This document shows, in pieces, positions 1-38,002 of a stretch of DNA of 38,002 bases. Origin of the DNA: Elusimicrobiota bacterium (GTDB lineage: Bacteria > Elusimicrobiota > Elusimicrobia > 2-02-FULL-39-32). The stretch lies in contig JAKFYJ010000080.1 in assembly GCA_021730935.1 (NCBI GenBank), positions 1-38,002 of the forward strand. Reading direction: 5' to 3'. The notes under the pieces were generated by a model. It was not told the DNA's origin and searched no databases. It worked only from the letters and a program-made list of their open reading frames with translations. The position numbers and the translations under genes were made by a program. Position 1 is the first letter of the stretch. The number at the start of each line of letters is the position of its first letter.

Positions 1-2
1 AC

Positions 3-998
3 AGGTATCATGACATGGGATTGATCGCGGCATTTCATCTGCCTCTGGCGATGGGCATCCCATCTGTTCAGATCGATCCGTTTGAATGGGTGATCGCGCC
101 TTCACTTTTGTTTGAGGCCGTCTCCAGAGAAAAAGGAACCCTTTCCTGGATGCCCAATTTTGCTTTCAACCTTTGCGCCGACAAAATTCACGATGATGAA
201 ATCACAGGGATCACTCTCAAATCCTGGCGCATGGTCATCAATTGCAGTGAAACAGTTCGCGATGAAAGCCATCGATTATTTTTGAAACGTTTCTCAAAGT
301 TCGGGCTCAAAAAAGAAGCAGTTTCCACGGCCTATGCGATGGCGGAAACGACTTTCGCGGTTTCTCAGTCTCTTCCCGGAGAAAAGCCCTTGACCTGCCA
401 AGTCGGAGGCAGAATGTTTGTGTCTTCCGGTTCTCCGATCAATGGGTGCCGGGTCAAGATCCTCGGCGCCCAAGGCAAGACGAAATCTCAGGGGCCTGTC
501 GGAGAAATCCTGATCAAATCATCTTCGCTATTTAAAGGATATCGGAACAATTCCGGGGCCACTCGCTCTGCCATGCAGGGCGGCTGGTATCACACCGGGG
601 ACCTGGGTTTTTTATATCAGGGCGAAATTTTCGTTACGGGACGGAAAAAAGATTTGATCATCGTGGGAGGAAACAACATTTTCCCTGAGGATGTTGAATC
701 AGCGGTGAGCCGTGTTCCGGGAGTCATCCCAGGCCGGGTGGTCGCGTTTGGGATGGAGGATCCTGAGCTTGGGACGGAACAGGTCTGCGTTGCCGCTGAA
801 ACTCGTGCGGCTGAAGCGGCTGAGCGTCAAAAACTCGAATCGGAAATTATTCGCGCAGGTATGGGCGCCGACGTCAGCATCCGCAAAGTATTTTTGGTTC
901 CCCCCCGCTGGATCATCAAAAGCTCTTCAGGCAAACCCAGCCGGCAGGCGAACAAGGACAGGATTGTTAAACAGGAGGCCATTCATGATATCGGATAG
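3..998 (+). CDS. Fatty-acyl-AMP ligase / acyl-CoA synthetase-like protein, 3' part (5' end off window)
   Basis: This is the C-terminal part of an AMP-forming ligase of the ANL superfamily. Such enzymes adenylate a fatty acid and pass it to an acyl carrier protein or to CoA. The frame is open from base 3 and encodes RYHDMGLI at the window edge, matching the YHDMGLI motif of fatty-acyl-AMP ligases, so the first ATG at 15 is internal and the gene begins upstream. Also visible are the adenylate-binding segment TAYAMAETTFA, the hinge region GWYHTGDLGF followed by VTGRKKDLIIVGGNNIFPED, and a late SSSGKPSR segment carrying the probable catalytic lysine. It overlaps the acyl carrier protein gene by 14 bases, which supports acyl-ACP loading. 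The family call is firm. The choice between AMP ligase and CoA ligase, and the substrate, are inference. Confidence 0.85.
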   Translation, partial: RYHDMGLIAAFHLPLAMGIPSVQIDPFEWVIAPSLLFEAVSREKGTLSWMPNFAFNLCADKIHDDEITGITLKSWRMVINCSETVRDESHRLFLKRFSKFGLKKEAVSTAYAMAETTFAVSQSLPGEKPLTCQVGGRMFVSSGSPINGCRVKILGAQGKTKSQGPVGEILIKSSSLFKGYRNNSGATRSAMQGGWYHTGDLGFLYQGEIFVTGRKKDLIIVGGNNIFPEDVESAVSRVPGVIPGRVVAFGMEDPELGTEQVCVAAETRAAEAAERQKLESEIIRAGMGADVSIRKVFLVPPRWIIKSSSGKPSRQANKDRIVKQEAIHDIG

Positions 999-1227
999 AT
1001 TGAAAAGCATCATTTTAAAAACACTCGCCGTCAAAGACTTCCCCATGCAGGACGAAACCCGCGCGGATGAAGTTCCCGGTTGGGATTCTCTGAACCATGT
1101 GCGAGTCATCGTCGCGGTTGAAAAGGAATTCAACGTGAAGCTGAAAGGTCTGGAAATCCTCCGCTTAAAGAACATCGGCGAGCTTCAAAAATTGGTGGAT
1201 TCCAAATTGACGAATACCAATAAATAA
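985..1227 (+). CDS. Acyl carrier protein
   Basis: An 80-residue carrier protein. The motif GWDSL at residues 32-36 contains the serine (Ser35) expected to carry phosphopantetheine, followed by the usual acidic helix and a VEKEFNVKL segment. The ATG at 985 is chosen because a perfect AGGAGG lies at 973-978, and because starting there gives a protein of normal ACP length. The same frame is open further upstream but encodes no recognisable protein there. The gene starts inside the last codons of the ligase gene, so the two are translationally coupled. It is more likely a dedicated carrier for that ligase than the housekeeping AcpP of fatty-acid synthesis, since no fab genes adjoin it. That role is inferred from position. 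Confidence 0.88.
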   Translation: MISDRLKSIILKTLAVKDFPMQDETRADEVPGWDSLNHVRVIVAVEKEFNVKLKGLEILRLKNIGELQKLVDSKLTNTNK

Positions 1228-1235
1228 GCTAAGAT
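1207..1235 (+). promoter_or_regulatory. Predicted sigma70-type promoter of rpmB
   Basis: TTGACG at 1207-1212 and TAAGAT at 1230-1235 are separated by 17 bases. The -35 box lies inside the end of the acyl carrier protein gene. The -10 box ends 12 bases before the rpmB ATG, and no Shine-Dalgarno sequence lies between them, so the transcript leader would be only about six bases. Confidence 0.5.
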
Positions 1236-1247
1236 AACTGACTACTT

Positions 1248-1439
1248 ATGGCATATAAATGCGACATTTGCGACAAGGGACCCAAGTCCGGTTTTGCCGT
1301 GAGCCATTCCAAAAGGCACACGAAACGCCGCTTCTTGCCCAACCTCCAGAAAATCCGCGTTGTTCTCGCAGGAACCGTCAAACGGGCGTATGTTTGCACG
1401 ACCTGCCTCAAATCCGACAAAGTTAAGAAAGCTGCTTAA
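1248..1439 (+). CDS. rpmB: 50S ribosomal protein bL28
   Basis: A 63-residue basic protein that begins MAYKCDIC and has two Cys-x-x-Cys pairs, Cys5/Cys8 and Cys50/Cys53. This is the zinc-ribbon form of bL28, a structural protein of the large ribosomal subunit. The segment [16 protein letters not shown] is characteristic of the family. Length is normal. The ATG at 1248 has no Shine-Dalgarno sequence and follows the predicted -10 box by 12 bases. The gene is convergent with the relA/spoT homologue, and the last 17 bases of the two reading frames overlap, leaving no room for a separate terminator. Confidence 0.95.
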
Positions 1440-2949
1440 AATATTTCTTTATTTTTGACCGGGCCCGCGGGGTCTTCACAAAATCAAGCCAGTCTTTGTG
1501 AGGGTGTTGACCTTTTTTGGTCAAAATCTCGCATCGTTCCCCGCTCTTGAGCTGATAGTCCAGCCGAACCATCTTGTCGTTCACCTTGGCCCCCACGCAT
1601 TGGTCTCCCAGTCCGCTGTGCACTTCATAGGCAAAATCCACGGGGGTTGATCCCAACGGGAGTTTTTTCACTTCCCCCTTGGGCGTGAAAACGAAAACCT
1701 GATCGAATTCCAGCTCGGCTTTGAGCCCTTCCAGCATTTCGCGCGGGTCCTGCGATTCTTCCAGCCATTCCAGCGTTTTTTTGAGCCAGTCCATCTTGGC
1801 TTCCACCTTGTCGATTTTGCCCTGGGTGGACGTCTTGTCTCCGAGTTTATATCTCCAGTGGGCCGCGACTCCGAACTCTGCAACGCTGTGCATTTCTTCG
1901 GTTCGGATTTGGACTTCAACGATTTCTCCAGGAGCGATTTCGATGGTGGTGTGAAGCGACTGATAAAGGTTGTTTTTGGGGATCGCGATGTAGTCTGTGA
2001 AAGAATCTTTGACGGGCTGAAAATGCGTGTGGACGGCGCCCAGGAGAGCATAACAATGTTCAACGGTGTCCGTGATGATCCGGATCCCGGCAAGGTCCTG
2101 GATTTCCTCAAAGGGCTTATTCTGCCGAACCATTTTTCGATAAACCGAATGGAGGCTTTTGGGCCGGGCGCTGATCCGATAAGGAATGTCGAGCGGTTTC
2201 AGGACGGCTTCAAGTTTGCCGACGCAGGATTTGAGATAGGTTTCCTGCTGGACCTTGATCGTCTTCATTTTGAGCTCAAGCTTGTCAAAGACTTCAGGTT
2301 CGAGATATTTGAGGGAAAGGTCAGCCAGGTCGTGCTTGATGCTGTACATCCCAAGGCGCTGGGCGAGAGGGACATAAAGATTGAGAGTTTCTTCCGAGAT
2401 CCGCCTGCGCTTTTCGTCACGGAGAGCGCCGAGCGTTTCCATGTTGTGCCTGCGATCCGCCAGCTTCACGAAGATGACGCGCACGTCTTTTGCGGTCGCG
2501 ATCAGCATCTTGCGCCAGTTTTCGGCCTGTTCCGTGATCACCCGCGACGGCGCGGTGTGGGACGGTTCCGTGAAATTGCTTTCCAGCCGGTCTATTTTGG
2601 TCACGCCTTCCACGATTTCCGCAACTTCGTTACCGAATTCGGATTTGATTTGGTCGCGCGTGACGGTGGTGTCTTCAACGACATCGTGCAGGAGCCCGGC
2701 CTGGAGCGTCGCCAGGTCCATGTGGAGTTCGGAAAGAATTTTTGCGACTTCGAGAGGGTGCGAGATGAAGGGGTCCCCTCCAGCCCTCAGCTGTTCCTGA
2801 TGGGCATGCTTGGAGAATTCATAGGTGTTTCTCAGGATGTCGTGGGATTCGGCAGGGAGATAAGCCGAGGCGTTTTTAACGAGAGCGAGAAAAGTGGTCT
2901 CGAGATCGTGCGTCAAATTATTTTTGAGCGGGGCTCGAAGCGGAAGCAT
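1423..2949 (-). CDS. RelA/SpoT-family (p)ppGpp synthetase/hydrolase, short form without ACT domain
   Basis: A 508-residue alarmone enzyme that makes or degrades (p)ppGpp. The N-terminal HD hydrolase domain (about 45-195) keeps His64, the HD pair at 88-89 in LLHDVVEDT, and Asp165 in KLADRRHN. The synthetase domain (about 255-370) has [23 protein letters not shown], a variant [11 protein letters not shown] and EVQIRT. A TGS domain occupies about 417-477. The protein then ends at residue 508, just after the [10 protein letters not shown] segment. Full-length Rel proteins continue for about 200 residues with helical, zinc-finger and ACT domains. The start overlaps the end of thiG by 32 bases; a TTG at 2916, just past the thiG stop, is an alternative start. 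Both catalytic sites look intact, so a bifunctional enzyme is inferred. Confidence 0.92.
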
Positions 2950-3709
2950 ACATCCGCTTGGGCATGCGCCCGGCGAGATATGCCAGTCTCCCGGCCTGAA
3001 TGCCGAGTTTCATGGCGTGAGCCATCCCCACGGGGTCCTGCGCTTCGGCGATCGCAGTGTTCATGAGCACCGCGTCGGCTCCAAGTTCCATCGCAAAAGC
3101 CGCTTCCGAAGCTGTGCCCACTCCGGCGTCCAATATCAGAGGCACATTTTTAACGATGTCGCGTATAAATTGAATATTGATGGGATTGATGATTCCAAGC
3201 CCGCTCCCGATGGGAGAGGCCAGGGGCATGACAGCCGCGGCTCCCGCTTCTTCCAGCTTTTTCGCCATGATGGGATCGTCGTTCGTATAAGCCAAAACCT
3301 TGAAACCCTCTTTGGCGAGGATCTTTGTCCCTTCAAGCAGGGCTTCCGTGTCCGGCAAGAGCGTCTTGGGGTCTGCGATGATCTCGAGTTTTATCAAATC
3401 TGTCCCCACAAGTTCCCGAGCCAGCCGAGAATATCTGAGCGCGTCTTCGAGGTTATAGCACCCGGCCGTGTTCGGCAGGATAGCCATGTTTTTGGGCAGA
3501 TGTTCGAAGAAGGAGTGAGGCGATTTGTCCCCCAAATCCACGCGCCGCACCGCCACCGTCACCATTTCTGAACCGGAAATTTCGAGGGCCTCTTTCATGA
3601 GTTCCAGCGTCTTATATTTTCCCGTGCCCGTGATCAGCCTGGAATTGTATTTTTTCCCGGCGATGATGAGCGGTTTGTCTTTGGCTTGATTGATTTGTTC
3701 AGTTGTCAT
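2918..3709 (-). CDS. thiG: Thiazole synthase
   Basis: A 263-residue TIM-barrel enzyme that forms the thiazole phosphate ring of thiamine from deoxyxylulose phosphate, dehydroglycine and ThiS thiocarboxylate. The entry motif SRLITGTGKY (about 23-32), the Schiff-base lysine Lys107 in LIKLEII, the segment TNDDPIMAKKLEEAGAAAVM and the phosphate-binding DAGVGTASEAAFAMELGADA (about 190-210) are all present. Length is typical. The ATG at 3709 is preceded by AGGAT. ThiS is encoded upstream on the same strand but is separated by a 2.7-kb membrane-protein gene. Other thiazole genes (thiF, thiH or thiO) are not in the window. Confidence 0.96.
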   Translation of the reverse strand: MTTEQINQAKDKPLIIAGKKYNSRLITGTGKYKTLELMKEALEISGSEMVTVAVRRVDLGDKSPHSFFEHLPKNMAILPNTAGCYNLEDALRYSRLARELVGTDLIKLEIIADPKTLLPDTEALLEGTKILAKEGFKVLAYTNDDPIMAKKLEEAGAAAVMPLASPIGSGLGIINPINIQFIRDIVKNVPLILDAGVGTASEAAFAMELGADAVLMNTAIAEAQDPVGMAHAMKLGIQAGRLAYLAGRMPKRMYASASSPAQK

Positions 3710-3724
3710 AATGATTATCCTGTT

Positions 3725-6406
3725 TTAGCGCAATGCCTGTTTGAGCGCGTTTAAATTGTCGAGAGTCTGCTGAGCCTTTTCCTTTTCTCCCATGTTCGCA
3801 TAGAGGTTGTAGAGATTATAATACGCGATTTCATAGGTCGGATTCAAGGAAATTGAGTCCGTGAAATATTCGATCGCCTTGTCATTTTGCCCGTTCGCCA
3901 TATAGATGTTTCCGAGGTTATTGAAGGCCACATAAAACTTGGGATTATTTTTAAGCGCTTTCGCATAAAACTCAAACGCCAGGGGCAAACGGCCCGCATG
4001 ATAATAAACGTTGCCGACCTCATTATACCCAATATATGAAAGCTGGAATGGGAGTGTCTCGATGTTCCGGATCAATTCTTCAACTTTGTCCTCATTTTTT
4101 ACAAGAGCATAAAGCGCGATCATCATGCCGTAAGCGTAGGACAGGTTTTGCGAGCGGGTCCGGATGTGAAGAAACTTTTCGAGCATCCGGAGCGAAACAG
4201 AATAGTTGCCTTTGTTTGTTTCGTTGTTCGCGGACTGAAGATACATGATCGGAAAAGCTTCAGCGTCTCTCTCATCAAAAACAAACGGGTCCATGTTGAG
4301 GCTGTCTTTCATGGAATAAAGGAGCATGCTTCCGTCCGGAGAAACGGCTCTCAGGGATGCAAAACGCTCCAGAACCTGATCGATCATGCTCATTGTTTCC
4401 GGAGAAGGAAGATTGGGGGCCATGGAATTGATCACGTTTTGTTTGAAAGCGCTTGCCATCAGGATGTGCCGGACATTCATGACATGCAGGAGATCCCGCA
4501 GTTCTTCCGGCGATTTGCATCGGGACGCCAGGTCATAAAAGACGTCCCGATTCCAGGACGTGCCGAAAAGCATGCGGCGGTTGACACCATAAACCGTTGC
4601 GATTCTTCCGAAAAGGATGCGGTCCGTCTCCCCGGTCCGGGTGTTGATGAGGTGGAACATCCATCTCAGGTTTTCCTCATCGCTGTTCTGCATCTGAAAA
4701 TGATGGAGGGTGTATCCCGAAGAAAACGTGCCCACGGATGATGTCAGGGATCCCATGCTGTGCACGGACAAATGCGTGGAGATAAAGAAAAAGAGAATCA
4801 TCGAAAATATGGAAATTGTTAAAGCGCGGTTCGCAAATTTTTGTTCCGCCATGTGCCCGATGACCGCAAAAGGGATCAGGATCAGGAGAGCCAGATATCC
4901 ATAATGGTATCGGACGTCGAGAGCGCGGACGGAAAGCGCCAACAAAGCAAGGATGATCGCGATGATTCCGAAACGGACGCCGCGGCTTTTGGAATAATAA
5001 AAGGCCGGAAACAAAAGCAGGATGAATAAAAATGTCGGTCCCCAGCTGGGCCCGTCTTCCTTGTTGTTTCCAAGGAGCAGTCCTGAGAAATAATGCCGGA
5101 GCCCGGACACGCCCTGATCGTTAAAATTGAAATTCTTTTCCATGGTGTTATACCAGGGGTCTTCGATTTTGCTTCGGAAAATGCCGGTCAGGAAGGGATA
5201 AACGGGGTTTCCCGTTAAAATTGTGTTGCGCAAAAACCAGGGGCCGATTGCCAAAAAAATGCCCAGCGCCAGAGGAACTGCTAGAAAAGTCCCTTTTCGG
5301 TTTTTCCGCCGCTGAATGAAGTCATCTGCCGTGATGACCAAAACTGAGGCCGCCGCGGCAGTGATCGCGGTCAGCTTGTGCCCCATGGCCGCTCCGCACA
5401 AAAGGCCTGCCAGAAGCGCCCATCTTGAAGCCTCGGGTCGGCCTCTTCGATCAAAGGTTTCCATGAGAGCGCAGAAATGCGCGAACAAAAAAACGCTGAC
5501 CGGCAAATCGGGTTTGATCATGATGGTTGAATGCATCGTTATCGGGGCAGACAACAGCAAGGTCACTGTCAGGAGAGCCGTGAAGGGGCTCATCCGGCGG
5601 GACACAAAACCATAAATCAGGGCGATTAAAGCCGCGAGATATCCCCAGGTTAAAAGCACGGCCGCCGCTTCAGATTTCAGAAGGAATGCCCACATCACAA
5701 GCATCTCCGTGTTTTGCGTGAAATAAGAATAAAACTGATAGGGGTTGACGGTGATCCGGCCTTCCTGTATATAAAAATTGGGCATCGCCGCGTGGGCATA
5801 CAAGGTGTCCGAATAGCTCACGCTGGGAAGACAAGCGGTCGAAAGTATTACGATAAAAATGCCTATCCCCAGGACAAGTATGATCTCCATCCATGAAAAT
5901 CCCCGGACTGTTTCTTTTATTTTTCGAACGGTGCTGGAATGATCCATCGCGCTGAAAATTTTTAGGCTTAAAATGATTCCGCCGATCATCACGATCAAAG
6001 CAGTCAGGAAATTGAGCATTCCCAAATGTCCCAGGACGAACCATATCAGGCTGAAGACGAGCGATCCAATGAGATAGCTATATGAAATTTTTTCCAATGC
6101 GCTGAGTCCGGCTTCCTCAGGATTCTCGGAGGGTTTAGATTTAAAGACGCGGTCCAGAATAAATTTGCCTGCGGAGACGAAAGTAATCGCCATGCCGAAA
6201 AAGACCGCATAGGCCCAAAAGGATCTGGAATATCCGTTTGAGCCGCCCTGAAGGAAAATCATTAAATTCATTTTTATGTCGGACAGGGCCGGGAGTTCGC
6301 TGTACTTGATGTTGTTGAAATCGATTTGAATGTATTTTGAGAATTTGTGGAGGAGGTTGAGAGTGAGGAGAAAAACAGCCGTGAGGAGGGTTGCGAAATA
6401 AATCAA
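3725..6406 (-). CDS. GT-C-type membrane glycosyltransferase-like protein with C-terminal TPR domain
   Basis: An 893-residue protein with two parts. Residues 1 to about 560 contain roughly a dozen hydrophobic membrane segments. The first large extracytoplasmic loop (SYSDTLYAHAAMPNFY, then FYSYFTQNTEM) resembles the architecture of GT-C enzymes that use lipid-linked sugars. The last 165 residues are tetratricopeptide repeats, recognisable from AFEFYAKALKNNPKFYVAFN and AIEYFTDSISLNPTYEIAYY. The start is TTG at 6406, four bases after the thiS stop, using the glycine-codon run of thiS (GGGGGA) as ribosome-binding site. The layout resembles eukaryotic TMTC mannosyltransferases and many bacterial O-glycosylation candidates. 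Substrate is unknown and no link to thiamine is evident. Confidence 0.65.
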   Translation of the reverse strand: MIYFATLLTAVFLLTLNLLHKFSKYIQIDFNNIKYSELPALSDIKMNLMIFLQGGSNGYSRSFWAYAVFFGMAITFVSAGKFILDRVFKSKPSENPEEAGLSALEKISYSYLIGSLVFSLIWFVLGHLGMLNFLTALIVMIGGIILSLKIFSAMDHSSTVRKIKETVRGFSWMEIILVLGIGIFIVILSTACLPSVSYSDTLYAHAAMPNFYIQEGRITVNPYQFYSYFTQNTEMLVMWAFLLKSEAAAVLLTWGYLAALIALIYGFVSRRMSPFTALLTVTLLLSAPITMHSTIMIKPDLPVSVFLFAHFCALMETFDRRGRPEASRWALLAGLLCGAAMGHKLTAITAAAASVLVITADDFIQRRKNRKGTFLAVPLALGIFLAIGPWFLRNTILTGNPVYPFLTGIFRSKIEDPWYNTMEKNFNFNDQGVSGLRHYFSGLLLGNNKEDGPSWGPTFLFILLLFPAFYYSKSRGVRFGIIAIILALLALSVRALDVRYHYGYLALLILIPFAVIGHMAEQKFANRALTISIFSMILFFFISTHLSVHSMGSLTSSVGTFSSGYTLHHFQMQNSDEENLRWMFHLINTRTGETDRILFGRIATVYGVNRRMLFGTSWNRDVFYDLASRCKSPEELRDLLHVMNVRHILMASAFKQNVINSMAPNLPSPETMSMIDQVLERFASLRAVSPDGSMLLYSMKDSLNMDPFVFDERDAEAFPIMYLQSANNETNKGNYSVSLRMLEKFLHIRTRSQNLSYAYGMMIALYALVKNEDKVEELIRNIETLPFQLSYIGYNEVGNVYYHAGRLPLAFEFYAKALKNNPKFYVAFNNLGNIYMANGQNDKAIEYFTDSISLNPTYEIAYYNLYNLYANMGEKEKAQQTLDNLNALKQALR

Positions 6407-6409
6407 AGG

Positions 6410-6613
6410 TTATCCCCCGCCGATCATCTGCAGGACTTCGATGCGGTCTCCGTCTGAGACGAGGGTTGTTTTATAATCCTTGCGCCTCACGATGTTGCCG
6501 TTCACCTCGCAGGCCACGAGTTCCGGCACGATGTTGTTGGCGGCCAGCAGCTGCGCCAGGTTTATTTTTCCGTCAATGGAAGTTTCTTTCCCGTTCAGGG
6601 TGACCTTTACCAA
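6410..6613 (-). CDS. thiS: Sulfur carrier protein ThiS
   Basis: A 67-residue beta-grasp sulfur carrier. It begins (TTG)VKVTLNGKE and ends QMIGGG; the C-terminal Gly-Gly is adenylated and converted to a thiocarboxylate that donates sulfur to ThiG. The central LAQLLAANNI and the late DGDRIEVL segments are typical. The TTG at 6613 is chosen because GGGGGGA lies five bases upstream and because it gives the normal family length; the longer open frame upstream is an out-of-frame reading of the transporter gene. The start overlaps the end of the ZIP transporter gene by seven bases. Confidence 0.9.
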   Translation of the reverse strand: MVKVTLNGKETSIDGKINLAQLLAANNIVPELVACEVNGNIVRRKDYKTTLVSDGDRIEVLQMIGGG

Positions 6614-7317
6614 TGGATTCCCCCCATGACCACGCCCAAGGCGAAGGCCCCGATACAATAGGCGTCCCGCACTTTGTGGATGCGGGGCAGGATGTCTGCG
6701 GCTCCGACATAAAAGAAAATGCCCGCGATGAAGCCGAAGAGCCAGCCCAGAATTCCGTTGGAGAGAGTGAAAGCGAACTGCCAGGAAATGGCGACGCCGA
6801 TGGGGGTGGCAAGAGCGAGCAGGCTCACGATGCCGAGCGATTTCATGCGCGGATAATGGGCCGCGGTGAGCAACCCGGTGAGCGTGAGGCCGTCGGTGAA
6901 CTTGTGCACCAGGATGGCCAGAGTCACCACTTCTCCCAATGCCGCGCCTTGCCGAAACGCCATGGCGATGGCGAGCCCGTCGATGAAAGCATGGAGTGAC
7001 AAAGCTCCGAAGGCGGTCCATTTGACATCATGGACATGGCAGTCTTCTGCGAATTCGGAACAGGTGTGCATCATGGTGAATCCTTCGACCGTGAAAATCA
7101 AGAGGAACGCGGTCATGACGCCGAATCCAGACAGATGAGGAGAAAGGGAGTTGGCTTCCGGCAGGATGTGGAGGAAGGCCACGCCCAGAAGCACGCCGGA
7201 ACTGAAAGCGAGTATGCGCCAGATGTTGGATTTCGCCCATTCGTGCCTCGCGAGAATCAGTCCCGATCCAAGGATCGTTGAGGCGAAGGCGAGCAGGGAA
7301 CACAAATAGATGGACAT
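6607..7317 (-). CDS. ZIP-family divalent metal transporter
   Basis: A 236-residue inner-membrane protein with about eight hydrophobic segments. The metal-binding motifs of ZIP transporters are clear: SLHAFIDGLAIAMAF with His109 and Asp113 in one helix, and ILVHKFTDGLTL with His138 and Asp142 in the next. An N-terminal LHILPEA motif (His50, Glu54) and a His-rich loop CHVHD also fit. It probably imports zinc or a similar divalent cation; the exact metal cannot be read from sequence. The ATG at 7317 overlaps the msbA stop by one base (TGATG). A zinc importer would suit an operon encoding the zinc enzyme LpxC, but that is inference. Confidence 0.9.
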   Translation of the reverse strand: MSIYLCSLLAFASTILGSGLILARHEWAKSNIWRILAFSSGVLLGVAFLHILPEANSLSPHLSGFGVMTAFLLIFTVEGFTMMHTCSEFAEDCHVHDVKWTAFGALSLHAFIDGLAIAMAFRQGAALGEVVTLAILVHKFTDGLTLTGLLTAAHYPRMKSLGIVSLLALATPIGVAISWQFAFTLSNGILGWLFGFIAGIFFYVGAADILPRIHKVRDAYCIGAFALGVVMGGIHW

Positions 7318-9056
7318 CAGTGCACCTGAATTTGATAAAGCTTTTTGTAATGGCCGTTCTTGAGGAGGAGATCGTCGTGCGTGCCTTCTTCAGTCACTTT
7401 CCCGTGTTCGATCACGACGATGCGGTCCGCGCGCCTCACGGTGGAGAGCCGGTGCGCCACCACCAGAACCGTGCGGTGTTCCATGAGGTGTTCCAGAGCT
7501 TCCTGAACCAATCTTTCAGATTCCGCGTCGAGCGATGAGGTTGCTTCGTCCAAAATTAAAATCGGAGGGTTCCTCAACACAGCGCGCGCGATGGAGAGTC
7601 TTTGCCTTTGTCCTCCGGAAAGCTTGATGCCGCGTTCCCCGATCATCGTGTCGTATCCGTTCGGGAGAGCCATGATGAAATCGTGCGCGTTCGCCACCTT
7701 GGCCGCCTCTATGATTTCTTTTCTTGCTTCGGGATCGTTCGGGTCCCGGATTTCAAATTTGCCATAGGCGATGTTATAAGCCACAGAGTCGTTGAACAGG
7801 ATCACATCCTGCGACACAATTCCGATCTGCCGTCTCAGAGATTCCATGGTGACGTCCCGGATGTCGACGCTGTCCACCGTGATGCTTCCGCCTTTGATGT
7901 CCATCAGGCGAGGCAAGAGATGAGTGATCGTCGTTTTTCCGGAGCCCGAAGAGCCGACCAGCGCCACCACTTCGCCGGAACAAATTTTTAGATTGATATG
8001 GTTCAGAACGGTCGGCCCTGTTCCATAGGCAAAAGTCACATTGTTATATTCGATCGCTTTCCTGAAAGGCTCCAGGGTTCCCGCTCCTGCCCGGTTCATG
8101 GTGGAAGGTTTTTCGTCCAGGAGTTCGAATATGCGTTCGGCGCAGGCCGCGCCCTGCTGGATCTGGGCGTTCACGCTGGTGAAATCTTTGACGGGTTTAT
8201 ACGCCGAGAAGGAAGCGGTCAGAAACGTAAAAAAACTGCCGATGGTCCAGTGCCCCGCGATCACGTCTCGGCCGCCATACCACAGCAAAAACACCGCCGC
8301 GAAAGAGCCCAAAAACTCCATCACGGGCGCGCCCAAAATGTCGGCCCTCACCCAGCGCATGTGGGCGGAATAATAATCATAATTGTCGCGCTTAAACCGA
8401 TCGATCTCGTCTTTTTCTTTGCCGAAAATTTTGGTCACGACATGGCCGCCGATCCCTTCATGGATGCTGGCAAAAAGGTCTGCCATCTCGATGTTGATGT
8501 CCCTCCCGGCCCGCCGCAGTTTCCGGCCCAGGATCGCCACTGGATAAGCGGCAATCGGGATGAGGAGGAGGGTCACAAAAGCGAATTTCCAGTTCAGGTA
8601 TATAATCGTGCCGATTAAAAACAGGAGCGTCAGTCCGTCCCGGATGATCTGCACCGGAACCTGCACCATGGCGATTTGAAGCGTGGTGGTGTCATTGGTG
8701 ACGCGGCTCATGAGTTTTCCGGTGCTGGTCTTGTGATAAAAATCGAGGGAGAGGTTTTGGAGGTGCTCATAAAGAGATTGCCTCACGTCCCGCACCACGG
8801 ATTGCCCCACATAGCTCATGAGATAATTCTGAAGATAAGCGAAAACGCCCTTGAAAAGATAAACCGCGGGGAATGCGATCGTGACATAAGCGAGCGTCTT
8901 CATGTCTTTGGCGATCAGCACATTGTCCATGACATAACGGATCAGCCAGACGGGAACCGTCGTCAAAAGCGCCACCATCGTCATGCAGGACCCCGCCAGG
9001 ACGAAGCGCGTCATATAAGGCTTCAAAAATGGGAATAATCTTTTATAGATTTTCAT
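7317..9056 (-). CDS. msbA: Lipid A export permease/ATP-binding protein MsbA
   Basis: A 579-residue half-transporter in which six membrane segments (about 1-300) are fused to an ABC ATPase. Walker A GSSGSGKT is at 368-375, the signature LSGGQ at 479-483, Walker B ILILDEA at 499-505, and the switch histidine lies in VVAHRLS. Length matches MsbA. It should act as a homodimer that flips lipid A-core across the inner membrane. Assignment among the type IV ABC exporters rests on position directly after lpxB, with which it overlaps by four bases (ATGA). Confidence 0.9.
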   Translation of the reverse strand: MKIYKRLFPFLKPYMTRFVLAGSCMTMVALLTTVPVWLIRYVMDNVLIAKDMKTLAYVTIAFPAVYLFKGVFAYLQNYLMSYVGQSVVRDVRQSLYEHLQNLSLDFYHKTSTGKLMSRVTNDTTTLQIAMVQVPVQIIRDGLTLLFLIGTIIYLNWKFAFVTLLLIPIAAYPVAILGRKLRRAGRDINIEMADLFASIHEGIGGHVVTKIFGKEKDEIDRFKRDNYDYYSAHMRWVRADILGAPVMEFLGSFAAVFLLWYGGRDVIAGHWTIGSFFTFLTASFSAYKPVKDFTSVNAQIQQGAACAERIFELLDEKPSTMNRAGAGTLEPFRKAIEYNNVTFAYGTGPTVLNHINLKICSGEVVALVGSSGSGKTTITHLLPRLMDIKGGSITVDSVDIRDVTMESLRRQIGIVSQDVILFNDSVAYNIAYGKFEIRDPNDPEARKEIIEAAKVANAHDFIMALPNGYDTMIGERGIKLSGGQRQRLSIARAVLRNPPILILDEATSSLDAESERLVQEALEHLMEHRTVLVVAHRLSTVRRADRIVVIEHGKVTEEGTHDDLLLKNGHYKKLYQIQVH

Positions 9057-10168
9057 AAATCCTTCAGGATCGCGGCGGCGGCCCGGTCATAGGCCCCAGG
9101 GAGTCCCAGCATGTTTCTCAATTTTATCAGTTCAGATCGGGTGCGTTCAAGGAGATTCGGGTCCGTGATATAGCCGGACGCGAGGCGCACGATCGTGGAA
9201 AGGTTCGCTTTATACTGCACGAGTTCCGGGACCACTTCCTTGCCGCTCAAAATGTTGGCCATGGTGATATAGGGCACTTTGATGATGGCGCGCGCGATCA
9301 GATAGGTCAGCCAGGACATGCGGTACATCACGATCATGGGGATGCCGAACAGCGCGTTTTCCAGAGTCGCCGTGCCGGAAGCCGTCAGGCAAAAATCCAG
9401 AGACAGCCGTTCCTCATATCCCCCGCTCCGCACAAACTTGATGTCGGTCCCTTTCAGATATTTTTTATAGAGCGAATCCTCGATCGCGTCCACGGCGAAA
9501 AGTATGCCTTCAAGATTATTGAATTTTTTCTTCAAGGACTCATAACTCCGGATCATCAGAGGCAGGTGGCGCGAAATTTCCTTGGCGCGGGAACCCGGCA
9601 TGAGCCCCATTCGGACGGACCCGCCTTCATTTTTTTTATGCTGAACGCTTTTCCCCACCCGCTCGATCAGTTCCATGATGGGGTGCCCCACGAACTCGAC
9701 AGGAATGCCGTGTTCTTTATAAAGTTTTTCTTCGAACGGAAAAATCACGATCATCTTGGTGACGCTTTCTTTGAGGCGCTGGATGCGCCACCTGCGGCTG
9801 GCCCAAACCTGGGGACTCACGAAATAATAGACCGGGATCCCTTCCTTTTTCGCCTTGTGCGCGATGTGGATGTTAAAACCATAATAATCGATGCAGATGA
9901 CCGCGTCCGCTTCTTTTTTTTCGAGGATCGGGAAAACAGTTTTGAGAAGAAAACTTTTGAGATTAAAATATTGTTTGATGGGCTTGGTGAAGCCGGAAAT
10001 GTCGAGCCCCACCATATCGCGAAGAAATTTTTGAGCCACGCTTTTCAATCGGATGCCGCCCAGGGCCGTCACTTCAAGGTCCGGCAGGGTTTTTCGGAGG
10101 GATTTCACAAGAGATTCCCCGTGCAGGTCTCCGGAATAATCCCCCGCCGATATCAAAATGCGTTTCAT
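9053..10168 (-). CDS. lpxB: Lipid-A-disaccharide synthase
   Basis: A 371-residue GT19 glycosyltransferase that condenses UDP-2,3-diacylglucosamine with lipid X to give the tetraacyl disaccharide. The N-terminus MKRILISAGDYSGDLHG, the central YFVSPQVWASRRWRI (a variant of the usual SPQVWAWR), FVGHP, LMPGSRAKEI and the donor-site SGTATLENAL are all characteristic. Length is normal. It is a peripheral inner-membrane enzyme. The gene starts 14 bases after the Gfo/Idh gene. LpxK and KdtA, the usual next steps, are not found in this window. Confidence 0.95.
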   Translation of the reverse strand: MKRILISAGDYSGDLHGESLVKSLRKTLPDLEVTALGGIRLKSVAQKFLRDMVGLDISGFTKPIKQYFNLKSFLLKTVFPILEKKEADAVICIDYYGFNIHIAHKAKKEGIPVYYFVSPQVWASRRWRIQRLKESVTKMIVIFPFEEKLYKEHGIPVEFVGHPIMELIERVGKSVQHKKNEGGSVRMGLMPGSRAKEISRHLPLMIRSYESLKKKFNNLEGILFAVDAIEDSLYKKYLKGTDIKFVRSGGYEERLSLDFCLTASGTATLENALFGIPMIVMYRMSWLTYLIARAIIKVPYITMANILSGKEVVPELVQYKANLSTIVRLASGYITDPNLLERTRSELIKLRNMLGLPGAYDRAAAAILKDL

Positions 10169-10182
10169 CGCTTGAGGTTCCC

Positions 10183-11124
10183 TTATTCCGGGACTGGGTG
10201 GAGGTGGAGCTGGTCCAGAATTTCCTTGCCGAGTTCAAGAGCGTCCCGCCCGTGCTCTCCGCTGACGTGGGGCTTTTTCCCCTCTTCGACGCATTCGAGG
10301 AAATGTTTCAGCTCGAGCTTGAGCGGCTCGTCCACATGGAGTTTGGGTTTGATGATTTCAATGTCCGTGAAACTCTTCACCTGGGCCTTTTTCTTTTTAT
10401 AGATCTTCAGGTCTTTCCGCGCGTAATCGACGGAAATATAAGCGTCGGACTGGAAAATTCGGATCTTGCGGTATTGTTCCAGCGATATCCTGGAAGCGGA
10501 GAGGTCCACGATGCACCCATTCTCAAAGCGCAGGCGGCACTTGGCGATGTCTTCGTGCTCGGTGAGCACTTTCGCGCCGAAAGCTTCAAGGCTTTTCACT
10601 TTGGAGCCCACGAGATACAAAACAATGTCCAGGTCATGGATCATCAAATCCAGCACCACGCCGATGTGCGAAGTTCGGGGATCATACGGCCCGAGGCGGT
10701 TCACTTCTATAAATTTGGGCTCTTTTATATATTTGTGCGCTTCAATGACCGCCGGGTTGAACCGTTCCACATGTCCCACCTGCAGGATCAGGTTCTTCTC
10801 CTGCGCGATCCGGACCAGCTCCTCGGCCTGCTGAACGTCTTCGGTGAGCGGCTTTTCGATGAGGCAATGGATGCCGGCTTCAAGACAGTCTTTCCCGATT
10901 TGATAATGGAGGGGCGTGGGGACCGCAATCACCACTGCCTGGACTTTCCCGAACAGCTCTTTGTAATAGCTGAAAGGCGTGGTCTTGAGGTTTTTGGCGA
11001 TCAGCTTTGCCCGCTTTTCGTCCATGTCCACGATGCCCTTGAGCTTGGACCCCTGGATCTCTGTTAGGATTCGCGCGTGATGCTGTCCCAAATGCCCCAC
11101 TCCGATGACGGCTGTTTCGATCAT
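10183..11124 (-). CDS. Gfo/Idh/MocA-family oxidoreductase in the lipid A operon (GnnA-like by position)
   Basis: A 313-residue NAD(P)-dependent sugar dehydrogenase. The dinucleotide fold is marked by VIGVGHLGQHH (residues 6-16), and the family motif EKPLTE follows at about 95-100; GHVERFNPA and LMIHDLDIVLYL belong to the catalytic domain. Gfo/Idh genes at this position, between lpxI or lpxA and lpxB, occur in several phyla. In Acidithiobacillus the equivalent gene gnnA oxidises UDP-GlcNAc at C3 so that GnnB can add an amino group, giving an amide-linked lipid A. No GnnB-type aminotransferase lies nearby, so the GnnA role is only a hypothesis. An AGG lies just before the ATG at 11124. Confidence 0.85.
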   Translation of the reverse strand: MIETAVIGVGHLGQHHARILTEIQGSKLKGIVDMDEKRAKLIAKNLKTTPFSYYKELFGKVQAVVIAVPTPLHYQIGKDCLEAGIHCLIEKPLTEDVQQAEELVRIAQEKNLILQVGHVERFNPAVIEAHKYIKEPKFIEVNRLGPYDPRTSHIGVVLDLMIHDLDIVLYLVGSKVKSLEAFGAKVLTEHEDIAKCRLRFENGCIVDLSASRISLEQYRKIRIFQSDAYISVDYARKDLKIYKKKKAQVKSFTDIEIIKPKLHVDEPLKLELKHFLECVEEGKKPHVSGEHGRDALELGKEILDQLHLHPVPE

Positions 11125-11148
11125 ATCCTTTCGTCCTTTAATTGTTTG

Positions 11149-11991
11149 TCATCGACAATGATAATCTTCTTCATAAATCGGAATTTTCTCGAGCACGATC
11201 TGGGCTCCAAGCTCGTTCGGAAACTCTCCCAGGGATTCCGCGTCCGGCCCTTCGGGGAGTGAACGGTCTTTTTTCACGACTTTGAGGCAGTTTTGTTCGT
11301 CTTGCCTGATTTCGGGATAGATCTGGTCTGCCGGCACGAACCCTTTCGTTTGGGCGAATTTTTTGAGAGGGGGCCTGTGATCTCCGGTGATGGGGGTGAC
11401 CTGATTAAAAATAGTCATGCCTTTGACATGCATCACCGCAACATCCAACGGATATAATGTGATCTCGAGCGGCGCGGCGGCGCTCTCGGAGCTGGATCCA
11501 TAGATGAGGACATTGGGCGTCTGAAGGCCCGTCAAAGTGGTCTTCAAAAGGCCGGGATCATATGAAAGCTTGTATCTGTTCTCCTGCCCGTTCATCCGGA
11601 TCAGGATTTCCTTGTCCCCCTTTTTCTTCAGCCACTCGTCATGGATTTCAATGCGGGATCTCGACTGCAGGATCGCGTCCGCGCAATCTCCCTCCTCGCC
11701 CTTCTTCAGATAATACCCTTCGATGTCGACCGCCAGTTTGTTTCCCTCAACGGTCCTCCTGGTTTTCAATTCGGAGACGGAATCGCAGGAATCTCCGGCC
11801 ATGGCGGAAAGGAACACGACAGGAATTCTTTTGCCGCCTTCGATCAGCCGGAACAGCGACAAACTCACGGTTTTCGGGACCATGAATTCAGCGCCCTGAA
11901 CATCAAACTGCGGTTTCGGACTCGGCGTTTCAGCGTGAAGGTTTATAAAAAGGGACATGCAAAGGAGGGTTGCGAAGGAAATCTTGATCAT
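11149..11991 (-). CDS. Secreted protein of unknown function with four mature-region cysteines
   Basis: A 280-residue protein I do not recognise. The first 20 residues form a clear Sec signal peptide (MIKISFATLLCMSLFINLHA, with likely cleavage before ETPSP), so it should be periplasmic or surface exposed. No lipobox is present. The mature part has four cysteines (in GDSCDS, EGDCAD, QNCLK and the C-terminal YHCR), enough for two disulfide bonds. It is rich in beta-type segments and has no membrane helix. Its ATG is four bases after the PIN toxin stop, and the Gfo/Idh gene follows 24 bases downstream, so it is co-transcribed with both. No function is proposed. Confidence 0.75.
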   Translation of the reverse strand: MIKISFATLLCMSLFINLHAETPSPKPQFDVQGAEFMVPKTVSLSLFRLIEGGKRIPVVFLSAMAGDSCDSVSELKTRRTVEGNKLAVDIEGYYLKKGEEGDCADAILQSRSRIEIHDEWLKKKGDKEILIRMNGQENRYKLSYDPGLLKTTLTGLQTPNVLIYGSSSESAAAPLEITLYPLDVAVMHVKGMTIFNQVTPITGDHRPPLKKFAQTKGFVPADQIYPEIRQDEQNCLKVVKKDRSLPEGPDAESLGEFPNELGAQIVLEKIPIYEEDYHCR

Positions 11992-11995
11992 ATTT

Positions 11996-12427
11996 TTAAC
12001 CCAACCTCGGCAATGAGTCCCAGAATGTCCTGGGGGTCATAATCTTTATGTTTCCGGCGTGCTCAAGGTCCAGAAGATCTTTGTCCCAAGAAAGGATGAC
12101 ATCTGCTTTGACGGCAAACGCCAATTCCAAAACATGACGGTCTGTCAGGTCTCTTAAAGGAATGTTTTTGGGCAACAATGTTTGTTTGTCTTTCAGTTTC
12201 AAAATTTGCGCCTTTTCCAGAACGATGGAAATTAAGCGCGCCGTGTCATAAGAGCCCAATTTCAGTTTTAGAACACAATTTTTTTTAAATTCGTTCAATA
12301 TTTCCTGCGAAACATAGGCTGTCTCATGTTCCATGACATAATCATAAACTTCCCTTGAGAAGCTTGGACCATAGGCCGGTTTATAAAATGCCGCGATGAG
12401 GACGCTGGTGTCAAAAACAATCTTCAA
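11996..12427 (-). CDS. PIN-domain toxin (VapC-like ribonuclease) of a toxin-antitoxin pair
   Basis: A 143-residue PIN-domain protein. The acidic metal-binding residues are visible: Asp6 in VFDTSVL, Glu46 in ILNEFKK, Asp96 in LTDRHVLELA, and Asp115/Asp117 in SWDKDLLDL. The order and spacing fit the PIN subfamily annotated as putative toxin of a toxin-antitoxin system. These proteins cleave RNA with Mg2+ or Mn2+. It is encoded six bases after a ribbon-helix-helix antitoxin, the usual antitoxin-first order. The call is firm; the RNA target is unknown. Its position inside a lipid A operon is unusual. Confidence 0.9.
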   Translation of the reverse strand: MKIVFDTSVLIAAFYKPAYGPSFSREVYDYVMEHETAYVSQEILNEFKKNCVLKLKLGSYDTARLISIVLEKAQILKLKDKQTLLPKNIPLRDLTDRHVLELAFAVKADVILSWDKDLLDLEHAGNIKIMTPRTFWDSLPRLG

Positions 12428-12433
12428 GAGCGG

Positions 12434-12661
12434 TCAGTGTTTATGGATCGTCTTGACCAGTTCCGCCTCGGACGCGATGCCGAGCTTTTGAACATGAAGC
12501 GTAAAGCTTTTTCTCACGTCTTCGAGCTCTTCTTTGTAAAGGTAATTCCTCAAGGCTTCCCGGGTGATTTCAGAAACCGTGAGAGCGTGCTTTTTGCAAA
12601 ACCGGTTCGTCTCTTTGACCAAGTCCTCAGGCAAACTGACCGTAATGGGTTTTCGGCTCAT
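12434..12661 (-). CDS. Ribbon-helix-helix antitoxin (CopG/Arc-like)
   Basis: A 75-residue protein whose N-terminal half (KPITVSLPEDLVKETNRFCKK, then TVSEITREALRNYL) is a classic ribbon-helix-helix DNA-binding domain. The C-terminal half is probably the toxin-binding tail. The ATG at 12661 has GGAGG seven bases upstream. A near-consensus promoter and a 19-base palindrome lie directly upstream, the standard arrangement for autorepression by the antitoxin or the toxin-antitoxin complex. The PIN toxin follows after six bases. Confidence 0.9.
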   Translation of the reverse strand: MSRKPITVSLPEDLVKETNRFCKKHALTVSEITREALRNYLYKEELEDVRKSFTLHVQKLGIASEAELVKTIHKH

Positions 12662-12677
12662 CGCTCACCTCCTATAG

Positions 12678-12696
12678 TGTATGATATTATCATACA
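12678..12696 (-). promoter_or_regulatory. Palindromic operator of the toxin-antitoxin module
   Basis: TGTATGATATTATCATACA (as read on the + strand) is a perfect 9+1+9 inverted repeat. It covers the -10 box of the antitoxin promoter and ends 17 bases before the antitoxin ATG. Ribbon-helix-helix dimers bind such short palindromes, so this is probably the autorepression site. Binding itself is inferred. Confidence 0.7.
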
Positions 12697-12717
12697 GTGA
12701 CTTTGCCGGCTTGTCAA
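12689..12717 (-). promoter_or_regulatory. Strong sigma70-type promoter of the toxin-antitoxin module
   Basis: On the - strand TTGACA (12717-12712) is a perfect -35 box, followed after 17 bases by TATGAT (12694-12689), a five-of-six match to the -10 consensus. Transcription would start near 12682, giving a leader of about 20 bases that contains the GGAGG site. No terminator is visible downstream, so it could also drive the secreted protein, Gfo/Idh, lpxB, msbA and later genes. Confidence 0.75.
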
Positions 12718-12740
12718 GGCCTCGAGTCGGAATGCCGCGG

Positions 12741-13556
12741 TTATTGCTCCCACGCCACGATGCAAATGTTGTTTTTGTTCGCCTTCTCCAAAATGGCGTC
12801 TTTTTCCAGCATCAGGGTTTTATGGGCTTCCACGGCGAGAAGCCGGGCTTTGCACTCGATCATGACATTGATCGTCCCCATTCCAACGACCGGGACATCA
12901 AAACGCATGTCCTGATTGGGCTTGGAAGATTTCACGATGATCACGCCTTCTCCCCCGATCTTAGCGCCTCTTCGGATGCACTCATCGGTGCCTTCAAGCG
13001 CTTCCACGGCCACCGCGGCGCGCTTCCGCACCACCACGGTTTGGCCCAGATCCAGAGCGGCGAGGCCTTTGGCCATCTTGATTCCGAATTCGATGCTTCG
13101 CTGTTCGGCGTCATTGGGTTTGGACTTTGTGAGGATGCCCGGTTCCGGGAGCAAATGCGACAAAAATGTGGTGGAAGGGAGCAGATGAATCCCGTCTTTC
13201 AGAAGCTCATTGGCGACTCCGCCCAAAATGGAATCGGCTCTCCGGTCTTTGATTTTGAAAAGGAGTGAAGCGGCCCGAAGGTCCGGGATGATGTCGGAAA
13301 AAATGTGTGTGTGCTCCACTTTCCCAGCCATGGCGGCTTCCGTCACATTTTCTTTTTTGAGCGCCTGGATGATCGAGTCCAGTTTTCCGACGGAAATCGT
13401 GTGGATGGCCTTGGCATAAGGGCTCAAATCCTCGTCCATCTCTTCCTTGAGGGCGATCACCACCAGCTCACGGTTATGCCGTGCAGTTTCCTGCGCGAAG
13501 ATGAGAGGAAATTTGCCTTTCCCGGCAATCAGGCCGATCGGAGATGAGGAGCTCAC
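12741..13556 (-). CDS. lpxI: UDP-2,3-diacylglucosamine pyrophosphatase LpxI
   Basis: A 271-residue protein of the LpxI (DUF1009) family, which hydrolyses UDP-2,3-diacylglucosamine to lipid X and UMP, the step before LpxB. The N-terminus PIGLIAGKGKFPLIFA, the segment GKVEHTHIFSD, the RRADSILGGVA motif and the C-terminal half with LDLGQTVVVRKRAAVAVEA and GGEGVIIVKSSKPNQD are typical. LpxI replaces the unrelated LpxH found in enteric bacteria. The start overlaps the lpxA stop by four bases (ATGA). It is the last gene before the 79-base gap and the inserted toxin-antitoxin pair. Confidence 0.94.
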   Translation of the reverse strand: MSSSSPIGLIAGKGKFPLIFAQETARHNRELVVIALKEEMDEDLSPYAKAIHTISVGKLDSIIQALKKENVTEAAMAGKVEHTHIFSDIIPDLRAASLLFKIKDRRADSILGGVANELLKDGIHLLPSTTFLSHLLPEPGILTKSKPNDAEQRSIEFGIKMAKGLAALDLGQTVVVRKRAAVAVEALEGTDECIRRGAKIGGEGVIIVKSSKPNQDMRFDVPVVGMGTINVMIECKARLLAVEAHKTLMLEKDAILEKANKNNICIVAWEQ

Positions 13557-14413
13557 CAGGTTTGAGATGCGCTTGTTTCGGCTTTAAGTTTCGGGCGGCA
13601 GAGGCCGCGCTCGGAGGCGGAGACGAATTTCAGGAAATCCTGCACATAAGGGTCTTTGGATTTTTCCGAATCCATCTGCTTCATGATCTGTTTGATGGTC
13701 CCTTTGGAGAAGAAAATCTTTTTATACGCCCGTTTGAGCGCGTCGATGGATTCTTTGGAGACATGTCTGCGTTTCAGGCCTTCCGAGTTGAGCCCCACGA
13801 TCCTGGCTCTGTCGCCCCACACCGTGCAGAAAGGCGGCACGTCCATCGGCACCATGGCTCCGGCTCCGATCATCGCCATCTTGCCGATTTTCACGAACTG
13901 GTGAATGCCGGAGAGCCCTCCGACGATCGTCCCCATTCCGATGGTCACATGCCCCGCGATCGCGACAGAGTTCGCCAAAATGACCTCGTCTTCAATCACG
14001 CAGTCGTGAGCCACATGCGAATAAGCCATAAAAAGGCACCGTTTCCCGATCCTCGTTTCGCCGCTGGCGGCAGTTCCGCGGTTGAGGGTCGCGCATTCTC
14101 GGATGATGGTCCCGTCTCCGACGACGATTTTGGTTTTTTCGCCGCGGTATTTCAAATCCTGGGGCGCGGTCCCGATCATGGCCTGGGAAAAAATTTTGCA
14201 GGAAGCGCCGATCTCGGCATATTCGATCACGGCATGAGCTCCGATGGAAGTTTCCGGCCCGATTTTGGTGTCCGGGCCAATCACGGCATAAGGCCCGATT
14301 TCAACTGAGGGATGAATTTGGGCGGAAGGGTGAATGACCGCCGTGGGATGGACTAAAACTTTATCCGAGCCGCGGTCAGGCGACTCAACGGTGAACCTTG
14401 GGCTCTCGGACAT
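13553..14413 (-). CDS. lpxA: UDP-N-acetylglucosamine O-acyltransferase LpxA
   Basis: A 286-residue left-handed beta-helix acyltransferase with hexapeptide repeats, catalysing the first step of lipid A synthesis. The catalytic segment SHVAHDC carries His133 and His136 (His122 and His125 in E. coli), IHQF carries His171, and GLNSEGLKRRHV is the family signature. By hand alignment the acyl-chain ruler position, Gly173 in E. coli, is Ala184 here. The protein has roughly a dozen extra residues at the N-terminus before VHPTAVIHP. Spacing to fabZ is seven bases. It is a cytoplasmic trimer in known homologues. Confidence 0.96.
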   Translation of the reverse strand: MSESPRFTVESPDRGSDKVLVHPTAVIHPSAQIHPSVEIGPYAVIGPDTKIGPETSIGAHAVIEYAEIGASCKIFSQAMIGTAPQDLKYRGEKTKIVVGDGTIIRECATLNRGTAASGETRIGKRCLFMAYSHVAHDCVIEDEVILANSVAIAGHVTIGMGTIVGGLSGIHQFVKIGKMAMIGAGAMVPMDVPPFCTVWGDRARIVGLNSEGLKRRHVSKESIDALKRAYKKIFFSKGTIKQIMKQMDSEKSKDPYVQDFLKFVSASERGLCRPKLKAETSASQTW

Positions 14414-14420
14414 GAAAACC

Positions 14421-14891
14421 TTATTTATCGACGAGCGCGAATGTGAATTCCGTCTCTGTGGCCAGGTCCTTGCCCACTCGGGCTTCGCCCTTGACCCGTC
14501 CCGCGCGTCCGCCGGCCTTGAGCACTTCTATGTGAAGTTCAAGGAGATCGCCGGGCACGACGGGCCGTCTGAATTTGGTTTCGCCAAGGCCCATGAAGAA
14601 GGCGAGCTTGTTGGCATATTCCGGACGGGAAAGAAAAATGGCGCAGGCGGTCTGGGCGAGCGCTTCCACGATCAAGACGCCGGGCATGATGGGGTGCCCC
14701 GGGAAATGTCCCTGGAAAAACCACTCGTTCATGGACACGCACTTGATGCCGATGGCGCGCTTGGATTCTTCCATGACATTCACGCGGTCAATGAGCAGAA
14801 AGGGATAACGATGCGGAATCGCTTTCTGGATTTCTTCGATATTTAAAACTCGGACGGGAGCGGCTGTTTCGGGCGTTGGATTTTCGGGCAT
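14421..14891 (-). CDS. fabZ: 3-hydroxyacyl-[acyl-carrier-protein] dehydratase FabZ
   Basis: A 156-residue hot-dog-fold dehydratase of type II fatty-acid synthesis. The motif IPHRYPFLLIDRV is at about 25-37, and the catalytic His62 and Glu76 lie in GHFPGHPIMPGVLIVEA. The ATG at 14891 is chosen because AGGA lies just upstream and the protein then has family length; the same frame is open further into lpxC but encodes no recognisable protein there. The gene begins eight bases after the lpxC stop. FabZ and the Lpx enzymes compete for 3-hydroxyacyl-ACP, which explains the pairing. LpxC and FabZ are fused in Bacteroidetes; here they are separate. Confidence 0.95.
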   Translation of the reverse strand: MPENPTPETAAPVRVLNIEEIQKAIPHRYPFLLIDRVNVMEESKRAIGIKCVSMNEWFFQGHFPGHPIMPGVLIVEALAQTACAIFLSRPEYANKLAFFMGLGETKFRRPVVPGDLLELHIEVLKAGGRAGRVKGEARVGKDLATETEFTFALVDK

Positions 14892-14899
14892 ATTTTCCT

Positions 14900-15757
14900 T
14901 TATACGGCGGCTGCGGCTTGGGCCGTTCTGTCGGCCTTCGCCAGTTCTTTCACGAAATTGATGTTGTGTCCGTGCCCGATTTTCACGGCGGTGATTTTTC
15001 CCTGGACGCATTTTCCGAGGAGAAAAAGATCTCCGATCAGGTCCAAAACCTTGTGGCGCACGAACTCGTTGGGGAATCGAAGCGTTTTTTCTTTATTGTA
15101 GATGCGGTCCACGCCGACCACGACCGCGTTGTCGAGGCTTCCCCCGCGCGCCAGACCTTTGCGCTTGAGCGCTTCCACTTCATAATCAAAACAGAAAGTG
15201 CGGGCCGAGGCGATTTCTTTGAGATAGGATTCCTGGTCGATCACGAATGTCCCTTCCTGATTGCCGAGCATGGGGTGATCATACACAAGCTGACAGGCGA
15301 TGCTGAGGCCTTCTCCGGGAGCAAGGGTGATTTCCGTTTCATTCTGGCGATATGAGATGGGGGTTTTAACCGAGAAAAAATGTTTGTCTTTGTCCTGCTC
15401 GACAATGCCGGCCTTGATCAGGGTGTCCACGAAAAGTCTCGCGGAACCGTCGGCCACGGGCGGTTCATTGGCGTCCATTTCGATGATGAGGTTGTCGATG
15501 CCGAGGGCGAAAAGAGCGGAACAGACATGCTCAACCGTGTGGACCTGGGCTTCTCCGTTGGCGAGTGATGTCCCGCGGATAACGCCGACCACATTTTCGA
15601 TGAGAGCGGGAATTTTGGGAGAGCCGGGCAGATCCGTGCGCACGAAAACGACGCCGTGGTCCGCGGGCGCCGGCAAAAACCGCATGGTGGTCATGTTTCC
15701 GGTGTGAAGGCCGATGCCTTTATAAACCGATTCCTGGCGTATGGTTTTCTGTTTCAT
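14900..15757 (-). CDS. lpxC: UDP-3-O-acyl-N-acetylglucosamine deacetylase LpxC
   Basis: A 285-residue zinc deacetylase catalysing the committed step of lipid A synthesis. The zinc ligands are His77 in [10 protein letters not shown] and His235 and Asp239 in [10 protein letters not shown]; the catalytic histidine lies in GHGHNI (about 262). The N-terminus [14 protein letters not shown] is typical. It is slightly shorter than the 305 residues of E. coli LpxC because of a shorter tail. The ATG overlaps the lpxD stop by four bases. LpxC is the usual control point of the pathway. Confidence 0.96.
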
Positions 15758-16779
15758 TGGGTTTCCTGATCTATTTTTAAAATCTTTTTTATCTTTTTGA
15801 ATTCTTCGTATATTTTCGGCAGCCGAGAAATAATCGCTTGAATCCGGCGTTCCTGGGCGATGGGCCTGCAGGGCGTTCCAAAAACGACTTCTCCTTCTGC
15901 AACGCTGTTGGGAACGCCTGAAGTGGCGGCGACAATCACGCGGTCACCAAGGCGGATGTGCCCATTGACCGCAACATGCCCGGCAAGGGTCACATATTTG
16001 CCCAAAACCGTGGAACCCGCCACGCCGGACTGCGCGACCAACAAACACCCTTGGCCTATTTTAACATTATGCGCTATTTGGACCAGATTGTCAACTTTTG
16101 TGCCTTTTCCCACGACGGTGGATCCGAGGGTGGCCCGGTCCACGGTGGTGTTCGCCCCGATCTCAACATCGTCCTCAATAATCACATTGCCCACCTGGGG
16201 AATTTTATGGTGAATTCCCCCCTCTGTGACATAACCAAACCCGTCAGCGCCGATGGTGGTTCCGGAATGTATGATGACGCGTTCCCCAATGAGGCACTCC
16301 TCACGGATCACAACTTGTGGATAAACCAGGGAACCCTTGCCGATCTTTGATCTTGCGCCGATATAGCATTGCGCTGAAATTTTAGTGTGATCCCCAATTT
16401 CTGCACCGGATTCGATGACGGAGTGAGCCCCGACGCTGACGCCTGTCCCGATCTTTGCGTCCGGCGCAATGACAGCGGTCTTATGGATCCCGGACTCTTT
16501 GGATTCCTTTTCTTTGGCGACAAGAGTGAGGATTTTTGCGAAAGCGACCTGGGGATTGTCGACGAAAACAGCTGTTTTCTGATACGGCGTCCCCTTTTTC
16601 ATGAGGACGATTCCGGCTTGAGTGGTGGAAAGCGCTTTCAAGAGTTTGGGGCTGATCAAAAATGTGACGTCGGTGGGAGCCGCGTCTTCAATGGGAGCGA
16701 TGCCTGTGACAAGCGTTTTTGCGTCGCCGGAAACTTCTCCGCCCACGAGAGAAGCGATTTCTGATGCGGTCAGCTTCAT
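15754..16779 (-). CDS. lpxD: UDP-3-O-(3-hydroxyacyl)glucosamine N-acyltransferase LpxD
   Basis: A 341-residue left-handed beta-helix N-acyltransferase, the third enzyme of lipid A synthesis. An N-terminal uridine-binding domain (about 1-100, with DVTFLISPK) precedes the hexapeptide helix. The catalytic histidine is His237 in [12 protein letters not shown], and GADGFGYV (about 178-185) is a family signature. Length is normal. The ATG follows the skp stop codon directly with no spacer (TAAATG). Together with lpxC, fabZ and lpxA it forms the conserved core of the operon. Confidence 0.96.
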
Positions 16780-17538
16780 TTATTGCCCGATTCTGGGAGC
16801 GTTCAGCTTTTGGATCAGTTGGTCCGTGATGTCGATGGCTGTTTCGCCATAAAGAATGTTGTCCCGATCCATCACGACAGCATAGCCCTGCTTCGCGGAA
16901 ATATCTTCAAGGGTTTTATAGATCCTGGCCATGAGGGTCATGGTTTTTCCCTCTTCCATCTGCCTCACCTCTTCCTCTGCAGTCCCGATATAGACTTCCA
17001 GTTCGGACTGTTTTTTGGACAGTTCCGCTTCGCGTTCCATGAGAGAAGGGCCGGGAGATGGGATGCCTGGGAGAATTTGCGGCGCCTGGGCGGTGAAGGT
17101 GCTGTAATTGGTTTTGTTTGCTTCTGCGGCCGTGGAGTTTTCGGGAGGCGTGAATAAAAATTTAAGCGGGCTGTTTTCAGGAAGGGTCAGGGACGTGGTT
17201 CCGGACGGATCTTTGGGAGACGCCGCTTCCTGAGGCGGTCTCTGGGAAGAGTTCGGATTGACGGCGCCCATCTGTTTTTTTAGAAATTCAATCTGGCCCT
17301 TGAGTTTGGCGATTTCCTCGCGCTTGGCGGAAATGTCGTCTTTCTTCTGGGCGATGAGCTGGTTCAGTTCCGTGCGGGCTTTTTCCGTCTCAGGGAACGC
17401 TTCAAAAACCTTGTGGATGTTGACATAAGCCAGCGTGGCGGATTTTCCGAACCCTTCGAGAGGAATTTCGATGGCTCCTCCCCGTGAGCCCAGAGAGGCG
17501 CCGGCAAACAGCAACGCGAAAGCAATTTTTTTATTCAT
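16780..17538 (-). CDS. Skp/OmpH-family periplasmic chaperone with long Pro/Ser-rich insertion
   Basis: A 252-residue protein with a signal-like hydrophobic N-terminus, then ATLAYVNIHKVFEAFPETEKA (about 34-54), the strand-helix that opens OmpH/Skp domains. A coiled coil of the first arm (about 55-93) and one of the second arm (about 165-215) are separated by about 70 residues rich in Pro, Ser, Thr and Asn. The C-terminus, with QGYAVVMDRDNILYG, closes the trimerisation domain. Skp escorts unfolded outer-membrane proteins to BamA, which is encoded just upstream with a one-base overlap. Typical family members have about 160-190 residues, so the insertion at the arm tips is the unusual part. Confidence 0.88.
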   Translation of the reverse strand: MNKKIAFALLFAGASLGSRGGAIEIPLEGFGKSATLAYVNIHKVFEAFPETEKARTELNQLIAQKKDDISAKREEIAKLKGQIEFLKKQMGAVNPNSSQRPPQEAASPKDPSGTTSLTLPENSPLKFLFTPPENSTAAEANKTNYSTFTAQAPQILPGIPSPGPSLMEREAELSKKQSELEVYIGTAEEEVRQMEEGKTMTLMARIYKTLEDISAKQGYAVVMDRDNILYGETAIDITDQLIQKLNAPRIGQ

Positions 17539-19877
17539 CAGAATAGGTTCCCCAGTGTGAAGTGAATTTGGCTGATGTCTTCTCCAGGCCTGTGGTTCAA
17601 GCCGTATCCCCAGTCGAGACGGATCGGAAACACCGGCGTGGTGATCCGGAGCCCGAATCCGACGGAGCCTTTCATATACCGCTCGTTTTCGGAATCAATG
17701 ACGCCCGCGACAGACGCGCGGTTGCTGGCTCCGAAGCCCGTATATATTTCTCTTCCGCTGTTCCAGGTGCCGCCGGCGTCAGCGAAGAGCACCAACTGAA
17801 GGATCCTGCGCTTGTTTTCGACATAGAGAGGGATTTTGTATTCCGCGTTCATGACCGTGAATACACGGCCTCCATTGATCGCTCCGATTTCGCCGCGGGA
17901 CTGATATCCTCTGACAGAGTCCGCGCCTCCGACCCAAAACCTTTCGCCATAGGGCACATTGTCGGACGGTTTGAACTCCTGGACGCCGCCGAAACGGCCG
18001 TTCAGAGAAAAAACAAAGGGATAATTTCCGATCCGGAACATCGTCCAGAACCAGCTCGTGTTGAAGATAGATTTTACAAGATGAGTGTTGCCTTGTAAAA
18101 CGGACCCGGCGGTTTCCACGGATATGGAATTGCGGTTCCCGCGGGAGGCGTCGAAATAATAATCCCGGGTGTCGCGGATGAGTTCGGTCGTGAACGAGGA
18201 TTTGGTCCGCGTTTCTTCGGGGACGAGTCCCACGAACTCCTGGGTGAGCACATGCTGTTCTTCGCTGACGAGGGCATAGGACATCTGGAGCGTATAGATG
18301 TCTGAAAATCTGGGGCCGATGCGGAGGTTTCCGCCGAGACGGGTTGTGGCGATGTCGGCGCTGGACCCGCCGTTGTAGGATTGATAACGGAGGGTGTTGA
18401 AAACATCCACGCCGACGGAAACGGGTTTGTCGAACGCCCAGGGTTCTGTCCAGCCGATTTCATAATTCTGCTTGCGGGACCCGAATTCCCACATGAGGTT
18501 GAGGCGCTGGGCCAGGCCGAAGATGTTGGAATGCGAAAGCTGGATCTGTCCCACAAGGCCGTCGTTGGAAGAATATCCGGCGCCGGCTGAGAGGCTTCCG
18601 GGTTTGCCTTCAACGATGTCCATGACGAGGTCCACCTTGTCCGCTTCTCTCCCGGGCTGGATGTCGGGCTTCACGTCGTCGATGAAGCCCAGGTTCAGGA
18701 TTTTTTCCTGGCTCCGGCGTATTTTGGATGACGAGAAGGGGTCTCCGGGTTTAAGCATCACTTCCCGCCGGAAAACTTTTTCCTTGGTTTTCTTGTTGCC
18801 TTCGATATAGACGCGGTCGATATAAAAAATACTGCCTTCGTCGATGCGGAAACGATAGTTGATGCGGTTCACGGACGGGTCCGGAACTTCTTCCGGCTCA
18901 ATGCGGGCGTTGAGATATCCCTTTTCGAGATAAAGTTCCCTCAGGTTCCGATTTGTTTCGTCGTATTTGTCCTGGCTGTAGATCTTGCCGGTCTTCATCT
19001 CGACCGACTTCATGAGCTCCTTGGTGTTATAGAGAGTCTGGCCGATGAACTCGAAGGTCCCGATCACATAACGCTGGCCCTCTTTGACGGGAATCGTGAC
19101 CGTCATCTTGGTTCGGTCGGCGTTATAGGCGATCTTGGTTTCGCCCAGCTCGGCTTTGGCATAACCGTTATTTTTATAAAAAAGCTCGACGAGTTCGCGG
19201 TCGCCCTTGAGCTTTTCGGAGTTGTAAACTTTCTTGCGTTTGGTTTCCTTCATCACCCTGCGGAGTTTCTTCGTCGTGAAAGCCGTGTTGCCTTCGAACT
19301 CGACGGTGTCGATCAGGACGCGGTTGCCTTCCTTGATCACGAAATTGATGGACACCTGGTTGAGCGCGTCATCGAAGGTGGTGAAAGGCTCCACTTTGCA
19401 GTCGGGATATCCTTTTTCTCCGTAAAGCGAGAGGATCTTCTGGGTGTCGTTGGCCATCTTGGCCGCGTCAAAGCCTTCCTTGAGTTTGAGGGAAATTTCT
19501 TCCTTCATCTTGGATTTGCCGATTTTCTTGTTGCCGGTGAAATCGATTTTTTTAACCAGCGCGCGTTCCTTGACGGTGAACGTGGCCCGGTATCCCCCCT
19601 CCACATCCTCGACCGCGAAATCCGCGGATTCGAAGTTTCCCGAGTTCAGGATCTCGCGGACGTCTTCTTCGAGGGCTTTTTCGGAATAAAAATCTTTCGG
19701 GCGGGACTTGATGAGTTCGCGGACGGAGCGGACCTTGAAATTTTTGGTCCCGAGTATTTTGATTTCCTTGATGATTTTAAGCTTTTGGGGCTGGGCCGGG
19801 GCGGCGTAAAGAAGGGGTGAGGCCCAAAGGATCAGGCTTCCCAGAAATAACCATAAAGCGCGGCGCATAGGATTCAC
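17538..19877 (-). CDS. bamA: Outer membrane protein assembly factor BamA
   Basis: A 779-residue Omp85 protein. A signal peptide (LWLFLGSLILWASPLLYAA) is followed by five POTRA domains (about 33-420) and a 16-strand beta-barrel (about 440-779). The barrel contains the RGY motif of loop 6 in WVGGADSVRGYQSRGE, then FADAGGTW, and the chain ends in phenylalanine (TLGNLF) as expected for an outer-membrane barrel. It inserts beta-barrel proteins into the outer membrane. The start may be the GTG at 19877 or the ATG at 19868 (MRRALW); neither has a Shine-Dalgarno site. A possible -10 TATTAT at 19894-19889 lies 11 bases before the GTG, but the -35 is poor. Confidence 0.95.
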   Translation of the reverse strand: MNPMRRALWLFLGSLILWASPLLYAAPAQPQKLKIIKEIKILGTKNFKVRSVRELIKSRPKDFYSEKALEEDVREILNSGNFESADFAVEDVEGGYRATFTVKERALVKKIDFTGNKKIGKSKMKEEISLKLKEGFDAAKMANDTQKILSLYGEKGYPDCKVEPFTTFDDALNQVSINFVIKEGNRVLIDTVEFEGNTAFTTKKLRRVMKETKRKKVYNSEKLKGDRELVELFYKNNGYAKAELGETKIAYNADRTKMTVTIPVKEGQRYVIGTFEFIGQTLYNTKELMKSVEMKTGKIYSQDKYDETNRNLRELYLEKGYLNARIEPEEVPDPSVNRINYRFRIDEGSIFYIDRVYIEGNKKTKEKVFRREVMLKPGDPFSSSKIRRSQEKILNLGFIDDVKPDIQPGREADKVDLVMDIVEGKPGSLSAGAGYSSNDGLVGQIQLSHSNIFGLAQRLNLMWEFGSRKQNYEIGWTEPWAFDKPVSVGVDVFNTLRYQSYNGGSSADIATTRLGGNLRIGPRFSDIYTLQMSYALVSEEQHVLTQEFVGLVPEETRTKSSFTTELIRDTRDYYFDASRGNRNSISVETAGSVLQGNTHLVKSIFNTSWFWTMFRIGNYPFVFSLNGRFGGVQEFKPSDNVPYGERFWVGGADSVRGYQSRGEIGAINGGRVFTVMNAEYKIPLYVENKRRILQLVLFADAGGTWNSGREIYTGFGASNRASVAGVIDSENERYMKGSVGFGLRITTPVFPIRLDWGYGLNHRPGEDISQIHFTLGNLF

Positions 19878-19926
19878 AAGAAGTCATCATAATATCAATT
19901 TTTTCCGTCGTGCGCCACTCTTAAGT

Positions 19927-22900
19927 TCAGGGCTTTTTTGAAGGGGCGTCTTCTTTTTTTCTGAACCAGTTTGAAGGATCGAACCGGAACCCTCCCTGGA
20001 TGCCGAACTTCGTGTCCGGGTTCCTCCCGAGGTTTTTCTCGCTGTCGAGGTCGCGGGACCCATAGAGCCAGATGCCGCGATAAAAGGGATATCTCAGCTG
20101 GAGCTGGTGAATGAGGTCCGCCTTGTCCTCAATGCGGTCAAAGGTCGCTCGATATCCCACGCCCAGCCCGAAAATTGTTTTTTCGAGGAGGACGGATTGC
20201 CCGATCAAGGCGTCCAGGGAGGAGGATTTCGTTGCTCCGCGGAGCGCGGCGTTCCGAAGGTCTTCCGTGTTGGTCTGGGAAAACTCGACGTTTTCGATGC
20301 CGAACCTTCCCAGGACGGAACGGGCGATGGGAGAGGCCAGTTCCGAGTCGAGAAGCCGGGCGATCCCCTGCCGGAGCTGAAGGTCTCTCTGTTCCGGCGT
20401 GAGCTGGTCCAGATTTTCTCCAAGGCCCGCGCGTCCCGCAACCCGCTCGCTGGTCATTTCAGGGTTCTGGGCGGAATGGAAGATCACTTTTTTGGGGTCG
20501 AATCCGCCGGAAAGCGGGGCCCTGAGCAGTTCCAGAGTGATGGTGTCTGCGATCTTGTCGCCTTGAGGAGAAGTGATCATAGCGGTCTTCTCGGCTTTGA
20601 ATTCGAGATAAACCGTGTTTTTGGATTCTGCCGGTTGCGCCGCTTCCCCGATTTTGATGCCGGCGGATTGGGCGATTTCCAATTCCGCTTCCTTGAGGTC
20701 AAAGCGGGAACCGAACAGCGTGATGGAGCCTCGGTTGGAAGTGATTTTTCCGTCAACGATCATGTCTCTGGACTCTCCGGAGAGTTTTATTTTTCCGTTC
20801 AGATGGGCGGTCGCATAATCATTTTGGTAGACGGTTTGTTTGCCGCACCGGAGCTCGAGGTCATAGTTCGCGCGTTCAAGCCAGCTGTGGTCCCCGCGCT
20901 CTGTCTTGGGAGGCGGATAAGAAAAAAGCGCCTGATCCAGCTGGACCCATCCGGAAATTTTTGGCTTGGCGGTGGAGCCCTGGAGACGGAGGTCAAATCG
21001 GGGTTCCGCTCTGGAGGGCACAGGGGGCAGTCCCAGTTTTTCCTTGATCGCGGGAAGCTGAGGGATGAGGATGGGAACGCCGTCGCTGTTTTGTGCGCGC
21101 AGATCCATGTTCTCAAGGTTGAGTTCTCCCGATTCCAGAGAGGTGAGCGCGGATCCGTCCACCAGGATCTTGTGTCCTGCGACGGAAACCCGGGTGTTGC
21201 GGATCGCGACCCGGTTGGCCTTGATTTCCGCGTTCAGCTCCAGCTCTTTGGCCCTGCGCGGGAGATATTTTGAATCAAACTCGCCTTCCTGAACGCGGAA
21301 TTTTCCGTCGATTTTGGGAGAGGACGCGTTTCCCGTCAAAATAAAATTGGCTGAAAATTTCCCTTTCAGATTTTTGATGGATTCCAGTTCGAACAGGTTG
21401 AGGAAAGCGAGGAGACCGTTCCTGCACTCGGCTTTGAGGTTCATCCCCGAGGCGGAGGCCTCCACGTTCGCCCATTTCATCGGAACGGTGCCCTGAGCCG
21501 TCACCGTGAAATATTGACTGCTCACGGCTTCCATCGACGCCAGAGAAAACAGGCCGTTCTTCCACGAGAAAGACGCGTTCAGGCTGTCCAGAGGAATTTC
21601 TTCGATCTTTCCTCCGCGGAGGGAGATGTTTCCCGCCAGCGACGGCTGGTCATTTTTCGTGAAACCTTCCAGGCTGAAATCCGACGGCCCCTTGAGGACG
21701 AACGGAGAGCCCAGCACTCCCGAGATGACGCTCGCGTCCACTCCGGCCCCCTTCATGACGAAAGACGGTTTGTCCGGACACGCGTCCCCGTCCGCGGAAA
21801 AAATTTCTTTTCCCGCGTCTTTGACGGATATTTTTTTCAGCGAAACGCAGGGAAGTCCCGAGAAATCAATGGCGCCCTGGACGGTGGACGGGCTTTCCTG
21901 CAGAGGAAGAAACCTGAGGATTTTGTCGTCATATCCGGCTCTGACCGCGAAAGGCTTCATCTCCACGTTGTTGGCCGCGCATTCGTTCACGCGGGCGGTG
22001 CCTTCGAAAATCAGGTTATCGGAATTTTCTTTCGGGCGCCAATCCCCTTCCAGAATTCCGCTCCCGACGAAAAACACGGGGCCGAGAGAAATGTTCGCGA
22101 AATCGGCTGCGAGCTTGTAGGATCCGTTTTTCTTCTCTTTGGGCTTGATCCAGCTGTCTTCGAGCACGCTGAACCGCCAGGAGTTTTTTCTGCCATAAAG
22201 ATTAATGCGCCGGAACTGGAGTTCTTTTTCCTGAAAGGTCCCGGAAACTTCCCACGAGTCGAGCGCGATGTTCCCGAAAGAGGCTTCACCGCCCTTGATT
22301 TCCCCCTTCGCCACGGTCTCGGAAAAGGGCCCCTGGATCTCCAGATGTCCGTCCATTTTTCCTTTGAAATTTTTTAGTCCGAGGCTCCCGAAGGCGAGGG
22401 CGCTGTCCACTTTTGAAAACAGGGTGTCGAGCGTGACTTCTTTCGTTTTAAGATTGATCTGTCCGAGGATCGTGAGACTGCCTCCGTCTCCCTGAGACGC
22501 TTTGACGGTGAGGGATTTGATGATGCTCGCCGAGAGCTCAGCGTTGCCGGAACCGGAAAACCCGGGAATTTCCTCCGAAGCGCTGTCTTTTGTGATCATC
22601 TTTAAATCCTTGAATTCAGACGCGATCGAATGCTCCATCGCGGAAGCCGTTCCGGAGACTTTGCCCGCAAGCGACATCTTTCCTTTCACGCGAAGGCCCG
22701 CCAAAGGCAGAATTTCGTTCCAGTCGGAAAGATCTTTTGAACCGGATTTCCATTCAGCCTCGATTTTAGGCGAACCTTTTTGACCGAAGGCGACGGATCC
22801 TCTGCCTCTGAAAAACTCTCCCCAGACAAGCTCGCTCAGGGACAAAACGCGGTCTTTGAGCTCAATTTTTCCCGTCAGAGTTCCCGCGCTGAATTTGTTG

Positions 22901-25344
22901 AAACGGAAATTGGAGGACTGGGCCGCCGCTTCCAGCCATTCTTTATGGTCTTCCATCCGATAAATTCCTTCCGCCGCAAGATCGCCGTTGATGACGGAAT
23001 CTCCGACTTTGAAATTTTTCGCCGATCCCTTCACCGAAAGCGGATTTTTTTCTCCCGACTGAGAGGTTTCTCCCGAACTGATCAGGTGACCTTCTTTCTG
23101 AAGAAAACTGAAATTGTCGAAAAATATTTTTGTTCCTTCGATATGATATCTCGCGTTCAGCGCGTCAAAATCAATGTTTCCCCATTTCCCGTTCTGGATT
23201 TTGGCTTCCCCCTTTCCTTCCCAGGCGAGCTCGTTATTTTTAGGGTCCGCGCCTTTTCTCCGGACCAGCGCCAGACTGCCGTATGTTTTTCCCGAGATGT
23301 CGCTCGCGCTGTCCATAAACGCGAAGATAAGTTTGGGGTCGGCTCCCTTCATTTCGGCTTTCACCTGCATGGACCGGTCCTTTTTGGAATAGGCGAACGA
23401 GGCCTGAACGGCCTGGCCCAGAACAATTTTTGAGAGTTTCACGCCGTCTTTGGACCCTTCGATCGGGGTTTTCAGGCTTCCCAGCGGTTCGGAGTTTTCT
23501 CGGAGAGTGATGAGGGGGCTGGCGAGGGTTCCTTTGAAAATGGGATCATGAATTTCTCCGCTCAGGACGCCCGCTCCGCTTATTTTTCCCTCAAACCGTG
23601 AGAAAAATCCCAGGAGAGGCGAGAGCCTTCCGGTCGAAATCTGGTTGGCCTGGGCCGAGCCGCTCACCGTCTCATAAACATGGTCGATCTTTCCCTTGAA
23701 CGCGATATATTCCGCGGGAGAAAAACTGAGCTTGCAGTCTTTGAATTCGGTGACGCCTTTCAGGGTTTCCGCGAGCACGGTCAGCCCGATCTGATTTTTG
23801 GATGAGCGCACGGAAGCCCGGATCGATTTTTTTCGCGAAGCAAATGTTCCTGAAATCGCTGTTTTTTCGGACGCGTCGTTGCCCCAGAAGAAATCGCTCA
23901 CTTTGAGGCTGCCTTTCACGATGGGATCGGATTTTTTTCCGCTTCCTGACAAAGCCAGGGTCAGTTTTCCTCCAGCCAGGGCCGTTTTGTTGGGGTCGGT
24001 GGGGCGGATGAAAAGCGGGTTCATCGTGAGCGCGTCGACGGAAACCGAATAAGCAATTTTGTTTTCCGAGAAACTTCCCCTGGCCTTGAGGGTTCCGTCT
24101 CCCCACTTGAGGTCCGCGGCTTTGAGTTCAACCGTTCCCGTGGACGTTTCCACGAAACCTTCGCCCGTGAGCGGCATGCGGTAAAGCGCGGCCTTGTCCA
24201 TTTTCAATGACGCCTGAATTTTGGGTTCCGACACTGTCCCCCCCAAAAAAATCCGGACGAGGGCGTGGCCCTGAAAATTTTCCGGTTCGCTTTTCCATCC
24301 GGTCAGTTTCCTCAAATCTTCCAGGCCAAGCCGGCCCTGCAATGCGCCGGACAAGGTTTTCTCCATGAGGGGAGACTCCATTGTTCCGTCGAGTTTAAGT
24401 TCGCTTTCCTCCGTTTTGAGCGTGAGATCCTTGGATTCAATTTTTTCTCCGGAGACCTTGAGGTTCCCGTTCGCGCTCAGTTCAATTTTTTCTTTATGCT
24501 GGAGCGGGACGACCGCTGAAAGATTTTTAAACCGCAGGGTCGCCTGAGCGTTCAGGGCTTTGCACAGGTCTGCGGCTTTCGTTTCGGAGGTTGATTTCAG
24601 GAGAGTGAAGGATGAGATCGGTCCGCCGATCTTGAGGCCCGCGTCCACGGTTCCCTCCAGGGTGAAAGTGTCGGGCAGGAGATCGAACCGCTTGGCATAA
24701 TCTCCGGGCCGGAAATCTTTAATCTGAATCTCCGCCTTGAACGACAGCGCGTTCTCCAATGTGCCCGCGGCGTGCAGTTTTTCGTTTTTGGGGCTCACGG
24801 CCGTGATTTCAATCGCCGGATTTTTGGATTTGGCGTCCAGGACCGCGTTGATGTTTTCCAGACTCAGGCCGTTCCATCTGGGATCCTTGTCCTGGACATC
24901 GATCTTTCCTCCGTTCAGGACAATTTCGATGGGCGGCATCCCCCCGCCGTTGCCTCCTGAAAATTTCCAGGGTTCGCGGGGCTCAAAAATAACCATGGGG
25001 TTCAAAAGGGTGATGGAGGCAAGGCTTTCGTCGGGATGAACGCGTTTGCGGAGGATGTCGGTCAGGCGATATCTGAGGCGGACCGAATCGATCCTTGCCG
25101 CAGTTCCGTTCACGAACCCTCCGAGTTTCGAGATCTCCACCGGCGAAACCACGAAAACATTGAACCAGTCCGTGGACGCTTTGCCGAGCCGCACCTGGCG
25201 GTCCGGGAGAAAACTTTCTATTTTTTTCTGGACTTTGAGAGAGAGGGGGCGCACGAGGAGCCGGTTGCCGGCGATCAGGAGAAGGGTCAGGGCGATAAAA
25301 ATCCCGACTGAAATCATGAATATTTTTTTCAGTCTCATCCGCAT
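19927..25344 (-). CDS. tamB: TamB/AsmA-like translocation and assembly module protein
   Basis: A very large protein (1805 residues) with an N-terminal membrane anchor (FMISVGIFIALTLLLIAG, about residues 9-26) and a long periplasmic part made of repeated beta-strand units typical of the AsmA/TamB bridge proteins. The last 350 residues form the TamB (DUF490) domain: GKITSNRGSITLFGSRF, DTITLELLRAPLSGG, QGIARLLDSELASPIARSV and the ending FGIQGGFRFDPS. Such proteins span the periplasm and move phospholipids and/or assist outer-membrane protein insertion. No TamA is encoded here, so BamA, 49 bases downstream, is the likely partner. The true start may be the second ATG at 25338 if the mRNA is leaderless. 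Confidence 0.92.
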   Translation of the reverse strand: MRMRLKKIFMISVGIFIALTLLLIAGNRLLVRPLSLKVQKKIESFLPDRQVRLGKASTDWFNVFVVSPVEISKLGGFVNGTAARIDSVRLRYRLTDILRKRVHPDESLASITLLNPMVIFEPREPWKFSGGNGGGMPPIEIVLNGGKIDVQDKDPRWNGLSLENINAVLDAKSKNPAIEITAVSPKNEKLHAAGTLENALSFKAEIQIKDFRPGDYAKRFDLLPDTFTLEGTVDAGLKIGGPISSFTLLKSTSETKAADLCKALNAQATLRFKNLSAVVPLQHKEKIELSANGNLKVSGEKIESKDLTLKTEESELKLDGTMESPLMEKTLSGALQGRLGLEDLRKLTGWKSEPENFQGHALVRIFLGGTVSEPKIQASLKMDKAALYRMPLTGEGFVETSTGTVELKAADLKWGDGTLKARGSFSENKIAYSVSVDALTMNPLFIRPTDPNKTALAGGKLTLALSGSGKKSDPIVKGSLKVSDFFWGNDASEKTAISGTFASRKKSIRASVRSSKNQIGLTVLAETLKGVTEFKDCKLSFSPAEYIAFKGKIDHVYETVSGSAQANQISTGRLSPLLGFFSRFEGKISGAGVLSGEIHDPIFKGTLASPLITLRENSEPLGSLKTPIEGSKDGVKLSKIVLGQAVQASFAYSKKDRSMQVKAEMKGADPKLIFAFMDSASDISGKTYGSLALVRRKGADPKNNELAWEGKGEAKIQNGKWGNIDFDALNARYHIEGTKIFFDNFSFLQKEGHLISSGETSQSGEKNPLSVKGSAKNFKVGDSVINGDLAAEGIYRMEDHKEWLEAAAQSSNFRFNKFSAGTLTGKIELKDRVLSLSELVWGEFFRGRGSVAFGQKGSPKIEAEWKSGSKDLSDWNEILPLAGLRVKGKMSLAGKVSGTASAMEHSIASEFKDLKMITKDSASEEIPGFSGSGNAELSASIIKSLTVKASQGDGGSLTILGQINLKTKEVTLDTLFSKVDSALAFGSLGLKNFKGKMDGHLEIQGPFSETVAKGEIKGGEASFGNIALDSWEVSGTFQEKELQFRRINLYGRKNSWRFSVLEDSWIKPKEKKNGSYKLAADFANISLGPVFFVGSGILEGDWRPKENSDNLIFEGTARVNECAANNVEMKPFAVRAGYDDKILRFLPLQESPSTVQGAIDFSGLPCVSLKKISVKDAGKEIFSADGDACPDKPSFVMKGAGVDASVISGVLGSPFVLKGPSDFSLEGFTKNDQPSLAGNISLRGGKIEEIPLDSLNASFSWKNGLFSLASMEAVSSQYFTVTAQGTVPMKWANVEASASGMNLKAECRNGLLAFLNLFELESIKNLKGKFSANFILTGNASSPKIDGKFRVQEGEFDSKYLPRRAKELELNAEIKANRVAIRNTRVSVAGHKILVDGSALTSLESGELNLENMDLRAQNSDGVPILIPQLPAIKEKLGLPPVPSRAEPRFDLRLQGSTAKPKISGWVQLDQALFSYPPPKTERGDHSWLERANYDLELRCGKQTVYQNDYATAHLNGKIKLSGESRDMIVDGKITSNRGSITLFGSRFDLKEAELEIAQSAGIKIGEAAQPAESKNTVYLEFKAEKTAMITSPQGDKIADTITLELLRAPLSGGFDPKKVIFHSAQNPEMTSERVAGRAGLGENLDQLTPEQRDLQLRQGIARLLDSELASPIARSVLGRFGIENVEFSQTNTEDLRNAALRGATKSSSLDALIGQSVLLEKTIFGLGVGYRATFDRIEDKADLIHQLQLRYPFYRGIWLYGSRDLDSEKNLGRNPDTKFGIQGGFRFDPSNWFRKKEDAPSKKP

Positions 25345-25373
25345 AGTATACCAATGTCAGGGCGGCTTTTAAA
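25345..25373 (-). promoter_or_regulatory. Possible tamB promoter with abutting start codon and an overlapping inverted repeat
   Basis: TATACT (25350-25345) lies immediately before the first tamB ATG and 17 bases after a weak -35 (TTTAAA, 25373-25368). Transcription would begin close to 25338, the A of the second in-frame ATG. A GGCGG/CCGCC inverted repeat surrounds the -35 box; it lacks a T-run, so it is not a good terminator. Moderate evidence only. Confidence 0.4.
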
Positions 25374-25408
25374 CCCGCCTTGGATCAAGACATCAGGGAT
25401 TTGAAGGG

Positions 25409-27888
25409 TTAGTTTTTAACGGATTTGGGAACGGGAGCCGTGGAGAAACTCACGGCCTTCTTGTCCTCGTCATACGAGACGTGGATGAGCGTGGGGTGTT
25501 CCGCAGTTCCCGGCTGGATGGTTCGGGAAAGCATCTGTTCGGCAAGAGGATCTTCGATGTTGCGCTGAATGGTGCGCGACAAGGGACGGGCGCCGTTTCT
25601 GGGATCGAAACCTTTCTCAAGGAGGAAATGTTTCACTTCTTCCGTGAATTCCGGCTTGAATCCCTGCGCGGAAAGTTTTTCTGAGACGCGGTTCAGCATG
25701 AGGTCCAAAATCTTCATCATGTGGTCTTTGCTCAAAGGATGGAAAACGATGATTTCGTCCAGGCGGTTCAGGAATTCAGGGTTGAACGCGCGGCGGACTT
25801 CGTCCATGACCGTGTCTTTCATGGAAAGATAATCGCGGTGAACGTCTTCTTTCACTTCAAATCCCAGAGATTTTCCCTGCGAAATGAGGCGGGCTCCCAC
25901 ATTGGAGGTCATGATGATGACGGTGTTCTTGAAGCTCACCCGGTGTCCCAGGTTATCGCTCAAGACGCCGTCGTCCATCATCTGCAGTAAAATATTGAAA
26001 ACGTCCGGATGGGCTTTTTCGATTTCGTCCAGGAGCACGACGGAATAAGGTTTCCTGCGCACCGCTTCGGTGAGCTGTCCGCCTTCTTCAAATCCGACAT
26101 ATCCCGGGGGCGCTCCGATCAAGCGGGAGACGGAAAATTTTTCCATGTATTCGGACATGTCGATTCTGACCAAAGATTCTTCATCTCCGAACATAAATTC
26201 AGCGAGGGTTCTGGCAAGTTCCGTTTTTCCAACGCCCGTGGGGCCCAGGAATATAAACGAGCCGATGGGTTTGTCGGGTTTTTCAAGCCCGTGCGCGAAC
26301 GGCGGATGGCCTGGGAGACAGCCTTGATGGCTTCTTCCTGGCCGATCAAACGGCGGTGAAGCTCGTCTTCCATGTTCAGAAGTTTTTCCGATTCTTTTTC
26401 CGTCAGGCGGTTGACGGGCACGCCGGTCCACTTGGAGACGATGGTGGCGATGTCTTCAGCCGTGATGGGAGGCAAATTGGTTTCGCGCTTTTCTCTCCAT
26501 TTCTTCTTGGAGTCTTCAAGCGCTTTGCGGAGCTCTTTTTCCTTGTCGCGGAGGCGCGCGGCCTTTTCATATTCCTGAGAAGCGATCGCGCCGTCTTTCT
26601 CTTTGGCGATCTGCTCAATCTGGACTTCGCGTTCTTTGAGGTCCGCGGGCAGTTGGGTCGACATCAGGCGGGCGCGAGAGCCGGCTTCGTCGATCAAGTC
26701 GATTGCCTTATCCGGCAAAAAGCGGTCGGTGATATAGCGTTCGGAAAGCTCGGCCGCGGCGACCAACGCTTCCTCTTCATATTTCACTTTGTGGTGCGTC
26801 TCATAACGGTCTTTCAGGCCGTGCAAAATCTGGACCGTCTCTTCTACGCTGGGCGGGTCCACATTCACGGGCTGGAACCGGCGCTCGAGCGCGGCGTCAT
26901 GTTCGATGTATTTGCGGTATTCGTCGAGCGTTGTGGCTCCGATGCACTGGAGTTCGCCTCTGGCGAGAGCGGGCTTCAGCATGTTGGAGGCGTCAATGGC
27001 CCCTTCAGCGGCACCCGCGCCGATCACGGTGTGGAGTTCGTCCACGAATAAAATGATGGAGTTTTTGGCCCGGCGGATTTCTTCCATGATGTTTTTCAGG
27101 CGCTGTTCAAATTCTCCGCGGTATTTCGTCCCGGCCACGACGGAGGCCAGGTCCAAAGTCATGACGCGCTTGTTGGACAAAATTTCAGGGATATCGTTGG
27201 AAGCAATTTTTTGCGCGAGGCCTTCCACGATCGCGGTTTTCCCCACTCCGGGGTCGCCGATCAAAACGGGGTTGTTCTTGGTGCGGCGGGACAAAATTTG
27301 GATCACGCGCTCAATTTCGTCCGCTCTGCCGATCACAGGGTCGAGTTTTCCGTCGCGGGCATGTTGAGTGAGATCCCGGCCGAACTCATCGAGCGTGGGC
27401 GTCTTGGTCTTTGCGGCGGCGCGGGCCGGGGTCTGCGCGTGGGGCCGGGGCGTTTCGCCTAGCAAAGAGATGACTTCTTCGCGAACCACATCCAGTCTGC
27501 AACCTAAATTTTCGAGCACGCGCGCGGCAACTCCTTCTTCTTCCCTTATAAGGCCCAGGAGAAGATGTTCGGTGCCGACATAATTGTGCGCCATGTTCTG
27601 CGCTTCTTCAACGGCCAGTTCCAAAACTTTTTTCGCGCGCGGCGTGAAAGGGATTTCCCCCAGGAGCATGACATTGTCGCCCGTTCCAACAATCTTTTCG
27701 ATTTCAGAACGGACTCTTCGCAGGTCCACGCCGAGGTTTGAAAGCACCTGTGCCGCAACGCCTTCGCCCAAAGCGATCAAGCCCAGGAGGATGTGTTCGG
27801 TTCCCACATAATCGTGGTTCAGCCGTTTCGCCTCTTCTTGCGCGATCAGGATGACTCTTTGAGCTCTCTCTGTAAATCTGTTTGACAT
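25409..27888 (-). CDS. clpC: ATP-dependent Clp protease ATP-binding subunit ClpC, interrupted by one frameshift
   Basis: This is a Hsp100 unfoldase that feeds ClpP. Two N-terminal repeats (1-145), Walker A GDPGVGKT at 211-218, Walker B IILFVDE at 278-284 and a UVR segment ([20 protein letters not shown]) are in the first frame. The second ATPase domain ([27 protein letters not shown]) and the C-terminal domain are in the next frame, reached near base 26283. There the coding strand has five A's; a sixth would restore [13 protein letters not shown] and one protein of about 826 residues, normal for ClpC. Without a shift the product ends at 26119 after 589 residues with a scrambled tail. A sequencing or assembly indel is most likely; a real mutation is possible. 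AAGGA precedes the ATG. Confidence 0.9.
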
Positions 27889-27908
27889 TTTTTTAGTTCC
27901 TTAATTTA

Positions 27909-27937
27909 AATATAGCAGAAAACAATTATTGTGTAAA
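27909..27937 (-). promoter_or_regulatory. Predicted clpC promoter
   Basis: On the - strand TTTACA (27937-27932) and TATATT (27914-27909) are separated by 17 bases, each a five-of-six match to the consensus boxes. The -10 box ends 20 bases before the clpC ATG, and AAGGAAC lies between them, so this gene has a normal leader. No CtsR or CIRCE operator was recognised. Confidence 0.65.
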
Positions 27938-27943
27938 GGATAC

Positions 27944-27979
27944 AAAAAAATAAATCCGGCTTTTGTCCTGCCAGGATTT
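27944..27979 (-). terminator. Rho-independent terminator after ilvE
   Basis: On the - strand AAATCC, a one-base bulge and GGC pair with GCC and GGATTT around a nine-base loop, followed after one base by seven T's. It lies 26 bases downstream of the ilvE stop and just upstream of the clpC -35 box, so it separates the two transcription units. Confidence 0.7.
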
Positions 27980-28005
27980 TTAGATGCGGTTCCGACGGAA
28001 AGGGT

Positions 28006-28890
28006 TCAGTTTTTTTTGGAACTGCGGATGGGCGTGCCGTCACGCTGAGTTAATTTTCGGAACTCAGCGATGAGGCGTTTGGTGATTTTTCCGGGTTTTC
28101 CTTCGCCGATGGGGCGGGTGTCCAGGCCGATCACGGGGATCACTTCCGCGGCGGTTCCTGTGAGGAACGCTTCCGTGGCAGTATACACATCATACGGCGT
28201 AAAAATGGCTTCGCGCGCGGGGATTTTCAGTTTTTTCGCGAGCTCCATCACCACGGCTTTCGTGATGCCTTCGAGCGCGCCCACCCAGGACGGCGGCGTG
28301 AGCAGTTCCCCGTTTTTCACGATGAAGATGTTGTCCCCCGTGCACTCGGCGACATAACCGTCTTTGGAAAGCATGATGGCTTCCGGCACATTCGCCCGGT
28401 TGGCCTCGATCTTGGCCATGATATTGTTCAGATAATTCAAAGACTTGATGGCCGGGTTCACGGCTTCGGGGATGTTACGCTTTGTGGAAACGGTGATCAG
28501 GTCCAGGCCTTTCGTATAAAGCTCTTCAGGATAAAGGGTGATTTTTCCGGCGATGATGATCACGCAGGATTTCGCGCATTTCCTGGGATCCAGCCCGAGG
28601 TCCCCCACTCCGCGGCTCACCACGAGGCGGATGTAGGCGTCGTTCAGTTCGTTGAGGCGAAGGGTTTTGAGCACGGCTTCGCGCATTTCATCGATTGAAA
28701 GAGGAATGTTTAAGGTTGTGGCGCGCGCGGAATCGTAAAGGCGTCGCAGATGTTCGTCGAGCCGGAAGACTCTGCCGTTATAAGCGCGGATGCCTTCAAA
28801 CACGCCGTCGCCATAAAGAAAACCGTGGTCGAACACCGAGATCTTGGCGTTCTCGCGGTCATAAAATTGGCCGTCAATATAAATTTTCAT
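28006..28890 (-). CDS. ilvE: Branched-chain amino acid aminotransferase
   Basis: A 294-residue class IV PLP aminotransferase that interconverts Val, Leu and Ile with their 2-oxo acids using glutamate. Lys149 in AIKSLNYLNN binds PLP; HGFLYGDGVFEGIRAY (about 22-37), ECTGDNIFIVK and TEAFLTGTAAEV are the family motifs. Length is typical. Within class IV, branched-chain specificity fits best, but D-amino acid transaminase or aminodeoxychorismate lyase cannot be fully excluded. A TATAAT box ends nine bases before the ATG and there is no Shine-Dalgarno site. A terminator follows the gene. Confidence 0.9.
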   Translation of the reverse strand: MKIYIDGQFYDRENAKISVFDHGFLYGDGVFEGIRAYNGRVFRLDEHLRRLYDSARATTLNIPLSIDEMREAVLKTLRLNELNDAYIRLVVSRGVGDLGLDPRKCAKSCVIIIAGKITLYPEELYTKGLDLITVSTKRNIPEAVNPAIKSLNYLNNIMAKIEANRANVPEAIMLSKDGYVAECTGDNIFIVKNGELLTPPSWVGALEGITKAVVMELAKKLKIPAREAIFTPYDVYTATEAFLTGTAAEVIPVIGLDTRPIGEGKPGKITKRLIAEFRKLTQRDGTPIRSSKKN

Positions 28891-28899
28891 GAGTTCAAT

Positions 28900-28905
28900 A
28901 TTATA
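28900..28905 (-). promoter_or_regulatory. Perfect -10 box upstream of ilvE
   Basis: TATAAT (28905-28900) lies in the 23-base gap between lolD and ilvE, nine bases before the ilvE ATG. No good -35 box lies 16-18 bases upstream, so activity is uncertain. The leader would be about three bases, without a ribosome-binding site. Confidence 0.4.
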
Positions 28906-28913
28906 CTTTATTT

Positions 28914-29588
28914 TTATGCGATTCTGCCGTCGACAATCTTGATGATCCTGTCGGCGGATTTGGCGAGGTCGAGATTGTGGGTGGCGACGATGACGGCGGA
29001 GTTTTCCTTGCGGGCCAGGTTCCAGATGAGCTGGCGGATTTCTTCGCCGCGTTCCAGGTCCAGGTTTCCGGTGGGTTCGTCGCAGATGAGGAGTTTGGGG
29101 CGCGAAATCATGGCGCGGGCCAGCGCCGCTCTCTGCTGTTCTCCCCCTGACACGCGAGACGGCAGGTGATGGACGCGCTGACTGAGCCCCACTTCGCTCA
29201 GGATAACGGCGGCCTTTTCCATGGATTCTTTGGCGGATGTCCCAGCGATCCTCAAAGGAAGAGCGGCGTTTTCCAGAAGCGTCATGCTCGGCAAAAGATA
29301 ATGGAACTGAAACAGAAACCCGACTTTTCGGTTGCGGATGAGGTCTTTTTCCGGTTCCTCGAGACCGCTGGGGTCCTGCCCGAAAACATTCAGTGTGCCT
29401 GAAGTCGCCTGGTCCATGAGCCCCAGAATGTGCAGGAGCGTGGATTTTCCCGCGCCCGAAGGCCCGGTCAACGCCGCGATTTCCCCCTGCTTAATTTCGA
29501 GGTCAATGCCTTTCAAAACTTCGAGGCTGTTGGTTCCGTCGGTATATGTCTTTTTCAGATCTTTTGCAGAAATGGCAAGCTCAGCCAT
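28914..29588 (-). CDS. lolD: Lipoprotein-releasing ABC transporter ATP-binding protein LolD
   Basis: A 224-residue ABC ATPase. Walker A GPSGAGKS is at 42-49, the signature VSGGEQQRAALARA at about 144-157, and Walker B LLICDEPTGNLD at about 166-177. The DEPTGNLD sequence and the short length place it in the MacB/LolD/FtsE group, and its partner gene lolC/E sits directly upstream with an eight-base overlap (ATGGCTGA). LolCDE extracts lipoproteins from the inner membrane and hands them to LolA; LolA is not in the window. Confidence 0.92.
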   Translation of the reverse strand: MAELAISAKDLKKTYTDGTNSLEVLKGIDLEIKQGEIAALTGPSGAGKSTLLHILGLMDQATSGTLNVFGQDPSGLEEPEKDLIRNRKVGFLFQFHYLLPSMTLLENAALPLRIAGTSAKESMEKAAVILSEVGLSQRVHHLPSRVSGGEQQRAALARAMISRPKLLICDEPTGNLDLERGEEIRQLIWNLARKENSAVIVATHNLDLAKSADRIIKIVDGRIA

Positions 29589-30813
29589 ATCGGATGGCCT
29601 CCACGGGATCTGTTTTGGACGCGCGGCCTGCAGGATAAAGAGAAGAAAGGGAAGTGATGATGAACGCGGCGATCACGACGAGGGCGATGTCCGTCCACTG
29701 AATGTTGATCGGGAGCCGGTCCAGATAATAAACATCCTGAGGGAGATGAATGAGTTTGGTTTTTTTCAGGATTTCCGAAATCGTGATTCCAAGGACCGTT
29801 CCGATGGCGATGCCCGTGGTCCCGAGGATTGTGCCGGCATAAAAGAATATTTTTTTTATGCTTGAGCGGCTGGCGCCCAAAGCACGCAGGATGCCGATGT
29901 CGCGGGTTTTTTCGATGGACATTAAAATAAGGTTGGAGATGATGGTGAAGGCGGCGACAAGAATAATCATGGTGAGGATGAGAGTCATGACGATTTTCTC
30001 GAGTTTCAGGGCCTGGAATAGGTTGCGGTTCATGGATTGCCAGGACCTGGACCAAAATTTCAGGCCGGCGGCTTCTTCCACCTTGACGGCTGTTTCCTGC
30101 GCCTGATCCAGGTTTTTCGTTTTTATGCCGATGGCGGTCGCGCCCGGGACGGACATGAGGCGCTTGGCATTCTCAAGGGAAATGATGGCCAGGTTGGCGT
30201 CGTATTCATAATATCCCGACTGGAAAATTCCGCCCACGATGTAGGGTTCCACTTTGGGGATCATGCCCATGGCTCCCATGGAGGCGTTTTCTGTGGGAGA
30301 GAAAATCAGGATTTGAGCGCCCAGAGATGTCCCGAGCGCGTGCGCCAGCTCAATGCCCAGGACCACGATTTTTTGGGATGACTTTTCGCCTTCCAGCGCC
30401 GCCCATTCGCCCGCGATGAGTGTTTTTTTCACCCCGGTCACGCGGAACTCGTTTTCAGGCACGATGCCCCGGAGCAGGATGCCTTGCGTGGCGTGCGATG
30501 ATTTCGCCAGGGTCTGGCCGAAAACGAAGGGCGCGGAGGCCTCCACATTGGGCACTTTCTCCACGCGTTCTTTTAAAATTTTGAGAGAGATCGGAGACTC
30601 TTTATCCAACCCCATGAGCAGGATGTGAGGCGAGATTCCGAGGGTTTTTTCCTGAATGTCGGAACGGAACCCGTTCATGACGGAAAGCGTGATGATGAGG
30701 GCCGCAACCCCCAGGGCCACTCCGCCGATGGCGATGAGCGTGGTGAGAGCGGCAAAGAGCCCGTGCCGCTTGGTTTTTAAATATCGAAGGGCGATGGAAA
30801 ATTCGTAGGTCAA
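29581..30813 (-). CDS. Lipoprotein-releasing system permease LolC/LolE
   Basis: A 410-residue inner-membrane protein with the LolC/E layout: one membrane segment near the N-terminus (LTTLIAIGGVALGVAALIITL), a large periplasmic domain (about 50-250) and three membrane segments in the C-terminal FtsX-like domain (IVMTLILTMIILVAAF, TTGIAIGTVLGITI, DIALVVIAAFIITS). The opening EFSIALRYLKTKR and the ending PVEAIRYG are characteristic. Only one permease gene is present, so a homodimeric LolF-type complex with LolD is likely. It lies 10 bases downstream of lysS and overlaps lolD. Confidence 0.92.
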   Translation of the reverse strand: MTYEFSIALRYLKTKRHGLFAALTTLIAIGGVALGVAALIITLSVMNGFRSDIQEKTLGISPHILLMGLDKESPISLKILKERVEKVPNVEASAPFVFGQTLAKSSHATQGILLRGIVPENEFRVTGVKKTLIAGEWAALEGEKSSQKIVVLGIELAHALGTSLGAQILIFSPTENASMGAMGMIPKVEPYIVGGIFQSGYYEYDANLAIISLENAKRLMSVPGATAIGIKTKNLDQAQETAVKVEEAAGLKFWSRSWQSMNRNLFQALKLEKIVMTLILTMIILVAAFTIISNLILMSIEKTRDIGILRALGASRSSIKKIFFYAGTILGTTGIAIGTVLGITISEILKKTKLIHLPQDVYYLDRLPINIQWTDIALVVIAAFIITSLSSLYPAGRASKTDPVEAIRYG

Positions 30814-30823
30814 GGCAAAAAAC

Positions 30824-32326
30824 CTAAACTTCTTTTTTGAGCGTTGGGAAAAGGAGGACGTTCCGGATGGAGGTTTGCCCGGTGAAAAGCATGATCAGGC
30901 GGTCCACGCCGATGCCGAGCCCTCCCGCGGGAGGCATGCCGTATTCGAGAGCCTGGATGAAAGATTCGTCGATGCCCATGCCCTCGGCCTCTTCTTTTTC
31001 GGAATTTGTGGTCCGCGATTTGCGATATTCAAGCAGGCGCCTTTTTTGTTCCACGGGGTCGTTCAACTCGGAATAGGCATTGGCGATCTCTCCGCCGCCG
31101 ATATAAAGCTCGAAACGGTCCGCGAAATTGGGTGATCCGGGCTTGAGTTTGGCAAGAGGCGAAAAGTCCGCAGGGAAATCCGTCACGAAGGTGGGCTCCA
31201 TGAGGTGCTGGACGATCTTTTCGTCGAAAAGGTGGTCAAAAACTTTGTGCACGGCTTCTCCCTGAGCGTTCGCTTTTTTCGCGAGTCCGTTCCAGTCCTG
31301 CGCCGCGACGAACCCCGCTTCTTCCGCGCCGACATACTCCTTGAAAAGGTCCACGATGGTTCTTCTCGCGAAAGGCCGGTTCAAAAATTTGTCGGACCCG
31401 ATGGAGTTGGCCACTCCCGTGATCAGATATTCCGTGAGGTCGATCATCGTTTCCATGTTGCCATAAGATTCATACGCTTCCAAAATCGTGAATTCAGGGT
31501 TATGGGTGGTGTCGATGCCTTCGTTGCGGAACACGCGGCCGATCTCATAAACCTTTTCGAATCCCCCCACGAGGCATTTCTTGAGGAACAGTTCGGGAGC
31601 GACGCGGAGATAAAATTTCTGCTTGAGAGCGTTGTGGAAAGTTTCAAAAGGTTTGGCGATGGCTCCGCCCGGGATGGCCTGCATCATGGGCGTCTCCACT
31701 TCGAGATATCCCCGTTCTCCAAGGAGCGAACGCAGGCCCTGAATGATCAAACTGCGCGTGCGGAAAACATTTTTGGAATCTTCATTGGAAATGAGGTCCA
31801 GCTCTCTCTGGCGCGCCCGGGCTTCAGGGTCTTTCAAGCCGTGCCATTTTTCGGGGAGAGGGCGGAGAGATTTGGAAAGCAAAACCACTTTTTCCGCGCG
31901 GATGGAAAGCTCTCCCGTTTTCGTGCGGAACACTTTGCCTTCCACTCCCACGGTGTCTCCAAGATCAAGATCTTTCGTGAAAGATTCATAAGGAGCTTCA
32001 CCCAAAACATCCTTTCTCACATAAATCTGGAGTTTCCCCTGGAAATCCTGCAGGTGGGCGAAAGAGGCTTTTCCCATGTCGCGGCGGGTCATGATGCGGC
32101 CCGCGAAGCGCACGGTTTCCTGAGTTTCCTGGCCGTGGGTCAGAGAGTCATAGGTTTTGCGGACATAAGAAGATGAAATTTTGCCCTGAAGGATGTCGGC
32201 GGTCACAGGATAAGGGTTGACTCCGGCATCGACCAGCTTTTGGCATTTGTCTTTGCGGACCTGGATGAGGGCCGAAACGTCTTCTATGGAGTCGGATGGA
32301 GTTTCCGAAGTTTTTACAGGTTCCAC
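30824..32326 (-). CDS. lysS: Lysyl-tRNA synthetase (class II)
   Basis: A 500-residue class II synthetase that charges tRNA-Lys. An N-terminal OB-fold anticodon-binding domain (about 70-170, with VRFAGRIMTRRDMGKASFAHLQD) precedes the catalytic core: motif 2 is FRNEGIDTTHNPEFTILEAY and motif 3 is GLGIGVDRLIMLFTG near the C-terminus. Length is normal. The start is a GTG at 32326, 13 bases after the cheY-like gene, with AAAGG upstream. It appears to be the second gene of a cheY-lysS-lolC/E-lolD operon. Confidence 0.96.
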   Translation of the reverse strand: MEPVKTSETPSDSIEDVSALIQVRKDKCQKLVDAGVNPYPVTADILQGKISSSYVRKTYDSLTHGQETQETVRFAGRIMTRRDMGKASFAHLQDFQGKLQIYVRKDVLGEAPYESFTKDLDLGDTVGVEGKVFRTKTGELSIRAEKVVLLSKSLRPLPEKWHGLKDPEARARQRELDLISNEDSKNVFRTRSLIIQGLRSLLGERGYLEVETPMMQAIPGGAIAKPFETFHNALKQKFYLRVAPELFLKKCLVGGFEKVYEIGRVFRNEGIDTTHNPEFTILEAYESYGNMETMIDLTEYLITGVANSIGSDKFLNRPFARRTIVDLFKEYVGAEEAGFVAAQDWNGLAKKANAQGEAVHKVFDHLFDEKIVQHLMEPTFVTDFPADFSPLAKLKPGSPNFADRFELYIGGGEIANAYSELNDPVEQKRRLLEYRKSRTTNSEKEEAEGMGIDESFIQALEYGMPPAGGLGIGVDRLIMLFTGQTSIRNVLLFPTLKKEV

Positions 32327-32339
32327 AATTTTTGCCTTT

Positions 32340-32705
32340 TTATGATTTGACTAAGATTTCGCGGACTTTGTCGCGGAGCCCTTTGGGGTCAAAGGGTTTT
32401 TCCATGAACGCCACGATGTTGGAGCCGAGGGCGAAGAGGTCTCTCATCTGGCCTTTGGCGGTGAGGATGATCACGGGGATGGAGCGGGTTTCGTCTTTTT
32501 CCTGGAGGCGGGTGTTCACCGTATATCCGTCGATCTCGGGCATCATGATGTCCAGGATGATGAGGTCCGGCTTGTCCACTTCCACTTTTTCCAGGCATTC
32601 ACGCCCGTTGGAGGCGGTCACGATTTCGTTCCCGTCCTTCTCGAGCATAAACTTGATCAGCTCAACGACGTCATTCTCGTCGTCCACCACCATGACTTTT
32701 GGCAT
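32340..32705 (-). CDS. Stand-alone CheY-like response regulator receiver
   Basis: A 121-residue receiver domain with no output domain. The acidic pocket Asp8-Asp9, the phosphorylation site Asp52 in IILDIMMPEIDG, Thr82 in IILTAKG and Lys103 in MEKPFDP are all present, so it should be phosphorylatable. No histidine kinase or chemotaxis gene adjoins it; it precedes lysS in an operon, so its partner is unknown. A promoter with its -10 box ten bases before the ATG lies upstream, with no Shine-Dalgarno site. Confidence 0.93.
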   Translation of the reverse strand: MPKVMVVDDENDVVELIKFMLEKDGNEIVTASNGRECLEKVEVDKPDLIILDIMMPEIDGYTVNTRLQEKDETRSIPVIILTAKGQMRDLFALGSNIVAFMEKPFDPKGLRDKVREILVKS

Positions 32706-32715
32706 AACGGGCGTT

Positions 32716-32745
32716 ATTGTAACACTTTTGTGGGAAGATTAGCAA
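32716..32745 (-). promoter_or_regulatory. Predicted promoter of the cheY-like/lysS operon
   Basis: On the - strand TTGCTA (32745-32740) and TACAAT (32721-32716) are separated by 18 bases. The -10 box ends ten bases before the ATG, and the intervening bases contain no Shine-Dalgarno site, implying a leader of about three bases. Confidence 0.55.
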
Positions 32746-32804
32746 TAAACATATTGAAGGAAGTCTAGCGGAAATTCCCCCGGTTTACAAGGGGCTGGAA
32801 AAAC

Positions 32805-32833
32805 TTGCGCGCGGTTTCGATTTATCCTATTCT
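32805..32833 (+). promoter_or_regulatory. Possible promoter of the FAD oxidoreductase gene
   Basis: TTGCGC (32805-32810) and TATTCT (32828-32833) are separated by 17 bases. Both are four-of-six matches. The -10 box ends seven bases before the ATG at 32841, so transcription would begin at or next to the start codon. It is divergent from the cheY-like promoter in a 135-base intergenic region. Confidence 0.4.
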
Positions 32834-32840
32834 CTTCCCC

Positions 32841-34148
32841 ATGGAAAAAGCGGATTTAGTCATCTCGGGCGGCGGGATTTTAGGCACGGCTCTGGCCTAT
32901 TGGATTTCTTCTTTGTATGAAGGCAAAATTGTTCTCGTCGAGATGGCAGAGGATGTGGCGCGCCACACGAGCGGGCGGAACACGGGCGTGATTCACAGGC
33001 CTTTTTATCTGCATCCGGAAAAACGCAGGACCTTTGCCCGGTGCGCCAACTTGTCTTATCACCTCTGGAAAGAATATGCGTCCGCCGAAAATCTCCCGTG
33101 GAAAGAGATTGGGACCATTGAGGTGGCCACGAACGATCATCAGGTCGAGCACATCAAAAAATATATGCAGTGGGCGGTCCAAAATGGCATGGACGCGAGT
33201 GAAGTGGAGCTTTTGAGCGGAGAACAGGTGAAAAAGCTAGAGCCGCATGTGGATTGCCTGGGCGCGATCTTTGCCAAGACGGACACCTCGGTCAATTATC
33301 AGATTTTTACGGAATCGCTCAAAAAACGGGCAGTCTCACAGGGCGCGCAGTTCAAGTTTGGGTTTAAAGTTCAGGATGTGGCGTCAAAAAATGGGGCTCT
33401 GGTCATACGCTCCGTCGATGGACAGGAGATTGAAACCTCGTTCTTTATCAATTGTTCCGGCGGCAACGCCATTGATGTCGCGCACATGATGAATGTCGGG
33501 AAAGAATACACAGATCTTCATTTCCGCGGAGAATATTGGGAAGTTTCCCAGGCGAAATCGGGGCTGGTGAGCCGCAACATTTATACGGTTCCAAAGCACC
33601 CGGACATCCCGTTTTTGGATCCCCACTGGATCGTGCGGGCGGATGGCAGGCGGGAAATAGGGCCGAACGCTGTTTTAATCGCCGGAAGCCAGACTTATGA
33701 AGGTTTTGCCAACGGATTGGGCGAATTTCTATGCAAGGTTTTTGAAAGGCCTTTGGGCAATAAAGCGCGGCTTTTCACGAACGCGGATTTTCTGAAACTG
33801 GCGTCCGAAGAGTGGGTCAGTTCCATCTCCAAGAAAGCCATGCTCGCACGCGTCCAAAAATTTATTCCGGAACTTAAAGCCGAAGATCTGGTGAAACGCG
33901 GCACCGCCGGCATCCGCAGTTCCGTGATTGACCCGAAAGGCAATTTCATCAAAGAAGCCATCGAACTCGAAGGCGAAAAATCTTTCCACATCTTGAATTA
34001 CAATTCCCCCGGCGCCACAGGTTCCCCCGCCTATACCGCGCTGTTGGTCAGCAAGCTCGAAAAACTTGGCAAATTCACCCATCTCAAAAAGCGTCCCATT
34101 CCCGTGAAAGGCATTTGGGATTTCAACAAAGTTATTAACTCGCTTTAA
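32841..34148 (+). CDS. FAD-dependent oxidoreductase, L-2-hydroxyglutarate oxidase/dehydrogenase-like
   Basis: A 435-residue DAO-family flavoprotein. The FAD-binding motif GGGILGTALAYWIS lies near the N-terminus, followed by TSGRNTGVIHRPFY, a central FINCSGGNA, and FRGEYWEVS, the substrate-domain segment typical of L-2-hydroxyglutarate oxidases (LhgO/L2HGDH). Such enzymes oxidise L-2-hydroxyglutarate to 2-oxoglutarate. The ATG at 32841 is preferred over one at 32805 because the FAD motif starts a few residues later and the possible promoter lies between them. It is transcribed alone and converges with the glycosyltransferase operon. Its stop codon lies inside a palindromic element. Substrate is inferred from family resemblance. 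Confidence 0.82.
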   Translation: MEKADLVISGGGILGTALAYWISSLYEGKIVLVEMAEDVARHTSGRNTGVIHRPFYLHPEKRRTFARCANLSYHLWKEYASAENLPWKEIGTIEVATNDHQVEHIKKYMQWAVQNGMDASEVELLSGEQVKKLEPHVDCLGAIFAKTDTSVNYQIFTESLKKRAVSQGAQFKFGFKVQDVASKNGALVIRSVDGQEIETSFFINCSGGNAIDVAHMMNVGKEYTDLHFRGEYWEVSQAKSGLVSRNIYTVPKHPDIPFLDPHWIVRADGRREIGPNAVLIAGSQTYEGFANGLGEFLCKVFERPLGNKARLFTNADFLKLASEEWVSSISKKAMLARVQKFIPELKAEDLVKRGTAGIRSSVIDPKGNFIKEAIELEGEKSFHILNYNSPGATGSPAYTALLVSKLEKLGKFTHLKKRPIPVKGIWDFNKVINSL

Positions 34149-34281
34149 ATAAATATTGTCCCCTGTTTTTACTGAGACTGTATCGAGCGAAAGACTGGCA
34201 TACGCTTTCGCGAGATCCAAGCGAGCCCCGCACTCGGGCGAGCGTGTCGAAGAAAAAACAGGGGACAATATTTATTTAAAG
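34143..34281. repeat. 139-base palindromic (MITE/REP-like) element with 28-base perfect inverted repeats
   Basis: The arms at 34143-34170 and 34254-34281 are perfect inverted repeats; the outer part reads CTTTAAATAAATATTGTCCC on the + strand, followed by CTGTTTTT. The 83-base interior holds further pairing, for example GCGAAAG at about 34187 with CTTTCGC at about 34205. There is no open reading frame. The stop codons of the flanking convergent genes both lie inside the arms, in the same CTTTAA context. It resembles a small non-autonomous mobile element or an intergenic palindrome that could also act as a bidirectional terminator. No transposase gene is present. Confidence 0.8.
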
Positions 34282-35940
34282 TTTATAAATTGAAATTTTC
34301 CCTGAATGGGCGATTCGGAAATGGGGGCTGAACTGCTCCAGCATGACCGCATTTTTCGGCAGGTTCCTGTAAAAATCTGAAATTCCTGGCAGGTTCTTCA
34401 AAATCGCGTCCTTTTCCGTGTCCTCGGAAACGGCGACATACTGAATCCCCATCTTTTTGAGGGCCGCAATGTCTCCGCTCACTTCCGCCAGATCCTGAAG
34501 TTTCTGCACTTCCTCCACTTGTTTCGGCAGAGACGCAATCTCCCTGAAATCGCGCTTGAGCGTAAAAATCTGATATCCGTGCCCAGGCCCGGGATGCGCT
34601 TTCAACTGCAAAGCGAAATATTCTTTCTTATAGTGGTTCAGCTCCACCGCCTTCTTGTGGAATCTTTCGATCTCTTCATAACTCATCAAAAGCGGCGGCG
34701 CCATCACTTTGAGATCGATCAAAAACGCGCTTCCTTCGGGAATGTTTTTGTCAATCCATTCCTTCGCTTCCGTCCGCGTGTCCGGCACCGTGAAGGAATA
34801 TGCCATGGCGCTCCCTTCATAGGCGTTCCATCCCAAAACGGCGGCAAAAATAAAAATTGGAATCGCTTTCCCCCATTTTTCTCCGGCGATGAGAAGACCG
34901 TGAACCCCGAGAAGGATGAAAAGCGGGAAAATCTGGATTAAATAGCCGCCGGCAGGGTTATGGTATCCGCCCACAATCCATAAATATGCGGCGAGCGGCG
35001 CCAGGATAAGAAAATATTTTCTCTCCCATTTTATAAAACACATCCCAAACCCAGCGATGCAGGCGGCTCCAGCTATTTTGGGCGCCGGCACATCTCCCAG
35101 GGTCAAAAAGCGGTTCAACATAATCATGGCGTTGTGAAAATAATTCGGTTTTTCCCCCGTGAGAGACGAATAGATGCTCATGTTTGATCCGAACTCGGTC
35201 CAGAATTCCTTGAAAGACAGGAGCGCATAAGGCGAGCCGATAAAAAAGAATGTCGGGATGAGCGCGAGAGCGATCGCGAGATTCCATAAATTTTCTTTGG
35301 GATTTTTACGCAAAAGGTGGGCCGCGATGAGGGCGATGCCATAGGGCGCGGCGTGATATCGGGTTGAGACGGCGAGGCCCAAAAATATTCCGGCCAGGAC
35401 ATAATATTTTTTTCCGCCTTCCTCGGCGATGTCGATACAAAACCAGAAAAAAATCAGGAGCAGGACCGTCATGCCCATATACCCCTTGATGATATGCGAG
35501 AGATAAATATAATGCGGCAGTCCCGCCACGATGGCCGCTGACACGAGGCCCGCCGTCTCGGAAAACATGCGTTTGCCGATTTTATACACCATAAACACGA
35601 TCAAGACTCCGCAGACCGCTTCGCTCAGGCGGCCCAACAAATAAAACATCGTGGGGTCTTTGACGAAATGAAGAGCGAAATCGGCGGAGGTCGGGAACCA
35701 TCCAACGACATATCCTACGGCAAAATAAATTCCATAGACGAAAAGCATAAAATACAAATAAAGCGTGGGATATTCGAAAAAATGCGGGTTCAAGTCGCCC
35801 GAACCCATGCGGAGGGCATATTTGACGATTTTATATTCTTCGGATTGATATTCGTGCGGCAGGCCCCACTGAATTCCCCAGAGGCGGACGGCGGCCGCCA
35901 GCAAAAGGATCAGAAGGACGAACTTATTTTTTGAGGCCAA
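34276..35940 (-). CDS. GT39-like membrane glycosyltransferase (GT-C fold)
   Basis: A 554-residue protein with an N-terminal hydrophobic segment and about ten further membrane helices over residues 1-380, then a soluble periplasmic C-terminal domain. The opening AVRLWGIQWGLPHEYQSEEYKIVKYALRM, then GDLNPHFFEYPTLYLY, matches bacterial GT39 (dolichyl-phosphate-mannose-type) proteins. The usual acidic pair in this first loop (HPDE) reads YQSEE here, so the aspartate is replaced while the glutamate is kept. Enzymes of this group transfer a sugar from a polyprenyl-phosphate carrier to protein or glycan outside the inner membrane. It overlaps the upstream GT2 gene by 17 bases. Its stop codon lies in the palindromic element. 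Confidence 0.8.
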   Translation of the reverse strand: MASKNKFVLLILLLAAAVRLWGIQWGLPHEYQSEEYKIVKYALRMGSGDLNPHFFEYPTLYLYFMLFVYGIYFAVGYVVGWFPTSADFALHFVKDPTMFYLLGRLSEAVCGVLIVFMVYKIGKRMFSETAGLVSAAIVAGLPHYIYLSHIIKGYMGMTVLLLIFFWFCIDIAEEGGKKYYVLAGIFLGLAVSTRYHAAPYGIALIAAHLLRKNPKENLWNLAIALALIPTFFFIGSPYALLSFKEFWTEFGSNMSIYSSLTGEKPNYFHNAMIMLNRFLTLGDVPAPKIAGAACIAGFGMCFIKWERKYFLILAPLAAYLWIVGGYHNPAGGYLIQIFPLFILLGVHGLLIAGEKWGKAIPIFIFAAVLGWNAYEGSAMAYSFTVPDTRTEAKEWIDKNIPEGSAFLIDLKVMAPPLLMSYEEIERFHKKAVELNHYKKEYFALQLKAHPGPGHGYQIFTLKRDFREIASLPKQVEEVQKLQDLAEVSGDIAALKKMGIQYVAVSEDTEKDAILKNLPGISDFYRNLPKNAVMLEQFSPHFRIAHSGKISIYKL

Positions 35941-36640
35941 ATCTTAGGAAGACGAGAGGACGGAGGATGCTCCACCAGTCCAGGAACGGCACCATTTTGG
36001 TGTATCCGACTTTGCCTTCGGGATACCGTTTCGTGACGGGGACTTCTGTGACCTTGAGGTTCATTTCGATGCATTTATAAAAAAGATAGGGTTCCAGCTC
36101 GTATTTGTCCAGCCATTTCTGGTGGATGTCCATGCCGGGTTCGTCCATGATGGTGAGGCGGAAAGCGCGGAAGCCGTTCGTTCCATCGGTGACCGGGAAT
36201 TGCGTCAGAATTTTGAAGATCAATGAGAAAAGGCCCGTGGTGATCCAGCGAAAAAGTGGGATGTTGACGCGGGCGCCGCCCGGCATATATCTTGAGCCCT
36301 GCACGAAAACGAAATGGTCGTTGATGATGGGGCTCAGCACGCGCTTGATTTCGTCGGGGTTGTCCTGATCGTCTCCGCCCATGACGACCGCAATCGTGTA
36401 TCCGTTCTTTTTTCCCCAGAGCATTCCGGTGCGGATGCCAGCTCCCACGCCCGCGTTTTTTTCGTGACGGATCACAGTGGCTCCTGCGGTTTCGGCTTCT
36501 TTCACCGTGTTGTCTTTGGATCCGTCATCCACAACGATCACGGTTTCCACAATTTTTTCTTTTATGATTTTGGAAACGACGGTCCCGATTTTGCCTTCTT
36601 CGTTATAGGCCGGAAGGATCGTAAAAATTTTTTCGCTCAT
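35924..36640 (-). CDS. GT2-family polyprenyl-phosphate glycosyltransferase (DPM1-like)
   Basis: A 238-residue GT-A glycosyltransferase. ILPAYNEEGKIGTVV opens the fold, VIVVDDGSKDNT (about 34-45) binds the nucleotide sugar, and GGDDQDNPDEI contains the metal-binding acidic motif. FVQGSRY and the DGTNGFRAF segment are typical of dolichyl-phosphate mannose synthase relatives. No membrane domain follows, so it works at the cytoplasmic face, probably charging a polyprenyl phosphate with a sugar for the downstream GT39-like enzyme. The sugar is unknown. It overlaps the oxidoreductase gene by four bases (ATGA). Confidence 0.88.
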   Translation of the reverse strand: MSEKIFTILPAYNEEGKIGTVVSKIIKEKIVETVIVVDDGSKDNTVKEAETAGATVIRHEKNAGVGAGIRTGMLWGKKNGYTIAVVMGGDDQDNPDEIKRVLSPIINDHFVFVQGSRYMPGGARVNIPLFRWITTGLFSLIFKILTQFPVTDGTNGFRAFRLTIMDEPGMDIHQKWLDKYELEPYLFYKCIEMNLKVTEVPVTKRYPEGKVGYTKMVPFLDWWSILRPLVFLRFGLKK

Positions 36641-37647
36641 GAAAGTTTTATGGTTCTGCCGCCGGACTTCATGGACTTGAGCGCCGCTTCGAGCACTTTG
36701 ACGACCTTGAGGCCGAACACTCCGTCGGAAACGGGTTTCTTGCCTGTCTTCACAGACTCAATGAAGGCCTGGCACTGCGCTTTCAGGGGTTCTGCGAGGT
36801 TCACTTTGGGGCTCACGATGTCGCCGTCCCTCAAAATCATCTGAAATTCTCCGAAGGTGCGATATTCTTTGGACACGGTGACGCCCTTGTCAAAAATTCG
36901 GAGCGGCTCGGTCACATTCACGTCGTCGAAAACGATCATTTTCTTGTCGCCGATGACCGTGAGCTGGCGGACTTTCCGGGGTTCCAGCCATGAAACATGG
37001 ACATGCCCCATGGTGCCGTCTTTAAATTCGAGATGCAGATAAGCCACGTCTTCGCGGACATTGTGCAGATAAGCCGAGCCGAAAGCGGAAACAGAAACGG
37101 GTTCTTTGCCTAAAATGTGCAAAAGCATGGAAATGTCATGCGGCGCCAGGTCCACGAGAGCTCCGACATCGTGGCGGATGGGGCCCAGGTTCGTCCGTTG
37201 AGCGTGGATATAATAAACTTTCCCCGCCTGTCCGCTCTCAACATAATTTTTGATCCAGCCCACCGCCTGGTTATAAATGAAGGTGTGTCCGACCATCAAA
37301 ATCTTTTTATTTTTCTGCGCCAAGTCCACGAGGGATTGGCATTCCTTCGTCGTGAGAGCGAGAGGTTTCTCAAGGAGAACGTGGCTTCCCCGTGAAATCA
37401 CTTCTTTCGTGATCTTGAAATGCGTGGTGGTGGGAGTGGCAATGACGACCGCGTCCAGAACCTCCTCGGTCAGCATCTTTTTGAAATCCGTAAAAAAACG
37501 GACGGAAGGATAATTCTTGGAAAAATTCTCGATGCGCTTGGAATCCATGTCCGAGGCCGCCGCCACGCGGCACCCGTCCAGCTGGGAGAAAATCCTCAGA
37601 TAATTGGGGCCCCAATAGCCCAGGCCGATGATCCCGACGTTAATCAT
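36637..37647 (-). CDS. Gfo/Idh/MocA-family oxidoreductase (nucleotide-sugar dehydrogenase type)
   Basis: A 336-residue NAD(P)-dependent dehydrogenase. The Rossmann motif GIIGLGYWGPNYLR (about 5-18), VVIATPTTTHF and the catalytic EKPLALTTKE are clear, and LVDLAPHDISMLLHILG and HVSWLEPRKVRQLTVIG resemble WlbA/WbpB, which oxidise C3 of UDP-GlcNAc uronate. It is a second, distinct Gfo/Idh protein from the one in the lipid A operon. In this glycosyltransferase operon it probably modifies a sugar nucleotide. The exact substrate is inferred from family and neighbours only. Confidence 0.85.
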   Translation of the reverse strand: MINVGIIGLGYWGPNYLRIFSQLDGCRVAAASDMDSKRIENFSKNYPSVRFFTDFKKMLTEEVLDAVVIATPTTTHFKITKEVISRGSHVLLEKPLALTTKECQSLVDLAQKNKKILMVGHTFIYNQAVGWIKNYVESGQAGKVYYIHAQRTNLGPIRHDVGALVDLAPHDISMLLHILGKEPVSVSAFGSAYLHNVREDVAYLHLEFKDGTMGHVHVSWLEPRKVRQLTVIGDKKMIVFDDVNVTEPLRIFDKGVTVSKEYRTFGEFQMILRDGDIVSPKVNLAEPLKAQCQAFIESVKTGKKPVSDGVFGLKVVKVLEAALKSMKSGGRTIKLS

Positions 37648-37693
37648 GGTTTTTCATCCACGACATTATGCAACATTTTTTTGCCGCTTGCCA

Positions 37694-38002
37694 TCATGCT
37701 TTTGTGTTTCTGTGAATCCATCGGATCCTGAAAAGGTCCAGGAGCATTTTGGGTCCGTCTGAAAAAGTTTTCACCGTGGTGTTGGCGGAATAAAACCACT
37801 GGATGGGAAGCTCTTTGATTTTATATCCGATTTTTTGCGCGATATGGAGGACCTCCACGTCAAAGGCGAACCGCGCGGTCTGCACCATCGGAAAAATTTT
37901 CTGCGCGACGTCTTTCTTGAACATCTTCGCACCGCACTGCGTGTCCACGATTCCCCCCACGCACAAAACCTGAACGAACTTGTTGAAAGTTTTGCCGAGG
38001 AG
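37694..38002 (-). CDS. GT2-family glycosyltransferase, C-terminal part (5' end off window)
   Basis: The frame is open to the window edge and begins LLGKTFNKFVQVL, so the TTG at 37966 is internal. The sequence GGIVDTQCGAKMFKKDVAQ, then RFAFDVEVLHIAQKIGYKI, is the conserved C-terminal half of dolichyl-phosphate beta-glucosyltransferase-type GT2 enzymes (ALG5-like). It ends with a short basic tail. The oxidoreductase gene follows after 46 bases on the same strand, so this is the first visible gene of the glycosylation operon. Confidence 0.85.
   Translation of the reverse strand, partial: LLGKTFNKFVQVLCVGGIVDTQCGAKMFKKDVAQKIFPMVQTARFAFDVEVLHIAQKIGYKIKELPIQWFYSANTTVKTFSDGPKMLLDLFRIRWIHRNTKA

Follow-up and report, generated by a model that had tools for sequence, protein, structure and literature searches.

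A dispersed structured core within site-specific palindromes of an Elusimicrobiota genome

A palindrome between two convergent genes

The window, namely, the whole stretch of DNA analyzed in the present study (38,002 nt), is contig C23 of a 2.7-Mb Elusimicrobiota genome (G000) in 96 contigs. Genes for an FAD-dependent oxidoreductase and a PMT_2 membrane glycosyltransferase converge in it on a palindrome of 139 nt (Table 1). The matches of the FAD protein include several named Elusimicrobia metagenome-assembled genomes, with a top identity of 68-69%. The arms of the palindrome are exactly complementary over 28 nt, with a spacer of 83 nt; when the inner part is included, the pairing extends over 36 nt at 92%. 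In comparisons with 200 dinucleotide shuffles, the single-strand fold had a z of -10.1 as DNA and -10.5 as RNA. No other strong inverted repeat was present in the 38-kb window, in which the other listed pair was 72% complementary. CTTTAA ends one ORF in each arm, at 34143-34148 on the + strand and 34281-34276 on the - strand. The initial annotation, made from the sequence alone, had described a perfect 28-nt inverted repeat around a structured 83-nt core, with the stops of both convergent genes in the two arms, and the exact complementarity, the z of approximately -10, and the positions of the stops bear out this description.

Table 1. Features of the palindrome and the two flanking genes (positions in the window)
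Feature	Position	Strand	Basis or remark
Whole element, locus-specific palindrome with structured core	34143..34281	.	Arms and fold
5' arm, locus-specific	34143..34170	+	With CTTTAA, stop of the FAD oxidoreductase ORF
Inner end of 5' arm, TTTTT	34166-34170		Feature common to most copies
3' arm, exact inverted copy of 5' arm	34254..34281	+	Holds the PMT_2 stop (- strand)
Core, 71 nt	34177..34247	+	Sole part repeated elsewhere in the genome; BLAST
Hairpin P2 (GCGAAAG...CTTTCGC)	34187..34211	+	Sequence; variable hairpin
Hairpin P3, AGCGAGCC-loop-GGCGAGCG	34220..34244	+	G-C pairs on both sides of tandem G.A (by eye); sequence conserved across the class
FAD-dependent oxidoreductase ORF (PF01266)	32805..34148	+	Ends in 5' arm
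PMT_2 (PF13231) membrane glycosyltransferase ORF	34276..35940	-	Ends in 3' arm

Copies of the core and other palindromes in the same genome

A BLAST search of G000 with the element returned 10 places that share approximately query positions 35-105, at 88-100% identity over the matched parts, in addition to the reverse self-match and five matches of 14-18 nt. The possibility of a 139-nt repeat unit with further copies had been raised. The palindrome is real and the structured element is multi-copy; however, similarity is confined to the core, which is the genome-wide repeat. In each copy, one arm (28-48 nt) is the near-perfect complement of the other, with no resemblance to the arms of any other copy, and the arm motif of the window element occurs at this locus only, plus one place with one mismatch. 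Most copies flank the core with T5-7 and then a short paired stretch, such as NNGAAGA/TCTTCNN, in which variation is compensated. Within the core, copy L010 carries a compensatory change in P2 (GCAAAAG...CTTTTGC), and one base has been lost on each side of P3 in four copies (L005, L008, L009, and L010). The arms of L003 and L004 also hold stops.

It had been suggested that the element could be a MITE or REP-type unit mobilized in trans. Several near-identical copies too short for a transposase gene, as expected of MITEs, are present at the 10 core places. However, terminal inverted repeats common to all copies were not found in G000, in which the arms are unrelated, and the arm motif of the window is not a conserved 20-40-bp palindrome in many copies, as expected of REPs. 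An ordinary MITE or REP identity was rejected because the arms differ at every copy. Among the 60 genomes (own, genus, family, and class) searched with this core, a match at E<=0.001 was obtained in the own genome only. A pattern scan of a genome contig collection, which may omit the own genome, returned no match. A plasmid origin (no plasmid match), a phage origin (four 25-nt matches only, E 0.8), and a viral origin (six 16-mer matches, none of which extends) were also rejected.

In 824,977 bases of G000, 19 inverted repeats had a score of at least 14, against three in a block-shuffled control. The 19 comprised five copies of the window's core, one second-core element, and 13 others. Close palindromes (spacer <=20) numbered 36 at a score of at least 10 and only two at a score of at least 16; therefore, long vacant hairpins are rare. 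At the latter score, two vacant palindromes compare with six core-bearing ones. One of the two vacant palindromes, L069:16306-16361 (G000:C1:196306-196361), is coreless, with 28-nt arms, zero spacer, and a T-run centre like that of the element arms. A perfect 33-nt inverted repeat with a spacer of 211 nt was also noted at L069:4188-4464.

These counts bear on the possibility that the core inserts into the loops of existing hairpins, mostly bidirectional terminators, which we consider quite unlikely. The coreless palindrome with the same T-run centre is consistent with this mode of insertion, as are the outer arms of L002-L004, L006, L007, and L010, which by eye resemble terminator stems with an A-run and a T-run, and an outer quasi-palindrome common to both sister species at g6 locus 3 (by eye). 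However, long vacant hairpins are almost absent, the arms overlap coding ends, one second-core element lies inside the pabB ORF, and element-free family members have no hairpin at the site. The rarity of vacant long palindromes and the arms at comF and murA, which run into coding sequence, also disfavor the earlier suggestion of insertion into terminator hairpins.

The second-core elements (L039/L056 in the pabB ORF and L058/L106 between comF and gapA) have the same architecture without the P3 motif. The second core lies in frame inside the pabB ORF, and a search with model R1 did not find these elements. A c-di-GMP-I-UAU riboswitch was detected above its Rfam gathering score at L056:551-629 (-). 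We also noted fragments that resemble tRNA-Ala, all of them close to a genuine tRNA-Ala gene, at L061, L062 (G000:C18), L063 (G000:C4), and L057 (G006:C79); in these fragments, GTCGCCGCGGCGAC replaces the anticodon arm, and the second core has the same palindrome.

The P3 module across the class

Other Elusimicrobiota genomes also contain multiple copies of related modules. The pattern AGCGAGCCN{2,12}GGCGAGCG was present at 85 places in 35 of the 235 class genomes, against 12 places for the reversed-pattern control. Identical loops recurred in G000 (9 places, two loop types), G014 (13), G183 (7), G190 (6), and G005 (4/5). An enclosing repeat with a score of at least 12 was found at 26 of 42 class-wide places, some of these repeats being long-range G014 or chance pairs. 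In a joint reading of 24 chosen copies, the outer stem covaried and P3 was conserved, with double changes in 14 of 20 predicted pairs; removal of G000, L115, and L121 left 17 copies, in which 16 of 19 pairs had double changes. When a model built without G000 sequences was run against 825 kb, it recovered the five known copies (E 0.0004-0.005), and no further hit fell below E 4; this test is partly circular because most class-wide members were picked by the P3 pattern, the only exceptions being the g6 copies (BLAST with the G007 core). No Rfam family covered the element at its gathering score, and P3 is a class-wide folded motif absent from Rfam.

Most copies in G014 are conventional MITEs, with the P3 motif inside an element that has common terminal repeats of approximately 13 nt around GGACTTTTGCAAA. 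Terminal inverted repeats common to copies were found in this genome only. The G014 MITE family comprises L194-L206, mostly 169-191 bp, and L194 has one possible target site duplication.

On the core-sense strand, the arms of the first 18 elements (excluding L120 and the contig-end copies L116/L118) contained 645 standard pairs, 20 G:T, 2 A:C, and 11 other mismatches (p 0.00012 for 20:2). A second set contained 12 G:T and 11 A:C (9:1 without G014); 10 of these 11 A:C are G014 pairs from an alignment that runs across an unpaired loop. The G:T bias was not upheld in the second set as a whole; it hints at, but does not firmly establish, a role for the folded sense strand.

Gene ends and arms in related genomes

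In the family member G006, the same convergent gene pair has neither element nor palindrome, and 3 nt separate the stops. The C-termini of G006 and the window (...KVSEFVS* vs ...KVINSL* and ...IAVYSLD* vs ...ISIYKL*) match to within a few residues. With an FAD protein only 57% identical, G006 is too distant to serve as the clean empty site of a very close relative. Insertion had been suspected of replacing the 3' ends of both genes; judged against this element-free comparator, at most the last few codons were affected. It is plausible that arm copying gave one of these two window genes the stop of the other.

Between comF and gapA, G001, G002, G004, and G005 have short spacers only, whereas G000, G007, and G008 have elements. 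The comF-side arm of G000 holds the codons ARNQ*, and six of the eight genomes read carry LT[LV]AR at the same end. Since the comF-side arm contains the gene end, the gapA-side arm is read as the inverted copy. An arm at murA (named by eye from the C-terminus) also contains the gene end. Arms often take in the end of a gene, and the best reading of the opposite arm is then an inverted copy. In G006 (L108), a GC-rich inverted repeat was noted after comF by eye only; it is below the threshold of the finder, and R1 did not find it.

G007 and G008 are sister species of another genus of the family and have their own core sequence; their elements are not copies of the window's core. When the G007 core served as the BLAST query, three places were identified in G007 and six in G008. 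Seven of these nine are complete, all seven with long site-specific arms, and two are at contig ends. Contigs C8 (L116) and C9 (L118) of G008 end inside an element, which indicates that assemblies break at these palindromes. At a fourth site, left uncounted, the core subtypes of G007 and G008 differ, and the element is cut by the ends of two G008 contigs, which may carry its two halves. A clean empty site was not found between G007 and G008, and the L120 site is rearranged in G007.

Three orthologous pairs were alignable: comF-gapA, G007:C25:66254 / G008:C8:107803, and murA. Their flanks were identical at 2200 of 2387 positions (difference 7.8%). The arms differed between the species at 9 of 94 sites, approximately the flank rate, and all nine differences were present on both arms; this count leaves aside one inner site of pair 1, which differs through reversal of the whole unit, and the outermost bases of pair 2, where the change is confined to one arm. 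Two of the nine are transversions, which wobble pairs cannot bridge. The core is inverted in pairs 1 and 2 (78/81 and 62/63 identical only when reversed) and not in pair 3. The G007 copy of the third pair has lost 24 nt of its core, and its outer arms are still perfect and co-changed; this is more in keeping with copying than with selection for the complete fold.

Alternatively, selection may keep the long stem paired because the element acts as a non-coding RNA or a processing hairpin. Such a function would be consistent with the conservation of the P3 sequence across the class, the covariation of the stem, and the excess of G:T over A:C in the core-sense strand. However, the arms co-change at approximately the rate of the flanks, with transversions among the changes, and stay perfect beside a partly deleted core; moreover, the contexts of the copies are mixed and include the interior of an ORF. 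We regard this explanation as very unlikely.

Template switching between the arms of inverted repeats homogenizes the arms and inverts the spacer, according to the accessible part of a previous study (PMC8604942). Both signatures are present in G007/G008: homogenized arms in three pairs (9/9 differences) and spacer inversion in two of the three. On balance, we lean toward a small non-autonomous mobile structured element, the palindrome of which was extended and homogenized by template switching. The spreading unit would be the core of approximately 71 nt (P2 and P3), perhaps with the short inner stem T5-7NNGAAGAC/GTCTTCNNA5-7. We propose that the core hairpin in DNA makes the polymerase switch templates, such that one arm and its outer flank are copied to the other side. 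Such switching may lengthen and perfect the palindrome unique to each site, may sometimes place the last codons and stop of a gene on the far side, and may sometimes flip the core. A mobile structured core accounts for the repeat; template switching accounts for the private, near-perfect arms, for their continued co-evolution in the sister species, and for the flipping of the core. The positions of the gene ends suggest that the same process may have lengthened the arms into them. However, template switching alone does not predict the lean toward G:T over A:C in the arm mismatches, and it would need the arms of all ten copies to have been extended before the cores diverged.

In inverted target duplication, the insertion reaction itself would copy 20-45 nt of one flank in reverse on the other side, the arms being perfect from the start and then decaying. 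This mechanism is in line with the long, near-perfect arms of all ten copies, the cores of which have hardly diverged, and with the distal arm at comF and murA, which resembles a copy of the gene end. However, the arms of the sister species still co-change long after insertion, for which decay alone is insufficient, and no excess of direct repeats was found between arms and opposite flanks (mean 6.65 vs 6.44 in swapped controls). We consider inverted target duplication unlikely. We raise only tentatively the possibility of an element class without fixed ends that spreads the folded core alone and builds a new site-specific palindrome from the sequence of the target each time, either during insertion itself or through fold-back copying shortly afterwards, generating inverted copies of gene ends.

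This repeat family has a conserved centre and new terminal repeats at each site, a design that ordinary repeat annotation would overlook or describe wrongly. The sister genomes may serve as a natural system to measure template switching at long bacterial palindromes, including its effects on gene ends. Rickettsia palindromic elements are also palindromic insertions, some in frame in ORFs; unlike the present elements, their ends are conserved between copies. As described in the accessible text of PMC2649163, Correia/NEMIS (CREE) MITEs are likewise small, dispersed, non-coding, and located near genes, with a long hairpin; however, the terminal arms in G000 are not common to copies. REP/REPIN sequences with TnpA-REP are short multi-copy palindromes and candidates for mobilization in trans, as in the available portions of PMC3733652, PMC3116915, and PMC8266576; in REPs, the 20-40 bp palindrome itself is the repeat, whereas here the centre is conserved and the palindrome is site-specific. 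The template-switched repeats in the accessible part of PMC8604942 are alike in arm homogenization and spacer inversion; however, they are short and in yeast coding DNA, in contrast to the repeated mobile core and 28-48-nt arms in G000. Small repeats with site-specific arms around a common core were not described in the accessible portions of the literature, mostly outside subscription journals; for Elusimicrobia and miniature inverted repeats, these portions contained only work on insertion sequences (PMC9208149).

Palindromes of other types were also noted. REP-like palindromes around GGGACAGCGCCC are present at L070:1829-1879 and L102:2800-2855 (G005), the latter overlapping the 3' end of the G005 FAD oxidoreductase gene. 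At L102:1330-1476 / L146:2830-2976 (G005), two palindromic hairpins (GTCATTCCCGCG..) lie within a 31-nt inverted repeat (AGAATGAAGGGGACGC..), which is a nested palindrome of another kind.
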